From: Methanosarcina sp. MSH10X1
GTDB lineage: Archaea; Halobacteriota; Methanosarcinia; Methanosarcinales; Methanosarcinaceae
NCBI RefSeq assembly: GCF_004099695.1
Contig: NZ_SCHL01000018.1
Coordinates: 1 to 64,000, forward strand
Length of the DNA: 64,000 bases
Direction of reading: 5' to 3'
Shown: one piece after another, positions 1 to 64,000 of the stretch
How the letters are laid out: the number at the start of each line of letters is the position of its first letter
How positions within the stretch are numbered: position 1 is the stretch's first letter
The notes under the pieces: generated by a model
What the model was told of the DNA's origin: nothing
Databases searched by the model: none
The model's input: only the letters and a program-made list of their open reading frames with translations
Position numbers and translations under genes: made by a program

Positions 1-50
1 GAAGAGGCGAGGGTTCACTTCATCCCCGACCTGAAGGACGGGGTATTCGT
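1..50 (+). mobile_element. Possible 3' end of a TnpB-type element
   Basis: The window opens inside an open frame (frame 2) that ends with residues GFTSSPT and a TGA at 32-34. Overlapping this stop is a hairpin, CCCCG (24-28) pairing with CGGGG (39-43), extended by CC/GG around a small loop. A stem-loop across the TnpB stop is typical of the right end of IS200/IS605- and IS1341-type elements, whose guide RNA comes from this region. Only the last eleven codons are inside the window, so the family is an inference. The hairpin could instead be an ordinary terminator. Confidence 0.4.
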
Positions 51-517
51 GACCCTCTGCGCTCCCATAGTAATAAAATGCTATAAATTGCCATAACTGA
101 TACTATGATGAATTGAATCCCTTATAATAGCAATTTCAGGAAATAAATGCTAAAAATGGATGAAATCCTGAGCAATTTATAACCAGATTATATATAGCCG
201 AATATTTATAGGACCATTTATAGCCATATCATTTATAATTTAATTATTTAATCAATACTGCCATAAAGAGAAGTGGGAAGAACGGAATTAAGGAAAGAAC
301 AACTTATCCCGTCCTGTTTGCACCTATTCTCTTTTGAGGTTTTTTTTGAGAATTTTCTCAATTCTGCTGTTGATTTTATATTTGAGTACCGGCAAATCTC
401 TCACTTGAATTCCTGAAGCAGATCTGCCAGTACCTTACTTTCTGCAGAGCATTGAAAAAAATAAAAATTACGAAGAAAGATTTAAAATAAAGATTTACGA
501 AAATGGATACCTGAGAT
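51..517. other. AT-rich intergenic region
   Basis: No convincing gene is seen. The stretch is AT-rich, with repeated TTATA-type motifs near 120-240 that could act as archaeal TATA boxes for the gene starting at 518. A short minus-strand open frame overlapping 376-666 is a shadow and runs into that gene. Confidence 0.5.
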
Positions 518-1372
518 ATGCCTGTACTGAGCATTATTGCCTGCGGAATGCTTGAAGATGAGCTTGTACATGTATTATCTGAAGACCGCAAGCTGAAGCA
601 GTTAATCGTTGTGGAAAACCGCGACAGCTCAGGCTTTCTTCGTAAGCTCAGATCAACAAACTGCATCCCAAGGACAGTTTTCCTGGACCGTGTTCCAATG
701 CTCCTTCAGGGCCGACACAGCCATGGTTCCAGAATTTCTGCAGGGTTTCTCTCACGCTTTCCTTTCTTCAAAAAGTTTTGCAGGAGAAGAGATTTCAGGG
801 AAGAGGTAAGCGTTATTGTGAATCTGCTAAGCCTGGACCTGCATACCGATCTTGAGGTTTTGAAGGCTGAAGTATATAGAAATATCCGCGAGATGGCTCC
901 GTTCTCGGATAGGATCCTTATTTTTTACGGTACTTGCGGGCACGCACTGGGAAGGCTGGAAGAAGATCTCGCAGACCTCCAGTGTCCGCTCTTTTTCCTT
1001 AAAGACAGGAACGGGGAAACCATAGAAGACTGCATAAGTTTAGCACTCGGAGGGAATGAAGCTTATGCCAGAGCCATGGCCGAATTCCAGGGCATGGGAA
1101 CAATTTACCTGACCCCCATGTGGGCTTCGAGCTGGAAGCGGCTGGAGAATAAAGCCGGAAGCCGTGATTTCAATAAACATTACCTGAAAAATCCACTTTA
1201 TTGCCTGGCAGCAAAAATCGATAGTGGGATTCTGAGTGATCCGGATTTTCATGTAAACGTTAAAGAATTTGCCTGCACCTATGACATGAAAGTTGTAAAT
1301 CTCAAAGGCAATGTGGAAATTACCGAACAGTCCTATTTGAACGCTCGAAATGGTGCAGCTGAAAAACGGTGA
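518..1372 (+). CDS. DUF1638 family protein
   Basis: This 284-residue soluble protein begins with a hydrophobic strand ending in ACG (residues 8-10). It has a second Cys-Gly-His cluster (YGTCGHALG) near residue 147 and further cysteines near 159 and 174. This matches DUF1638, a family common in methanogens and often found near corrinoid methyltransferase genes; its biochemical role is not established to my knowledge. The conserved cysteines suggest a metal or cofactor site, which is inference. No methyltransferase gene is adjacent here. The ATG start gives the full family N-terminus. The downstream sensor kinase is on the same strand but 200 bp away, so co-transcription is uncertain. Confidence 0.85.
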   Translation: MPVLSIIACGMLEDELVHVLSEDRKLKQLIVVENRDSSGFLRKLRSTNCIPRTVFLDRVPMLLQGRHSHGSRISAGFLSRFPFFKKFCRRRDFREEVSVIVNLLSLDLHTDLEVLKAEVYRNIREMAPFSDRILIFYGTCGHALGRLEEDLADLQCPLFFLKDRNGETIEDCISLALGGNEAYARAMAEFQGMGTIYLTPMWASSWKRLENKAGSRDFNKHYLKNPLYCLAAKIDSGILSDPDFHVNVKEFACTYDMKVVNLKGNVEITEQSYLNARNGAAEKR

Positions 1373-1574
1373 CTAAGTGTGTTTAAATTTTTGTTAAAAG
1401 CCCGTTTAAATCCAGATTAGCTTTTTCGGCAGGATCACGGGATCGAATACAGAGAAAGGGCTTTAATCAGTTTTGAACCGCCTGTAAGGACTGCTAAAAT
1501 TTATATACTTCTTCATCTTTTTAATATACTAATCTATTGCATTCAACCTGTTTCTAGTATCTAACTTCTTTGGG

Positions 1575-3764
1575 GTGTCCAGGATAGATATCAGTAAAAA
1601 GGTTTTTCTAGTAACCCTTTTAATTTTTGCCGTTCTTACGGCTGCATTTACGCTTACCCATAGCATGCAGCTTTCCAGCTTTCTGGAGCTTGAACATGAG
1701 GACACACTGGCGAATCTAGAAAGAGTAAGGAATGCCGTTTCAACTCAACAGAGGTATCTTGATTATAACGTACAGGATTGGGCCTGCTGGGATAATACTT
1801 ATGAATTCATAGGAGACAAAAACCAGGAGTATATAACTGCAAATCTTCAAGATCAGACCCTTGTAGGAATTAACGTTAATGTTATGATTTTTGTAAATGA
1901 ATCCGGATCTGTAGTCTATGCAAAAGCAGTAAATCTGGACACTAAAGAAGAAGCGTCTATTCCTGAAGACCTGCTCAAACTGGTTAAAGACGGAACTCTC
2001 CTCACAAAAACGGAAAATGATAGCCTGAGCGGTCTTGTTCTGCTTGAGAAAGATCCAATGTTTGTCTCCTGCCATCCCATCCTTACAACAAATTCTAAAG
2101 GACCTGTTAAAGGAACTTTGATTTTCGGGAAATACTTTGACAATGCTCTTCTGACTTCTTTTGAGGATACTACCTGCTATTCCCTTAAAATGTACAGGGT
2201 CGATAAGAAAATCCCTGATGAAGTTCAACCAGAGTCCATAAGCTTTTCGGATTTTCCGGATAAACCTGTTATTGAGCCCTACAGCAATGAAGAAATAGCA
2301 GGTTTCTTTAAATTAGAAGACATTTCAGGCAAGCCTGCTCTTATTATTAAAGCGGATTTCCCGAGAAAGCTCTATTCGAATGGCAAGAAGACCCTGAATA
2401 ATATGTATTTTTTCCTTTTGCTAACCGGACTTATGACAGGCATAGGAGTCAAGTTTGCGCTTGACAGGCTGTTCGTCTCAAGATTAATAGAAGTTGACGA
2501 TTTCGTTACCCGGGTCAGGTCGGAAAAGGATCTTTCAAGAAGATTGTCGCTTAAAGATAATGACGAGCTCTACCGCCTCTCAAGAGAGATCAACGGGATG
2601 TTAAACGAGATTTATCTTGCAGAACAGGAATTAAAAGCACAGGAACGGGAAAAAAAGGTCCTGCTCGATTCCCTGAATGAGCTGGCAATTTTCGTAAACC
2701 CTGAACGTAAGATTATCTGGGCAAACAAGGCTGCCCTTGAATATTTGAAGCTTGATCTCGAGAAGGCGGTTGGGGTATGCCTTGAGAATATCTCGGATGT
2801 AAACTGCCCGCTGTCCGATTATCTGCAGCTTGAGCAGATATTCGTAACAGGTAATAAAAGATCAGGAGAATTTACTTCCATAGACGGCAGGGTCTGGTTT
2901 GTTCAGGCTATTCCTGTAACCGAAGAGGGCGGAAAGATTATAGGAGTTCTCGAAACCTTTAGAGATATTACGGAAAGAAAAGCCGCAGAAAGGCTTCTTC
3001 AGGAAAAACAAATCGCAGAAGCTGCAAACCATACAAAGAGCGAGTTTCTGGCAAATATGAGCCACGAACTGAGAACCCCGCTTAACTCGATAATAGGATT
3101 TTCGGACCTGCTTTATGAGCAGATATATGGTGAATTGAATGAAAAGCAGTTAAAGTCCGTCGGGAACATCTCAAAGAGCGGAAAGCATCTTCTTAGCCTG
3201 ATAAATAACATCCTGGATCTGTCTAAAGTAGAAGCCGGAAAACTGGAGCTGAGTTATAAGCAGTTTGAGCTTGCCAGCAAGCTTAGCATGATAAAAAATC
3301 TTGTATCTCCAATAGCCGACCGAAAAAATATTCAAATTGAGATCGACACTGATAGCGACCTTTCCACAATCTGTGCTGACGAATCCCGATTCGTTCAGGT
3401 AATGTACAATCTTGTGGACAATGCTATAAAATTCTCCTATGAAAACGGGAATGTAAAAATCGGAGCAAGAAAGAAAGGAGATATGGTGGAAATAACGATC
3501 AGAGACATGGGAATTGGCATTAAATCTGAGGATCAGGGCAAACTTTTCAAGCCCTTCAGCCAGGTTGATTCCTTTCTGTCCAAAAAATTCCAGGGAACCG
3601 GACTTGGTCTTTCTCTGGTTAAGCAGATTGTCCAGCTTCATGGCGGATATGTCTGGTTCAACAGCAATCCGGGAGAAGGAAGCACCTTTGCTTTCGCAAT
3701 TCCGATAAAGGGTAAGACAGGCAGTAGTGAAGCACCCGAATCAGGGAATAAAATACAGGACTGA
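1575..3764 (+). CDS. Membrane sensor histidine kinase (CHASE4-HAMP-PAS-HisKA-HATPase)
   Basis: This 729-residue kinase starts at a GTG. A membrane segment (about 9-28) is followed by an extracellular domain (about 30-275) carrying the CHASE4-like DWACWDNTY motif near 68-76. A second membrane segment (about 277-298), HAMP (300-350) and PAS (about 358-470) follow. The HisKA H-box SHELRTP has His497. The ATPase domain has the N-box ending in NAIKF (616-620), DMGIG (644-648) and GTGLGLSL (674-681). All catalytic motifs look intact. No response regulator lies beside it, so it is an orphan or signals to a distant partner, as is common in Methanosarcina. The extracellular ligand is unknown. Confidence 0.93.
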   Translation: MSRIDISKKVFLVTLLIFAVLTAAFTLTHSMQLSSFLELEHEDTLANLERVRNAVSTQQRYLDYNVQDWACWDNTYEFIGDKNQEYITANLQDQTLVGINVNVMIFVNESGSVVYAKAVNLDTKEEASIPEDLLKLVKDGTLLTKTENDSLSGLVLLEKDPMFVSCHPILTTNSKGPVKGTLIFGKYFDNALLTSFEDTTCYSLKMYRVDKKIPDEVQPESISFSDFPDKPVIEPYSNEEIAGFFKLEDISGKPALIIKADFPRKLYSNGKKTLNNMYFFLLLTGLMTGIGVKFALDRLFVSRLIEVDDFVTRVRSEKDLSRRLSLKDNDELYRLSREINGMLNEIYLAEQELKAQEREKKVLLDSLNELAIFVNPERKIIWANKAALEYLKLDLEKAVGVCLENISDVNCPLSDYLQLEQIFVTGNKRSGEFTSIDGRVWFVQAIPVTEEGGKIIGVLETFRDITERKAAERLLQEKQIAEAANHTKSEFLANMSHELRTPLNSIIGFSDLLYEQIYGELNEKQLKSVGNISKSGKHLLSLINNILDLSKVEAGKLELSYKQFELASKLSMIKNLVSPIADRKNIQIEIDTDSDLSTICADESRFVQVMYNLVDNAIKFSYENGNVKIGARKKGDMVEITIRDMGIGIKSEDQGKLFKPFSQVDSFLSKKFQGTGLGLSLVKQIVQLHGGYVWFNSNPGEGSTFAFAIPIKGKTGSSEAPESGNKIQD

Positions 3765-3824
3765 AACTTAAGCGGAGCTGGAAAAGCAGACGAACAACGC
3801 AGGTTAAAACAGAAGCCGCTAAAA

Positions 3825-3887
3825 TACTTAAGCTATTTAAGCTACTTAAGCTATTTAAGCTGTTTAAGCTATTTAAGCTGTTTAAGC
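3825..3887. repeat. 9-bp tandem repeat, seven copies
   Basis: Seven units alternate between tacttaagc, tatttaagc and tgtttaagc, ending in a decayed eighth. The array starts 60 bp after the sensor kinase stop and ends 70 bp before the stop of the convergent cysteine-cluster gene. It contains repeated CTTAAG palindromes. A minus-strand frame would read it as Ser-Leu-Asn repeats, but nothing else supports coding. Confidence 0.9.
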
Positions 3888-3957
3888 TATTTGCCTTTTC
3901 ACCAGTAAGTAAACCCAGTCTCCCGTCGGTGATCTGGCTCAATTATTCCGGCGTAAG

Positions 3958-4614
3958 TTAAAAAATGAGCTCTTCAGCCTTCTGACCAAAGTCGATACAC
4001 AGCCTAGAGGTCTCGAGCTCGGCTTTCTGCAAACTCAACAATTCGTCCAGCGAAAAAATCGCATACTTGTTTTTTCCGCGTCTGCATTTTTCCAGCTCAT
4101 CGTAATCAAAGCAGAGATTATCATAGCTGATTACATGCCTTAACCATTCTATCGGAATTGCAAGGTTTGATAAAAGCGGGATAGCGGTCTCAAAATAAAG
4201 CCTGCATGCTTCCTTTTTTGATAAGTTACACCAGTCATCAATAATATAATTTATTTTTTCATTCTCAATCGTCAAAATTACAGGATAGATTTTACAGAAT
4301 ATCGGCTTAAAATCCCCGCACTTGCATACTTCGTCTTCATTTAGAAAAGGGCATAATCTTCCTAGTTTTAACACCTGTATTTGAGTCCCGTCATCCATTT
4401 TAAGCATATCCAGATACCGGATTTTAAGATCCGAAACGCTTATACCCATTTTCTCTGCCATATACTCTTCTTCCCCGGGCAGCAGGGTACCGATCTTATT
4501 GTGTTCGCAGGCTCCTCCGCATTCTCTGCAAATATTGAAAGTATTTTGATTACTCCCACTAAACATCTTGTGGAAGTTTTCATATGTTTGCATGGGTATT
4601 TTCTTGAGAATCAA
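3958..4614 (-). CDS. YkgJ-type cysteine-cluster protein (CxxCxxxC)
   Basis: This 218-residue protein has an N-terminal CRECGGAC cluster (Cys29, Cys32, Cys36) and a later group at Cys88, Cys97, Cys99 and Cys107. This is the arrangement of the YkgJ/UPF0153 zinc- or iron-chelating family (PF03692). The metal and biological role in archaea are not settled. The C-terminal half has no recognisable catalytic motif. It is transcribed convergently with the sensor kinase. The ATG start leaves the cluster at the usual distance from the N-terminus. Confidence 0.85.
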   Translation of the reverse strand: MILKKIPMQTYENFHKMFSGSNQNTFNICRECGGACEHNKIGTLLPGEEEYMAEKMGISVSDLKIRYLDMLKMDDGTQIQVLKLGRLCPFLNEDEVCKCGDFKPIFCKIYPVILTIENEKINYIIDDWCNLSKKEACRLYFETAIPLLSNLAIPIEWLRHVISYDNLCFDYDELEKCRRGKNKYAIFSLDELLSLQKAELETSRLCIDFGQKAEELIF

Positions 4615-5110
4615 CCTGAAAACCTCTGGGATCCGAGCTAGGCTTAATAAATAATTTTTTACAAGTAATATTTACATTTATGCCCAATTTACGTTTTTTA
4701 GCCAGGCATAAAAAATAGGAACTAGTCAGGCTTTAAGTCAAGAGTAATAATTAGTTTTCGCCTTCGAAAGATGTATATACAATAAAGTTTTTACAATGTT
4801 TTTCTGGCTTTTCAGTTTTGAATAGAATGAATAAAAAACAGCTTATCCTGCCTGAACATCATTTATATTTTTACTGGATATACAGGAAACAAATTCTGCC
4901 CTAACTTGGGTATTTTTTTTATGGCATCTTTAGAAAAAAGTAAAGGACTAATTAATTGTCGAAAAAGGAGCTTTCATAACTCAGGAATAACGGAAAAAAG
5001 AAAAAAAGAGCCTAAAAATTAAGCATGAAATCCGGCTCAAAAATAGGACCTGGAGGAACATTTAAAATTTCAGTTTCCCAGCCGAAAATTATCTGTATTC
5101 AGTTAACAGG
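4615..5110. other. Intergenic region between two minus-strand genes
   Basis: About 500 bp of AT-rich sequence. It should hold the promoter of the cysteine-cluster gene (lower side) and the 3' end of the ABC operon (upper side). A-rich runs near 4990-5015 could act as T-rich terminators for the minus-strand transcript. No gene is supported. Confidence 0.45.
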
Positions 5111-6352
5111 TCATTCATACCTCAAGGCATCCACAGGCTTGAGTTTGGAAGCCCTGTATGCGGGGATGGCTCCGGATACAACGCCTATAACAACTGCCAG
5201 GACAAGTCCGAAGAGCATGAGGCGGGGGGAAAGGAAGATACCTGTATCACCTTCAGATCTCATCATGGTCATACCAAGCATGGGAAAGAGCGTTGAGATG
5301 AATGCCCCCAGCATAACTCCAAAAATCCCCCCGACAAAACCGACCATTGCGGAATTGAAGATAAAAATCATAAGAATATCACGATTCCTGGCCCCTATAG
5401 CTTTCATAGTGCCGATCTCTTTTGTTTTTTCAAGGACCGAAGTAAACATCGTGTTTGCAATTCCCACAGCTCCTACAATCAGCGACACGGCAGCGATTGC
5501 TCCCAGGAAAAGCGTCATGGAGGAGGTCATTTCGGTAACGGATTCAGCCATGGATTTCGATGCGGTCACGGAGAAGTCCATGTCGTCTTCCCGTACTATG
5601 TGCCTTGAAATCATGAGCTTATCCGTAATATCTTCCATTACCGTATCCACCAGGTCTTCACTTTGCGCCTTCACCATAATCGTATCAAAGACGCCTTCTT
5701 CCGCATCCTCGATCAGGCTTACTGCCCCGTCAATAGGTATATAAACACTGCTGTCCCCAAACCCGCCTTCTTCAGTCAGGATGCCAACAACGCGCACGGA
5801 CTTACCTTTTATTTTTATTACCTGGTTAATTCCTATGTCCTGATCATAAATTCCACTGGCGACATCGCTCCCTATAACTGCTACGTATTTATCAGCTGGC
5901 TCAAGCAATCTTCCGGACTGCGTCTCCAGGGTAGTCATGTATTTCCAGACCTGGGGATCCACACCTGTAATCGAGAGGGTTGCATTCTCCCCTGCATAAT
6001 CCACTTCTTCACTGCCGGAGATCTCACCTGCGATATGCTGTATGCCCTCTACACCCTGAAGTGCATCGATATCGTCATCTGTCAATTCAGAATCCTTAGC
6101 TGTATTGCCACCCTCCCCATGTGGGCCGGGCATATTTGACATCGCCCTGGTGTATCCGGGGCTTATGGCTATTTTCGTCAGATCCATCTCGGCAAGCCTG
6201 CTCTGGACCTGTTCCTCCATAGCATCCCCAAGAGAGAGGATGCCGACAACCGCCCCGACCCCTATAACAATCCCTATAATGGTCAGCCAGCTCCGGAGTT
6301 TGCTGTGCAGAAGCATATTCAGGGCCATTTTCACGTAGGTTGAGTTTCTCAT
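5111..6352 (-). CDS. ABC transporter permease, MacB/FtsX type
   Basis: This 413-residue permease has a first membrane helix around residues 20-42, a large extracytoplasmic MacB-like domain (about 45-270) and three C-terminal helices (about 282-305, 325-360 and 375-400). The FtsX motif EIGTMKAIGAR sits between the second and third helices. It is the last gene of an operon with an ATPase (8018-8944) and a secreted protein (6633-8021). Such modules in archaea are thought to export or extract lipids, peptides or envelope proteins; the substrate is unknown. The start is chosen at 6352 because GGAAGGA lies six bases upstream. That ribosome site is duplicated upstream next to a repeat element. Confidence 0.93.
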   Translation of the reverse strand: MRNSTYVKMALNMLLHSKLRSWLTIIGIVIGVGAVVGILSLGDAMEEQVQSRLAEMDLTKIAISPGYTRAMSNMPGPHGEGGNTAKDSELTDDDIDALQGVEGIQHIAGEISGSEEVDYAGENATLSITGVDPQVWKYMTTLETQSGRLLEPADKYVAVIGSDVASGIYDQDIGINQVIKIKGKSVRVVGILTEEGGFGDSSVYIPIDGAVSLIEDAEEGVFDTIMVKAQSEDLVDTVMEDITDKLMISRHIVREDDMDFSVTASKSMAESVTEMTSSMTLFLGAIAAVSLIVGAVGIANTMFTSVLEKTKEIGTMKAIGARNRDILMIFIFNSAMVGFVGGIFGVMLGAFISTLFPMLGMTMMRSEGDTGIFLSPRLMLFGLVLAVVIGVVSGAIPAYRASKLKPVDALRYE

Positions 6353-6371
6353 TCCGCATCCTTCCTTTCAT
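6344..6371. repeat. Direct repeat flanking the hairpin element, left copy
   Basis: This 28-bp segment covers the ribosome binding site and first codons of the permease gene. It is repeated with only a few changes at 6589-6617, on the far side of the hairpin element. The shared core is attccgcatccttcc. Confidence 0.85.
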
Positions 6372-6375
6372 TTAA

Positions 6376-6588
6376 AACCGTTGCTCAGTTTCATCACGCC
6401 GACCATGCCGTTATCAATCAAGCATGGTTTTTGGTCAAACTTTTCTGAAAGAGTTTGCGTTTTTGATCAAACTTTTTTTGAAAAAGTTTGCGTTTTTGAT
6501 CAAACTTTTCTGAAAGAGTTTGCGTTTTTGATCAAACTTTTCTGAAAAAGTTTGCGTTTTTGATCAAACTTTTTTTGAAAAATTTTGC
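6376..6588. repeat. Hairpin-rich repeat element, copy 1
   Basis: A degenerate GC-rich head (about 6376-6426) resembles the head of the elements at 34.5 and 56.1 kb. It is followed by five tandem 32-33 bp units (6427-6588). Each unit reads gtttttgatcaaac, a run of T, then a complementary A-rich arm ending in gtttgc, so each can fold into a CAAACTTTT/AAAAGTTTG hairpin. It sits inside an operon between the secreted-protein gene and the permease gene, and could attenuate or process the mRNA. Confidence 0.88.
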
Positions 6589-6617
6589 GTTTCTAATTCC
6601 GCATCCTTCCCTTCCAT
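6589..6617. repeat. Direct repeat flanking the hairpin element, right copy
   Basis: This is the second copy of the permease translation-initiation segment (left copy 6344-6371). On the minus strand it keeps the GGAAGGA site and an ATGCGGAAT start-like sequence but continues into TAG, so it would give only a three-residue product. This fits duplication of the permease start region when the intervening element arrived. Confidence 0.8.
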
Positions 6618-6632
6618 ATCAATAGTTCTCTT

Positions 6633-8021
6633 TTAGTCTCTTGTTACTCCGGAGTCGTATTTCTGGTCTTCAGTTCCTCTATTTCCGGATTTTTTTTCAC
6701 TTCTTGCCTGTCTTTTCCTGCGGTATATGAACAACCCCGCTCCTGCAACTATTATTACTAAAATGAGATCAGGTGCGTATGAACTGAGGCTATTGCTGCT
6801 GCGCGCTCTCTGCCCGGATTCTGTGCCAGTGGCTGCGGATGAAGCCATTTGAACTGCAACAGCTTTGTCAACCGTTATTCTTTCCCCTCTGGCATCGGTA
6901 TATTCGATCTGGACTTTTAGAGGAGGAGAAGCCGTTGAAACCGAACCTTTATTCCCTTCGGCTATAACCTCATCTGCTTTTGCTGTGCCTGGAGTCTCCT
7001 TTTTATCTGCAGCCTGTGAGCTCGCAACATTAAAGGACGCAATCGTGTAGTCTCCCTTCTCAAGGTTTCCAACAATCGATGAAGAACTCCCTGTTACCCT
7101 GAAATCTTCCTGCTCAGGAACGGACACTTTCACGGAATATGCCATATTGTTGCCCACGTTTGCGACTGAAAGGGAAATCTCTCCCGGGTCGCTTTCCGAA
7201 AAGGAAACATCGAAATCGGTTTCCCCGCCTACAAAGAGCCCTGCAGTTGTCTGGATACTTTTCTCATTGGATCCATAATCTTCAAAGCTGAGATTTACAT
7301 CAAGGGTATAAAGTCCGGGGTTAGCGTTTACATCTGCCATGACCGAATAAGCAACTGTTACGGAATCCTCAGGTTCCAGATATTTGACATACTTTGTGTT
7401 ATCCGAATATACCGGCAGGATAACGCCTTTGGGGTCTTTCCAGGAAATAACCATATTTTTCAGGGGCGAATTTCCGGTATTCGTTATTATAAATTCGAGA
7501 GGCTCTTCCTTTGCCAGGTCAATATTTGCCTTGTTAATGGTAACGATTTGAGCGTACTCTTTGCCCCTTACCTCGAGCTGGATGGTCTTTGTGGTTTTAA
7601 CCGTTTTTGACGAGGATCCGTCCTCTCTCGCAGTTGTGATAATATGGAGGTCGTATGTGCCTTCGGAAGCATTCGGGTCGGTCATTAGCTTGAATTTAAG
7701 AGCGGCTGCATCATTATCTTCCTGCCGTGCATTCAGGTACGGGACCTGCTTTTCAAGCGATTCTCCGGACACCTTGCTGAAAGGATATTGAGGCTGGATT
7801 GCGACATTAATATTCTTCAGGTCATTACTCCCCACATTCTGTACGCTGACAGTAAGTTCGACCGGTTCCCCAGGGCGTGCAGCATCGGGATTCTGGTTAG
7901 TCACGTTTGCCTGAACGGACGAGGAATCTATCAATCCGCTCGCAGCAAAAGCCGTTCCCGCTCCCAGCGCCAGCATTGATGAATATAGAATCAAAAGCGT
8001 TAATAAAGAAAATTTTTTCAT
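6633..8021 (-). CDS. Secreted COG1361/CARDB-like protein of an ABC exporter operon
   Basis: This 462-residue protein has an N-terminal signal peptide (about 1-27). Tandem immunoglobulin-like domains of the NEW3/CARDB type follow, with repeated motifs such as NVGSNDLKN, NTGNSPLKN and NVGNNMAYS. Near the C-terminus is a membrane helix (about 415-435) followed by RRKRQ. It would stand outside the cell, anchored by its C-terminus. Its ATG overlaps the stop of the upstream ATPase gene by four bases (ATGA), so the two are translationally coupled. Proteins of this type often accompany MacB-like transporters in methanogens and may be the periplasmic-adaptor counterpart, which is inference. Confidence 0.9.
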   Translation of the reverse strand: MKKFSLLTLLILYSSMLALGAGTAFAASGLIDSSSVQANVTNQNPDAARPGEPVELTVSVQNVGSNDLKNINVAIQPQYPFSKVSGESLEKQVPYLNARQEDNDAAALKFKLMTDPNASEGTYDLHIITTAREDGSSSKTVKTTKTIQLEVRGKEYAQIVTINKANIDLAKEEPLEFIITNTGNSPLKNMVISWKDPKGVILPVYSDNTKYVKYLEPEDSVTVAYSVMADVNANPGLYTLDVNLSFEDYGSNEKSIQTTAGLFVGGETDFDVSFSESDPGEISLSVANVGNNMAYSVKVSVPEQEDFRVTGSSSSIVGNLEKGDYTIASFNVASSQAADKKETPGTAKADEVIAEGNKGSVSTASPPLKVQIEYTDARGERITVDKAVAVQMASSAATGTESGQRARSSNSLSSYAPDLILVIIVAGAGLFIYRRKRQARSEKKSGNRGTEDQKYDSGVTRD

Positions 8022-8944
8022 ATCATTCCCTCCGGTTTATTTTGCGTGTATTCTTCAATTTTTTCTATCTGGCCATCCCTGATGTACACAATTCTTGTAG
8101 CGTATTTCACGAGTTCCAGGTCGTGGGTCACAATGATTATTGTCTTGCCTTCTTTTTTGTTCAAACCGTAAAGAAATTCCAGAATATAGTTCCCGGTCTT
8201 GCTGTCAAGGTTTCCGGTAGGCTCATCCGCCAGGATTACAGGCGGGTTCACAGCCAGCGAGCGAGCTATTGCAACTCTCTGCCTCTGCCCGCCTGAAAGC
8301 TGGGAAGGAAGGTTATATTTTTTATCTGAAAGTCCGACAATCTCAAGCAGGTATGCCGCTTTTTCCCGGGCCGTACGTGCATCCTCTTCTAGAAATTCAA
8401 GAGGCAGGAGCACGTTTTCCTGAGTATTCAGAGTGGGAATAAGGTTGAAACTCTGGAATATGAAACCTATCATCTGCCCCCTGATTCTGGCAAGTTCGGA
8501 TTCGTCAAGTTCCGAGATATCGCTTGAGTTCAGGAAGACCGTGCCCTTCGAAGGTAAATCCAGGCAACCCAGCAGATTCATAAGTGTGCTTTTTCCGCTC
8601 CCGCTAGGGCCAAGAACTACAAGGAATTCTCCTTCGTAGATCTCAAGATTTACTCCCCTGAGGGCTGCAAATTCAGACTCCCCCATCTGGTAGGTTTTCC
8701 AGACATCGGTCAGTTTGATAAGCGGAACTTCCTTCTTCCCGGAAAGCTTCCCTGCATCAACATTCTTGACAAAAGCACCGCCTGGACCGTTATAAGGGTT
8801 GTTTTTTATAGTCTCCCCGGGATCGTCCATCTCAGAATAAATATCCGACTCACCGTAGAAATCTGCGGCTTTATCGAGCGAATTCAGAATACCTGAGACA
8901 TTTAATTTCGTTTTAAATATCTCTATAATTTCAGTAAGTGCCAT
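8018..8944 (-). CDS. ABC transporter ATP-binding protein, LolD/MacB type
   Basis: This 308-residue ATPase has Walker [10 protein letters not shown] (112-120), signature LSGGQ (216-220), Walker B VILADEP (236-242) and the switch histidine in THD. It closely matches LolD/MacB ATPases except for an extra N-terminal region of about 70 residues before the nucleotide-binding domain. I place the start at the ATG at 8944 because GAGGG lies five bases upstream; a GTG two codons earlier is possible. It is the first gene of the three-gene exporter operon and energises the FtsX-type permease. Confidence 0.94.
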
Positions 8945-9869
8945 ATACACCCTCTAAATCATATCCCGCCTCTTCAGGGCAATTTCAAGAACTCGGTTTT
9001 TTTGTCCATACTCCGCCTGAATGTCAGTTTGATAGTTCCTTACCGCTTTAGCCTGAAATTTTACTATTGCAATTGGCCGAAATATTATAATGTTAAATTT
9101 TTTACAACCGTTAACCCGAAATTTCTCCTGTCACTATTATTTGCCTTTAATCGCCGAGATTAAAAAAGGCAGGGCTGATAACTGATCGGAAACAGATTGA
9201 AAGCCAACCGCGTTTTTGGGGCATTTGCAAATGCGAAATGCCCCATTTTATGGAGTGTAGTTTTAACTGCTTCCTTCATTCGTTCATCAAATGGGAAAAC
9301 TGAATGTCGATTGAAGGACCCCTGACTCAGGTTGAGAGGTGTTCGTGCCTGCATGTTTTTCTACTGAACGCTGACGGATTGAGGCATCTGCGAGATGCAG
9401 TAGATCTATCTCCCAGCTTACAGGAGAAGGCAGTCAACCCCTTCATTGGTATTTAATAATAAAAGCATACTTAACCACGAAGGGGAAGATTAGGGAATGA
9501 ATTTATCAGTGAAGCTTTTCCGTGAGTTATATCACCAATTAATTCTTTAGAAGCCCTCTAAAAAATTATTATGTATCTCTTAAAGGGTTAATTTACGAAA
9601 GAGTTGCAAAAAATACATTATTTCTAGCTGCCAGTTTTTCCATTAAACAGTTCTGAGGCAATCTGGTCTTAACCCGTTCAGATCTTACCCGTAACAGACC
9701 GCCACAGCAAACAGAGGAAAACAAGCGTATAACAGGGAAAATAACAAAAAAGAGATAGGCACTTCTAACAGAGGAAAACAGGCACATCCCATAGAAAAAA
9801 GTAAGCATACCCGATTACACGGAAATCATGAATTTGAAAAACTAAATCGAGAGGTATCGTATCCTGAGT
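8945..9869. other. Long intergenic region with palindromes and possible transposon relic
   Basis: More than 900 bp without a convincing gene. A hairpin pairs ggggcattt (9218-9226) with aaatgcccc (9236-9244) and contains the perfect palindrome gcatttgcaaatgc (9221-9234). A second palindrome, gcatctgcgagatgc, lies at 9384-9398. The plus-strand frame from 9304 to a TAA at 9454-9456 looks like the degraded C-terminus of some protein, possibly a transposase, but I cannot assign it. The rest is AT-rich and should contain the promoter of the ABC operon near 8950-9110. Confidence 0.5.
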
Positions 9870-11189
9870 TTAGCGCTCTTCATCTTTCAGGATCACAACG
9901 TTCCCGCGCCCCCGCTTGAACTTTTCGATCAGTTCTCTTCTTTCCAGGTCCGCAAGCATGAGGCTGACTTTTCCTTCGGAGTATTTCAACCTGCTGCGCA
10001 GGTCTTTTTGGGTAATCCTGCCTCCCTGACCCCGAATTATATCCATAACCTCCTGGAGGTCTGTGGGAAGCGGAAGCTTCTTTCTGGAAGCGGGAATCTC
10101 AGTTTCAGGGCTCTCTGAAGGGTTATCTGCAACTTTCTCAGAGGAAACTTCCTGCAGCTCGGATCCAGCCAATTCCATTCCATTCGCCTGAATATCCGTT
10201 TTAATTTCTGCTGGCTCCCCCTGCAGCAGCTTTTCCGTGGTTTCGGATGCTGGCTCTTTTAATGGCACTTTTACCGGTTCTCCCACGGGCTCTATTACCG
10301 GTTCCTTGAGAGACTCTATCACAGGCTCTTTTACAGAGACTGTTATCGGTTCTGTTGCAGATGCAATTGAGGGCTTTACCCGGGATTCCTTTATCTGAGA
10401 CCCCTCATCTGGTTCGGATTCCAGGTTATCAGGAACCTCTAGACTTTTTTCTACGTTTTTATGGGAAAGCTCTACCTTTCTATCAGGAGCTTTCGCCGAA
10501 AGCCCGGATACCTTGAAGGGTTCGGAAGGCTCTCCGGCCGTATGCCCTTTCTCGGTAATATGCTCCTTTCTTTGAGGCTGGTTTTCTTCTATTTTCTTAT
10601 CCTTTCTGGCGAGCCTGTAGCTTGCTGCAAGCAGGAGAAAGAGTAGAAGGGCTGCCGACAGGTAGTTCAAATTTAAAGAACCAGCCCAGTTATGATCGGC
10701 TGAATCCTTATTGCTTGAATTATCTGTCTCAGAGCTGGTCATCTGACCTGTATCAGCATCGGTTACGGGATTTACATTATTCGCTGATGAGTTTTCTTCA
10801 CTTTCGTTCGGGGTTTCGGAAAATCCGTTTACTTCAGAGCCGTCCATTAGCTCTTTGGAATAGACCGGAAGAAGGAGAAGGTCGAGTACGTATTTTCCTT
10901 CGTCCTGGATTTTGAGAGTCTCTTCTGCCGAATAAATAAGAGTACTGCTCTGATAATAACTCGCTTTAATAGTGTAATCTCCAGGCACCAGATCAAAAGA
11001 ATACAGGCCGTATTTTGCTACCATGGACTGCGAGGGAGTCGAATTTACCTCAACTACGGCATTTTCCAGGGGCTCGAAGGTATCCCAGCCATATACAGCG
11101 CCGTGGACTGTGGCCGTGCTGTTTGCTAAGGCAGGTCCAACTAAAGCAAGTACAGCCGTGATACAAATAATAAAGAGCCTCAGATTCAT
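9870..11189 (-). CDS. Membrane protein with extracellular beta-sandwich and cytoplasmic winged helix
   Basis: This 439-residue protein has a signal peptide (1-22) and a carboxypeptidase-regulatory/CnaB-like beta-sandwich (about 25-110: VHGAVYGWDTFEPLENAVV, then YGLYSFDLVPGDYTI). A Ser/Asn-rich stalk, one membrane helix (about 171-193) and a long charged linker with EPV/KEP repeats (280-315) follow. A C-terminal winged helix-turn-helix spans about 374-438 (RITQKDLRSRL, VSLMLADLERRELIEKF). The topology puts the sensor domain outside and the DNA-binding domain inside. That makes it a candidate one-component membrane-anchored regulator, which is inference from domain order. Similar winged helices are common in archaeal membrane regulators. 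Confidence 0.88.
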   Translation of the reverse strand: MNLRLFIICITAVLALVGPALANSTATVHGAVYGWDTFEPLENAVVEVNSTPSQSMVAKYGLYSFDLVPGDYTIKASYYQSSTLIYSAEETLKIQDEGKYVLDLLLLPVYSKELMDGSEVNGFSETPNESEENSSANNVNPVTDADTGQMTSSETDNSSNKDSADHNWAGSLNLNYLSAALLLFLLLAASYRLARKDKKIEENQPQRKEHITEKGHTAGEPSEPFKVSGLSAKAPDRKVELSHKNVEKSLEVPDNLESEPDEGSQIKESRVKPSIASATEPITVSVKEPVIESLKEPVIEPVGEPVKVPLKEPASETTEKLLQGEPAEIKTDIQANGMELAGSELQEVSSEKVADNPSESPETEIPASRKKLPLPTDLQEVMDIIRGQGGRITQKDLRSRLKYSEGKVSLMLADLERRELIEKFKRGRGNVVILKDEER

Positions 11190-11397
11190 TTTTTATAAAC
11201 CCAGAGTTGCATTTTGATTTTATATTCTTCCAGGCATTTTTGATTCTTATATTCAAGGTTCGAGGGCTCACCGGGATAAGGCGTCTATTGCTTTTGATTT
11301 CCGGATTGGTTCGGTCAATACCTGTAATATTACTTCCTGGCCTGTCCCCGATTACCTTTTATTACCCTGTCCGTGTGTACCCTGTATTATCGTCCTT
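11190..11397. other. Short gap between two minus-strand genes
   Basis: About 200 bp between the lipoprotein stop (11398) and the start of the winged-helix membrane gene (11189). No gene is seen. The T-rich start region near 11200-11235 could supply a promoter for the downstream gene. Confidence 0.4.
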
Positions 11398-12399
11398 TCA
11401 GTCAGGCCCGTGTTCTCCGTGACCCATTTTTTCTTCAAAGAGAGGTTTCGCCCAGTTCTCTTCTTTTACTGCTCCATCTTCCTCTTGAACGCTGTATGTG
11501 CCGTTTCCCTGGAAAGCTACATAACCTTCCCCGTCTGCAGTGAGGGTAATGTTTTCACTGCTTAACATTACTGTCTTACCGGAGCCTGAAACCCTGATAT
11601 CGGCAGAATTTATATGGTAAAGGCGAACCCTATCATGCATATCGTTTTTCTCTTCAAATGTGTAGTCCCCCTCTATATCAATTTCGGAGTCCCTGGAAAG
11701 ATCCCCAATTGCCATCTTTCCTTCTTCCAGGTGCAGGTTCAGGGTGAAACTGCCCATAAGGATAGCCTTTCCTTTTCCTGCTGCACTGAGCCGGGATGTT
11801 CTGTTGAGTTCTTCGCTTCCAGGCATCAGAAGCTGAACCTCATCGAAAATATCTTTCAGCACATAATTAGCCTGGATCATACTTTCCTGTGACCTGATCA
11901 GGTAGTCCCTCTGCATGTCTCCGGATAAACCATTATATGCATCGGAATCCGTAACTGAGCTATTGTTCTTCCCGCCTGCGGCTGTATCTGCAAGGGCTCG
12001 GTATTGCTTCGCCTCTTCTACAAGAAGGTTATATTCTTCAAGCAATACTTCAAGTCTGCTGACGTCTTCCCCTTCGGCTTTATAGCGTTCAATCCCGCTT
12101 TCAAGCCGTATTGAAATGATTTCCGCCTTCTCGATATTGCTGTCAAGAAGGAATGTTGCTTCTCTCAGATCATTTATGGATTCATAGCCTGGATGTGGCC
12201 CTCTCGGAAGTGAATCAGGGAGATGCATGCCTTGCATTAAGGGTCCTTCACAGTCCATGAGCCCTGCATACGGGCAAAAAATAGTCCTGTAAAGGCCTTC
12301 TGGAGCCCTGGAAGTAGAAAACTGAGTCTCCTCATCAACACAGCCTGAGGTCACAATAACTCCTGCAATTATAAGGAGGAACAGAGATTTGATTTTCAT
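11398..12399 (-). CDS. Predicted secreted lipoprotein, function unknown
   Basis: The 333-residue product begins with a short basic N-terminus, a hydrophobic stretch and a lipobox-like SGC with Cys20, so it is probably lipid-anchored outside the cell. A helical region rich in Glu and Leu (about 60-170) is followed by a beta-rich C-terminal half (about 195-300). I do not recognise a family. I choose the ATG at 12399 over the GTG at 12408 because it gives a standard lipoprotein signal. The neighbour downstream in the same direction is the membrane-anchored winged-helix protein, so a shared envelope-stress role is possible but unproven. Confidence 0.82.
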   Translation of the reverse strand: MKIKSLFLLIIAGVIVTSGCVDEETQFSTSRAPEGLYRTIFCPYAGLMDCEGPLMQGMHLPDSLPRGPHPGYESINDLREATFLLDSNIEKAEIISIRLESGIERYKAEGEDVSRLEVLLEEYNLLVEEAKQYRALADTAAGGKNNSSVTDSDAYNGLSGDMQRDYLIRSQESMIQANYVLKDIFDEVQLLMPGSEELNRTSRLSAAGKGKAILMGSFTLNLHLEEGKMAIGDLSRDSEIDIEGDYTFEEKNDMHDRVRLYHINSADIRVSGSGKTVMLSSENITLTADGEGYVAFQGNGTYSVQEEDGAVKEENWAKPLFEEKMGHGEHGPD

Positions 12400-12553
12400 A
12401 CTGGGCACGTCCTGTGGAAAGAACTGATTGCTGGACTGTACTTTTTATTCAAGTTCCTGTATTTAATGTTTGGTTATTTCAATGTCTTTCTGGTAAAATG
12501 GAATTTTTCCGAATAATGTCAGGCGTATATTAACTCCAGGAAGTTCCGGGTTT

Positions 12554-12604
12554 TGCTGTTTCTACGAATTTTACCGGAGCCTTCGGAAGGCTGCAGAAAC
12601 AGCA
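12554..12604. ncRNA. Nested stem-loop, candidate RNA structure or terminator
   Basis: A ten-base outer stem (tgctgtttct at 12554-12563 pairing with agaaacagca at 12595-12604) encloses a second perfect hairpin, agcctt (78-83) with aaggct (87-92) around CGG. The region lies upstream of the lipoprotein start and outside any gene. T-runs follow on the plus strand (12605-12610). It could be a bidirectional terminator, a small RNA or a regulatory element. Confidence 0.4.
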
Positions 12605-12998
12605 GTTTTTCCTCCGGGTTATACGGCATCTGCATCCTTTTGCAGTTTTCTCGTGTTCAGGGTAGATGTTTAAAAATTTATTAAAATAGTCCATTAAAAG
12701 GTTAAAGAGCTGTCAGGAACTATCGGACTAATATCGCAGGGCTATACACATATGGTTTCCTCAATGCCTTACCCGTTTTTACTTGCACAGTAAAGGGCTA
12801 TATTCTGGAGCATACTTCCGGGTTCCTGGGTGGATGATACTGCCCGATATGTTCCTGACAGAAATGTTATATCTGGATTTAAAAATAAAAGAATACTTAC
12901 TTTTTCAGTAAGATTAATGGATTGAATTTACGGTTAACACTTTAAGAGAGATTCTTTCTGGATTTAATCCTTTATATGCCTTAATTATCAAATTCCAG

Positions 12999-13181
12999 GT
13001 GCCCGGATCTCATATAAAGGCATTTAATGAACAATTTTATCTTATTTTGAGCTATGTCCCTAATTTAAGCAAACACATTCCTGACTTCAATTACACAACG
13101 GACAGGATTGCGGAACTCACGCCCCTGATGGAAAAAATCGAGGAAGCCGAATCCTTTAACGAACTGAAGGAAATAATATAA
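12999..13181 (+). CDS. Small hypothetical protein or gene remnant
   Basis: A 60-residue frame begins at a GTG and ends at TAA. Its composition is protein-like: an aromatic first half with LSYVPNLSKHIPDFNY, then an amphipathic helix of Glu and Lys residues. The frame stays open upstream to about 12915 without an ATG, and no good ribosome site precedes the GTG. It may therefore be the 3' end of a decayed gene. I do not recognise the family. It stands alone between two minus-strand genes. Confidence 0.35.
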   Translation: MPGSHIKAFNEQFYLILSYVPNLSKHIPDFNYTTDRIAELTPLMEKIEEAESFNELKEII

Positions 13182-13562
13182 TCAGCCAGAGATACTGCGA
13201 TGGATGTAATGTACGCTAGCAGTCCTGCGCGCCAGGGGGGTTGCTGCCCAATGAGTCAGCCTTGCCGAGTACAGGATAATTCAACTGAAAACAAAACCGA
13301 CAACAGCGCCTGAAGCTAATAAGGGAGAACCAGCGCACTGAAGAACTGCAGTTCTGCCGAAGAAGGCGCTTTTCTTCCGAGACTGAACAAAGTGAAGACT
13401 TTTTTTTTCGGCAGACCAGGGAATAATTTGAATCCTTTTAACTAACCTGAGAAAAATAAGCTTAGAATTTAAAAAAGACCGCAAAGGAAGGATTTTTCTT
13501 CTCTTTCCTCTTGCGCTTTTATAAGGTTTTAATTTTTTTCACTTACAGTGAAATCGGTGTTT
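13182..13562. other. Intergenic region with palindrome gaactgcagttc
   Basis: This gap contains a perfect 12-bp palindrome at 13343-13354, GC-richer stretches around 13225-13260 and a long T-run at 13399-13408. No open frame has convincing features. It may carry a small RNA or old insertion debris, but I cannot support either. Confidence 0.35.
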
Positions 13563-15203
13563 TTAATATTTCAGTTTCAACTTCATCCCGCAGAAAGGGC
13601 AGAAATTAGGAGCAGTGGGAAGATTCAAACGTCTTGAACAGTATGGGCATGTCAGCCCGACACTCTTTCTTTCTCCCGTACTTGCATTTTGATGGGCTCT
13701 GGATTCCTCAGTCTCTTCAGCAGATATTGAGAGCTCAAGCTCCTTAAGAGAGGTCATGTTATGGATACCACCTGAGAGATTTGAAATTTCAACCCGAACT
13801 TCAGAATTACCGCCTGACAGACAACCCTTCTGGGCAGGCTCCGCATCAGGAATTTCAGCCTCTGACGGAGAGGTTGCCGATAGCGGATTTGATTTATTAA
13901 TTCTTTCGAGAGCTTTTAATGCGGTTCTTCGTACGCAGGCGTCTGAATTTTCACTGGCTCTGACAAGCGCTGAAATTGCCTCAGGGGTACCGATTTTCTC
14001 AAGTGAGCCGATTGCGGCCTTTTGCATCAGGCTTTCAGGGTCTTCAAGAATGCCTACCAGTTCCGGAACAGCCTGCTGTGCTCTGAGGTCGCCGAGTGCT
14101 GAAGCCGCAGGTTCTCTGACTGCAGCTTTATTATCCTTAAGTGCTTTTAAAAGCCCTGAGATAGCTTCAGGAGTGCCTGCTTTTCCAAGTCCCACAACTG
14201 CTGATTCCCTTACAGAACTGTCAGGGTCATTAAGAGCTTTCAGCAGCCCTTCTATAGCTTCAGGGGACCTGTTCTTTCCGAGAGCGCAGGTAATCGTCTT
14301 TCTTACGGAGTTTTCATATCTATCGAAGGCTTTAACAAGTCCCCGAGCCGCTTCGGGAGAATCGATATCTCCCAGGGCATCTGCAGCCCTGCTTCGCAGG
14401 TACCAGTCCGGATCGTCCAGGGCTTTCAAAAGCCCCGAAACTGCCTCAGGCGTTCCCATCTTCCAGAGGGTTTCAATTGAAGTTTTTCTCACATCCCTGC
14501 TTGAAGCTCCAAGTGCCTTGATGAGCACAGGTATAGATATCGACGAACCTATGATTTTACAAAGGGTTTCGGACGCAGCTTCCTGTACAGGCTGCCTCGG
14601 GTCCCTGAGGGTTTCCATTAGCTCGTCAAGTACATCCGATTTGCCCCTCTTGCCGAGGGTTTCGGCTGCGTGCTTCCTTACTTTATTATCGGAATCCTCA
14701 ATTGCCTTTACCAGCAAGAGAGCAGCTTCATAAGTATCGATTTTTCCGAGAGCCGTTATTGAGATCCTTTTCAGCGAGTCATCCGGATAATTCAGGGCTT
14801 TCTCAAGACCGTAAACAGCTTCTCTGGAACCTATCCTCATCAGGGCTTTCACGGCCTCCTTCTGAACAAACCTGTCCGCGTCCCCAAATCCTTTGACAAT
14901 ACCTGAGATCGCTTCAGGTGTGCCTATTTTTTCAAGAGAGGCGATTGCAGTTTTTTTAACGGGGCTTTGAGGGTCATCTAGTGCCTTTATTAAGCCAGGC
15001 ACAGCTCCCGGAAGATTAAATTTTCCAAGAGCTTCTGCAACGGCTGTTCTTACCTTCGGGTTTGAATCTTCCAGCGCTTCAATTAGCGCGGGTAAAGCAT
15101 AAGGGTCTCCTAGTTTTCCAAGCTCTTCGGCAGCAGCGGCTCGATTTCCTGCAAAAACCGAACGTTCCAATTTCTTAATCAAATCTTTTATACTTTCATC
15201 CAT
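13563..15203 (-). CDS. HEAT/PBS-lyase repeat protein with C-terminal zinc ribbon
   Basis: The 546-residue product has about fourteen tandem HEAT repeats of 31 residues over residues 1-435, each with a motif like LIKALDDP...VRKTAIEALGKIGTPEA. A low-complexity linker (about 440-510) leads to a C-terminal treble-type ribbon with CPYCSRR and CPFCGMK, four cysteines that should bind one zinc. HEAT solenoids are protein-interaction scaffolds; this one has no enzymatic motif. The start is set at the ATG at 15203, preceded by GGGGGATAAAAGGAAA; the ATG at 15221 lacks a ribosome site. The strong repetition makes recombination within the gene likely. Confidence 0.92.
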   Translation of the reverse strand: MDESIKDLIKKLERSVFAGNRAAAAEELGKLGDPYALPALIEALEDSNPKVRTAVAEALGKFNLPGAVPGLIKALDDPQSPVKKTAIASLEKIGTPEAISGIVKGFGDADRFVQKEAVKALMRIGSREAVYGLEKALNYPDDSLKRISITALGKIDTYEAALLLVKAIEDSDNKVRKHAAETLGKRGKSDVLDELMETLRDPRQPVQEAASETLCKIIGSSISIPVLIKALGASSRDVRKTSIETLWKMGTPEAVSGLLKALDDPDWYLRSRAADALGDIDSPEAARGLVKAFDRYENSVRKTITCALGKNRSPEAIEGLLKALNDPDSSVRESAVVGLGKAGTPEAISGLLKALKDNKAAVREPAASALGDLRAQQAVPELVGILEDPESLMQKAAIGSLEKIGTPEAISALVRASENSDACVRRTALKALERINKSNPLSATSPSEAEIPDAEPAQKGCLSGGNSEVRVEISNLSGGIHNMTSLKELELSISAEETEESRAHQNASTGERKSVGLTCPYCSRRLNLPTAPNFCPFCGMKLKLKY

Positions 15204-15632
15204 TTTCCTTTTATCCCCCATCAGTATAAAACTTTATCCGGATTTATTTCAAAACAAAATATTTAGTAGGATGCAGTTAAATGGGCTTAAAATAAATAGA
15301 ATGTGCCCAACTCTTTGAATTTTGATCCCGGAACTTTCAACCCGGAACCCCTTATATAGTAGCTGCATAATCCGGACATAATTTAACCCAAATATTTAAC
15401 TTCGTGCCTAAAAAGACACAGGTGCCCCTCCTCACACTTTGGAATTTAACCCATGACATTTTGCATTTTTAAATATATTACATCCTAAGATATATGAACT
15501 TTTAGATTGATAATATAAATAATATGTAGATGTCAGGTTACTATCAGGTTGCAGTAATATTTAAAAAAACTTTAATTGAAATGAAATTATAAATTGAAAA
15601 AGTAAAGATAGTCAGTAGCTTCACCAGAAAGC
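15204..15632. other. AT-rich intergenic region
   Basis: About 430 bp without a supported gene. TATA-like stretches occur near 15470-15510 and 15555-15600. The segment separates two minus-strand genes, so it should hold the HEAT-protein promoter on its lower side and the 3' end of the lipid kinase-like gene on its upper side. Confidence 0.45.
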
Positions 15633-16331
15633 TCAATAAAGGGAAGCCGTAAGCGAAGGAAGATAATAATGAGCTGCGAGCAAGATTAACAGGCCGGATA
15701 CCGGCACAGTAACATTATCATCTATATTCTCTATCCTCTCCACAAATGAACATATTATTCCTGCAAAAATTCCAGCAAGACCCATCTTTGCGCCGATGAT
15801 TATACACAGCACCAGCATGCCTGCAGTGCCTTCCCAGGCTTTTGTCCTTTTATTATATTTAAGGTTCCTTATTACACCCGTAATCCCGTCCCCGTACGCC
15901 ATAAAAAGCACCGGAACCACTCCAAGCCAGAAGCTCCTGTCAATGTACCAGGTAAAAAGCACTATCAATCCCCAGCTCAATGAGAAATCCACATCATAGA
16001 GATTTTCAGGGTCCTGAAACCAGTACATCCTCCTGTTGAGTTTATGCGGCAGATAGGTTATAAGAGCAAGACCGAAAGCAGTAGCTGCCGGCACAATAGG
16101 CTCATGGGCGACAAAGGGAAGCAGCATTGCTGTCAATCCGCCCGCCAGGAAATGGATTGCTTTTCTTGAAAAATATATTGAAGAATTAACCGACCTGCCC
16201 TTTTCTAAAGCAAATTCATATACTTTTTTTGAGAGAACCAGAATCACGAACAGATTCCAGACTGAAAGTACCGCAAATACGGGCAGGTCTGTCAGTATGG
16301 ATTCCAATGAGATTTGAAGCACAGCCTCCAT
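15633..16331 (-). CDS. Dolichol kinase/phosphatidate cytidylyltransferase-like membrane protein
   Basis: This integral membrane protein of 232 residues has about six helices. It carries the motifs of the CTP-dependent lipid kinase/cytidylyltransferase superfamily (COG0170): RKAIHFLAGG near the N-terminus, then AYGDGITGVIRNL followed by KAWEGTAGM. In eukaryotes and some bacteria this fold phosphorylates dolichol, phytol or diacylglycerol with CTP. In archaea the substrate may be an isoprenoid alcohol, which is inference. I prefer the ATG at 16331 because GGAG lies six bases upstream; an upstream in-frame ATG at 16400 would add 23 residues but lacks a ribosome site. Confidence 0.82.
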   Translation of the reverse strand: MEAVLQISLESILTDLPVFAVLSVWNLFVILVLSKKVYEFALEKGRSVNSSIYFSRKAIHFLAGGLTAMLLPFVAHEPIVPAATAFGLALITYLPHKLNRRMYWFQDPENLYDVDFSLSWGLIVLFTWYIDRSFWLGVVPVLFMAYGDGITGVIRNLKYNKRTKAWEGTAGMLVLCIIIGAKMGLAGIFAGIICSFVERIENIDDNVTVPVSGLLILLAAHYYLPSLTASLY

Positions 16332-16537
16332 AACACACTCCATATCATTTAAATATAAGAATTTTTTGAATCTGTCATAGTTCTCCCTGGTTAAATCCAT
16401 CAGAAAGAGTTTTCGGATTACAAGTTTGATTACAGAACGACTTTTGTGGGCTAATCATTCACCTTTTTTTATATTTTTATCTTTTTCCAAATAAAAATAG
16501 AAATGTCTATATATTTTATAATCTTCATACTGTTAAT

Positions 16538-16542
16538 GGAGG
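16538..16542 (+). promoter_or_regulatory. Ribosome binding site of cam
   Basis: GGAGG lies six bases before the cam ATG. AT-rich TATA-like sequences occur at about 16466-16485 and 16507-16520; the upstream one is better spaced for a normal leader. Confidence 0.6.
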
Positions 16543-16548
16543 ACCTCT

Positions 16549-17298
16549 ATGAGATTCAACAAGCAGATCTTTACAATCCTTATTCTATCTCTTTCACTGG
16601 CCCTTGCAGGGAGCGGGTGCATCTCCGAAGGTGAAGGAGCAGAGGACAATGTTGCACAGGAAACAACCGAGAGTGAGTTTTCGAATATCAGGGAAAATCC
16701 GGTAACACCGTGGAATCCCGAACCTGTAGCGCCTGTGATTGAACCTACAGCCTGTATTGACCCCCAGGCTTCAGTCATAGGAAATGTTACAATAGGCGCT
16801 AGCGTTATGGTTTCCCCCATGGCATCAATTCGGAGCGATGAAGGAATGCCGATTTTCGTCGGAAACAGGACCAATGTCCAGGACGGAGTTGTGCTCCACG
16901 CCCTTGAAACAATTGACGAGGAAGGAGAAACCGTAGAAAAGAACCTTGTTGAGATTGAAGGCAAGAAATATGCAGTATATATAGGAGAAAATGTTTCGCT
17001 TGCCCATCAGGCCCAGGTTCATGGTCCGGCGTCGGTAGGCAGTGATACCTTCATCGGAATGCAGGCTTTCGTTTTCAAGTCAAAGGTAGGAAATAATTGC
17101 GTGCTTGAGCCGAGATCGGCAGCAATTGGCGTAACCATTCCTGACGGCAGGTATATCCCGGCAGGCACGGTTGTCACTTCCCAGGCCGAAGCCGATAAAC
17201 TGCCAGAGGTTACTGACGATTACGCATACAGGCACACTAACGAGGCCGTAGTATATGTAAACGTCAACCTCGCCGAAGGGTATAATAAAGCTTCGTAA
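16549..17298 (+). CDS. cam: Secreted gamma-class carbonic anhydrase
   Basis: The 249-residue precursor closely resembles Cam of Methanosarcina thermophila, the prototype gamma carbonic anhydrase, which interconverts CO2 and bicarbonate outside the cell during growth on acetate. A signal peptide with a GSGC box (Cys24) precedes a left-handed beta-helix. The metal ligands His117, His153 and His158 have the same spacing as the M. thermophila ligands (His81, His117 and His122 of the mature protein). The catalytic glutamates correspond to Glu98 and Glu120. The acidic loop after His117, typical of Cam rather than CamH, is present. The trimer binds Fe or Zn. It stands alone with its own promoter, divergent from the lipid kinase-like gene. 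Confidence 0.97.
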   Translation: MRFNKQIFTILILSLSLALAGSGCISEGEGAEDNVAQETTESEFSNIRENPVTPWNPEPVAPVIEPTACIDPQASVIGNVTIGASVMVSPMASIRSDEGMPIFVGNRTNVQDGVVLHALETIDEEGETVEKNLVEIEGKKYAVYIGENVSLAHQAQVHGPASVGSDTFIGMQAFVFKSKVGNNCVLEPRSAAIGVTIPDGRYIPAGTVVTSQAEADKLPEVTDDYAYRHTNEAVVYVNVNLAEGYNKAS

Positions 17299-17418
17299 TT
17301 GAGATGACCCTGCAGCCCAGGGTATTAAGATAAAGAAAATCAATCGATAAAAATAAAGAAAGGAAATAATGCGATAAGGAGAGCCAACTGATAAAGTTGA
17401 ACCTTATTTAACCTGAGG

Positions 17419-17456
17419 TTTACCCGGAATTTCGGATTTTTTTCTCTCCGGGTAAA
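17419..17456 (+). terminator. Stem-loop between cam and the propeller gene
   Basis: TTTACCCGG (17419-17427) pairs perfectly with CCGGGTAAA (17448-17456) across a T-rich loop and is followed by TTTCTATTTTGC. It lies 120 bp after cam. The rest of the gap to 17659 is AT-rich, with TATA-like stretches near 17595-17625. Confidence 0.5.
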
Positions 17457-17659
17457 TTTCTATTTTGCTTTCGAATTTCTTCCCTTGCCTGACAAAAATG
17501 TAAGCCTTTGGCTAATTATGCCATTGTCTCAAGTTTAATTTATAAACATGATCCTGAATTAAGCTCGATATGTATAATATGAACCATGGTTTCTATATAT
17601 TATATAATTAATAATTTATATTCATAGAATCAATTTTTTTAAGTTAACGGTGATAATTC

Positions 17660-19534
17660 ATGAGAATAATGTGCAGGTATCTATCCTTATTTTTATCTCT
17701 TGTATTTCTTACCCTACCTGCAGGTGCAGAACCTGAGACCGTATCCGGATACGGTAATTTTACGGGGGAGCCTGGATGGAACGTAACGCAGAATACTTCA
17801 CAGAATTATTTTTATTCCGATTCGGGCTTGATTTGTGTTGTTACAGGAGAGGTCGAAGGTTATGGAGAAGAAATTTACCCGGAAGATCTTGTGGAAAACA
17901 TTACTTTTCTTACTGACAGCCCGGAACCGGAATTATTCCCGGTATGGACTGCCGATGGAAATCATATTATGTACACGGTTCAGAGAAACGGACCCGGAAA
18001 TTCCGAATCGTATACAATGAGAGCAAACGGAAGCGAGATAAGGCGAACAGGCATAGCGGAAGGAAACTTTACTGGCTTTAGCGATATAAATCCCAATGGA
18101 ACAGAGCTGGTTATAACAAAGTCAATTGATTCCCAGCCTAGCCTCTACCTTGTAAATCTTGAGAACGGAACAATAAGCCCTGTTGCAGACGATCCCGATA
18201 AGTCCGAAGGTTGGGGAGCCTGGTGCCGGCTGGGACGGAAAATCGTATACACGCAAAAATCGGGAGATTCACCTTCCCAGCTCTGGATAGTTGATAGGGA
18301 TGGGAGCAGCAAGCACAGGCTCGGCAATTCCGAAAATATTGGAATGGGAAAAGACTGGTGCCCTCTCGGCCTGAAGGTCCTGTACAGCGCTAAAAACTCA
18401 AAGGAAAAGCCTGATCTCTGGGTAATAGACTGGTATGGCACAAACCAGACTCAGCTGACGGATACTCCATACGGGGAATGGAATCCTTCCTTTAGCCCTG
18501 ATGGAAAAAGAATAGTGTACGTTTCGGACGAAGGAGGTAAGCCTGAAATCTGGCTCAGGGATATAGAAGGAAATTACAGGACCAGGCTTACGAACAGCGC
18601 CGGAATGATTGATTCGATCCCCAGATGGAGCCCTGACGGCTCAAAAATCGTTTTTGCTGCGCATAGCCGACAGAACATTTCAGGCAATTCCACGATGGAT
18701 AGCTTGACTTCTGCTTTATCAGGTGATTCTGATAACTCTATAATCAGTTATAGCCCTGCAGTAACAAACGATTCCACGGCAGAGAATAACTCCGAAGCAG
18801 AAAATACGGTAGTAAACAACTTTGAGGCAGGAGATAGTTCTACAGCAGAAAATTATTCTATATCAGAAGATAATTCTCTAATAGCAAACAATCCTTTAAC
18901 ACACGATTCAGGTTCCATGCCGGAAAATGGTTCGAATTATTCAATAACAGGCAATTCTGACATTGCTATTATACAACTCGGTCCCGTATCTGCGGCTTTT
19001 CCTTTACCGAAAGTTACAGGTGTCAAAATCAACACTACTCACGAGATTTCTAAAGGTGGAGCTGTCAATATTTCCATAACCGTAAAAAATGAAGGGCGAA
19101 ACGCAAGTGAGGGTTACATTTCGGTTTCTTTCCCTGATGGCGGAGAACTGGTAAAAGCGGAAGGAACAGGCGACGATATAAAGATATATCCGGAAGGAAG
19201 CCCGATTCAGGGGAAAGCTGGGGAGCTTCCTGCGCAATATATACTTGTAGAACTTGTCGAACACGAATGGGTTAAGGGACAGGAAGAAAACCTCAATCTG
19301 ACACTAATAACCGAGAATGAAACCCTGAATAATGAAACAATAAGTAGCGAAACCCTGAATAATGAAACAATAAGTAGTGAAACACTGAATAATGAAACCG
19401 AAGAAATTAGATTCTTTGTGCGGGCTGCACTGAAGAATGACCTTACAGACGCTTACACAAGAGATCCCCAATTCTCTGAGGATCTCGACCAGCAGGGTCT
19501 GGAGGTCTATACACATTCTGTATCTGTGTCATGA
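17660..19534 (+). CDS. Secreted TolB-like beta-propeller protein
   Basis: The 624-residue product has a signal peptide (1-23). A six-bladed PD40/TolB-type propeller (about 75-335) follows, with repeated blades such as PSFSPDGKRIVYVSDEGGKPEIWL and PRWSPDGSKIVFAAHS. An Asn/Ser-rich linker (about 340-430) leads to a CARDB/DUF11-like immunoglobulin domain (about 450-540). Near the C-terminus a Leu-Asn-Asn-Glu-Thr segment is repeated three times (DNA 19322-19400). There is no C-terminal anchor, so it may be secreted or held by partners. The many Asn-X-Ser/Thr sites suggest heavy N-glycosylation. No ligand can be assigned. Confidence 0.88.
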   Translation: MRIMCRYLSLFLSLVFLTLPAGAEPETVSGYGNFTGEPGWNVTQNTSQNYFYSDSGLICVVTGEVEGYGEEIYPEDLVENITFLTDSPEPELFPVWTADGNHIMYTVQRNGPGNSESYTMRANGSEIRRTGIAEGNFTGFSDINPNGTELVITKSIDSQPSLYLVNLENGTISPVADDPDKSEGWGAWCRLGRKIVYTQKSGDSPSQLWIVDRDGSSKHRLGNSENIGMGKDWCPLGLKVLYSAKNSKEKPDLWVIDWYGTNQTQLTDTPYGEWNPSFSPDGKRIVYVSDEGGKPEIWLRDIEGNYRTRLTNSAGMIDSIPRWSPDGSKIVFAAHSRQNISGNSTMDSLTSALSGDSDNSIISYSPAVTNDSTAENNSEAENTVVNNFEAGDSSTAENYSISEDNSLIANNPLTHDSGSMPENGSNYSITGNSDIAIIQLGPVSAAFPLPKVTGVKINTTHEISKGGAVNISITVKNEGRNASEGYISVSFPDGGELVKAEGTGDDIKIYPEGSPIQGKAGELPAQYILVELVEHEWVKGQEENLNLTLITENETLNNETISSETLNNETISSETLNNETEEIRFFVRAALKNDLTDAYTRDPQFSEDLDQQGLEVYTHSVSVS

Positions 19535-19756
19535 AAACCGGAAATATCGTGCTGAACTTCGATTTTTCATTTCACTTTTTGCTTTATTTAACCTCTTTTC
19601 CGTTTTTCATTTTTTTATTTTTTTAATTTTATTAATGCTGTCAATTTTCCCATTTTTTATTGCCCTGTGTAATCTTTATCCACTTCGTACCTTCAAAAGC
19701 AAACCGGTTTAATGCAGGTTATTCCAGAAGTTTTATACGTGATTTTAATTTTTTAC

Positions 19757-20962
19757 TCATTCATCGAGACCTTTTCTTCCGAAAATATAATTTGCAACCC
19801 TTATGGCATCTCTTTCTCCGGTTTCCTTTTCCGGAGAGTCGCTCAGTTTTACGACAGGAATGCCGTCAATGCTGTGCAGCTTTATGACCATGTTAAGAGG
19901 GGGGCTTTCGCGGAAGAAGTCGGAATTATTGGTAAGGCTCGTGCCTATGCCAAAGCTGCAATTGATTTTGCCTTCGCAGTATTTCTTGAGCTGAATTGCT
20001 GTATCCGCGTTGAGGGCATCACTGAAAACGATTAACTTTTTCATGGGGTCAATACCCATTTTCCGGTAGTGCTCTATCACAGTATCCACAAAGTCGTAAG
20101 GGTCTCCACTGTCGTGCCTGAAACCATCGTAAATTTTCGATAGCTTCAGATCCATGTCCTTGAAAAAGGCATTCGAGCCGAAAGTGTCCGTAAGAGCAAT
20201 TCCCAGGTCTCCGTTATAAACTTCTATCCAGTTTTCAAAAGCAAACCGGTTTGCATACCTTAGCCCTACAAGCGCCGAGGTGCCCATAATCCACTCGTGC
20301 CCGACTGTCCCGATCGGTTTCAGGCCGTATTTTTTTGCAAAATAAACATTGCTTGTTCCCATAAGGGTTTTCATTCCAGTGAGGATTTTCATCACACGGT
20401 CGTGAAGCTCGGAACTTCTTCGCCTGCGGGTTCCGAATTCCGAAAAGAGGCAGTTATTTTCCTCAAGGGATTTTCCCATCTCAAAGATTGTGCTCTCATA
20501 AGCAGCCAGTACGGGTTCGGAAGTGCAGCTATTTTTCGAGTCCTCTTTCCATGCTTTTTCCAGGGTTGTGAAATAGAGCTCGGAAACCGCAGCCATAAGA
20601 ACAATTTCCCAGAGAATAGTACTGTGCCACGGGCCTTTTATACGAATATCGAGATCTTTTTCTTCGGTAAGGCAGACTTTTACCTCATCTGGCTTGAAGC
20701 GGAAATTTTTAAGATATTCCAGGTACATGGGTTTCAGGTAAGGGCAGTGCCCGGAAAGCCAGCCGTATTCTTCTTCCGTCAATGCTAACTTTGAGATATC
20801 TTCTCTTATAATCCTCTCCAGTTCTTCTACAAATTCCTTAGAAAAGCGCTGAGGACCCCGGTTGGTAAACCGGTATTCAGCTTCAGCTCTGGGAAAAAGT
20901 TCAAGCACTGCAAGTTGCATGGTGAATTTATAAAGGTCGTTATCGAGTATGGATTTTATCAC
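19757..20962 (-). CDS. pncB: Nicotinate phosphoribosyltransferase
   Basis: The 401-residue enzyme begins with [13 protein letters not shown], the family signature, and contains [13 protein letters not shown] and the phosphoribosyl-binding motifs VFSDALNAD and GIGTSLTNN. It converts nicotinate, PRPP and ATP to nicotinate mononucleotide in the NAD salvage (Preiss-Handler) pathway, in the cytoplasm. The length matches E. coli PncB. The start is a GTG with AGGA upstream. The convergent gap to the propeller gene is T-rich (19560-19640) and probably terminates both transcripts. Confidence 0.96.
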
Positions 20963-21211
20963 TGAAGGTCTTCCTGTATCGTTTTAAACTGCATATAGAG
21001 CAAATCTGTCTTTTTATTAATCGTACCTTTTGCTCCACATATATACCCGCTATATTTTTAAAATTTCTGACACAGCGTAATAATGCCTGAAGATAAAATC
21101 AAATTTTCTTTATTAACCTCCCGAAAGCCGGATATTTCTTCCCGCCAAACAAATAATTACCCGAAAAGCAAATACTTATTCTGGAGATTGATTTTGAAGG
21201 GGCTTGGGGAG

Positions 21212-22396
21212 ATGGAAAGAAAAGTGAAGTTCGCAACAAAATGTGTACACGCAGCAGAAAAGCCGGATCCGGTATTCGGGGCGCATACGACTCCTATATT
21301 CCAGACTTCAACGTTTATTTTTGAAAATGTCAGTCAGGGGACAGCAAGGTTTGCAGGAGAGGAAGCAGGATACGTGTATGCCAGAATTCCTCCTAATACC
21401 CCCACACATGCAGTTCTGGCTGAAAAATTTGCTGAGCTTGAAGGTGGAGAAACAGGGCAGACCTTTGCCTCTGGAATGGCAGCAATTACCGCAATCGCAC
21501 TCACTTCCCTCAGGCAGGGAGACCACCTTATATCAACGGATGTGGTATACGGCTGCACTTACAGCCTCTTTTCCCAGGTTTTGCCGGGGCTTGGGATCGA
21601 GGTCAGTTTTGTAGATACCTCTGAAACCGAAAATGTGAGACAAGCTTTCAGACCCGAAACAAAAATGGTCTTTCTTGAGAGCCCTGCCAATCCCACACTC
21701 ACTGTATGCGATATCACGGAGATCGCAGGCATGGCGAAGGAAAACGGGGCTCTCTGCGTCGTGGATAACACTTTTTCAACCCCTTATTTCCAGAGACCTC
21801 TTGAGCTTGGCGCAGACCTTTCCCTGAGTAGCTGTACAAAATACATAGGCGGGCACGCGGACCTGCTTGGCGGAATTGCTGCAGGAAGCAAGGATTTCAT
21901 GAATCGCATGTCTTCAATTGTCGGGTATACGGGAGGCATTATGGGTCCCCATGAAGCCTGGCTCTGTATCAGAGGGCTTAAAACCCTGCACATCCGGATG
22001 GAAAGGCATGCTGAAAACGCCATGAAAATTGCGGAATTTCTAGAATCCCGCCCCGAGGTTGAATGGGTCAGGTATCCCGGACTTCCGAGCCATCCCCAGC
22101 ACGAACTTGCAAGCAAGCAAATGAGCGGATTCAGCGGTATGCTCTCTTTTGAAATAAAGGGCGGAATCGAAGCAGGGAGGAAGCTCATGGATAATGTAAA
22201 ACTCTGCTCTCTTGCCGTAAGCCTCGGGGCTACGGATACCCTGATCCAGCATCCTGCATCGATGACCCATGCATGTGTCCCATGTTCAGTGAGAAGGAGC
22301 GTAGGCATAACTGACGGGCTCGTCAGGCTCTCGGTAGGGATCGAGGCTTCCGAAGACATAATTGCGGATCTTGAGCAGGCACTGGAAGCAATTTAA
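21212..22396 (+). CDS. Methionine gamma-lyase
   Basis: This 394-residue PLP enzyme belongs to the Cys/Met metabolism family. Lys210 in SSCTKYIGGHAD is the Schiff-base lysine. Tyr113 and Cys115 in VVYGCTYS match the tyrosine and the cysteine that distinguish methionine gamma-lyase from cystathionine lyases and synthases. The C-terminal LVRLSVGIE supplies the carboxylate-binding arginine. The expected reaction cleaves methionine to methanethiol, 2-oxobutyrate and ammonia; methanethiol is relevant to methylsulfide metabolism in Methanosarcina. A longer frame from 21083 would add 43 residues, but homologues start near MERKVKF. Confidence 0.9.
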   Translation: MERKVKFATKCVHAAEKPDPVFGAHTTPIFQTSTFIFENVSQGTARFAGEEAGYVYARIPPNTPTHAVLAEKFAELEGGETGQTFASGMAAITAIALTSLRQGDHLISTDVVYGCTYSLFSQVLPGLGIEVSFVDTSETENVRQAFRPETKMVFLESPANPTLTVCDITEIAGMAKENGALCVVDNTFSTPYFQRPLELGADLSLSSCTKYIGGHADLLGGIAAGSKDFMNRMSSIVGYTGGIMGPHEAWLCIRGLKTLHIRMERHAENAMKIAEFLESRPEVEWVRYPGLPSHPQHELASKQMSGFSGMLSFEIKGGIEAGRKLMDNVKLCSLAVSLGATDTLIQHPASMTHACVPCSVRRSVGITDGLVRLSVGIEASEDIIADLEQALEAI

Positions 22397-22607
22397 GCCT
22401 GCCAGACAGGGCCGGGCTTTACCTGTTTTATTTTCGAAGTCAGACAAGGTATATGTGCTTCAGGAATAATCTTTCATTCGCAAATTAAATCTGAAAATCA
22501 GATACGAAAATTAAACCTGTAAATTGAACTGTAAATTGAACTGTAAATTAATCCTGTAAATTAAAGACATACGTTTAAACCGTAACATAAAACTGGGGGA
22601 GTTTCAT

Positions 22608-23108
22608 ATGAAAGCACTTGTATTCGGAGCCGATGGTTTTGAAGATCTTGAACTTTTCTATCCTTACCACCGCCTGAAAGAAGAAGGAATTACAACGCAT
22701 ATAGCCTCAATGAAAAAGGGACCGATAAAAGGAAAGCAGGGGTATGAGATTGAGGCTGACGTTGCTTTTAAGGATGTAAACCCTGCAGATTACGATATTC
22801 TCGTAATTTCCGGAGGAAAGGGTCCTGAAAAAATGAGGCTAGACGAGAGCGCCCTTGAGATTGCAAGGCATTTTTTCAAGGAAAACAAGCCTGTTGCTGC
22901 AATCTGCCACGGTCCTCAGGTTCTTATCTCCGCAGGCCTTATAAAAGGAAGGAAAGCAACCTGCTGGATTGGCATAAGGGACGATATTATAGCCGCAGGA
23001 GCGCATTACGAGGACAAGGAAGTTGTTATAGACGGAAACTTTGTATCCTCAAGAAGCCCTGCTGACCTGTATGCTTTTGGGAGAGAAATGATCAAGCTGC
23101 TGGAGTAA
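22608..23108 (+). CDS. DJ-1/PfpI family protein
   Basis: This 166-residue single-domain protein carries the nucleophile elbow AICHGPQ with Cys100 and His101 and the conserved Glu12 in FEDLEL. That is the layout of PfpI proteases and of DJ-1-type deglycase or chaperone proteins. The exact activity is uncertain for archaeal members. GGGGGAG six bases before the ATG decides the start. The upstream gap has three near copies of ctgtaaattgaa (about 22518-22562). It appears to be a single-gene unit. Confidence 0.93.
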   Translation: MKALVFGADGFEDLELFYPYHRLKEEGITTHIASMKKGPIKGKQGYEIEADVAFKDVNPADYDILVISGGKGPEKMRLDESALEIARHFFKENKPVAAICHGPQVLISAGLIKGRKATCWIGIRDDIIAAGAHYEDKEVVIDGNFVSSRSPADLYAFGREMIKLLE

Positions 23109-23441
23109 ATGATCAACAATTGAACAGGAAATACAAATCTGAGATCTAACTTCTAATCTCAGAATCTTTCCTTAACTTTTAAGTTTATTACTTTCAATTC
23201 GTCCCTGTTTCTAGCTTTTTCCGGCATTTTCTTTAAAACCCGCAGAATAGCTTGACAGAAATCATATGTTTTAGCGAAGCTATTTACAATAGTTTACTCA
23301 AACTCTATAAATGCCGCCGACATGCAGAAAAGCTAATTCTATTTCTTCATTTCAGATTGCAAGTATCTTCTAGAACCCCACGCTGTCTCGCTTTCCATAC
23401 CATATCGGGCGCAGAGAATTCAATCCAGATTATAAAAGGTC
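23109..23441. other. Intergenic region before the RIO2 gene
   Basis: About 330 bp. Its plus-strand short frame (23252-23476) has no ribosome site and overlaps the RIO2 start, so I do not call it. The last 40 bp are AT-rich and may hold the RIO2 promoter. Confidence 0.4.
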
Positions 23442-24695
23442 GTGAGGAGTCATTATTTAAATATCGTGGATCATAGTACTATCAAGATGATCGACGAAGC
23501 GCTGAGGGTTTTTAAGGAGCTTGACTCAAAGGATTTCAGGATCCTGACTGGCATTGAGACCGGAATGAAGCATTTTGAATGGGTGCCTATTGACGAATTG
23601 AATAAATACACCAGGCTGCCTTTTGAAAAGCTGGAGTACAGGCTGAAGAAGCTTGTCCGGAATAAGCTTGTGGTCAGGACAACGCAGCCATATGAAGGTT
23701 ATCAGATTTACTTCGAAGGATATGATGTCCTTGCCCTCAATGCCTTTGTCAAGCGAAAAAGTATCAGTGCAATCGGGGACGAAGTCGGGGTAGGAAAGGA
23801 ATCGGTTATTTATGAAGCGATCCTGCCTCCCGAGCTCGCGATTGGGGAGCCTGTCCCGGTCGTGATCAAGTTCCACAGGGAAGGGCGAACCAGTTTCAAG
23901 CAGATAAAGCGGGTGCGTGAGCATCTGGGGGAAAGGGAACACTTTTCCTGGATCTATGCAGCCAGGCTTGCCGCCCAGCGGGAGTACGGGATCATGGCTG
24001 CCCTGTATCCCAAAGTCTCAATCCCGAAGCCTTTTGACCATAACAGGCATGCAATAGTCATGGAACTTGCGAAAGGCAGCCTTCTCTCAAAAACAAAACT
24101 TCTTGACCCTGAATGGTATCTTGATGAGATTCTCAAACAGGTGAAAATTACCTATTCGCTGGGAATCATCCACGCCGATTTAAGTGAGTACAATATTTTT
24201 GCTTCCGAAGAAGGTGTCCAGCTAATTGACTGGCCTCAGTATATCACGCCTGAGCACCCTCATGCTGATGAAATTCTCGAAAGGGACGTTTCGAATGTAC
24301 TGACTCATTTCTACCGGAAATACGGAATTAAAAGGGAGCTTGAAGAAACGATCCGTGAAATTAAGAGTCAGGCGCCCCGAAATGCAGGAGACAAAAAAGA
24401 AGGCGAAGAGAACAGGGTCGGCGGTAATGCAGAAGAATGGGAGCTTGAGGAAGAGCCGGAAGAAAAAATTTTTGAAGAGGATATACTTCAGGAGGAGGGC
24501 TTTGGAGCCGAAAACTTCGAAGCCGAAGAATTTGAGGTTGAAGAGATTGAAGCCGAAGAATTCGAAGCCGAAGAATTTGAGGCTGAAGAGATAGAAGCCG
24601 AAAAATTCGAAGCTGAAGAGATAGAGATCAAAAAAATTGAGACTGGAAAAACCGAAGCCGAAAAAACTGAAGAAGATACAGAGAAGGAAACCTGA
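23442..24695 (+). CDS. rio2: RIO2-type serine/threonine kinase with long acidic repeat tail
   Basis: The protein has the RIO2 N-terminal winged helix (about 10-95, starting around HSTIKMIDEAL). The RIO kinase domain follows, with the nucleotide loop GVGKES (116-121), ATP-binding Lys143, catalytic HADLSEYN (Asp246) and metal-binding Asp263 in LIDWPQ. RIO2 acts in maturation of the small ribosomal subunit. After about residue 305 a tail of some 110 residues is almost entirely Glu, Ala and Lys in repeated EAEEFEAEEIE units; this is unusual for the family. The start could be GTG 23442 or GTG 23466; homologues need the sequence from about 23466. Confidence 0.92.
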   Translation: MRSHYLNIVDHSTIKMIDEALRVFKELDSKDFRILTGIETGMKHFEWVPIDELNKYTRLPFEKLEYRLKKLVRNKLVVRTTQPYEGYQIYFEGYDVLALNAFVKRKSISAIGDEVGVGKESVIYEAILPPELAIGEPVPVVIKFHREGRTSFKQIKRVREHLGEREHFSWIYAARLAAQREYGIMAALYPKVSIPKPFDHNRHAIVMELAKGSLLSKTKLLDPEWYLDEILKQVKITYSLGIIHADLSEYNIFASEEGVQLIDWPQYITPEHPHADEILERDVSNVLTHFYRKYGIKRELEETIREIKSQAPRNAGDKKEGEENRVGGNAEEWELEEEPEEKIFEEDILQEEGFGAENFEAEEFEVEEIEAEEFEAEEFEAEEIEAEKFEAEEIEIKKIETGKTEAEKTEEDTEKET

Positions 24696-24900
24696 AAGCA
24701 TAGGATTTCAAAATAATTGCCTCGAAAAAATAGTCTTAAGATAGAGATTAAGTTCTGTCCACTTCAAACAACAGATTCCTCAAACAGCAACCGTTTGACC
24801 CTGTTAATGGATTTAGAATATTTATTCTTTAGTTGTGATATATCTGAAAGTTATTCGCTCTCACATTCGAATGCCCGGATTGCTCGGGAAAGAAACATTT

Positions 24901-25005
24901 GACAAATGCATTTTTGACAAACGTGTTTTTGACAAAAGTGTTCTTGACACAAGTATTTCTGACAAAAGTATTTTTGACAAATGCATTTTTGACAAATGCA
25001 TTTCC
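24901..25005. repeat. 15-bp tandem repeat, seven copies
   Basis: Seven exact-length units of the type gacaaatgcattttt follow each other without spacers. The array lies 200 bp after the RIO2 stop and 215 bp before the next surface-protein gene. A frame through it would encode FDKxI pentapeptides but lacks a ribosome site, so I treat it as non-coding. The rest of the 24696-25219 gap shows only AT-rich promoter-like sequence near 25040-25180. Confidence 0.9.
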
Positions 25006-25219
25006 GAGCCCATTTGAGATTTCTAAAATTTTCTGTTACTTTTCTTTTTAATTTATATTTTTATATCCGGTATTTTTCTCGGATTTTTCCAATTCGGTTT
25101 TCATCCCTTATCGTTCCTTTAATATAGAGTTTCCCTGGAGCCAGCGTTAAAGAAAATTATTAAAGTATTGGAGATACTCTATTATTATTGTTATGCAGAT
25201 AAATAAGGACGGAGAGGAA

Positions 25220-28200
25220 ATGGAAAGTAACGAAAAGCTATTCAGGATGGTTCTAATTTCAACATTTCTTGTTTTTTTATTTTTAACTTCCATCTCTTTT
25301 ATTGCGTCGGCGAAGGAAAGTAAGGTAGATGATAATGGAGAAGCGGATTTTGTATCGATTCAGGATGCAGTAAATAATTCCTTTCCAGGGGATATAATTT
25401 TTGTTTTGCCTGGCACCTATAATGAAATTGTGTATGTCGGAACGCAAAATATAAGCATCCTTTCACAATCCGGAAATCCTGAGGACACGTCGGTTAAGGC
25501 GTTCAAAATCAATGAAAATAATATTACTGTGAATGGATTCAGTATACAGGAAGGTTTAACCTTAACAGGATACGCGCACCCTGGTAACTCCGGTTCTCAC
25601 TATCCGGTTAAAAACTGTACTGTTAAGAACAATAAGTTCCTGAAACACGGCATCGACGGTAATCAATGTTATAATGCTACTGTTGAGAGGAATATATTTC
25701 TTGGGGACAGTTCAGGCATCAGTTCCGAGTTTCATAATTGTACATTTTCCGATAATGTATTTTTTAAAGGGAACATTTCTATATATGCAGGCAGAGAACC
25801 GACGTGTAATATCATCCTTAATAACACATTTTTAAAGGGCGGTATAAGCCTGGCGGGTTCGGATGAAAACAGGATTCTCAAAAACAACATTTTTAGCGGA
25901 ATCGATAATGGTTACGGAATTGTCCTTTCTGAATCCGGCGGCAATACTATAGATAATAATTCAATTTCCAGCACTATCTGCGCCATTTTTATGCCTTTTA
26001 TCTGCGGTCACAATTACGTAACTAATAATACAATAACTTCAAACACCGTGGGAATACAACTTGCCTATCTCTCTGACGGAACCATAAAAAGTAACACAAT
26101 TTCAAAAAATAATATCGGAATATCGATAGGTGAATCCTCAACAGCAAATATCACAAATAATACAATCTCAAAAAACGAGATTGGAATATCGGCAGGCAGC
26201 TCTTCCCTCGGGATCAATGTTGTGGGCAACGTAATAGAATTAAATAAAAAGTGTGGGATTTATCTTGACCAGACCCCTGGTGAGGTTTTTTTAGAAGGAA
26301 AGAGCCTCATATTCAACAATTTTTTCAACAATACAATTAACTTTTTTAATTACACTGAAAAAGCAAATTACGAGTGGGGTATTCATAATGCCGCCTTTAA
26401 TATCACAAAAACATCGGGAACCAGTATTGTCGGAGGTCCTTATTCTGGAGGCAATTTCTGGGCGAAGCCTGATGGAACCGGTTTTTCGCGGACCTGCGTT
26501 GATTCGGATAAGGATGGGATTTGCGACCTGCCCTATAATATTAATGAGAGTGATTTTGACTACCTTCCACTAAGCTCATTTCCTGTAGAGCATGCAGACA
26601 GTGAGCTCATTCTAAGAGAAATTCAAATAACTGACAATGAATCCGATCAGACATTACCTGATATCTATGGCGACAGGATAATTTGGATAGATGGACCCCA
26701 GGTGACCCAGGACCATTACTTTTATTCGGATATTTATATTTACAATCTGTCCACCTCAGGGAAGAACCAGATAACCACCGACGGCTTAGATGCGAGTATA
26801 CATAATAAGTATAATACGAATCCTCACGTAGATCGCGTGTATATAAGCAATATATCCCCCAGGATTTACAATGACAGGATTGTATGGACGCGTGTTCTCG
26901 GTTATGGTTCAAACCTGGATATCTACATGTACGATCTTTCCAGCTTAACAAAAACTCCGATCTCCACCGGCGGTTTAAATTTATGGCAGGGTTACCCCGA
27001 AATTTACGGGGACAGAATAGTCTGGACGGAGGATCGCAATGGAAATTACGATATCTACATGTATAATCTCTCTACCTCCAGGGAAACCCGAATAAGTAAC
27101 AGCGGACAAGCTTTTCTTCCTAGAATCTATGGGGATCTAATAGTGTGGGAAGATAGGCGTAACGGAAACTTCGATATCTACACGTATAATTTTTCTGAAA
27201 GTAAGGAAACCCGGATCACCACTGATGATTCTAATCAGGAGTTTCCCGCAGTCTATGACAACACAATAGTATGGGTAGACAGACGCGGTGAAGTAAGCGA
27301 AGTCGATACTGACTACTCTGACATCTGCGTATACGACATCTTAACATCTACGGAAACTCAGCTCACAAAAGGTAGTGTAAGAGTGCAAAATCCTGATATC
27401 TACTGCGATAAGGTAGTATGGCAGGATGAACGCAATGGAGACTCCGACATCTATATGTATGATCTTTCTACATCCAGAGAGACCCGGATAACTGCAGATA
27501 AGTCGGATCAGCAGTCGCCTGCTATCTATGGGAACAGGATAGTCTGGCAGGATGAACGCAATGGAAATTCCGATATCTACATATGCATTTTTTTGGAGAA
27601 AAGATCTGAATCGGAATTTCCTGTTGCAAAATTAAACACCAATGTCACATGCGGGGATGCACCTCTTTCTGTCCTTTTTACGGACCTGTCCGAGAACGTG
27701 AAATCAAGAAGCTGGGATCTTGACAGTGATGGGACTATAGATTCCACGGATGCGAGTTTTGTTCATGTTTACCCAAAGCCCGGGAATTATACAGTCAGGC
27801 TCACTGCGGTTAACGAGATCGGAATTGATTCAAAAAAGGTTACGATAACCGTACTGGCTGGAGAAAACTCCGGTCGCGGCCATAAAGCCAGCACACGTGC
27901 ATCTCCTGAACCGGCAACGAACGTTGATGTAAAAGAAATATCAGAGGCATTGGTTACTGCTGGAAAAGAGATAGGCTTCAATTTTACTCAGAATTCAACC
28001 TGTGTTGTGTATATGAGCTTCGATGCAGAGAAAAGCCCGGGAAAAACTGAGGCTACTGCCGAAATGCTGAAAAAGAAATCCGATCTGGTCCCCGAAACGC
28101 CTTCAGGTGAAGTATACAGGTTCTTTAATATCTGGTGTGGAAACAACGGAATAATAACCTCAAAGGATGTAAAAGATCCCGTGGTATGTTTCAAGATTGA

Positions 28201-28573
28201 AAAAACCTGGCTGCATGACAGAAAAATTGACCGAAATTCAATCACGCTCAGCAGGTACAGCGGCAAAGAATGGGTACAACTGCCGGTATCCCTTTCAGGA
28301 GAAGACAAGAGGTACCTGTACTTTACAGCCAAAACACCCGGATTCTCATTCTTTGCAATAACAGGTAAAGCCGCGGAGAAAGGATCCGAAGCCGAAAACG
28401 AAACCGGAACTGACACCCGGAACCCCTTACAGGACAGCAAAGCATCGGAAACTGAGCCGGAAGCCGAAACTGGAAAGGAATCCGGAACAGGTAAGAGCAC
28501 AAATATGCCTGGATTTGAAGTGGTATGCGGAGTAGTCTGCCTGCTTGCTGTGTTTCGGTATAAGAGAAAGTAA
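25220..28573 (+). CDS. Large surface protein: beta-helix, beta-propeller, PKD, PGF-CTERM
   Basis: The 1117-residue product begins at the ATG at 25220 (GGAG five bases upstream) with a signal peptide. A NosD/PbH1 right-handed beta-helix (about 30-455) ends in the motif GGPYSGGNFWAKPDGTGF. A TolB-like propeller (about 465-790) has blades of the type YGDRIVWEDRRNGNFDIY. A PKD domain (about 800-880) and a PGF-pre-PGF domain (about 900-1050) follow. The C-terminus is a Pro-Gly-Phe motif, a membrane helix and RYKRK, the PGF-CTERM signal processed by archaeosortase A. The protein should be displayed on the S-layer side of the membrane. Its ligand, perhaps a glycan, is unknown. Confidence 0.92.
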   Translation: MESNEKLFRMVLISTFLVFLFLTSISFIASAKESKVDDNGEADFVSIQDAVNNSFPGDIIFVLPGTYNEIVYVGTQNISILSQSGNPEDTSVKAFKINENNITVNGFSIQEGLTLTGYAHPGNSGSHYPVKNCTVKNNKFLKHGIDGNQCYNATVERNIFLGDSSGISSEFHNCTFSDNVFFKGNISIYAGREPTCNIILNNTFLKGGISLAGSDENRILKNNIFSGIDNGYGIVLSESGGNTIDNNSISSTICAIFMPFICGHNYVTNNTITSNTVGIQLAYLSDGTIKSNTISKNNIGISIGESSTANITNNTISKNEIGISAGSSSLGINVVGNVIELNKKCGIYLDQTPGEVFLEGKSLIFNNFFNNTINFFNYTEKANYEWGIHNAAFNITKTSGTSIVGGPYSGGNFWAKPDGTGFSRTCVDSDKDGICDLPYNINESDFDYLPLSSFPVEHADSELILREIQITDNESDQTLPDIYGDRIIWIDGPQVTQDHYFYSDIYIYNLSTSGKNQITTDGLDASIHNKYNTNPHVDRVYISNISPRIYNDRIVWTRVLGYGSNLDIYMYDLSSLTKTPISTGGLNLWQGYPEIYGDRIVWTEDRNGNYDIYMYNLSTSRETRISNSGQAFLPRIYGDLIVWEDRRNGNFDIYTYNFSESKETRITTDDSNQEFPAVYDNTIVWVDRRGEVSEVDTDYSDICVYDILTSTETQLTKGSVRVQNPDIYCDKVVWQDERNGDSDIYMYDLSTSRETRITADKSDQQSPAIYGNRIVWQDERNGNSDIYICIFLEKRSESEFPVAKLNTNVTCGDAPLSVLFTDLSENVKSRSWDLDSDGTIDSTDASFVHVYPKPGNYTVRLTAVNEIGIDSKKVTITVLAGENSGRGHKASTRASPEPATNVDVKEISEALVTAGKEIGFNFTQNSTCVVYMSFDAEKSPGKTEATAEMLKKKSDLVPETPSGEVYRFFNIWCGNNGIITSKDVKDPVVCFKIEKTWLHDRKIDRNSITLSRYSGKEWVQLPVSLSGEDKRYLYFTAKTPGFSFFAITGKAAEKGSEAENETGTDTRNPLQDSKASETEPEAETGKESGTGKSTNMPGFEVVCGVVCLLAVFRYKRK

Positions 28574-29050
28574 AAATAGTTGATTAAGAGAATAAATGGA
28601 TAAAGAGCTTAAGATAAAGAATAAAAGATATTGGAATATCCATCTTATTCCCTTTTTTGTCACTCGTTAAACACTGGCTTAAGAGAGTCCAGATTAATTT
28701 CAACAAGCTCAAATCGAATTCATGATTTAACTCTTCTTAAGCTCATTTGGGTCTCCGGACTCTAGATTTTATTTTTTATTTCTAATCTGTCTTTTAAAAT
28801 ATAGGTTTTGATTTTACTTCCAATCTGATTTTTGCAAATATTGGATTCGATTTTTGCCTTTAATATATATTTTAATGTATATTTTTACGGATGTTAGATT
28901 CAATTTATTCCTGCTTCAGAATGAATTATTACAGTTCAGGAAAACTCCAGAAATCCGGATTTTAAAGAAAGCTTTAAAATTTATTAGAGAGTAGACAATA
29001 TTAGCATTTTTTTATAGAAAAACAGGTAAAAGATATAGAGGGTAGAATAA
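28574..29050. other. AT-rich intergenic region
   Basis: About 480 bp of very AT-rich DNA between two surface-protein genes, with no supported gene. Repeated tatatttt stretches near 28860-28890 and 29025-29040 probably contain the promoter of the next gene; GAGGG at 29039-29043 is its ribosome site. Confidence 0.45.
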
Positions 29051-30337
29051 ATGAGAGACAAAAAAAAGCTGCGCTCAACGGCTTTTGCTTCAATGATTCT
29101 GGTTTTTATTTTATTGATATCCATATTGCCTGCGGCACTGGCAGCCTCTGCACAAAATAATGCACATACGGTAAACGAATCTAAGATTTATATTAGCGAA
29201 TTAAATGAAACCCTTATTACCACTAATGAATCCGATCAATCGTATCCTGCTATTTACGGGGACAGGATAGTCTGGACAGATGAACGCAATGGAAATTCCG
29301 ATATCTACATGTATAATATCTCTACATCCACTGAAACCCGGATTACTACCAGTGAGTCAAACCAGACCTGGCCTACCGTCCACGGGAACAGGATAGTGTG
29401 GATGGATGACCGCAATGGAAATTTCGATATCTACATGTACGATCTCTCCACTTCCAGAGAAACTCAAATTACTACAAATGAGTCGGATCAGGAGTACCCC
29501 ATTATTTACGGCGACAGGATAGTCTACAACGACGGTCGCAGCGGAGGAAGTATAAATGCTGATGAGGAGTACGAAGGGAACTGGGACATCTTTATGTACG
29601 ACCTTTCTACTTCTAAAGAAAGCCAGATCACGACCAGTGAATTCGGTCAGTATTATCCCTATATCCACGGGGACAGGATAGTCTGGGAGGATAACCGCAA
29701 CGGAAACCACGATATCTATATGTATGATCTTTCCACTTCCACGGAAACCCGGCTCACTACCAGCGAATTAAATCAGGAACTTCCTTTTATTTACGGGGAC
29801 AGGATAGTCTGGATGGACTGGCGCAATGGAAACAAACTTGAGGACAAAAATGCAGATGTCTACATGTACGACCTCTCTGCTTCAAAGGAAATTCAAATCA
29901 CCACTAATGAGTCAAACCAGAAGTGGTCAACTCCCATATATGGGGACAGAATAGTATGGGAGGATGACCGTAATGGAAACACTGACATTTATATGTACAA
30001 CCTTTCCAGTTCCGTGGAAACCCGGATTACAGCAAATGAATCTAACCAATCAACCCCTGCCGTCTACGATGACAAAATTGTATGGTGGGATGATCGTAAC
30101 GGAAACCCGGATATCTACATGTGTACTGTTTCAGAAGCCATAGTGAAAGAAGCAGGAACTGAAAATGAGCCTGCAAACGATGCCCAGGATACTGAACAGG
30201 ACAATAGAGCACCAGGAAATGAGGAAGGACAAAAACCTGAGACAGGAAAAATCGCTAGCATACCCGGATTTGAAGCGGTTTACGTTTTAGCTTCTTTCCT
30301 TACGGTATTCAGGCATAAAAGAAAAATAAAGAACTGA
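29051..30337 (+). CDS. Surface beta-propeller protein with PGF-CTERM anchor
   Basis: The 428-residue product has a signal peptide (1-32). Seven TolB-like blades (about 55-365) are each close to the pattern YGDRIVWxDxRNGNxDIYMYDLSTSxETxIT. A short acidic stalk and a C-terminal PGF motif, membrane helix and HKRK follow. The blades are so similar to each other and to those of 25220-28573, at DNA as well as protein level, that recent duplication or gene conversion is likely. The archaeosortase signal predicts lipid anchoring at the cell surface. The precise binding target is unknown. Confidence 0.9.
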   Translation: MRDKKKLRSTAFASMILVFILLISILPAALAASAQNNAHTVNESKIYISELNETLITTNESDQSYPAIYGDRIVWTDERNGNSDIYMYNISTSTETRITTSESNQTWPTVHGNRIVWMDDRNGNFDIYMYDLSTSRETQITTNESDQEYPIIYGDRIVYNDGRSGGSINADEEYEGNWDIFMYDLSTSKESQITTSEFGQYYPYIHGDRIVWEDNRNGNHDIYMYDLSTSTETRLTTSELNQELPFIYGDRIVWMDWRNGNKLEDKNADVYMYDLSASKEIQITTNESNQKWSTPIYGDRIVWEDDRNGNTDIYMYNLSSSVETRITANESNQSTPAVYDDKIVWWDDRNGNPDIYMCTVSEAIVKEAGTENEPANDAQDTEQDNRAPGNEEGQKPETGKIASIPGFEAVYVLASFLTVFRHKRKIKN

Positions 30338-30730
30338 GAAGTTGAAGGAAAAAATTTCAGTATTAAGTAAATGGGATGAAGCTTTCCTGGCTTCATCTTA
30401 TTTTCAATTTTGATTCATTTTATTCCTTTTTCGATTCATTACGCTTATACCTTTTACTTACCTTAACCCTTCCTGTTTTAACAATTGTAACACTTCATGT
30501 TAAGTACAGAGGTAGTTTTTGCGTGAGCCAGGTGTTGAGATTCATTATAGAGGCATTCAATACCGAAAAGAAAAATTTCACGGTTAATTAGCAGTATACT
30601 ATCTATTGGCTACCCTTTGTTTTATAGTTTTATCTCTTTATTTTGATATTATTGTAATCCAATATATTAATATTATTTAATGTTTAAATTCTAGCCTATT
30701 AATAAAAGTTTAATTAATAATTTATATTTA
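30338..30730. other. AT-rich intergenic region
   Basis: About 390 bp. A short plus-strand frame (30376-30591) is rich in Phe and Leu from T-runs and is not supported. AT-rich TATA-like sequence at 30650-30725 probably belongs to the next gene. Confidence 0.45.
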
Positions 30731-32113
30731 ATGCGGGGGATTTACATAAACAGGTTTATCAGCTTATTTTTAGCTTTTCTTATTTTCATATTAGGCTCGA
30801 GTACTGGAACTGCGGTTGAAATCCTTGTCCAGCCGGGAGAATCTATACAGGCTGCGGTAAACAATACAAGTTCAGGTGATGTAATAATTGTGAAACCAGG
30901 CAATTACACCGAGAATATTGTAATCGGCACACAAAACCTGACAATAATGTCAGATTCCGGAAATCCCGAAGATACGGTAATTACAGCAAACAATCCGGGC
31001 GCAAACGTATTTCGCATATGGGCAAATAATACGACAATTAGCGGGTTTAAAGTCCGGTCAGCCCAGCACGCTCGCGTAACAGGGATTTATTTAACCGGGT
31101 GCAGCTACTGTGATATATGCAATAATGACCTTTCAGAGAATTATCTCGGGCTGTACCTGAGTAATTCAAAAAATAACACGATTTCGGACAATAAAATGAA
31201 CCTGAGCGGGAAATACGGGGTCCAGCTCATGCATTCGGAAGGAAATGTACTCTCAAACAACAGTGTTGATTCAAACCATCACGGAGTTGTCCTGGAGAAT
31301 AATTGCAGTGACAACAACCTTACCGGGAACCTTGTAGGTTCGAATGCGGGATTCGGTTTTTATCTAATAAATTCGAGCAGCAACAACCTCAGCAATAATA
31401 CTATAAGCAGGAACGATATGGGGATTTACCTGACAAACTCAAACCTGAGTATAATCTCAGAGAACAGTCTCTTTGAGAATATCAGGTATGGAATGTGGAT
31501 ATCACATTCAAACTATAGCTTAATTTCTGGGAATGCCGTTAAAGAAAGCAACTGGGGTATTCGCCTGAACTATACGGATAACAGTACGCTTTCAGGAAAT
31601 ATTCTTGCTTTCAATTATGTTTCAGGTCTTTCAATGTGTCCAGCCTGTGACAATAACACTATATTCAATAATTATCTCAATAATACTTTGAATGTACATG
31701 TAGGAAACAGGAGAAATACCTGGAACACGGTAAAGAAGACAGGCACAAACATTGTAGGGGGACCTTATATGGGAGGCAACTTTTGGGCAAGCCCAGACGG
31801 GACAGGCTTCTCCCAGACCGCACCGGACAGGGACAAAAACGGCATCGCAGATATGAAGTATAATGGAACGAACGTTACGGATTACCTGCCTCTTGTGCCC
31901 GTATCCGATCCGCAGCAGGAGCTTCCTGTTACAGATCCGGGTACAGATTTTATAAATCCAGGTATAAATCCTGCAGACTCCGGTGCAGAGCTTGAAACTT
32001 CCAGTCCTGATGAACTTACTGACCTTACTGCCTCAAAGACAACTGAGAATTCCGGACCTGCAGGCAGCTTAAACAATGACAGTGCCGGAAAGGCTGTCTA
32101 TCACAGGTTATGA
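30731..32113 (+). CDS. Secreted NosD-like parallel beta-helix protein
   Basis: This 460-residue protein has a signal peptide (about 1-28) and a right-handed beta-helix (about 32-395) with repeated NNTISxN and SxxNxLSxN rungs. It ends in the same GGPYMGGNFWASPDGTGF motif as the helix domain of 25220-28573. NosD/PbH1 domains occur in carbohydrate-binding or carbohydrate-processing surface proteins. After a Pro/Asp-rich tail the frame stops without a PGF motif or membrane helix, unlike its neighbours. It may be a truncated relative or a truly secreted protein. No clear ribosome site precedes the ATG. Confidence 0.87.
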   Translation: MRGIYINRFISLFLAFLIFILGSSTGTAVEILVQPGESIQAAVNNTSSGDVIIVKPGNYTENIVIGTQNLTIMSDSGNPEDTVITANNPGANVFRIWANNTTISGFKVRSAQHARVTGIYLTGCSYCDICNNDLSENYLGLYLSNSKNNTISDNKMNLSGKYGVQLMHSEGNVLSNNSVDSNHHGVVLENNCSDNNLTGNLVGSNAGFGFYLINSSSNNLSNNTISRNDMGIYLTNSNLSIISENSLFENIRYGMWISHSNYSLISGNAVKESNWGIRLNYTDNSTLSGNILAFNYVSGLSMCPACDNNTIFNNYLNNTLNVHVGNRRNTWNTVKKTGTNIVGGPYMGGNFWASPDGTGFSQTAPDRDKNGIADMKYNGTNVTDYLPLVPVSDPQQELPVTDPGTDFINPGINPADSGAELETSSPDELTDLTASKTTENSGPAGSLNNDSAGKAVYHRL

Positions 32114-32497
32114 ACCGCCTCAAAAAATAGGAAAAATTAGCGGCAATAATAAAAAGTTATAAAAAAGAGTGTTGACTTTGGCGTATGAAACCGAAGACTT
32201 AAATCTGATATGGAAACAATGTATGAAAGGCTACTAATCCTTTCATCTTATTTTTTGCATATTTCCCGAATGATCGCAGGCAACCCTGAACAGGTTTATT
32301 ATTTACAGGCTCCCGAGACCTGCTCCCTTTGAGACGGCTGGAAAGTTATCCTGAGCATTGCTCCGTATTCCTGAGATTCATGTAAAATGGGTTTTTCGTA
32401 TAAAATGACTTTAGAGATCATATTAATAAATAGATTTAAATAATAAAATTGAGTGCAGTTAAATATATATTCTATAAAAAATAAAATATAGACGCTC
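32114..32497. other. Intergenic region before the DUF460 gene
   Basis: About 380 bp with no supported gene. AT-rich DNA at 32395-32490 probably includes the promoter of the next gene. Confidence 0.45.
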
Positions 32498-34480
32498 ATG
32501 CAAAAAAGGATTATCTATGGAATCGATATTGCCCGGGGCTCTCCCAGGGCAAGGGAACTTCCCAGATATGCACTTGCTATCCTTAAGGACGGCGAAGTTT
32601 CCCATCAAAGTATGCTCCGTCGCCAGAAGATCTTCAACATGATCCAGAGGGAAAAGCCGGAGATAATAGCTGTTGACAATATTTTCGAGCTTGCAGCCGA
32701 CAGAAACGAACTTCTTTCTCTTATGGAACGGCTGCCTGAAGGCGTTAAACTTGTTCAGGTCACAGGTGGGCTGCACCCTGAACCGCTTGTCAGGCTTGCA
32801 CGGAAACACGGGCTTTCACTTGATCCCGAAAACCCGAATGATGAAGCCGAAGCATGTGCCCGCCTTGCGGAAATGGGGGTTGGGCATGAGGTTTCCCTCT
32901 TTGAAGACATCACAAAGATTAAAGTCAGCAGAGCCCGCTCTCTGGGAAGGGGAGGCTGGAGCCAGAACCGGTACCGCAGGAAGGTACATGGGGCTGTGCT
33001 GCAAAGGAGCAGAGAAATTGAAAATGCCCTGAAAGATCTCTCCAGGGAAAAAGGCATCAGGTTCGAAGCCGTAAACGTAAAAGGCTTCGGAGGGTATGTC
33101 AGGTCCGAATTCACTGTTTATGCAAAACGCGGAGAGATCCCGATACATCCAATGGCAAGCAATGATGCTCAGGTAAGCGTAAGAAGCGTTGAACGCGATA
33201 AAATCCGATACGTTCCCCTAAAACCGAAGAATACGAGGCGTAAATTTACAATCGTGGGAATCGATCCAGGAACAACCGTAGGAATAGCTATTCTCTCACT
33301 TGACGGAGACCTTCTGTACTTGAAAAGCTTCAGGGGAATTGCTCCTGACGAAGTGGTCAAACTTATAGCAGAATACGGAAAACCTGCAGTAATAGCCAGT
33401 GATGTGACTCCCATGCCGGGCTCGGTTGAGAAAATAAGAAGGAGTTTCAATGCCGTGCCTGCAAGTCCGGGGATCGAGGTTTCTGCCGAGGAAAAAATTG
33501 CAGTTGGGAAGACCTTCGGTTACTCCAATGACCATGAAAGGGATGCACTGACTGCGGCTCTTCTCACCTACAGAAGTTATAAGAATATTTTTACCCGGAT
33601 TGAAAAGAAAGCTCCTCAAAACGCAGATCTTGAGCTAATAAAGTTGCATGTAATCCGCGGAGCTTCGATAGAGGCTGCAATTGAAAAAGTTCGGGTTTCA
33701 GGTGAGCCTGAAAAACCAAAATCAAGAGAGCGTGCTGAAAAACAGGAAGACAGACCAGTCGATGAGACCCTCCTGAAAATGAGGGAAACTGCCCAGCGGC
33801 AGAGCGAGCAGATACAGAACCTGCAGGAATATCTTGAGGAATTAAAGCAAGAACTGATCGCAAAAGACAGGAAAATCTCAAAGCTTGAATCAAGGCTGAA
33901 TAGTTTCAAGAAGGAAGCCTACGGGGAAATACGGAAATCTAAAGAAATCCGGATAAGGGACGAGACGATTGAAAGCCTGAAAAAAGAGGTAAGCAATAAG
34001 AATAAAACCGTAAAGGAACTGCGGCGCAGAAGTAACAAGCTACGTAAAATCCAGAAGATGGAGGTCCGCGGCGAAGGTACCGCTGTCAAGGTTATTGCCG
34101 CTTTTACGAAGGAATCCATTGCAGAAACAAAGGAGAAATACGGGCTTAAGACAGGCGACGTGGTTTTCCTCGAAAACCCAAGCGGAGGAGGGGCTGCAAC
34201 CGCGCAGATTCTTGTAGAAGCCGGAGTCCGCGCCGTACTTATTCCGGAGGACATTTCGCACGCAGCAAACGAAACCTTCTTCAAAGGAGATGTGCCGGTT
34301 TTAAAAGACATCCCGCTCGAAAGGGCTGAAGACTTTGCAATGGCTGAACCCGAAACCCTCAAAGCCGCAATCGCAGCCTGGGAAAAAGAAGCCGATGACA
34401 AACGCCACCAAGCCAAACAGGACGAACTTCAAAGCCTCTTTGAAGAATATAAAAGTGAAAGGCGCAGGGGCCTGGTTTAA
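32498..34480 (+). CDS. DUF460 protein with RNase H-like domain and coiled coil
   Basis: The 660-residue protein starts with an RNase H-fold-like strand (YGIDIARGSPRA). A second such motif lies near residue 255 (IVGIDPGTTVGIAIL), and the acidic DHERDALTAAL that completes a resolvase-like site is near residue 348. This is the DUF460 (PF04312) family of archaea, related to Holliday-junction resolvase folds; its substrate is unknown. A long coiled coil (about 400-530) and a C-terminal domain (about 535-650) follow. The protein is probably cytoplasmic and nucleic-acid associated. The stop lies inside a terminator hairpin. Confidence 0.9.
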   Translation: MQKRIIYGIDIARGSPRARELPRYALAILKDGEVSHQSMLRRQKIFNMIQREKPEIIAVDNIFELAADRNELLSLMERLPEGVKLVQVTGGLHPEPLVRLARKHGLSLDPENPNDEAEACARLAEMGVGHEVSLFEDITKIKVSRARSLGRGGWSQNRYRRKVHGAVLQRSREIENALKDLSREKGIRFEAVNVKGFGGYVRSEFTVYAKRGEIPIHPMASNDAQVSVRSVERDKIRYVPLKPKNTRRKFTIVGIDPGTTVGIAILSLDGDLLYLKSFRGIAPDEVVKLIAEYGKPAVIASDVTPMPGSVEKIRRSFNAVPASPGIEVSAEEKIAVGKTFGYSNDHERDALTAALLTYRSYKNIFTRIEKKAPQNADLELIKLHVIRGASIEAAIEKVRVSGEPEKPKSRERAEKQEDRPVDETLLKMRETAQRQSEQIQNLQEYLEELKQELIAKDRKISKLESRLNSFKKEAYGEIRKSKEIRIRDETIESLKKEVSNKNKTVKELRRRSNKLRKIQKMEVRGEGTAVKVIAAFTKESIAETKEKYGLKTGDVVFLENPSGGGAATAQILVEAGVRAVLIPEDISHAANETFFKGDVPVLKDIPLERAEDFAMAEPETLKAAIAAWEKEADDKRHQAKQDELQSLFEEYKSERRRGLV

Positions 34481-34493
34481 AAAGCCCCTTTTT
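34466..34493 (+). terminator. Intrinsic-type terminator overlapping the DUF460 stop codon
   Basis: AGGGGC (34466-34471) pairs with GCCCCT (34484-34489) and is followed directly by a T-run (34489-34493). The loop contains the TAA stop codon at 34478-34480. Confidence 0.6.
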
Positions 34494-34497
34494 CAAA

Positions 34498-34725
34498 CAA
34501 ACCGTTGACCCGCGACCGTTGTGCCGCGACCGTTGCGCCGGTCGATCACGCTCCGGTTACACCAGTATAGATAAATCGTGAGTTTTTGCTCAAACTTTTT
34601 TTGAAAAGGCTTGCGTTGCGCCAGTTTATCACGCTCCGGTTACTCCGGTCTAGATAAAGCACGCGTTTTTGATAAAACTTTTTTTGAAAAAGTTTTCGCT
34701 CAAGCCTTTTTTGAAAAGGCTTGCG
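34498..34725. repeat. Hairpin-rich repeat element, copy 2
   Basis: The element begins with aaccgttg, then cgcgaccgttgtgccgcgac. Two copies follow of a module made of a GC-rich part (gatcacgctccggttac), a tctagataaa-type part and a hairpin (caaacttttt or aaaacttttt with its A-rich complement). A final ctcaagcctttt/aaaaggcttgc hairpin closes it. The whole unit recurs in inverse orientation at 55944-56164 and in shortened form at 6376-6588. It lies just downstream of the DUF460 gene. Confidence 0.92.
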
Positions 34726-34801
34726 ATCAAGGATTTTTTTGAAAGGATTTATGGAATTTGGATAATACCTTTTTTAAGCAATAAACCCTATCTGGATCAG
34801 C

Positions 34802-35563
34802 ATGCCAGATCCCATGAAAGAACCCGCTAAAGAACCTGACGGTGGCCCGATCAAGGAACATTTCCAGCTCAGGGAAACCATAGTTACGATTGCGGCTGAC
34901 AGGCAGGCTCATATCGAGGCTGCAAAAGAAGCAATTCGCACCCACAGGGCAGCCCTTGAGACTTTCATTCTTTCCGATCCTTATTTTCAGCTTACTCTCG
35001 AACCTTACGAATGTCCGGAAAATGCGCCTGAAGTTGTAAAAAGGATGGTAAAAGCCGGAAACACTATGGGAATAGGTCCGATGAGTGCGGTTGCAGGTAC
35101 GATTTCTGCGCTTGCAGTGGAAGCTATGGTTGATGCAGGGGCAAGGTATGCGATTGTGGATAATGGTGGGGATATTGCACTCATTAATGACAGGCCTGTA
35201 GTGGTTGGGATCTACGCCGGACAGTCCTCCGTTAAAAATCTGGGCCTGGTTTTCGAACCCAGAGATTCGATTACAGGCGTATGCACTTCAGCCGGTACGG
35301 TTGGGCCCTCAATCAGTTTCGGGATTGCAGATGCAGCTGCTGTATTCTCGGATGACGTGTCCCTGGCAGATGCGGCTGCAACGGCTCTTGGAAACGAGGT
35401 GGGTACAGGAAAAGAATCAGTAGAAGCTTCTTTCAAAGCCGTAAAGGGAATTCCGGGAATAAAGGGGGCACTCGTAATCCAGGGAGAATATATCGGCGTG
35501 TGGGGGCAGATACCAGGGATTACAAGAGCTAGGATAAGGTACGAACATATCACAAAGGCCTGA
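34802..35563 (+). CDS. UPF0280 family protein (ApbE-like fold)
   Basis: The 253-residue protein matches UPF0280, a methanogen-conserved family distantly related to ApbE flavin transferases. The glycine-rich core [20 protein letters not shown] (about 97-116) and [12 protein letters not shown] (about 118-129) are typical. The function is not known; ApbE relatives attach FMN to target proteins, but the key catalytic residues cannot be confirmed here. The first dozen residues are charged and poorly conserved, and the second Met (residue 5) is an alternative start. Confidence 0.9.
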
Positions 35564-35825
35564 ATATTCACAGATGTCCTGAATGAGATTTCTCGCATTT
35601 ACAGGATTTATTTGCGTACTCACAGGAACTTATTTTATGTGAATACTTTTATAAAGGAACTTTAGCATAATTAAATACTATTAAAATTGAGATTATACTC
35701 AAAATGTACTCTATTCGGGCAGCTTTGGTCAGGAAATTTTTGTGAGAGAAGGAGAACCGGGCTAGAAACCGATTGAGGCTGTCATTTGAATAAATTGAAA
35801 ATAAAATCTTTGGGGAAGGTTATCT

Positions 35826-37685
35826 ATGTTAGGGGGCTACTTAGGGAAAATTTTGGATGTTAATCTTGAAAGTGGAGAGCTTAAGGATATACCGCTTGAT
35901 GAAGAAGTCCTGAAGATGTACATCGGAGGAAAAGGGCTTGGCCTGAAATTCATATATGACGAGCTCAGAGAGGATATCCAGCCGTTTGATCCGGACAACC
36001 TCCTGATTTTTATGACCGGACCGGCAACAGGAGGAAGAGTGCCTACAAGCGGGCGTTATCATATCCTTACCAGTAAATCCCCCCTGACCGGAGGATTGGG
36101 GAGCGGAAATTCGGGAGGAAAGTGGGGAACATACCTGAAGTTTGCTGGATATGACGGCGTGATTGTCCGCGGAATCTCGGATAAACCGGTTTACCTGAGC
36201 ATTATGGACGGGAAAGCCGAACTCGTGGAAGCTCCTGATATCTGGGGCATGACCACGATTAATGTCACGGCTGAACTCATTGACAGGACTACGAAGAATC
36301 CCAGAAAAACCTCAGTCGCCTGCATAGGTCCTGCCGGTGAAAACCTGATTTCCATGGCCTGTATAATGAATGACGAATACAGGACAGCGGGCAGGACAGG
36401 ATCGGGCGCTGTCATGGGCAGTAAAAAGCTGAAGGCGATAGTGGTTTCAGGAAACGAAAGGCCGAAAGATGCAAACCCTGAGATGCTTGTCGAAGAGGTC
36501 GCAGAGGCGATGAAACTTATCAGGGAAAACCCGGTTACGGGTCCGAAAGGCGGACTGCACGTTTACGGAACTGCGGTCCTTGTAAATATAGTGAATGCGC
36601 ATGGCGCATATTCTTCAAGAAACTTCCAGAACAGTCATTTCCCTGAAGCCGATGAGCAAAGCGGAGAACGGCTTACCTCAACCTATCTTACAGGCACGAT
36701 TGGCTGCTGGGGCTGTCCCATTATCTGCGGAAGGAAGTCCAGTGTTCCCGAGGGCCCCTTCAGCATCAAATACACGGAGGGTCCGGAATATGAGACTATT
36801 TTCGCTCTCGGGTCGAACTGTGGAGTAAAAGAGCTTGATGCAGTCATAAAAGCAAATCATTACTGTAATGAGTTCGGGATCGACACGATCTCTATGGGAG
36901 GGACTATTGCCTGCGCCATGGAACTTGTTGAGAAAGGAAAAATCCCTGAGGAACGTCTGCAGGGCTTGACTCTGAAATTCGGGGATGCAGCGGCAATGGT
37001 AGATTGTGTCTGGAGAACAGCGTATAAAGCCGGGTTCGGAGCCGACCTTGCACTTGGTTCGAGAAAGCTTGCAGAGAAGTACAATGCTTCGGAGTTTTCT
37101 ATAAATGTCAAGGGTATGGAGTTGCCAGCCTACGATCCACGCCCGATTCAGGGGATAGGGCTTGAGTATGCGACTGCGAACCGTGGAGGCGACCATGTTT
37201 ATGGCTATACCATTCCTGCCGAGATTATCGGGTTACCGAAAAAGCTCGATCCGTATTCCACTGAAGGCAAGCCTGAATGGACAATTTTCATGCAGGATAT
37301 GGTCTCTGCGATAAACTCAACTGTAATTTGTCTGTTCACAAGTTTTGCAATAGGGCTTCCCCAGTATGCGGGCATGCTGCAAGCGATTACAGGTATGGAA
37401 CTTGATCCTGAAAAACTGCTAAAGATAGGAGAGAGGATCACAAACCTCGAGCGTTTGATAAATAACAGTTATGGGCTTGCCAGAGAAGAGGATGTACTTC
37501 CAAAGCGCCTCACCGAAGAAGCGGTTTCAAGCGGTCCCTCCAAAGGGCAAATTTCCCATGTACCTGAAATGATTGACAGATATTACGAACTCAGAGGCTG
37601 GGTTGACGGAAGACCTGCTGAGGAAAAGTTAAAAGAACTCGGGATCTCCAGAAATCGGAAGATGCAGCTTGGTACAGTTGCTTAA
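35826..37685 (+). CDS. aor: Tungsten aldehyde:ferredoxin oxidoreductase
   Basis: The 619-residue enzyme has the AOR family N-terminus (GGYLGKILDVNL, then YIGGKGLG) and the pterin-binding GSGNSGGKWG. The [4Fe-4S] ligands are CWGCPIIC (Cys294, Cys297, Cys301), with Cys502 as the likely fourth. It oxidises aldehydes to carboxylic acids with ferredoxin as acceptor, using a tungsten bis-pterin cofactor in the cytoplasm. A MoaD-like sulfur carrier is encoded 52 bp downstream, which fits a role in making the cofactor for this enzyme. The aldehyde substrate is unknown. It might be aryl-acetaldehydes, given the iorAB-paaK genes at 51-55 kb, but that link is inference. Confidence 0.95.
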   Translation: MLGGYLGKILDVNLESGELKDIPLDEEVLKMYIGGKGLGLKFIYDELREDIQPFDPDNLLIFMTGPATGGRVPTSGRYHILTSKSPLTGGLGSGNSGGKWGTYLKFAGYDGVIVRGISDKPVYLSIMDGKAELVEAPDIWGMTTINVTAELIDRTTKNPRKTSVACIGPAGENLISMACIMNDEYRTAGRTGSGAVMGSKKLKAIVVSGNERPKDANPEMLVEEVAEAMKLIRENPVTGPKGGLHVYGTAVLVNIVNAHGAYSSRNFQNSHFPEADEQSGERLTSTYLTGTIGCWGCPIICGRKSSVPEGPFSIKYTEGPEYETIFALGSNCGVKELDAVIKANHYCNEFGIDTISMGGTIACAMELVEKGKIPEERLQGLTLKFGDAAAMVDCVWRTAYKAGFGADLALGSRKLAEKYNASEFSINVKGMELPAYDPRPIQGIGLEYATANRGGDHVYGYTIPAEIIGLPKKLDPYSTEGKPEWTIFMQDMVSAINSTVICLFTSFAIGLPQYAGMLQAITGMELDPEKLLKIGERITNLERLINNSYGLAREEDVLPKRLTEEAVSSGPSKGQISHVPEMIDRYYELRGWVDGRPAEEKLKELGISRNRKMQLGTVA

Positions 37686-37737
37686 GGCTCAGGTTACGGG
37701 TTAAGTAAAGCTAAGGGGTTTCAGGCGGGATGATAAA

Positions 37738-38022
37738 ATGAAAGTAAACGTAAGATTCCTTGCTTCAATCCGTGAAATCGTCGGAGCGCACGAAATCCCG
37801 TTCGAAATAAGTCCAGGCAATACAGTGAAATCCCTGCTTGAGATTCTGGAATCTCGCTTCGGAGCAGATTTCGAAGAAGCAGTTGGAAAGCCCTTTGAGG
37901 ATAAGAATCCCAGAGTTATGTTTCTTGTTAACGGCAGGGATATAGAATTCCTTAAAGGGCCCCAAACAGAGTTAAATGAAGGGGATACCGTAGTCCTTAT
38001 TCCGCCTGTTGCAGGCGGATAA
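37738..38022 (+). CDS. MoaD/ThiS-like sulfur carrier protein
   Basis: This 94-residue protein with a beta-grasp ubiquitin-like fold ends in PPVAGG. The terminal Gly-Gly is the site activated by adenylation and thiocarboxylation in MoaD and SAMP proteins. It sits immediately after the aldehyde oxidoreductase gene on the same strand, a common pairing in archaea, so it probably supplies sulfur to the tungstopterin. A role as a protein-modifying SAMP cannot be excluded. Confidence 0.93.
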   Translation: MKVNVRFLASIREIVGAHEIPFEISPGNTVKSLLEILESRFGADFEEAVGKPFEDKNPRVMFLVNGRDIEFLKGPQTELNEGDTVVLIPPVAGG

Positions 38023-38068
38023 TCGACAAAGCCAGGCAAAAAACTATAAACTTCAATTATGACTGTCA

Positions 38069-38222
38069 ATTAATAATCATATTAATAATTGTATTAAGAA
38101 TTATATTAAGAATTATATTAATAGTTGTGTTAATAATTGTGTTAATAATACAATTATTAATTAATAGTTAGATTAAGAATTATATTAAGAATTAATAATT
38201 ATATTAATAATTATATTATTAA
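38069..38222. repeat. Irregular AT repeat, attaataatt/attaagaatt units
   Basis: About 150 bp is made of variable 10-13 bp units of attaataatt, attaagaatt and ttgtgttaata, with many self-complementary segments. It begins 45 bp after the MoaD-like gene. Like the other arrays in this window it sits at the 3' side of a gene, but it is less regular. Confidence 0.8.
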
Positions 38223-38247
38223 TGGAAAAAACGGACCCGATCTGTCT

Positions 38248-38379
38248 TCAAATTTTACTCTTTTTTCTGTAAAAATAAATGAATACAAGTGCCGTCAAAA
38301 TAAAAAAAATTGAAACTACTATTTCTCCAGGTACCGCTTGAGTAGTCATTGTAGTAACCGGACTTGTAACAGTGTTCAT
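38248..38379 (-). CDS. Small single-helix membrane protein
   Basis: This minus-strand frame of 43 residues is below usual length cut-offs. It has a polar Thr/Val-rich N-terminus, a VPGE motif, one strongly hydrophobic helix (about residues 20-37) and the basic end YRKKSKI. The layout resembles the C-terminal sorting tails of archaeal surface proteins, so it is either a real small membrane protein or the tail of a lost gene. The ATG is preceded by a TATA-like AT-rich stretch but no ribosome site, so translation could be leaderless. Confidence 0.42.
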   Translation of the reverse strand: MNTVTSPVTTMTTQAVPGEIVVSIFFILTALVFIYFYRKKSKI

Positions 38380-38601
38380 ATATTTATAAACATAGGGTAC
38401 AGGTAAATATTTTTCTATAATATTTGCAATTTGAATGAATTTCTCAATCCGATTGTAGTTATGAAATCTAAAACGTTAAACTTAAGCAGACTACATGAAG
38501 TTCCAAAAAGATTTTGAAGTTCCAAAAAGATTTATGTTATTCGTGCAGTAATTTACAGATAGAGAAAAATACAGATCGGATTGAGAAGGGGTGAGCCTGG
38601 T

Positions 38602-39210
38602 ATGGAGTCAATGAAAAAAGGTGAAACTTTGAAAGCTCTGGTTATTATAGATATGACTAACGATTTTGTGTACGATACATATGATTATAAAGGGACGTTA
38701 TATGAGGGAAAACTTGTAGCCCCTATGGGAAAAGCTATAGTTGATAATATTGCCAGGCTGGTAATAAAAGCAGTAAATCGGGGAACAGTCAGCGTTTTCA
38801 GGCTTTCGAAAGATCACGTCAACGCCTTTATGAATCCCGAACTCGAGTTGAAAATTGCAGAACTGGGAATCAATGAAGTCTTCATAACAGGTCTGGTTGA
38901 GGAAGTCTGCATATACATTAATAGCATGGGTTTCCTTGAGAGAGGTTTTAAAACGAATATCGTAAAAGGGTGTACAGCACCTTTCGATGAAACAAAAGGG
39001 AGAGAGGCTTTCAGGGAACTTACGGAATGCGGCGCAAAAATGGTTGACGGGGTCCCGGAAGACATAAAAGTTATACTGCTTCTCGAAGACGAGCACGATG
39101 AGAACTCCGAAGAGATTAAATCAGGAGCCTGGCCGCCCCATAACATGAAAGGAACCCCTGGCGCCCTGACCGTCAAAACTATCCGGGACTCGCTTGAGAA
39201 AAGAATATAA
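38602..39210 (+). CDS. Isochorismatase-fold cysteine hydrolase with relocated metal-site cassette
   Basis: This 202-residue protein is related to nicotinamidases. It has the catalytic Asp17 (VIIDMTNDF), a Lys70 region (LSKDHVNAF) and the nucleophile Cys103 (TGLVEEVCIYIN). In the usual family order the metal-binding cassette DxH...WPPHxxxGTPGA lies between the Asp and the Lys. Here that middle stretch is missing and an equivalent cassette, EDEHDEN followed by WPPHNMKGTPGA (about 162-188), lies at the C-terminus. The catalytic set is therefore complete but reordered. The start is the ATG at 38602 with AAGGGG upstream. Substrate unknown; an amide hydrolase role is likely. Confidence 0.85.
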   Translation: MESMKKGETLKALVIIDMTNDFVYDTYDYKGTLYEGKLVAPMGKAIVDNIARLVIKAVNRGTVSVFRLSKDHVNAFMNPELELKIAELGINEVFITGLVEEVCIYINSMGFLERGFKTNIVKGCTAPFDETKGREAFRELTECGAKMVDGVPEDIKVILLLEDEHDENSEEIKSGAWPPHNMKGTPGALTVKTIRDSLEKRI

Positions 39211-39301
39211 GAGCAATCAGGCGTGTGCTGGCTTTTTCTCATTTCTCGCTATACTTCCTTCGTATCCTGATTCTCCTTTCTCCAGATCTCTTTTTTCAGG
39301 G

Positions 39302-41278
39302 TTATTTTTTTGCCAGGTTATACAACTCCCGAATCCTTGATTCAACGACATCCATTGCGTCCTCAAAGAGCTGTCTGTTGATTTCGATCCCGAAGTACTT
39401 GATAAGTTTTGCTTCGGGAGGCATTGTCGAACCTGCCGAGAGATAGGCTATGTAATTTTTGTTGAAAGTTTCCGGATCTTTTCCATACTGCTTGAAGAGA
39501 GCCAGGGTTATTGCCTTTGAAACCGAGTAATTGAAGGTATAGTAGTTGCTTGTCAGGTAAATATGATTGATGTAAGTCCATTCTGCGGAATCCTCAGGAT
39601 AATACTCAACTGAAGGGCTCCTGTATTCTTTAGACAGGCTCGTCCAGATAGCGTTAAGTTCCACCCCGGTTACCGTTTCTTTTTCTGCACAGAGCCTGTG
39701 CGCTCTATATTCGAATTCCGTGATTAAGGGCTGCCTGGTAAAAAAGTTCTGGTAATCATCTATCTGCTGGGAGAGTACGGCAATTGCGGTATCCTTATCC
39801 GAACTTTCGACAACATGGTCAACAAGGAGCTCTTCGTTGAAAGTTGAAGGAATCTCCATCTCGTAAATCGTACCCGAGCAGTAAAGGTAATCCACGGAAT
39901 TGCCCATGAGGTAGAAATTAACGGCATGCCCAAGTTCATGCGTCAGGGTTTTCTGGTCCCTGATGAGGCCGTCATAGTTCATAAAGATAAGAGGAGGAGC
40001 TTTCAGGGCGCAGGAGTCGGTACAGTATCCTCCTGGCTGTTTTCCGTGTTCAGGGTCGGGATATACATCTATGAAGCTCCCGGTTACCATTTTAAAAAAG
40101 ATCTCTTTAAAATTGGGATCCATTCCGGAATAGGATTTCTCAATCTCTCTCACAGCGTCTATGTAAGCATATTTTTTCCCGGGTTCGTTTGTCAGTTGCA
40201 GCATAAGGTCGTATGGTTTGAGCGCCTCAAGTCCGAGCCTGTTCCTCCTGAATTCGTTATAGTCCTCAAATATTCCTTTTCTCTGCTTGAAAACGGCGTT
40301 CATGTCATCAATCTGAGCACGGGTAAGATAGAGATTATACAGGGTATAGTCATAGAAATCTGCGTATTTAAGCTCCCCTGCAACAAGATCGTCAATCCGG
40401 GCTTTTTTGCAGTAGAGAGACGCCATAGATTCGGACTCTTTTATCAGGTGGTAGAACCTCTTATCATAACACCTTTTCCTGTTTTCCCGGCTCGGATCTG
40501 TGGAAAGCAGAGTGTTGTAGGACTGGGAATTGACGGAAAATTTCTCTCCGTTCTCAAGCGTTATCTCGCCTGCTCTCGTGACTTTATTCGTAATTTGAGA
40601 AAGCGCTTCAGTCTCAAGTTTCATGCGCTGGTTTTCAAGCTCTGCAAGATACATAGCCTGGGTCTCATTCACCGGCCTGTGCTCTGAAAACCTAATATAA
40701 CTGGCTGCAAGATAAGCCCTGTAAGCCTCAAGCCCGGGTTCTTCAGAGAAGAGCCTGTCCCATTCCTCTTCCCCGAGCGAAGTCAATTTTACGGTTGCAA
40801 AGGCTCTGGCTTTTTTATATTCGGTAAACAGATCCTGGACACTTCCTACAAGGGAAATAAAAAACGGTTCATTTACATTTTTACTCAGCTGAGTGTGTGC
40901 ATAGGTATATAGAACCTCCAGCGATTTCGAATACTCCTTTTCACTTTCCAGAAAACCGAGCAAATCATGTCCGGAGAGCTTTTCAAACTTAGGACGGAAA
41001 GTTTCGTTTATCTCCTGCGATTTCTTATTTAATTTCTCAAGTTCTTCCGAAGCATCTTCCCTGCTGCTGAAAAGATACGTATCATTCCATTCCGTAGTAA
41101 CCTTATCGGCACTGACCTCTCCGGATCCGGATTCCTTATTTGTGACTTCATAGGACTTCTCTGCGTTCTCGGAAGCCTTTTCTTCCGGAAAAACTGCAAA
41201 AGACAGCAATGCCCCTAGAGCCAGGGACCCTTTTAACATCCCTGAAGCTATAAACTCTTTAACCGATTTTGATTTCAT
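39302..41278 (-). CDS. Secreted oligoendopeptidase F-like metallopeptidase (M3)
   Basis: The 658-residue protein has a hydrophobic N-terminal segment (about 10-30) and a Glu/Ser-rich linker. A PepF-like M3 domain follows, with the zinc motif HELGH (His447, Glu448, His451) and a downstream Glu in the ELLVDH region. M3 oligoendopeptidases cut short peptides. Most are cytoplasmic, so the predicted signal or membrane anchor here points to peptide degradation outside the cell. It is convergent with the isochorismatase-fold gene, with a 90-bp gap. The start at 41278 gives the signal segment. Confidence 0.92.
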   Translation of the reverse strand: MKSKSVKEFIASGMLKGSLALGALLSFAVFPEEKASENAEKSYEVTNKESGSGEVSADKVTTEWNDTYLFSSREDASEELEKLNKKSQEINETFRPKFEKLSGHDLLGFLESEKEYSKSLEVLYTYAHTQLSKNVNEPFFISLVGSVQDLFTEYKKARAFATVKLTSLGEEEWDRLFSEEPGLEAYRAYLAASYIRFSEHRPVNETQAMYLAELENQRMKLETEALSQITNKVTRAGEITLENGEKFSVNSQSYNTLLSTDPSRENRKRCYDKRFYHLIKESESMASLYCKKARIDDLVAGELKYADFYDYTLYNLYLTRAQIDDMNAVFKQRKGIFEDYNEFRRNRLGLEALKPYDLMLQLTNEPGKKYAYIDAVREIEKSYSGMDPNFKEIFFKMVTGSFIDVYPDPEHGKQPGGYCTDSCALKAPPLIFMNYDGLIRDQKTLTHELGHAVNFYLMGNSVDYLYCSGTIYEMEIPSTFNEELLVDHVVESSDKDTAIAVLSQQIDDYQNFFTRQPLITEFEYRAHRLCAEKETVTGVELNAIWTSLSKEYRSPSVEYYPEDSAEWTYINHIYLTSNYYTFNYSVSKAITLALFKQYGKDPETFNKNYIAYLSAGSTMPPEAKLIKYFGIEINRQLFEDAMDVVESRIRELYNLAKK

Positions 41279-41472
41279 AAGACCGCTACCTTTGTGTGAT
41301 AAAATATCAGTTTATTATACCCGTTTGTTAGCACTGACTTCATCTTATGCAAAAATCCATTTTATTTTATACAAAACTACTATTACATCGCAGATAGTAA
41401 TAGCTTGCCTCAGATTAGTCGCAGTCTTTTTTATTTAGGAAAGAGGCTTCATTGATGGCAACAATTGGGCTT

Positions 41473-41553
41473 CTTAATCAATTGTTCTTAATCAATTGTT
41501 CTTAATCAATTGTTCTTAATCAATTGTTCTTAATCAATTGTTCTTAATCAATT
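41473..41553. repeat. 14-bp tandem repeat, six copies
   Basis: Five perfect units of cttaatcaattgtt and a sixth partial one follow head to tail. Each contains the palindrome caattg. The array lies 60 bp beyond the stop of the minus-strand MscS gene. The rest of the 41279-41611 gap shows only AT-rich sequence upstream of the peptidase. Confidence 0.95.
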
Positions 41554-41611
41554 GAGGGGTTTGTGGCGTTTAACGTGATGAAGACATTGAGGAGCAGGCT
41601 AACAGGTTTAC

Positions 41612-42520
41612 TCAGGCTAAAACCCTCTCCTCATAATTTAATACGCTCTCGATTTCTTTTCCCGGTATCAGTTCTTCAGGAATCTTTTTTACATCGCTCT
41701 GAATGCGGATTATGCGCTGAGGTAAAGGAATCTCTATACCATATTCTTCCAGGGTCTTTTTTATATTCCACAGGATTCTGGTTTTTATCCCGAACCACTC
41801 ATTAACAGGCGCCCAGATCCTGACAGTAAGATTTACCGAACTGTCCCCGAGATCATTTACGAAAACCGAGGGCGCGGGATTCAGGAGAGCAAAGGGTTCT
41901 TTGTCGATAAGGTCTTTGATAAGAAAGATTGCAGCATCTGCATCGTCACTGTAACGGATCCTGATTGTATACTCAAACCGTCGGACAGGGTGCCCGACAA
42001 TATTTGTGATATTTGTTGTAAAGACCTGCTGGTTGGGCAGGCGGACAAGGAGCCCGTCATAGGTCCTTATGAGAGTCGAGATTATGCGAATATCGGTCAC
42101 ATAGCCTGAGATTCCGCTGATCTCCACCTGGTCCCCGATTTTTATTGGCCTTTCCACCATCAGGAAAAAACCCGAAACCAGATTTCCCACAATGTTCTGG
42201 CTTGCAAAACCGAGGATGATACCTGTGACTCCTCCCGCCACCAGAAGTGCTGAGGGATTAAGCCCGATGAGAGGAAGGATCGAAATAGAAACGATAATAA
42301 GTATGCCGTAATAGAGGATTTTGAGAAGGGTCTCACCCACATCTTTGCTGACTTTATCCTTCAGGGACCTTCGAAGATAAATTGTGAGAATTTTGGTAAG
42401 AAAGATGGAGAGAAACAAAATAAGCACAAATTTCAGCAGGTCTCCCAGGGTTACAGGCGCCTTGGAGGTATTGTACAGGACAATATCGAGAAGGTTAATA
42501 TCCAGTATCAAAAGCCCCAC
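41612..42520 (-). CDS. MscS-type mechanosensitive channel
   Basis: The 302-residue protein has three N-terminal membrane helices (about 22-42, 62-85 and 88-112). The third is the pore-type helix ending in GITGIILGFASQNIVGNLVSGFF, followed by an MscS beta domain (VGDQVEISGISGYV) and a cytoplasmic alpha-beta domain. It should open under membrane tension and release solutes. Its GTG start overlaps the end of the DUF432 gene by 13 bases, so the two are coupled; GGAG inside that gene is the likely ribosome site. Confidence 0.93.
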   Translation of the reverse strand: MGLLILDINLLDIVLYNTSKAPVTLGDLLKFVLILFLSIFLTKILTIYLRRSLKDKVSKDVGETLLKILYYGILIIVSISILPLIGLNPSALLVAGGVTGIILGFASQNIVGNLVSGFFLMVERPIKIGDQVEISGISGYVTDIRIISTLIRTYDGLLVRLPNQQVFTTNITNIVGHPVRRFEYTIRIRYSDDADAAIFLIKDLIDKEPFALLNPAPSVFVNDLGDSSVNLTVRIWAPVNEWFGIKTRILWNIKKTLEEYGIEIPLPQRIIRIQSDVKKIPEELIPGKEIESVLNYEERVLA

Positions 42521-43257
42521 TCCATGTAAAATTTAAGGGGTACGAAACCAAGCTTCTGAAGGCTGTAAACCCCGAAAGCTTCTTTCCTGGTTTTAAAGTC
42601 TTTCAAGGGGCTGCTTTTTAGCTCCCCGCTAATATGCTGTAGCTCAAAACCTGTTTCAGCCGTATTCCTGTTAAGAATGTCCATACGTGCCCGCATGAAA
42701 GCATCACCATCCCCTCCATAGTAAAGTTTCATACCATATGCACTGAAGACTGCCTTTGAAATCGACGCCCAATCCGAGGAAGTATTCCGAAGGGTCAGTT
42801 CAAGAATTCCCTCCTCCAGAGGATTGGGAGAAGGAGAAATTGAATATACCTTGCTTTTCCAGTGCTTACAGAGAACTCCGTTTGAAACCTCCCCGTAAAG
42901 GGTGAATTTCTGCCTTGCCAGGCTCATCACATCCAGAAGCTGGATATTTTTCTCTCCTTTATCGGAGATGAAAACGCCTATCTCTATCGGAAAAGTCAGG
43001 AAAATTCTTCTTTTTGCACTTCCGGCAAGAAGCAGAGTATTCTCAAACTCTATCAGCAGATTTGGGGTAATTTCTTTAGGCGTGTTTAAGGGTTCTACCG
43101 GATTTATTATCAGGCGCTTTCCATCCCCAAGGATAATCTTCTCTACTTTATCGGTTCCAAGCGTCCTTCTGTACATCCAGTGCTGTCCGTTGTTTTCCAC
43201 AGAGATGGAAATTCCTTCCTTCTCAACTGAAAACGGGGGGTTATAATAACCGTACAT
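42508..43257 (-). CDS. DUF432 protein
   Basis: This 249-residue soluble protein is predicted to be mainly beta-strand. It matches DUF432 (PF04254), an archaeal family of unknown function, with a YNPPF-type N-terminus and EIGVFI and LEEGILELTL segments. There is no signal peptide, so it is cytoplasmic. It is the first gene of a two-gene unit with the MscS channel, overlapping it by 13 bases. That suggests a role in assembling, sensing for or regulating the channel, which is inference from gene order only. No ribosome site is obvious before the ATG; it may be leaderless. Confidence 0.88.
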   Translation of the reverse strand: MYGYYNPPFSVEKEGISISVENNGQHWMYRRTLGTDKVEKIILGDGKRLIINPVEPLNTPKEITPNLLIEFENTLLLAGSAKRRIFLTFPIEIGVFISDKGEKNIQLLDVMSLARQKFTLYGEVSNGVLCKHWKSKVYSISPSPNPLEEGILELTLRNTSSDWASISKAVFSAYGMKLYYGGDGDAFMRARMDILNRNTAETGFELQHISGELKSSPLKDFKTRKEAFGVYSLQKLGFVPLKFYMEWGF

Positions 43258-43418
43258 AATAATCCGAAATTAGCATTTTTAATAATTGCCTGAATCTCTT
43301 AATATAGACATGCAACATTATAAAAATTTTCATGTTTAAAAACTTTTCCCGGGTCGAGAGGAAAAAATAGGCTGACAGGGGAGGGGACAAAAGAGAAATC
43401 TGCCGCGAAAAAAGAAGG

Positions 43419-44483
43419 TCAGACCCACCTTCTTTTCTTAAAATATAGAAACATGCTGACTCCGAGAAGGGTCATTCCAAGCATTACTGCCGGATAGCCC
43501 CAGCGCCATTCGAGTTCAGGCATATATTTGAAATTCATTCCATAAACACCTGCTACGAAAGTTAGGGGGATGAAAATCGTTGCTATGACTGTCAGTACCT
43601 TCATAACGTCATTCATCCTGTAGCTTACACTGGAGAGATAGATATCAACCATTGAAGACAGAATATCCCGGAAATCTTCGACTGAATCAATTACCTGGAT
43701 AGTATGGTCATAAATATCTCTGAGGTAAATGCGGGTGGTTTCTTTGATAAGGTCGGACTCGACCCTCTGCAAACCGCTTATCAGCTCCCGAAGAGGCCAG
43801 ACGGATTTCCGGAGGGTAATCATATCCCTTTTATATTTCTGGATGGTTTTGAGAGTTTCAGGCTTTGGCTGTATTACCAGTCCCTCTTCAAGATATTCGA
43901 TCTCGTCCCCGAAGTGCTCAAGAATCAAAAAGTAGTTGTCGACCACAGAGTCAATGAGGCTGTAGGCGAGATAGTCGACTCCATTTTTCCGCAGGCGGGA
44001 AGCCGGATTTCCAAACCTTTCCCGCACAGGGTCAAAAACATCCCCCTGCCGTTCCTGAAAAGAGAGGATATAGTTGGGGCCGATAATGATGCTTATCTGA
44101 TCTACGATAATTTCTTCCCTATCCGTGTCAAGAAGCATCATTTTTAAAACCGTATAAATATAAGATTCGTAATCTTCAGTTTTGGGCCGCTGCCCTGTAT
44201 TGAGCACGTCTTCAAGGGTAAGGGGATGGATATTGAAGTATGTTCCGAGTTTTTCTATAATATCTACCCTGTCCAGCCCATCCACATTTATCCATAAATT
44301 GAGTTCGGGATGTCCCTTCAACTCAATACATTCCTCAATAGTCTCCAGCTCTCTTTCTATAAGCCTCTCACTGTTATATGCAAGGAGCCGGATTACTACC
44401 CTTTCGACTTTCTTTTCCCCTACATGGATAAGCGTTCCAGGTGCAAGCCCGGTTTTTGAGCCTCTTCTTCCAAAAGTCCCCAT
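43419..44483 (-). CDS. corA: CorA-type magnesium/cobalt transporter
   Basis: The 354-residue protein has a large cytoplasmic N-terminal domain and two C-terminal helices. The first ends in the CorA signature YGMNF (about residue 319) and the second ends in FKKRRW. The fold forms a pentameric channel for Mg2+ or Co2+. It lies in the same orientation as the DUF432-MscS pair but 160 bp upstream of it, with its own probable promoter. The length and motifs are complete. Confidence 0.95.
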   Translation of the reverse strand: MGTFGRRGSKTGLAPGTLIHVGEKKVERVVIRLLAYNSERLIERELETIEECIELKGHPELNLWINVDGLDRVDIIEKLGTYFNIHPLTLEDVLNTGQRPKTEDYESYIYTVLKMMLLDTDREEIIVDQISIIIGPNYILSFQERQGDVFDPVRERFGNPASRLRKNGVDYLAYSLIDSVVDNYFLILEHFGDEIEYLEEGLVIQPKPETLKTIQKYKRDMITLRKSVWPLRELISGLQRVESDLIKETTRIYLRDIYDHTIQVIDSVEDFRDILSSMVDIYLSSVSYRMNDVMKVLTVIATIFIPLTFVAGVYGMNFKYMPELEWRWGYPAVMLGMTLLGVSMFLYFKKRRWV

Positions 44484-44783
44484 GCTTATATCTCTGCCTC
44501 ACTTTCTAATAAAAATGGACTACTCAGTAATTAAAGTTTCATTGATTTAAGCCTGTGTACGGCTTTTAGCCTGAATATCTTTGCTGATTTTATCAAATAG
44601 ATGGGATTGTTCTCAATGCCACCGGATTCTCAACTTGAAATAAGCTTTTTATATGCCTGTAGATAAATATATGTATTATATATTTAATAGAATAAGGTAT
44701 TAAATATATAATTGATTTCTTCCAAAAATTGGGGAATTTGGAAAGATAGTCAGCTTCAGAACTAAAATATAGGGGTAATTAAT

Positions 44784-45704
44784 ATGGTTGAAACAGAGGT
44801 TATAGATAGTTTATACGATATGCTCGATCAGTTCATAGCATTTATTCCGACATTAGTAGCTATAATTCTTCTAATTATCATAGGAACAATACTGGGAAAA
44901 TTCCTTGGCAAGATCGGTGCGAAGATACTGGATAGAATAGGACTTGACGACCTGATTGACAGGACCGTAATTGGGGGAATGTTAAGACGGGCGCAGGTGA
45001 GTACGATAGGCTTTTTTGAAGCACTCATCCGCTGGTTCATTTACATTATCTTCGCTGTAATCATTCTGGATCTCCTGGATATTCAGGTTGTGAATGAATT
45101 TGTCAATCTTGTAATATACTACATCCCGCTTGTGATCTCGGCAATTATTGTCCTGCTCATAGGTTTGCTGATCGTGGATTTCATCAGCGATTTACTGCAG
45201 AGATTGCTCATGTCCGCTGGAGTGGACGAGAAATTTGAACAGACTCCTATTGGAGCCTCGCTGAGATCCGGAGGGCTGACAGTATCAGCTGTCATAGCTG
45301 GAGTAGTCAGGATATTCGGGTACCTGATCTTCCTCACGGCTGCATCTGATATCCTGCAGTTGACCATGATTACCAATCTGTTGATAGATATTACTCAGTA
45401 CCTGCCACGTGTCCTTGTAGCTATCCTTATCCTGGTGATAGGAATTCTTGCGATTGACGTAGTGATGGATTACCTGAGCGGAACTGTAAGGGGCATGAAG
45501 ATAGAGGGAGCAGATATAATTATCCCACTCCTCAGAGGCTTCCTGCTTCTTATTGTGATTCTGGTTGCCCTGGATACCATGCTAATTGACACTACCATCG
45601 TCTATATATTCTTCAGGCCGCTGGCATGGGGAGTTGCAATCGTGGTCGCATTCAAATATGGGGTTAAAGACGCACTTATTGCCTACGCCAAAGAAAGGAA
45701 GTAA
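44784..45704 (+). CDS. TM-helix repeat membrane protein (mechanosensitive-channel related)
   Basis: The 306-residue protein has about eight hydrophobic helices built as repeats of the conserved TM-helix unit (PF05552): a helix, then LGKIGAKILDRIGLDDLIDRT, and later LISDLLQRLLMSAGVDE-like segments. Such proteins resemble the membrane part of MscS-like channels without the beta domain, and are annotated as putative ion channels. The start has GGGG upstream. It is divergent from CorA. The 300-bp gap 44484-44783 is AT-rich, with TATA-like stretches near 44660-44720. Confidence 0.88.
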   Translation: MVETEVIDSLYDMLDQFIAFIPTLVAIILLIIIGTILGKFLGKIGAKILDRIGLDDLIDRTVIGGMLRRAQVSTIGFFEALIRWFIYIIFAVIILDLLDIQVVNEFVNLVIYYIPLVISAIIVLLIGLLIVDFISDLLQRLLMSAGVDEKFEQTPIGASLRSGGLTVSAVIAGVVRIFGYLIFLTAASDILQLTMITNLLIDITQYLPRVLVAILILVIGILAIDVVMDYLSGTVRGMKIEGADIIIPLLRGFLLLIVILVALDTMLIDTTIVYIFFRPLAWGVAIVVAFKYGVKDALIAYAKERK

Positions 45705-45766
45705 CCCTTCCTTTCATTAATTTTTGAATTTTTATTCATCCTTACTGATTGGATCAATACGAATCA

Positions 45767-45906
45767 AATCAATAAAGATCAGTCAATAAAGATCAATCAA
45801 TAAAGATCAGTCAATAAAGATCAATCAATAAAGATCAATCAATAAAGATCAGTCAATAAAGATCAATCAATAAAGATCAGTCAATAAAGATCAATCAATA
45901 AAGATC
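45767..45906. repeat. 14-bp tandem repeat, ten copies
   Basis: Ten units alternate irregularly between aatcaataaagatc and agtcaataaagatc. Some variants differ only at the second base. It starts 62 bp after the stop of the TM-helix gene. No spacers occur, so it is not a CRISPR array. Confidence 0.95.
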
Positions 45907-46523
45907 AAATCAATACGGATCAGACCAGCCGTGATTGATCGAAGCTGTTCTTGTCTGACCATTCATGCCGGGGATAAAACCATAGATCTGGCTTTAAAAG
46001 GCAAAAGTAATAATATATAAAGTATGTAATTTATTTTGGATCGTCGACTTTTTTCGAACATTAGCAGACAATTTTTTACATACTAATAAAAAATAATAAT
46101 AATTTTATATTTAAGATCCGCTTTTTCGCAGATAAAATTTTTAGTTATTTACTGACTGACTCCTGCCTGCAAATAAGCGGACAGGAAAGAATAATGCATT
46201 TAAGTCCTGAAATACGAACAAAAGAGTTCTTTTTGCAGGCAATATCGAATAAAGAAATTGAAACTACAAGCAGAGTCTGGAAGACTCTTTAAATTTTAAG
46301 GGTTTGAATAAATTTCACAGAATACACATTATTCATTATAAAATAATATTAATAAGAAGATACAAATACTCTTTGTATGATATATAAAGTTGGAAATCAT
46401 ACATATTCACACAAAATAAATCTTTAGGCAGATTAAAACGGGGTATAGCTCTAACATAAGGGAACATAAGGGATTGCTGTCTGCTGAAGGGATTAAGCGG
46501 GGGAATTCAGGATTAGATCACGA
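45907..46523. other. Upstream region of the fasciclin surface-protein gene
   Basis: About 600 bp without a gene. It is AT-rich, with TATA-like stretches near 46080-46120 and 46330-46350, and a long leader is possible. GGGGG at 46498-46503 and AGGA at 46509-46512 precede the proposed TTG start. Confidence 0.45.
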
Positions 46524-49500
46524 TTGAATATTGTAGTTTATACTTTGACTATTTTGCTACTGGTGAGCGCGGCTGCCTGCATCGCGTCTGCGCAGGATGA
46601 AGAAACAACGGCTACGACGAATCTGACAGGAAATATATCGGTAGGAGCAACCGTACTGTACAATGATACAGTAAACCTGACTGAAGGAAACTTCACCTTC
46701 ACACCGGACAACTCTACCCAGTCCTATCAGGTAGACAACTTTACGGATATTGGAGCTCTCAATGCAACAGGACTCCAGTATAATGTGTCCGTACTGCAAG
46801 ATGCGAATATGACCAATGTGTCCGTACTGGAAGGCATAGAGGGCATAAGGAACAATTATACGAGCGGAGAAATCTGGTTTGTATATATAAACGGAGAACT
46901 TGCTGAAGAAAACTTCGGGATGAACCCTGTAGCTGATGGGGACAACCTGAGCTTCTGGTACACGGTTGAAGAAAATGGGGAAGCCGCAATCGAGAACGCA
47001 ACCTATGTGGCCAGCATTACAGTTGCCAGGGAAGAAGGCATTAGAGAAGAAGGCATGGAGCAGGGACAAAACCTGACCGAACTGTATAACGATACTGTGA
47101 ATCTCACTCAGGGAACCTTCATGTTCAGGCCGGAAAACTCTACCCGGACCTACCAGGTAAATAACCTCACAGACCTCGGGGCTCTCAATGCGACAGAACT
47201 TGACTTTAACGCCTCGGTAATGCAGAATATAACTGGAAATATGACTGGAAACATGACCGGGAATATGACTGGAAACATGACCGGGAATATGACTGGAAAC
47301 ATGACCGGGAATATGACTGGAAATATGACCGGAAACGTGACTCCAGAGTTCATGCTCCAGAGCATAGAGGGCATAAGGAACAACAATACTACCGGAGAGA
47401 TGTGGTTCGTATACATAAACGGAGCACCCGCTGATGAAAACTTCGGAATGAATAATGTGACTGACGGAGATAACCTCAGCTTCTGGTACACGACTGCACA
47501 GAATGGAGAAGCCGCAATTGAGAATGCGACTTATGTTGCCAATATTACGGTTTCCGCAGAAGAGCTATCGAATATTCTTCAGGAAGCAGAAACTCAGCAA
47601 AACCTAAGTACTTTCGTAAGTGCAGTTGAGGCTGCAAACCTGACACAGAACCTCACCGGGGAAGGGCCTTACACGGTTTTTGCGCCGAGTGACGAAGCCT
47701 TCAATGAGCTTCCGGAAGAAACCGTTAACGAACTGATGAATGATACGGAAATGCTGAGGGAAGTCCTGACCTACCATATGGCTGAGGGACAATTTACCCG
47801 GGAGGTGCTTGCCAGAACTGACAATATTACCAGCGTTCAGGGCAATGTACTTGAGGTAAATGCGACAAACGGCAATATCACAATAGAAAACGCAAATATC
47901 ACACAGGTAACTCCTGCAAGCAACGGAGTCCTCTGCGTAATTGATAGAGTGCTCATCCCTCCGGACAGTGGAATTCCTTCCGATGGCGGGGAAGAACTGA
48001 CCGAGCTGTATAATGATACCGTAAATCTCACTCAGGGAACCTTCATGTTCAGGCCGGAAAACTCTACCCGGACCTACCAGGTGAATAACCTCACAGACCT
48101 CGGGGCTCTCAATGCGACAGAACTTGACTTTAACGCCTCGGTAATGCAGAATATGACCGGGAATATGACTGGAAACATGACTGGAGCCCAGACCGGAGGC
48201 GTGACTCAGTCCCAGAGTGCAAATCTTACAACCGGAACTCAGACCGCAAATCTGACCCAGACTCAAACAGGAACCGTTACCCAGGCACCGGAAGAAAATA
48301 TGGCCGGTGACATGACAGGAAACGTAACTCCAGAATTCATGCTCAAGAGCATAGAAGGCATAAGGAACAATAATACGACCGGAGAGATGTGGTTCACTTA
48401 CATTGACGGAATACCGGCAAACAGAAGCCTCGGAATGAATAACGTAACCAATGGAACCAATATCAGCTTCTGGTACACAACTGAACGGAACGGAGAAGCT
48501 GAGATTAACAATGCAACCTATGTTGCCAATCTTACGGTTGCCGTAGAAGAAGGTATGGAACCGGAAGATAACCAGACGGGCGGGAACCAGACCACAAACC
48601 AGACGGGCGGGAACCAGACCATAAACCAGACTATTGTTCAGGCAGCACAGAATCAGACAAATTTGACCACTTTTGTAAATGTCGTGCAAACTGCAAACCT
48701 GACCCAGACCCTCAACACAGGGAACTATACGGTCTTTGCCCCGAACAATGAAGCCTTCAATAAGTTGCCAGCGGAAACTCGCAATGAGCTTATGAACGAT
48801 ACGGAACTGCTCAGGGAGGTTCTCTCCTACCATACCGTAAACGAAACACTGACCAGCGAGCAGCTTGTCAGTATGAATAATCTCACCACTATTGGAGGCG
48901 GTATACTCCAGATAAATGTCGAACAGAATAATATAATGATACAAAATGTGAATATTACGCAAATAACCGTTGTAAACAACGGAGTTATCTGTGAGATTGA
49001 TGGGGTGCTCATTCCTCCAGGCAGTGGGATAGAAGACAACCAGACAGACGATAACCTGACTGGAGGTATTCCCGTTGTCAACCAGACCGGAGGAAACCAG
49101 ACTGGAATCTGGCACTTCTTCTCAATACCGTTTGAAGCTAATAATACAAGCGTGAACTACCTGCTTTCAGGAGTAAACTACAACTCTCTGACCTATTACA
49201 ACGCTTCAAGCAAACGCTTTGAGAATGTTTCAAGAATCGAGCCGCTGAAGGCATACTGGATTAATGTTCCTGACGGAACCCAGTTCAATGCTTCCCAGCA
49301 GTTCGCTTCAGTTGAGAAGAAGCTTGTTACGGTTCCGCCAAGCCTCAGGGTTTACCCTGGATGGAATGCTCTGGGCTCACCTGTAAATATTACTGTCCCT
49401 GCAGAACTTGCGTTCATAACGCTCGACAGCCTGAATGATAACTCGAACAATAGCTCGAATAACAGCTCGTTTGCAAAAGTTGTCGGACCCTGGGTGCCAG

Positions 49501-49649
49501 GCAATAACACTACAGGCTATTATCAGTATGTCGGATACAATGGCTTTAATGGAACGATAACCGAGAACCAGCTGGGGACTGACGAGTTCGAAGTCAGGCC
49601 TTTCGAGGGGTACTGGGTATTTGTGGATCAGCAAGATTTGTATGCCTGA
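46524..49649 (+). CDS. Large glycosylation-rich surface protein with fasciclin and DUF4430-like domains
   Basis: The 1041-residue product has a signal peptide (1-23). DUF4430-like domains lie near 45-165, 185-340 and 495-690. Two fasciclin (FAS1) domains are at about 345-482 and 705-835 (TVFAPSDEAFNELP, TVFAPNNEAFNKLP). The C-terminal domain (about 860-1041) starts IWHFFSIPFEAN. A 12-bp repeat encodes a GNMT tract (about 236-272). Asn-X-Thr sites are extremely frequent, so heavy N-glycosylation is expected. FAS1 domains mediate adhesion. No C-terminal anchor is seen. The start is a TTG, the only initiation codon that places the signal peptide correctly, but its ribosome site is weak. Confidence 0.9.
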   Translation: MNIVVYTLTILLLVSAAACIASAQDEETTATTNLTGNISVGATVLYNDTVNLTEGNFTFTPDNSTQSYQVDNFTDIGALNATGLQYNVSVLQDANMTNVSVLEGIEGIRNNYTSGEIWFVYINGELAEENFGMNPVADGDNLSFWYTVEENGEAAIENATYVASITVAREEGIREEGMEQGQNLTELYNDTVNLTQGTFMFRPENSTRTYQVNNLTDLGALNATELDFNASVMQNITGNMTGNMTGNMTGNMTGNMTGNMTGNMTGNMTGNVTPEFMLQSIEGIRNNNTTGEMWFVYINGAPADENFGMNNVTDGDNLSFWYTTAQNGEAAIENATYVANITVSAEELSNILQEAETQQNLSTFVSAVEAANLTQNLTGEGPYTVFAPSDEAFNELPEETVNELMNDTEMLREVLTYHMAEGQFTREVLARTDNITSVQGNVLEVNATNGNITIENANITQVTPASNGVLCVIDRVLIPPDSGIPSDGGEELTELYNDTVNLTQGTFMFRPENSTRTYQVNNLTDLGALNATELDFNASVMQNMTGNMTGNMTGAQTGGVTQSQSANLTTGTQTANLTQTQTGTVTQAPEENMAGDMTGNVTPEFMLKSIEGIRNNNTTGEMWFTYIDGIPANRSLGMNNVTNGTNISFWYTTERNGEAEINNATYVANLTVAVEEGMEPEDNQTGGNQTTNQTGGNQTINQTIVQAAQNQTNLTTFVNVVQTANLTQTLNTGNYTVFAPNNEAFNKLPAETRNELMNDTELLREVLSYHTVNETLTSEQLVSMNNLTTIGGGILQINVEQNNIMIQNVNITQITVVNNGVICEIDGVLIPPGSGIEDNQTDDNLTGGIPVVNQTGGNQTGIWHFFSIPFEANNTSVNYLLSGVNYNSLTYYNASSKRFENVSRIEPLKAYWINVPDGTQFNASQQFASVEKKLVTVPPSLRVYPGWNALGSPVNITVPAELAFITLDSLNDNSNNSSNNSSFAKVVGPWVPGNNTTGYYQYVGYNGFNGTITENQLGTDEFEVRPFEGYWVFVDQQDLYA

Positions 49650-50013
49650 GAAACCGGATACGGGGACTGGATATAAAGAACTCGATAGAAGATGAAAGAA
49701 TAAAAGATATGATAAGGGATTAGAACAGGAAGTAATAAAAATTTGGAAAAAACTTCAAAAGCCGGAGAAGGAGATTTCGTTTACGAATTTCCTTCTTCGA
49801 ATTTTTAAATAATTGGGAAAGTTTCACTTTAAAGATTAACCAAAATTTTATTTTAGATTTTTCAAAATCTTTTTACATTAAGAATCCTCTTAAAATTTGC
49901 TTTAATTCCTTGCTGTTCAGCCGGAAGAACCTTTTTTTCAACCTTTACTTTTTTACAGTCTTCATCTTTTTAAATCAATATTTATTTAAAGCTTCTTGCC
50001 AATCACTCAGGGC
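49650..50013. other. Intergenic region with imperfect stem-loop
   Basis: About 360 bp. An imperfect hairpin (gaaggagatttcg with cgaatttccttc, about 49767-49795) follows the surface-protein gene by about 120 bp and may be its terminator. The last 60 bp contain a TATA-like tttaaatcaatatttattt before the MscS gene. Confidence 0.45.
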
Positions 50014-51087
50014 ATGGAAACCCCCGAACCCCCGTCCTCTTTTACAGAAAATATATCTTATTTTGATAGAGGATTAGAACAGGCATTTACCTGGTTTTCA
50101 GATAACCTTGGTACGTTTTTGTTCATACTTTTCATCGGCCTGATCACTATCCTTGTCGCAAGGAATGTAAACCGCCTTATGGATAGTTATTTCAAAAGAG
50201 CAAACAGCAGGCTGCATGTGGATACCACGTCTTTCCGGATGTTCAGGCATATTGTGGTCGCATTAATCTATTTTATGGGAATTGTTGTTGTAGTTTTCAG
50301 CATTCCCGGACTTCGAAGCCTCTCAGTTGCTCTCTTTACAGGGGCAGGAATCGCCGGTATTGTCATCGGTCTTGCAGCCCAGAGCACACTCAGCAATATA
50401 GTTGCAGGGCTTTCCCTTGCCATTTTTCAGCCTTTCAGGGTTGGAGATCGGTTGAATATTATGAACGAGTACGGAAAAGTTACGGATCTTAATCTAAGGC
50501 ATACCGTGATCATAACCTGGGATAACAGGCGGCTCATAATCCCTAACTCCATAATCAGCAATGAAGCAATAATTAACTGGACTATAGAAGATCCTGCAGT
50601 GATCTGGCCGATCGACATAGGAATAAGCTATGATGCCGATATTGACCAGGCAAGAGGAATCATGATCGAGGAAGCCAGAAAGCATCCCAATGTCATGCCC
50701 CCGCAGGAAGTTAAGTATAACGTGGTGAAGCCGAGCTTAATCAGGTCCGAAACCATAAGAATGGGACTTTTTGACTCCCCTGTGCTTCACCCCGTAGACC
50801 CGGATTTCAGGGAAAGAGGAGAAGTTAAAGTAAGTGTTGTCGAACTGGGAGAATCTTCCGTAAATCTCCGTATGAATGTCTGGTTCAAAGACAGGAGTGT
50901 TGCGTACAGTTCAGGCTGCGAAATCATGGAAGCTATTAAAAAGCGCTTTGATAAGGAAGGTGTAGAAATTCCATATCCACATAGGACTATTGTGTATAAA
51001 AATAGTCCAGGGAAAGAAAAGAAAGTTGCTGAAAAGTTATCCGGTGCCGAGGGAGATAAAATCAGGTGTGTTGTTAAAGCCGATTAA
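50014..51087 (+). CDS. MscS-type mechanosensitive channel (second copy)
   Basis: The 357-residue protein has three N-terminal helices, with the pore helix in GAGIAGIVIGLAAQSTLSNI. The MscS beta domain follows (QPFRVGDRLNIMNEYGKV), then the cytoplasmic vestibule. It is distinct in sequence from the channel at 41612-42520, having a longer C-terminal domain with an extra loop (about 225-275). It probably opens at a different membrane tension. I set the start at the ATG at 50014; a TTG six codons earlier is the alternative. It is transcribed alone. Confidence 0.92.
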   Translation: METPEPPSSFTENISYFDRGLEQAFTWFSDNLGTFLFILFIGLITILVARNVNRLMDSYFKRANSRLHVDTTSFRMFRHIVVALIYFMGIVVVVFSIPGLRSLSVALFTGAGIAGIVIGLAAQSTLSNIVAGLSLAIFQPFRVGDRLNIMNEYGKVTDLNLRHTVIITWDNRRLIIPNSIISNEAIINWTIEDPAVIWPIDIGISYDADIDQARGIMIEEARKHPNVMPPQEVKYNVVKPSLIRSETIRMGLFDSPVLHPVDPDFRERGEVKVSVVELGESSVNLRMNVWFKDRSVAYSSGCEIMEAIKKRFDKEGVEIPYPHRTIVYKNSPGKEKKVAEKLSGAEGDKIRCVVKAD

Positions 51088-51163
51088 TCGTTGTAAAAGC
51101 CAGTTAATAATACTGGCAGTTCGGAAAGTAAGAAATGGGTTGATGAAGGGTTAAGACGGGATT

Positions 51164-52471
51164 TCACAATTCCCTTTCATCAATTACTCTTTTCGTCTTT
51201 TTCATGCTGCGGGGTAGTTCTCCTATCTTTACGCCCACAACATCCACGGTTACGCCTATGAAGTCTTTGAAGGCTTTTCCGAGGGTTTTCTGGGTCTTTT
51301 CTTTTATTGCGGGATCTTCTGCGCCTTCAATCTCGACCCTGAATATCATGCTGTCCCGGCCGTCCCTGCGTGTAAGCAGGATCTGGTATTCGCTGCTCAC
51401 GCCCGGAACCCGATGAATAATATCCTCAATCTGTCCGGGGTAGATATTTACAGCTTTGAACTTTATGCGGTCGTCCGACCTTCCCAGAATCCGGTCAATT
51501 TTCGGGAACGGACAGCCGCATTTACAGAGTCCCGGAACAATCCTTGTCAGGTCCCTTGTCCTGTAGCGAATGAGAGGAGCCCCTTCCTTTGTGAGGGTCG
51601 TGATTACAAGTTCTCCGAGCGTGCCCTCAGGAAGCTGCTCGCCTGTAATAGGATCGATTATCTCAAAGAGCAGGTGGTCGGACCAGTAATGCATGCCTTC
51701 ATGGAAAGAGCAGTCAAGAGCAATTCCAGGCCCGTAGATCTCGGTCAGCCCGTAAATATCGAAAGTCTCTACCCCGAGTTCATTTTCGATTCGGCTGCGC
51801 ATTTTTTCACTCCAGCGCTCCGAGCCTATAACTCCTACCCTGAGCTGAATCTGAGATTTAAGCCCACGCTTTTCAATTTCCTCGGCAAGCAAAAGCGCAT
51901 AGGAAGATGTGCTTGCAAGGGCTGTGGATTTCAGGTCAACAAGCATTTCGAGCTGTTTTTCGGTATTTCCCGGACCAGTAGGTATGGCCATCGCTCCCAG
52001 GCGTTCAGCCCCGAGCTGGAACCCGATCCCTGCAGTCCAGAGCCCGTACCCTGGAGTAATCTGAATCCTGTCCAGATTGGTAAGGCCTGCCAGCATGTAG
52101 CAGCGCATCATCATCTTGGCCCAGGTATCCACGTCTTTCCGGGTGTAAGGGATAATCACGGGTTTTCCTGTGGTTCCTGACGAGGAATGAATCCTTACAA
52201 CCTCCGAATCAGACACGGCCTTCAAACCAAGCGGGTAGGCATCCCTGAGTTCTTCTTTATGCGTGAATGGGAGAAGCTTCAGATCTTCAAGCGATTTTAT
52301 GCTCTCAATATCGACATTTGCTTCCCCGAACTTTTTCTGATAAAAAGGGCTGTTTTCAACTACGCGCTTCAGCATTGCCTTCAGTTTTGCAAAGGAATCT
52401 TCTTCCGAGATTTCAGGATGGTAAAGCTCGGCATTGGGATCAAGTTCAGCCTCAGTAGATGCTTCATACAT
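51164..52471 (-). CDS. paaK: Phenylacetate-CoA ligase (AMP-forming)
   Basis: The 435-residue enzyme has the adenylate-forming motif SSSGTTGKPVIIPYT, the core YGLTEIYGPG and the C-terminal domain hinge region GRSDDRIKFKAVNIYP. It activates phenylacetate or indoleacetate to the CoA thioester with ATP. It is encoded 25 bp after iorB, the third gene of the iorA-iorB-paaK operon. In methanogens this set lets the cell take up exogenous aryl acids for aromatic amino acid synthesis, or remove the acids formed by amino acid breakdown. Confidence 0.95.
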   Translation of the reverse strand: MYEASTEAELDPNAELYHPEISEEDSFAKLKAMLKRVVENSPFYQKKFGEANVDIESIKSLEDLKLLPFTHKEELRDAYPLGLKAVSDSEVVRIHSSSGTTGKPVIIPYTRKDVDTWAKMMMRCYMLAGLTNLDRIQITPGYGLWTAGIGFQLGAERLGAMAIPTGPGNTEKQLEMLVDLKSTALASTSSYALLLAEEIEKRGLKSQIQLRVGVIGSERWSEKMRSRIENELGVETFDIYGLTEIYGPGIALDCSFHEGMHYWSDHLLFEIIDPITGEQLPEGTLGELVITTLTKEGAPLIRYRTRDLTRIVPGLCKCGCPFPKIDRILGRSDDRIKFKAVNIYPGQIEDIIHRVPGVSSEYQILLTRRDGRDSMIFRVEIEGAEDPAIKEKTQKTLGKAFKDFIGVTVDVVGVKIGELPRSMKKTKRVIDEREL

Positions 52472-52496
52472 ATAATTTCACCTTCTGCTCCCCGGT

Positions 52497-53096
52497 TCAG
52501 GTGCCGGAGATAAATCGGATACACTTCATTGCACGTTCGAATGCGGCTCTGTTCACAGCCCTGTATTTTTCAGGGATTTCGGCATCAAGTACTGCCTTTA
52601 AAGTTTCTTCCGAAAAGGGTAAGGCTCGAGCGCCCACAGCCGCTCCAAGCATTGCTACGTTTGCAGCCCTGTATGTTCCCACATCTTCTGCAAGCTCCGT
52701 GAAATCGGAGCAGAGAATCTCAGGGTAGCACTCAGATAAAAAGGAGAGTAAAGCGGCAGGGTCATATTCAGGGCTTCCTGGAGGCCTCGATGCCGGAGGG
52801 ATTGCATGGGTATTTACCAGAACCTTTCCACCCTTTCTGAGAAAAGGTAGATTTCGTATGGTTTCTGCGGGTTCCAGGCCTAAGAGCAGGTCTGCCTGCC
52901 CAATGGGGATAAGTGATCCGGAAACTTTGTCTCCTATCCTTATATGGCTGCTAACCGAGCCTTCCCTCTGAGACATGCCTATGGTTTCGGCAGTACTTAC
53001 ATGGAATCCGGACTTCATTGCAGCAAGGGCAAGCATGCGGGAGGCAAGCACGACGCCCTGCCCACCGACACCTGCAATCAGAATATCGTATTTCAC
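52497..53096 (-). CDS. iorB: Indolepyruvate:ferredoxin oxidoreductase, beta subunit
   Basis: This 199-residue protein carries the gamma-type oxidoreductase domain of 2-oxoacid oxidoreductases (GVGGQGVVLASRMLALAA, then GMSQREGSVSSHIRIG). It pairs with IorA to convert aryl-pyruvates and CoA to aryl-acetyl-CoA and CO2, reducing ferredoxin. Its GTG start overlaps the iorA stop by four bases (GTGA), so translation is coupled. The length is normal for the family. Confidence 0.95.
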   Translation of the reverse strand: MKYDILIAGVGGQGVVLASRMLALAAMKSGFHVSTAETIGMSQREGSVSSHIRIGDKVSGSLIPIGQADLLLGLEPAETIRNLPFLRKGGKVLVNTHAIPPASRPPGSPEYDPAALLSFLSECYPEILCSDFTELAEDVGTYRAANVAMLGAAVGARALPFSEETLKAVLDAEIPEKYRAVNRAAFERAMKCIRFISGT

Positions 53097-54964
53097 AGTT
53101 TTACCCCTCCTATGCCGATAGCTTCCGACGGGCAGATCTGCGCACAGAGCCCGCAGCCGCTACAGCTGTCCTGTATAACGGGCTTATCCGCATCAAGGTT
53201 AAGCGCAGGGCAGCCGAGTTCTTTTACACAGAAACCACAGCCTGTGCAGGCTTCAGGTTTTATCTCATAATATTTGCCAGACTTTGTAATCCCTGCGCAC
53301 CTGCCTTTGAATACTACTACGGATGGACCCTTAAAATTCATGGCTTCCTTTGCGGCTTTTACGCAACTCCCAAGGCTGTCCGCCTCTACGGTATTTACAG
53401 TCTTTATAAACTCAATCCCGCAGCTCCGGACCACGTCTGCAATCTCAATGGCTTTCGAGGCGCTTCCGAGTGCTGTCAGACCTATGCCGGGATGGGGCTG
53501 GTGACCTGTCATTGCAGTTGTCCGGTTGTCAAGTACGGCAAGCGTGATGTCGGCTCCGTTATAAACAGCATTTACCACCGCAGGGATGCCTGAGTGGAAA
53601 AAAGTCGAATCCCCGATAAAAGCCACCTGTTTTGCCTGCGGGTTGGTACGGGAGAGCCCTCCTGCAATGCTTACCCCGGCTCCCATGCAGAGGCAGGTAT
53701 CTACCATGTTAAGGGGATAGGCATTTCCAAGGGTATAGCAGCCGATGTCCCCGGAAAAAATCGTGTCAGCCTGGGTTTCTTTCTTAAGCTGCTTTGCAGC
53801 CTGCTTGAAAGCGTAAAAGACGGTTCTGTGCATGCAGCCGGCACAGAGAGTCGGAGCCCGGACCGGAAGCGGCGGAAGCTTTTCCTTTGAGATGGCGGGA
53901 ACGGCACTGGAAAGGCGCAAACTCTCCCCGAAAGCTGAGAGTGCAAGATTAATGCCGTCAGTTACAAGGTTCACATTGTATTCCCCGCCCACAGGGAAAA
54001 AGCCATTCTTTTTTCCGTAGACGTCGACAGGTAAATGCGCTTTTCCTATGAGCTGGAGCACCTGCTCTTCAAGATAAGGGTCAAGCTCTTCAGCCACTAT
54101 CAACCGGTCAATTTCTTTCAGGAAGGAAAGGGCTGCTTTTTCAGGAAACGGGTACACCGTCCCGACTGTGAAGAGGGTAAAAAGCTCTTCAGAATACCTG
54201 ACAGACTCCATTGCTTCCTTTACATAAAGCGCTGAGACGCCTGAGGCAATAATCCCGATTTTTCCCGTGCCTGAAACCGAATTGAAAGGAAGCTCGGAAA
54301 AGCGCTCGGAAAGCTGCTCCTGCACGCCCTCAAGCCAGGGATGCCGCTCGGCGGTAAGCCTCGGAAAGATCGTCCAGCGCCTGTCCTTTACAAAACCCTC
54401 GCCAACAGCTTCAACAGGCTCAGGTTCTGCAACTGCAACTTCAACGTCCCCGCAACTGTGAGAAACCCGCGTGGTGGTTCTCAGGATAACGGGAATCTCG
54501 AATTCGTGCGAAAGCTCAAAAGCCAGCTTTGTCATTTCATATGCTTCCTGAGGGGTTGCAGGGTCCAGGACAGGAATGTTTGCAAAGTGCCCGAATGCCC
54601 GCGTATCCTGCTCGGTCTGTGAGGAATGAGGTCCGGGATCGTCGGCAACAAGCAGGACAAGGGCTCCTTTTACCCCGATATAGCTCAGGCTCATGAGGGG
54701 ATCGGATGCAACATTCAACCCTACCTGCTTCATGGTCACAAGCGCCTTTGCCCCGGAATAAGCCGCCCCCACCGCTGTTTCAAGCGCAACCTTTTCGTTG
54801 CTGGACCACTCGGTATAGATACCGCACCTGTCCGCATACCGGATAATCGTTTCCAGAGCCTCAGTCGAAGGAGTTCCCGGATATCCCGTAACCACCTGCA
54901 CGCCGGCTTCAATTGCTCCAAGTGCAATGGCTTCATTACCCATTAACAGTTTTTTATCAGTCAA
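53093..54964 (-). CDS. iorA: Indolepyruvate:ferredoxin oxidoreductase, alpha subunit
   Basis: The 623-residue subunit contains the pyrimidine-binding domain (LLMGNEAIALGAIEAGVQVV), a transketolase-like middle region and the thiamine diphosphate motif GDIGCYTLG...GDSTFF. Two C-terminal ferredoxin clusters follow (CTGCGFCVKELGCP and CSGCGLCAQICP). It performs decarboxylation of indolepyruvate and phenylpyruvate. It is the first gene of the operon; the start is a TTG that gives the family N-terminus. The gap upstream to 55698 has no gene. Confidence 0.96.
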   Translation of the reverse strand: MTDKKLLMGNEAIALGAIEAGVQVVTGYPGTPSTEALETIIRYADRCGIYTEWSSNEKVALETAVGAAYSGAKALVTMKQVGLNVASDPLMSLSYIGVKGALVLLVADDPGPHSSQTEQDTRAFGHFANIPVLDPATPQEAYEMTKLAFELSHEFEIPVILRTTTRVSHSCGDVEVAVAEPEPVEAVGEGFVKDRRWTIFPRLTAERHPWLEGVQEQLSERFSELPFNSVSGTGKIGIIASGVSALYVKEAMESVRYSEELFTLFTVGTVYPFPEKAALSFLKEIDRLIVAEELDPYLEEQVLQLIGKAHLPVDVYGKKNGFFPVGGEYNVNLVTDGINLALSAFGESLRLSSAVPAISKEKLPPLPVRAPTLCAGCMHRTVFYAFKQAAKQLKKETQADTIFSGDIGCYTLGNAYPLNMVDTCLCMGAGVSIAGGLSRTNPQAKQVAFIGDSTFFHSGIPAVVNAVYNGADITLAVLDNRTTAMTGHQPHPGIGLTALGSASKAIEIADVVRSCGIEFIKTVNTVEADSLGSCVKAAKEAMNFKGPSVVVFKGRCAGITKSGKYYEIKPEACTGCGFCVKELGCPALNLDADKPVIQDSCSGCGLCAQICPSEAIGIGGVKL

Positions 54965-55698
54965 TAAATCATCTCGAATCGCGGGTAATATTTTAACAAA
55001 TTGATAATATTAATAAACTTCCATAAATCCTGAAGTAAACAAGTAAACTTGAGAAGAATTTGAATTAGCTGAATTCTCAAAACCATGTATCAAAACCATT
55101 TTGAGAACCTGAAAACCACTTTAAGGCACTTAACCGTTTTTGCGCCACGGAAAATTAATGCCCATCTATGTACAGTGTTGCGGGAAGAAGTACGTAAAAT
55201 TCGAATATAAAGTTTTTGTTTTATCCTGAGCCAGCTTTTATGAAAAATCAGAGCTGCACTAACGGTTACTATCGACTAACCGCCAAAAGAAAAATAATGA
55301 TATAAAAGATAATGATATAGAAGAAAAGCAACAAAAATATTCCAGAAAACTATTTTTTAGCATTTTCTAGGGCGTGGGGATCGTCAAAGAGGTTTTATCC
55401 AATTTAAAGAGATCCCGTTACATACGCTAATTCCCCACCACCCATAGAATATAATGCTAAAGTTCTATATATACCTGACTCAAAAAAGAAGATTGTGTGT
55501 TTTTTTAGGCCTAATGGTCTAGTTATATTTGCCTCCTTTTTAAAGAGAGTTTGAAGGAGTTTAGTTTTGAATAGCAGGTCTTAATGACAAACCGAAAATA
55601 CGCGTTATTACCCGGCAGAAAGTTGATCCTGATCCAGAAGAAACGGGCGCCACAACTCACCGGAAATTATTTTTATATTTTGTAGCATTGTTAAAGAC
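54965..55698. other. Intergenic region upstream of iorA
   Basis: About 730 bp between two divergent genes, so it should hold both promoters. AT-rich TATA-like stretches lie near 55000-55020 (toward iorA) and 55665-55685 (toward the small protein). I see no gene. Confidence 0.45.
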
Positions 55699-55941
55699 AT
55701 GAATAACGAAGATAAAGCGACAGGCGACGCCGACCAGAGCCGTGAATTCGGAGCAATGGGAGAACTCCTACGCGAACTCCAGAAAGAGGAGATGGAGCAA
55801 AACGAGATCTCCCCTGCAGAAACTCCGGAATCAAGGATAACACAAAACACGATCGACCTCATGACAGAGATCAATGCAACATTAAAAGAGATCGCAGAAA
55901 CACAGAAAAGCATACTGGAAGAGCTCAGAATGATTAAATAA
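55699..55941 (+). CDS. Small coiled-coil protein, unknown
   Basis: This 80-residue acidic protein has a C-terminal amphipathic helix (about 45-80: TQNTIDLMTEINATLKEIAETQKSILEELRMIK, given here as one helix by its heptad spacing). It has no signal peptide or membrane segment. I do not recognise a characterised family. The start ATG follows an AT-rich promoter-like stretch and no ribosome site, so leaderless translation is possible. A hairpin-rich repeat element begins directly after the stop. Confidence 0.75.
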   Translation: MNNEDKATGDADQSREFGAMGELLRELQKEEMEQNEISPAETPESRITQNTIDLMTEINATLKEIAETQKSILEELRMIK

Positions 55942-55943
55942 TT

Positions 55944-56164
55944 GCAAGCCTACAAGCCTTTTACAAAAAGGCTTGAGCGAAAACTTTTTCAAAAAAAGTT
56001 TTATCAAAAACGCGTGCTTTATCTAGATCGGAGTAACCGGAGCGTGATCGACCGGCGATACGCAAACTTTTTCAAAAAAAGTTTGATCAAAAACCCTGAT
56101 TTATCTAGACCGCTGTAACCGGGGCGTGATCGACCGGCGCAACGGTCGCGGCACAACGGTTGCA
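55944..56164. repeat. Hairpin-rich repeat element, copy 3 (inverted)
   Basis: Read on the minus strand, this stretch follows copy 2 (34498-34725) module by module: ccgttgtgccgcgaccgttg head, then two modules of gatcacg-c-ccggttac plus tctagataaa plus hairpin, then the aagcctttt hairpin. The match covers about 210 bp with scattered changes. It starts two bases after the small coiled-coil gene. The opposite orientation relative to a similarly placed gene end shows that it is not a one-way terminator. Confidence 0.92.
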
Positions 56165-56371
56165 ATTAAAAGTTGAACCAGAAAAACCGGAACTAAGAAT
56201 CGAGAGCTAGCAGATTTCTCAGGTCATCTCCGATTTTGAATATATTTTGTTTCCGATTTGTAACCTGGCTTTTAGTTTGTAATTCTCAGAATATGCGGTT
56301 CTTTGTAGTGCAGCTCTCGATTTCCTTAATATTGAACTCTCTTAATCCCCTTAATCTCCTCAATCTTACTT

Positions 56372-56476
56372 CCTTAATTTTTATTTCCTTAATTTTTATT
56401 TCCTTAATTTTTATTTCCTTAATTTTTATTTCCTTAATTTTTATTTCCTTAATTTTTATTTCCTTAATTTTTATTT
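56372..56476. repeat. 15-bp tandem repeat, seven copies
   Basis: Seven perfect units of ccttaatttttattt and a decayed eighth. The minus-strand small coiled-coil gene ends inside the last units: its TAA stop and last codons (AGG AAA TAA) are part of the repeat sequence. Imperfect ccttaat units extend back to about 56335. Confidence 0.95.
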
Positions 56477-56671
56477 CCTTAGTGCTTCCTGAACCTTTCT
56501 GGTGTTTTCTATGGCTTTTCTCTTTAGTTCGATCATCTTTTCCATTTCAGCTATTTTGGCTTCCAACCAGAGTATCTTCATGTCCATCTTCATTAAAGCG
56601 ATTTCTTTTTTCTGATTTTCGGGAAGAATTTCCCAGATTTCCATCATCATTCCTTCATGACCTTCATGCAT
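56471..56671 (-). CDS. Small charged coiled-coil protein
   Basis: This 66-residue protein begins MHEGHEGMMMEIWEIL and continues as a long amphipathic helix rich in Lys, Glu, Met and Leu. I do not recognise a family. The start is set at the ATG at 56671, with GGGGGCAATCGAGC upstream; a longer frame to 56725 is possible. The His-Glu-Gly-His N-terminus could bind a metal, but this is speculation. The gene ends within a 15-bp tandem array, so its last residues (LRK) may have been shaped by the repeat. Confidence 0.6.
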   Translation of the reverse strand: MHEGHEGMMMEIWEILPENQKKEIALMKMDMKILWLEAKIAEMEKMIELKRKAIENTRKVQEALRK

Positions 56672-57112
56672 GCTCGATTGCCCCCTTTTCCCTAGCAATG
56701 ATTCAACTAACGGCTGCCGTAACAAAGATAAGAGACTGGAAAAAAGCTACTGGCATCATAAAGAGATTATTATTACTGACATATAATAACTAGAGAAATA
56801 TAAATAAGAATCCAATAATAATTAGAAATAGAGCTTGAAGAGGAAAGGATGTCAAAGAATATACTGGCGGTCCTATATTTTGTTCACAGCTTACTGAGAA
56901 TATTAACCTGAAGGAAAAGTTAACTTGATCCTGGCTGGCAGCCTGGGTTTCTTCAGAAAACTCCGTTTTTCCCGATTCCGGAATTAGAGAAGGATTGCAG
57001 GTCGGGAGGCTGGGCATACGTTTTTAAGCGAGCCTGTAAATTTTAACCTGTGATCCTTCCGCTTCCCGGCTACTGTCCGGTTATCTTCTCGTTCAATTCG
57101 GAGGATTTGAAT
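56672..57112. other. Intergenic region
   Basis: About 440 bp without a supported gene. A minus-strand frame at 56790-57017 has a hydrophobic C-terminus, but its codon pattern and missing ribosome site do not support it. AT-rich DNA near 56760-56810 is probably the promoter of the small minus-strand coiled-coil gene. Confidence 0.4.
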
Positions 57113-57532
57113 TCAGATCGATTTCTCCCAGCCCTGCCCGAAATCTACCAGAGGCCTGACTTCATACACCTCGAAGGTCAGAGCAGCGTATATCAGCTTT
57201 GCGCCTTCTTCGCCTACGAAATTGGCAGCCTGGGTCCGGATCATTTCGAGCAGTTCTCCGGATGTTGAATGCTCTTTCAGCTTCATGTAAACCCGGATGC
57301 CTTTCCAGTCAGTAATTGAGTCTCCTGGCTCCATAATCGTATACATTGCATGCGGGTTTTCCAGAAGATTTGCAAAGGTACGGTTATTCGCAGTTGCCGC
57401 TATAACAGTCTTCTCATCGACCATCTGAGGCGAGCCGAATACAGCCGAATCGACCCGTCCGTCATTGCCGGACGTGCTGAGAACGCCAAGCCTGGGAGCT
57501 TTGTTGAAATATTCTATCAGGTTTGATTGCAT
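57113..57532 (-). CDS. Pyridoxamine 5'-phosphate oxidase-like FMN-binding protein
   Basis: The 139-residue protein has the split-barrel PNPOx-like fold: a first helix (LIEYFNKAPRLGVLST), the strand pair GRVDSAVFGSPQ, and TVIAATANNRTFANLLENPHAMY. Members bind FMN, F420 or heme and act in diverse redox reactions; this one has no partner gene that fixes its role. AGGAGATAGAAT precedes the ATG, which decides the start. The length is typical for a single-domain member. Confidence 0.9.
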   Translation of the reverse strand: MQSNLIEYFNKAPRLGVLSTSGNDGRVDSAVFGSPQMVDEKTVIAATANNRTFANLLENPHAMYTIMEPGDSITDWKGIRVYMKLKEHSTSGELLEMIRTQAANFVGEEGAKLIYAALTFEVYEVRPLVDFGQGWEKSI

Positions 57533-57682
57533 ATTCTATCTCCTTTGCATTAGTATTATCACTCATCCTTTAAAAAAAAGCAGATTATTCCGGAGTTTTA
57601 CCTTCCTCGAAGGCAGCTTTTATATAGCCTCTGCAAAGCCAGCATCTGAGGACAGGACAGAAATTACAGTATCTGCTTGACT

Positions 57683-57928
57683 TTATACAATTTTTCTCCC
57701 AAAAATCACTGCAAAATGATACAATTTATACATGCAGCTTACATCACAAAAACCGGTCTCTTTTATCCGGCTCAATTGTTGATCCAGTGTTGTTTCCCTA
57801 TCAAGCTTTATTCTCTCATAACCAGCCAGACTTTCTTCTTCAGGCAACCCGCTTCCCTCGATATACTGCCTCCATGATGCGCATGAAACTCCTGAGGAAT
57901 TCCTGAAAACTTCAAAATAAACAGACAA
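57683..57928 (-). pseudogene. Remnant of a SAM-dependent methyltransferase C-terminus
   Basis: This minus-strand frame of 81 residues contains the typical end of class I methyltransferases. A helix with the pattern WRQYIEGSGLPEEE comes first, then LDRETTLDQQLSRIKETGF and CMYKLYHFAVIFGRK, which matches the closing strands of small-molecule methyltransferases (about residues 17-79 here). The SAM-binding Rossmann part should lie upstream, but the DNA there (57940-58120) is a tandem repeat. The gene is therefore truncated. The first 16 residues are probably not original. Confidence 0.7.
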
Positions 57929-57939
57929 TTAAAGAGAAA

Positions 57940-58120
57940 ATGAGAATCTGATGTAGAAAAATAAGAATCTGATGTAGAATAATAAGAATCTAATGTAGAA
58001 AATGAGAATCTGATGTAGAATAATAAGAATCTAATGTAGAAAATGAGAATCTGATAGAAAAATAAGAATCTGATAGAAAAATGAGAATCGGATGTAGAGA
58101 GTAAGAACGGATGTAAAACT
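57940..58120. repeat. 18-21 bp tandem repeat, nine copies
   Basis: Nine units of the form atgagaatctgatgtagaa and ataagaatctaatgtagaa occur head to tail, with length changes of one to three bases between copies. It occupies the place where the N-terminal part of the methyltransferase remnant should be, and lies on the 3' side of the minus-strand zinc-ribbon-like gene. The following 58121-58322 stretch is AT-rich and holds no gene. Confidence 0.9.
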
Positions 58121-58322
58121 AACGAGGAAAGATCATAAGGTAACGTCTTTAATGTAGGTTTTTAATATAGACATTTATTGAAAGTTTTTAATAAATTCTT
58201 CTTAGAATAACTTTATATAATCTATTACTTTACTATCACAGTAACTTATCTTCTTTATTATCTTTTATCCTGTTTATTGTACTGTTTATTTTTAATTTGA
58301 CCTCTTGCGTTTGCTTTATTGT

Positions 58323-58478
58323 TCATTCTTTCAGTTTCATAGGCTCTCCGCAACAGTCCATATCGCCGGCACAGCCCATAGCGCAGCTGTCACTTGTGCA
58401 TTCATTTATTACTTTGAGTTCAAGTCCGCATCTCTCACAGACAAGAGTTTGACCAGTTTTCAGATCGTTGCAATTCAT
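58323..58478 (-). CDS. Small cysteine-rich zinc-binding protein
   Basis: This 51-residue protein is below common length cut-offs. It contains CERCG (Cys14, Cys17), then Cys27, Cys32 and Cys36, and a C-terminal DCCGEPMKLKE with the cysteine pair 42-43. The CxxC and CCGEPM elements recall the desulforedoxin-type metal site of rubredoxin-like or desulfoferrodoxin proteins; the exact fold is uncertain. GGAG and GGA lie upstream of the ATG. The nine cysteines or so in 51 residues are strong support for a real metal-binding protein. It is a single gene upstream of a methyltransferase remnant. Confidence 0.75.
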   Translation of the reverse strand: MNCNDLKTGQTLVCERCGLELKVINECTSDSCAMGCAGDMDCCGEPMKLKE

Positions 58479-58699
58479 TCCATACCACTCCGATATATGA
58501 CAGAAAAAGTATGTAACTCAGGTTCAAATGATTTGCGAAACAATAATTCTGAAGATTTGTTTGTGAATCTGCTACTGGAGAAGGAAACAAACCCAATATT
58601 ATATTGAAGGGCTTTTACCAGGTAAAAAAAGAGGCTAATATGCCGGAAAAAATGGGAAATATGGCTACAAGCAGGACTTTAGCCGGAACCCGGGGGATC

Positions 58700-59983
58700 T
58701 CAGGCATTGTCTTCATGGCTCTTCCTAGCAACGCAACTTTCAAGAGATGCATCTGCAACGGCTTTTGCAACGGCTGGTACTACATGCCTGTCAAGGGGGT
58801 CAGGAATTATGTGGTCTTCGGAAAGCTCGCTGGCAGTTACGACCTCAGCAAGCGCATGGGCTGCAGCCATTTCCATTTCAGGCGTTATTTTCCTTGCGCA
58901 GGTGCTCAGAGCCCCTTTGAAAACGCCCGGGAAACTCAGGCAGTTATTAAGCTGATTTGGGAAATCCGACCTGCCTGTAGCAACAATCCTTGCTCCTGCC
59001 CGTTTTGCAGCATGAGGCATTATCTCAGGCACAGGGTTTGCCATGGCCATAATAATTGCATCTTTCGCCATAGAACGAACCATATCCTCGGTAACTACAC
59101 CTCCGACCGAGACCCCGATAAAAAGATCAGTATTATGGAAGGCTTTTTCGAGCCCTCCTTTCAATCTTTCAGGGTCCGTAAGCCTGGCAATCTCTTCTTT
59201 TACAGAATTCATACCATTTTTCCGGCCCTGATACACGATTCCTTTACTGTCGCAGGTAAGAATTCTTGCCGGATTTGCACCTGCCCGGACAAGAAACCGG
59301 AAAATTGCAACTCCTGCAGCCCCAAGGCCCGAAATTATGATTTTCAACTCATTTAACTCTTTATTCACGATTTTAAGGGCATTAAGAAGCCCGGCAAAAA
59401 CTACAATTGCAGTCCCGTGCTGGTCATCGTGCATAACCGGCAGTTCGAGCTCCTCACGCAACCTGGTTTCGATTTCAAAGCAGCGGGGAGCACTGATATC
59501 CTCAAGGTTAATGCCTCCGAAAACAGGAGCAAGGTGCTTTACTGCTTTTATTACCTCTTCAGTTTCCTGGGTGTCCAGACAGATAGGAAAGGCATCAATA
59601 TCTGCGAATTCCTTGAAGATGATCGCTTTTCCCTCCATCACAGGCAGGGCAGCGTAGGGTCCAATATTCCCGAGCCCGAGCACCGCAGACCCGTCAGTGA
59701 CAACAGCAATGGTATTTCTCTTCAGTGTATAAAAATAGGCAAGCTCAGGATCTTTGCTTATTCTTCTGCACGGCTCGGCGACCCCGGGAGTATAGGCAAC
59801 GCTGAGATCATGTATTGTTCGAAGGCGGACTTTACTTGCGACCTCAAGTACGCCTCCAAGCTGCCGGTGCATTGCAAGCGATTCCTTATAGAGGGATGTA
59901 TGTGTATCATTATCTTTTTCCTGATGTATTTCCAGATCCCTTAGAGCATCCTTTTTCGTATCCACTGCAAGCTTCTTCTCCAT
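58700..59983 (-). CDS. Malic enzyme (NAD(P)-dependent malate dehydrogenase, decarboxylating)
   Basis: The 427-residue enzyme has the malic-domain motifs LAVAYTPGVAEP-like (SVAYTPGVAEPCR), the metal-binding EDISAPRCFEIE and HDDQHGTAIVV. The NAD(P)-binding GLGAAGVAIFRF follows. It decarboxylates malate to pyruvate with Mg2+ or Mn2+. The start is the ATG at 59983, preceded by GGAAGGG; a TTG at 60064 would add 27 residues. In methanogens it could link the C4 intermediates of the partial TCA pathway to pyruvate. It is divergent from the JAMM gene, with a 240-bp promoter region between. Confidence 0.94.
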   Translation of the reverse strand: MEKKLAVDTKKDALRDLEIHQEKDNDTHTSLYKESLAMHRQLGGVLEVASKVRLRTIHDLSVAYTPGVAEPCRRISKDPELAYFYTLKRNTIAVVTDGSAVLGLGNIGPYAALPVMEGKAIIFKEFADIDAFPICLDTQETEEVIKAVKHLAPVFGGINLEDISAPRCFEIETRLREELELPVMHDDQHGTAIVVFAGLLNALKIVNKELNELKIIISGLGAAGVAIFRFLVRAGANPARILTCDSKGIVYQGRKNGMNSVKEEIARLTDPERLKGGLEKAFHNTDLFIGVSVGGVVTEDMVRSMAKDAIIMAMANPVPEIMPHAAKRAGARIVATGRSDFPNQLNNCLSFPGVFKGALSTCARKITPEMEMAAAHALAEVVTASELSEDHIIPDPLDRHVVPAVAKAVADASLESCVARKSHEDNA

Positions 59984-60221
59984 ATCCCTTCCGGAATTCC
60001 GTTTAAGGCGAGCTTCCACATCTGAAACCGAGCGAGTATCTTTTACTCCAATTCCCCCTGACAATATTTAACACTGAGAGCGAAGCCTCAACCCGACCAG
60101 GCTCTGAGAAATTAAATTTCCTTTGTTAATAGTCTATGCAAACCGTAAATAAACTCACTGCCCGATAACTCCTGAGCCATTACCGCAGAAATGATATACC
60201 TTTTCAGGAGAATAGTTCTCT

Positions 60222-60617
60222 ATGCAAATTAAGGGAATAGCCCGGGATACCCTCAACTTTATCCTCGAAGCCAGCAAATCCATGGCTCCTGTGGAGTTCG
60301 CCGGACTTTTGCAGGAGAAAGACGGCATTATCAGTGAGGTGCTTATATTGCCCGGTACGGAGTCCAGCGATACGAACGCAATTCTAAGGCTTTACATGAT
60401 GCCGAATATTAAAGCTACCGGCTCTGTCCATAGCCATCCTGGCTCGAACCGCAGCCCTTCGCAGGCTGACCTGCAACTCTTTTCAAGAACCGGAAACTAC
60501 CATATCATAGTGGGGCGCCCCTATAATAAGCAAAGCTGGACATGCTACGATAAAAAAGGAAAAACAATCGAGCTTCCTGTGCTTGATGTGGAATTTGAAG
60601 ATTACGAGGAATTCTGA
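60222..60617 (+). CDS. JAMM/MPN-domain metalloprotease
   Basis: This 131-residue single-domain protein has the complete JAMM motif: Glu25 (VEFAG), His70 and His72 in HSHPG, then Ser80 and Asp83 at the canonical spacing HxH-x7-S-x2-D. Archaeal JAMM proteins remove ubiquitin-like SAMP proteins from targets or process sulfur carriers. A functional link to the MoaD-like protein at 37738 is possible but inferential. The ATG is preceded by AGGAG nearby. It stands alone. Confidence 0.94.
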   Translation: MQIKGIARDTLNFILEASKSMAPVEFAGLLQEKDGIISEVLILPGTESSDTNAILRLYMMPNIKATGSVHSHPGSNRSPSQADLQLFSRTGNYHIIVGRPYNKQSWTCYDKKGKTIELPVLDVEFEDYEEF

Positions 60618-60992
60618 CTTAAGTAGCAGCCTTGAAAAATCCGGTTAAAGTTTCTCTCTACAAAACTCTCTACAACAAAGTGTCCATTCCTTTGGGAAAA
60701 CCGATAAACAGAGATAAGTAATCGGCAAACGACCGGCAAAAGCTTTCAAAATTTTAGTATAAATAACTTTAGTTAGTTTTGAAATCTCCGGCAATTTACC
60801 GACACAAACCCTTATCTCCGTCCGGATTGCCTACCAAAAATTTTTTATTTACAGATACATATTGTTTAGGGGATACATCCTCGTACTCATGGTATCTGAG
60901 GAGGAGCGATTTTTTGCTTCAGGGTTTGTATCCGGGCAAACACTCTGGGATGAAAACCAGGTGCCTTCACATATCTGGAGGTAGTAATTAAA
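60618..60992. other. Leader or intergenic region before the small cysteine protein
   Basis: About 375 bp. A short frame at 60779-60991 starts with TTG and lacks a family match. The segment contains GGAGG at 60978-60982, the ribosome site of the following small gene, and a bulged stem (cagggtttg with caaacactctg near 60920-60950). Confidence 0.4.
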
Positions 60993-61166
60993 ATGCCTAC
61001 ATGCCAAGACTGCAGATTTTATACGGCTATTGACGAGTTGAAAGGCGAATGTTTCAGCCTGGGCTTTGAAGTACGCGGGAAAACCGATTCCAAGAAGTGC
61101 CCGGAGCGGGCTTTCAGACCAAACAAAGGCCCCAGATCAAAAAAGTCCGGAGCGCGCAGCTATTAA
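60993..61166 (+). CDS. Small cysteine-containing protein
   Basis: This 57-residue protein is too short for normal cut-offs. It starts MPTCQDCRFY and has Cys4, Cys7, Cys20 and Cys36 (spacing C-x2-C-x12-C-x15-C), then a basic tail ending KKSGARSY. The four cysteines suggest a small zinc or iron-sulfur site resembling the small subunits of some glycyl-radical decarboxylases or ligases, which is only an analogy. GGAGG ten bases upstream of the ATG supports translation. Confidence 0.72.
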   Translation: MPTCQDCRFYTAIDELKGECFSLGFEVRGKTDSKKCPERAFRPNKGPRSKKSGARSY

Positions 61167-61445
61167 AAACAGAAAAATAAAGGCAGAGAAAAGCCCGAAA
61201 ATAAGAAAGAGCTTAAAAAGAGGTTTAAAGTGTAAGATGAATTGAAATGACCTCCAGCCCTCACAGGAATTCCGGGATGCATATACAACTTCTCTTTTTT
61301 TGCCTGCCGGAATTAAGCGAGCTAAAAGAAATCTCATTAAATTTTTAACTTTTGTCTGGTTTTAGTCCTGCTTATCTTAACATCACTCAGAGGATTTTCC
61401 ACATATTATATAGTTCACCGGAATTCTGCTGTTTAAATTCCCACA

Positions 61446-61736
61446 TCAGCTAATGCGGCAAGGAGAATCGGTCTTAGATGTGGTCTTAGATGTGGTCTCA
61501 GAAGTGGTTTCAAGGACTTCCTGGGCAATCTGGATAAGCCTGAACCAGGTGTTCAGGGCTGAGCGGAGGGAAACGACGTCTTCGGCTTTTACGCTCAATA
61601 CCAGCCTGTTTTTGTCCTCAAGGGACAGGTCTATTGCAGACCTTTCGGAAAAGTTATCATGAAGTTCGGGCAGGACAGCCCTGTAGATAGTTTCTGCGGT
61701 TTCGGTTTCAAAAGTGAATTCTGCGAAAAGTTTCAA
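61446..61736 (-). CDS. pcc1: KEOPS complex Pcc1-like subunit
   Basis: The 96-residue protein matches the Pcc1 fold: a strand with ETAETIYRAVLPE, then LVLSVKAEDVVSLRSALNTWFRLIQIAQEVLE. Pcc1 forms the dimer core of KEOPS, which makes the N6-threonylcarbamoyl adenosine of tRNA. The TTG start is decided by AGGAGGAG a few bases upstream. The last 20 residues are a Thr/Ser repeat (ETTSETTSKTTSKT) made by a 12-bp DNA repeat and are not part of the family. It follows the Brix gene by 129 bp on the same strand, the usual archaeal pairing. Confidence 0.9.
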   Translation of the reverse strand: MKLFAEFTFETETAETIYRAVLPELHDNFSERSAIDLSLEDKNRLVLSVKAEDVVSLRSALNTWFRLIQIAQEVLETTSETTSKTTSKTDSPCRIS

Positions 61737-61865
61737 GGAACTCCTCCTGAAAAATCCTGTTAAAATGCTGTTTTTAATTACTTTGACAGTTTTTGAAGCG
61801 ATAAGAAAGATCGGTTTATAAAACCGAACTCTTAAAATAAAGGGTCAAAATAAGGGGTCTGGAGG

Positions 61866-62339
61866 TCAGTACTTTTTAAAACCCCGTATATTAAGCTTAA
61901 AAAGGGACTTTCCGCTGCCCATAAAATCGACATCTTTTTCCCCGACAAGCATAAGTGTGGAATCGGATGGAAGCTGATCGATTTTATCGCTCTCAACCCT
62001 CTGAAACTGGAAATAAGACCCAAGGGCGTCTGCAATTTCACCCTGACCTGCGAGCGCGGGCTCGATATCCGGGAACCAGTAGGAATCAAGCTCTTTGGAA
62101 TACCAGTCCGTAAACCTGAGCGAGAAAAGAAGCTTTCCGTTTTCATCGTAAAAGCCAAGCTCCCCCGGATTTCCGTGGTACTCTCCTATGACTATAAGAG
62201 GCCCCCCCTCCGCGAACTCCAGAAGCTCCTGCATGCCCATCTTTCCACGTGTTATACACCTGCCAGCTATGAACCGCGAAAGTAACTTGCAAAGCGTCCT
62301 TGTCCGCGCAGAAGGTTTGCGAGAGGTAGTAATTAGCAT
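61866..62339 (-). CDS. Brix-domain ribosome biogenesis protein
   Basis: This 157-residue single Brix domain starts [20 protein letters not shown], the family signature (sigma-70 like), and contains [12 protein letters not shown]. Archaeal Brix (Mil) proteins bind rRNA and act in ribosome assembly. The N-terminal GGGGA upstream of the ATG marks the start. It forms a two-gene unit with pcc1. The length is normal for archaeal Brix proteins. Confidence 0.93.
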
Positions 62340-62847
62340 ACTTCCCCTGACAGGTTAGAAGTATATATTAATTTCTACTTGCTGGGTTAAGATTTTAGAT
62401 TTTTTCTAGTTGGGAGCGAGTATAATCGGAATATAGGAATCTCGAATGAAAACACAGGGAGTTATACTATCTTTCTTTCTAAAGGTAATGGAGTTAGCCC
62501 AATATCTCATAAAAAAGGAAAACTGGATTTTGTCTTTAAACGCATTAAGGTCACAAAAACATAGGGTACACATTCAGAGTTTAATATAGGAAAACAGCAA
62601 ATTGAATATTAAACTTTTACCGCAGATTACCACGAATAGTAAACAATGATAGGAATTTTAGTAAGCAATTTGAGTAATGTAAGTTATGATTTATTTTTTA
62701 AGAATATGTTCAAATCGAAGCAAATAGTCTGGTTTTATATACTAATTCTGACTTTTCAACAAATACTACTAACTTTTGGGATAGGCTATATATACGATTG
62801 ATCGAGATTTTTTTTGGGATATAGTAAGATTCTTAATAGGGCTCATT
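62340..62847. other. AT-rich junction upstream of the last gene
   Basis: About 500 bp of very AT-rich DNA without a confirmed gene. A 51-residue hydrophobic frame (62646-62801) ends just before the last gene in another frame and may be a small membrane protein or part of an older start of that gene. Confidence 0.4.
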
Positions 62848-64000
62848 TTGGAGACTATAGAATCTTTGGCACATTTCATATTGAAAGTTTTTAAGTTATT
62901 AATAGTAGACCCGATACAGAAAATAGAAAGGTTCTTAATAATTCTTAAGCGAAGAATACGAAAAGAATTACGCAGTGATATTTTTCGTTGGGTAACTTCT
63001 TGTATTATTTGTTCTCTGTTGGTAGGTTATCTGACTCATCTCTATTCAAATTTTTATGAAAATAATACAGATAATGTTCAATCTTTTCTTAATTCTATTT
63101 CCCAAGGGCTTGCAGCCTTTTTTGCCCTAGTATTTACAATTTCCATCTTCGGTGCTCAAACGATGGGAATATTTACAGCACTAGATAAAGTTATGGACAA
63201 ATGGACAAAAACGTACATGGTTTTGTTCTCTTTTGGTATAATTTTCCCTATATGGCAATTGATAACAGGTAAATATTCATTCAACTTGTTTTTATTTTTG
63301 GAAAATAAGGGTATAACTTTACCTTTACTACAACTGAAAATAGGTACACATTCAATTAATCTATATTCTGTTGGAAATATAGATTTCTTAGCATTAGACA
63401 TGATCTTAGCATCTTTCTGTGTTCTAGCAATAATACCATTTACTATTAAAATTAATAGAATCGCAAAATATGAGGTGGGTATATCGAAATTGTATGGCGA
63501 GGCAAAAGTTGCGATTAATTCTGGAAATGAGGTTGTTTCTTCAGATAATATTTCTAGATTAGGCGAATTAGGTCGTAGTGCGTTGAAAGAATCATTGCCT
63601 GACGAAGTTATGTCCATTACAACCGGCATCAGGAGACTTGGAAACCTTAGTCTTAAGAACAATCTAAAAGATTCAACTACTCAAGCTATCATTGAATTGA
63701 AATCTTTAGGTTTTATAGCAATGAATCAAAAAACTAAAATCGGATATTATCCAGTACCTTGGCCTGTAATGAATAGTAACATTAGTTTGCCTGAATACCC
63801 AATTGCTTGGAATATCACAAACGGGTTTAGGGAAATCTGTATTGGTAGTATTGATACTAACTCTGATGAATTGACTGTATCTGTTTCGTGTGAGCTTCTA
63901 TTTTATATTGGGTATATGTATGTTCAGAAGATTAGGACTACTTATCATAAAACCATATCTCGTCAATTACGTATGATTCTCCCTAATCAATTGAGCCTAA
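62848..64000 (+). CDS. Membrane protein of unknown function, cut by the window end
   Basis: An open frame of 384 codons runs off the window end. I place the start at TTG 62848, with AGGG six bases upstream; no ATG is near. The first 60 residues are basic, followed by helices at about 50-68 (WVTSCIICSLLVGYL), 85-105 (GLAAFFALVFTISIFGAQ), 120-140 and 180-200. A long cytoplasmic region ends in the conserved-looking PVPWPVMNS and LPEYPIAWN motifs. I do not recognise a family. The DNA is clearly more AT-rich than its neighbours, which suggests recent acquisition. Confidence 0.72.
   Translation, partial: METIESLAHFILKVFKLLIVDPIQKIERFLIILKRRIRKELRSDIFRWVTSCIICSLLVGYLTHLYSNFYENNTDNVQSFLNSISQGLAAFFALVFTISIFGAQTMGIFTALDKVMDKWTKTYMVLFSFGIIFPIWQLITGKYSFNLFLFLENKGITLPLLQLKIGTHSINLYSVGNIDFLALDMILASFCVLAIIPFTIKINRIAKYEVGISKLYGEAKVAINSGNEVVSSDNISRLGELGRSALKESLPDEVMSITTGIRRLGNLSLKNNLKDSTTQAIIELKSLGFIAMNQKTKIGYYPVPWPVMNSNISLPEYPIAWNITNGFREICIGSIDTNSDELTVSVSCELLFYIGYMYVQKIRTTYHKTISRQLRMILPNQLSL

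Follow-up and report, generated by a model that had tools for sequence, protein, structure and literature searches.

Tagged modular hairpin repeats with exchangeable middles in Methanosarcina genomes

Among the Methanosarcina genomes searched, about half carry a family of modular hairpin repeats, three copies of which lie in the 64,000-nucleotide stretch of Methanosarcina sp. MSH10X1 DNA analyzed here (the window). With a probability of roughly 0.55, these elements are non-coding palindromic repeats specific to this Methanosarcina clade, interspersed and modular in build, that resemble the REP and BIME sequences of bacteria, are non-autonomous and act at the DNA level; we infer the last two properties, and likewise the mode of spreading.

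At its 5′ end, an element has 14-bp units of the ACCGTTGACCCGMA type, numbering from one to about five, followed by hairpin A (NNACCG-TTGCGC-CGGTNN), the GC-rich head being itself a hairpin. Directly 3′ of hairpin A stand an unpaired ATCACGCC box and then an exchangeable middle, and the 3′ end is formed by one or more 27-bp AT-rich hairpin units (e.g., GCTCAAGCCTTTTTTGAAAAGGCTTGC). The modules are arranged in tandem, head to tail, and the arrays vary by whole modules and whole hairpins: the module spacings in the own genome group at 62–67, 82–85 and 106–110 bp, where the difference between 83 and 110 bp is one 27-bp hairpin. Free-standing hairpins at 27-bp spacing are also found in the genomes G041 and G015. 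The similarity of modules is only modestly higher inside an array than between arrays, with a median of 0.71 (upper quartile 1.00) versus 0.67 (0.80). In the internal modules of the own-genome arrays, the 5′ arm of hairpin A is often missing and replaced by CTTGCG; hairpin A is therefore chiefly a feature of the first module. The elements are 100–800 bp in size and built of such repeats, which leaves no space for a transposase gene.

As shown in Table 1, copies 2 and 3 consist of two modules each, AT-rich hairpins occur in each copy, and copy 1 has a decayed head followed by five hairpins in tandem, all of which agrees with the original prediction. Its further claim that the GC-rich head and the linker occur in all three copies holds for copies 2 and 3, which carry GATCACGCYCCGGTTAC (with a single-base deviation in one of the two modules of each copy) and a TCTAGATAAA-type linker, but not for copy 1, which has neither GATCACGCTCCGGTTAC nor TCTAGATAAA. 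Copy 1 has AACCGTTG and the ATCACGCC box, as well as AT-rich hairpins, in common with the other two. Across the family, the GC-rich head recurs among the copies and not just generic T/A hairpins. In the window, four head matches with up to three mismatches were found against 0.05 expected and six hairpin matches against none expected, and TRF detects units of 14, 83 and 82 bp. Copy 3 is inverted relative to copy 2, a point that the original prediction lacks, together with the 14-bp head units, the hairpin nature of the head and the separate conservation of the box. Copy 2 lies between a DUF460 gene (32498–34480) and a gene at 34802–35563, and copy 1 between a MacB/FtsX-type gene (5111–6352) and a gene at 6633–8021, both on the minus strand.

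Table 1. Positions of the three copies and their parts in the window.
Feature	Position	Strand	Remark
Copy 1, decayed head	6377–6588	+	
Copy 1 box, ATCACGCC	6393–6400	+	
Copy 1, five 32-bp AT-rich hairpins in tandem	6427–6592	+	TRF
Near-direct repeat around copy 1, left arm	6344–6369	no strand	26 bp
Near-direct repeat around copy 1, right arm	6589–6614	no strand	26 bp
Copy 2, two modules	about 34499–34744	+	~245 bp
Copy 2, 14-bp ACCGTTG head units	34501–34540	+	TRF, period 14
Copy 2 hairpin A, CGACCG-TTGCGC-CGGTCG	34527–34544	+	
Copy 2 module 1 box, ATCACGC	34545–34551	+	
Copy 2 module 2 box, ATCACGC	34628–34634	+	
Copy 2 linker, TCTAGATAAA	34649–34658	+	in own-species middle subtype
Copy 2 terminal AT-rich hairpins	34674–34696 and 34701–34723	+	two 27-bp units
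Copy 3, two modules	about 55943–56164	−	~220 bp; head at high end
Copy 3 hairpin A	56131–56148	−	stem identical to copy 2
Copy 3 module 1 box, ATCACGC	56124–56130	−	
Copy 3 module 2 box, ATCACGC	56042–56048	−	

Many more copies exist beyond the window, both in the own genome and in the genus. With up to two mismatches allowed, the head of the own subtype was counted 67 times in the own genome (3.56 Mb, 55 contigs) and had no match in 24 other Methanosarcina genomes, because this head reflects the subtype of the middle and not the whole family. The general core of hairpin and ATCACGCC box (TTGCGCCGGTTKATCACGCC, up to three mismatches, with at most one match in reversed-pattern controls) was found at 127 places in the own genome, at 35–64 in each of 13 other Methanosarcina genomes and at two in G019, and it was absent from 16 Methanosarcina genomes. 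A covariance model built from 35 elements of relatives divided the genomes in the same way: among the matches listed, the 14 element-rich genomes have many strong ones, G019 has three, G003, G042 and G004 have a single weak one each, and the 81 genomes from the family's other genera have none. The 14-bp head unit is likewise present in these 14 Methanosarcina genomes, and it is missing from all 155 genomes examined from the order's other genera. Named records include M. spelaei and Methanosarcina sp. UBA5, UBA289, UBA293, UBA402 and UBA11020. In the wider search of genome contigs, the subtype-specific head had no match and the general head unit did match; one such match, in a Deltaproteobacterium (L095), yielded no hairpin-plus-box core and was taken as chance. 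Copy 2 had no match in phage and plasmid records, and four IMG/VR matches to the 18-base core were likewise regarded as chance, the sequence being GC-rich and the rest of the element absent. With 67–127 copies, occurrence in 14 other genomes, quantized modules and either orientation, there is good support for the original proposal that the family is modular and scattered and goes beyond plain terminators.

The conservation of the hairpin and the box was surveyed in 111 hairpins, which were seeded solely on the hairpin 12-mer CCGTTGCGCCGG, so that the box and the outer stem were unselected. The outermost stem pair is C-G in 61, A-T in 47, T-G in one and mismatched in two, and the second pair is A-T in 91, G-C in 17 and mismatched in three; the stem of hairpin A covaries. 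The ATCACGCC box is 92–99% conserved at each position, compared with about 45% for the bases just past it, and is conserved independently of the remaining element. In an alignment of 35 elements with the type I middle, 95.3% of the cells of the named structure are paired versus 91.1% in shuffles, and double changes number 37 versus 12.4, where the shuffles leave relatedness in and elements of one genome are related. Helix 2 of the type I middle accepts G-U pairs, with which an RNA role for this part would fit. In hairpin A, a G-T/G-U intermediate occurs only once in the 111 hairpins, and this scarcity fits better with arm correction or block exchange at the DNA level than with slow compensation in RNA. 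The folding energy is moderately below that of shuffled sequences (z = −2.5 to −2.95); palindromes yield low folding energy whatever their function. No Rfam 15 family reached its gathering score, and only viral, bacterial and plastid families appeared below the threshold.

Nine own-genome sites were compared with G021 (3,283,688 bp) and G015 (3,127,379 bp), which are collinear with the window. The own genome was examined in stretches around the elements together with the syntenic regions, and one flank query was a shortened, hand-joined sequence used solely to find syntenic sites. Four of the nine sites (copy 2, L006, L016 and L025) are occupied in all three species, and five (copy 1, copy 3, L003, L004 and L026) are not clearly occupied in G021 and G015: the sites of copy 1 and L026 are empty in both, copy 3 and L003 retain traces of AT-hairpins, and L004 has a questionable trace of a head. 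Species thus differ by the gain or loss of sites. At the copy 2 site, no head was found in ten further element-bearing genomes, one of which, G001, has a hairpin trace. At all four shared sites, the own genome carries the middle of its own subtype and G021 and G015 carry others; at L016, the three species have three different middles between a conserved head and tail. The type I middle occurs at no place in the own genome or G015, at one in G021 and at 3–56 in eleven other genomes. Since the middles differ at every shared site and the genome-wide counts differ in this way, new, species-specific middles have replaced resident ones throughout the genome. The simplest process of replacement would be gene conversion anchored on the common hairpin-plus-box and tail. 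As a separate observation, a diverged element or its hairpins lies between the DJ-1/PfpI and RIO-kinase genes in G021 and G015 and is missing from the own genome (window 23109–23441), which represents either loss in this genome or gain in the relatives.

In comparison with both G021 and G015, copy 1 is cleanly inserted. The arms of the 26-bp near-direct repeat on its flanks are identical at 24 of 26 positions, and the repeat sequence is single in both relatives. This repeat overlaps the annotated start codon (6352) of the MacB/FtsX-type gene and the region upstream, and the insertion therefore seems to have duplicated the start region (window 6344–6614). Copy 1 is an exception, since across 43 elements the direct repeats on the flanks score 6.36 versus 6.48 for mismatched flanks; with no general target duplication, the insertion of a unit is cleanly visible at copy 1 only, and the flanking repeat there is unusual. 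No terminal inverted repeats were seen, the head units and tail hairpins being different sequences. An association with Y1/RAYT transposases was considered and rejected, because the Y1 counts per genome do not track the element counts: Y1_Tnp matches are absent from G013 (99% complete, 64 cores) and from G020, and number 79 in G043, which has no cores. The suggestion of a non-autonomous element thus stays plausible in view of several sites that are empty in relatives, although neither an enzyme, terminal inverted repeats nor a general target duplication was found.

The position of the elements relative to genes, as called by a gene finder that relied on codon usage and was trained on the window, bears on whether the elements might act mainly as RNA, namely as terminators or 3′-end stability hairpins selected at gene ends and, given the near symmetry of the AT-rich hairpins, usable from either strand. 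Apart from nine elements too near a contig or locus end to be placed, 97 elements (41 in the own genome and 56 in relatives) are intergenic and one is inside a predicted gene. Converging-gene gaps hold 30 of the 97 elements (31%) compared with 5 of the window's 34 background gaps (15%), and in same-direction gaps the core is closer to the 3′ end of a gene in whichever orientation the element lies; T runs on both strands of the AT-rich hairpins and the G-U tolerance of helix 2 are also in keeping with an RNA function. However, converging gaps are only perhaps over-used, since with 34 background gaps the excess is not firm (Fisher p = 0.07), 16 elements lie between diverging genes, and the elements have no strand preference toward genes, those in same-direction gaps being sense in 29 cases and antisense in 22 (p = 0.40). 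This lack of sense orientation to the upstream gene distinguishes them from intrinsic terminators and sense 3′-UTR signals. A strand-specific structured RNA signal, the other possibility raised at the outset, is unsupported, given the lack of both a sense-strand bias and G-U intermediates in the stem changes of hairpin A. The elements are moreover missing from 16 genomes of the same genus, and a terminator needs neither a GC-rich hairpin nor a box. A mainly RNA-level role is thus possible but unlikely.

Tandem growth by whole units, the lack of a transposase link and of a general target duplication, and the four loci common to three species with differing middles would also be expected of a passive, enzyme-free satellite, in which old hairpin clusters change by replication slippage, gene conversion homogenizes them and apparent gains are losses elsewhere. 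Hildenbrand et al. are said to have reported efficient gene conversion in methanogens in 2011. Efficient gene conversion in polyploid archaea, described for Haloferax (PMC8223754), likewise counts for this explanation. It is nevertheless rather improbable, given the cleanly empty site of copy 1 in G021 and G015, the 67 dispersed copies of a middle that is absent from all sampled relatives, and the copy 2 site without a head in ten further element-bearing genomes. The insertion of copy 1 with its flanking near-direct repeat would suit a MITE, a deletion derivative of a DDE-type insertion sequence mobilized by the transposase of the latter; this origin is very improbable, because the head and the tail are not mutual inverted repeats and, copy 1 excepted, target duplication is absent, the flanks of the 43 elements being no better matched than unrelated loci. 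A bolder and doubtful reading is that this archaeon harbors an additional class of mobile palindromes with a tag, here GCGTGAT at the foot of the hairpin, which a trans-acting enzyme other than a Y1 (RAYT/IS200) transposase would move and whose new subtypes would overwrite resident middles genome-wide.

For the preferred reading of REP/BIME-like repeats acting at the DNA level, the following course can be envisaged. Hairpins in single-stranded DNA might lead to local duplication and let one arm correct the other, new middles might spread by gene conversion anchored at the common ends of the elements, and a putative trans-acting enzyme recognizing the hairpin plus box might place elements at new sites. 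Elements would survive where the harm is small, where they may also serve as two-way transcript ends. This reading is weakened by the failure to find a mover or a general target-site duplication, by the internal modules, in which hairpin A is often without its 5′ arm, and by the G-U tolerance of helix 2.

The REP, BIME and REPIN repeats of bacteria are GTAG-tagged and RAYT-associated (PMC2817692, PMC6006769). The Methanosarcina elements resemble them in being numerous extragenic palindromes arranged in mosaics (127 cores in 3.56 Mb), in the conserved tag that stands unpaired at the foot of the hairpin (GCGTGAT when read on the complementary strand), and in the maintenance of stem pairing via double changes. 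They differ in that the tag ATCACGCC lies 3′ of the hairpin and is not GTAG/GTGG (or CGTC), in that the clusters of the own genome and the relatives are all in a single orientation, with no mixed cluster, unlike the alternating palindromes of REP/BIME (the exception being one inverted module in G021 at the L006 site), in the lack of a RAYT/Y1 link, in the archaeal host, and in the added AT-rich hairpins and exchangeable middle. Because the tag, the alternating orientation and the RAYT association are not found here, the family is similar to REP/BIME but not a member of it. The CGTC-tagged REPs are tagged palindromes without a dedicated transposase (PMC3733652), and none is recognized here either; however, the tag and the stem are different, and PMC3733652 reports none from Methanosarcina. 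Non-autonomous elements of the IS200/IS605 type share the hairpins near the ends and the absence of terminal inverted repeats and of target duplication, whereas in the present family no transposase-bearing copy was seen and the Y1 numbers do not track it.

According to the survey by Subirana and Messeguer (PMC6749651), Methanosarcina is exceptionally rich in satellites, i.e., short tandem repeats; its text contains no description of dispersed hairpin-plus-box elements. CRISPR are the only repeats mentioned in the M. barkeri CM1 paper (PMC4582637), and no description of the tagged-hairpin family was found in the literature that could be searched, to which its novelty is limited. REP-like repeats are mostly bacterial and bound to one transposase family, and abundant tagged palindromes in a methanogen without that enzyme link provide an independent case for the origin and spread of such repeats. 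Because middles are replaced at shared sites, concerted evolution among short dispersed repeats can be measured in an archaeon. Annotation also gains a target in the unlabeled elements, of which M. spelaei and other Methanosarcina have dozens per genome.

Two other kinds of repeat were observed along with the family. Near-perfect short-period AT-rich tandem arrays lie between or beside genes in the window at 41471–41554, 45767–45915, 56366–56481 and 57933–58107, with periods of 14, 14, 15 and 21/41/62 bp, respectively (TRF), in agreement with the published satellite richness of Methanosarcina (PMC6749651). Another intergenic repeat (CTCTTGAGCGAAGCGAAAAGGGC, with a part of the CTCCCGAGACGGGACTCGGG type) is present in 29 of 31 Methanosarcina genomes and was seen at L004, L016, L031 and L045 of the own genome and at L142, L144 and L152 of relatives, where parts of it adjoin the tails of some tagged-hairpin elements. 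It is commonest in G042 and G004, which have no tagged-hairpin element, with 68–85 copies, some of them in tandem at about 113 bp.
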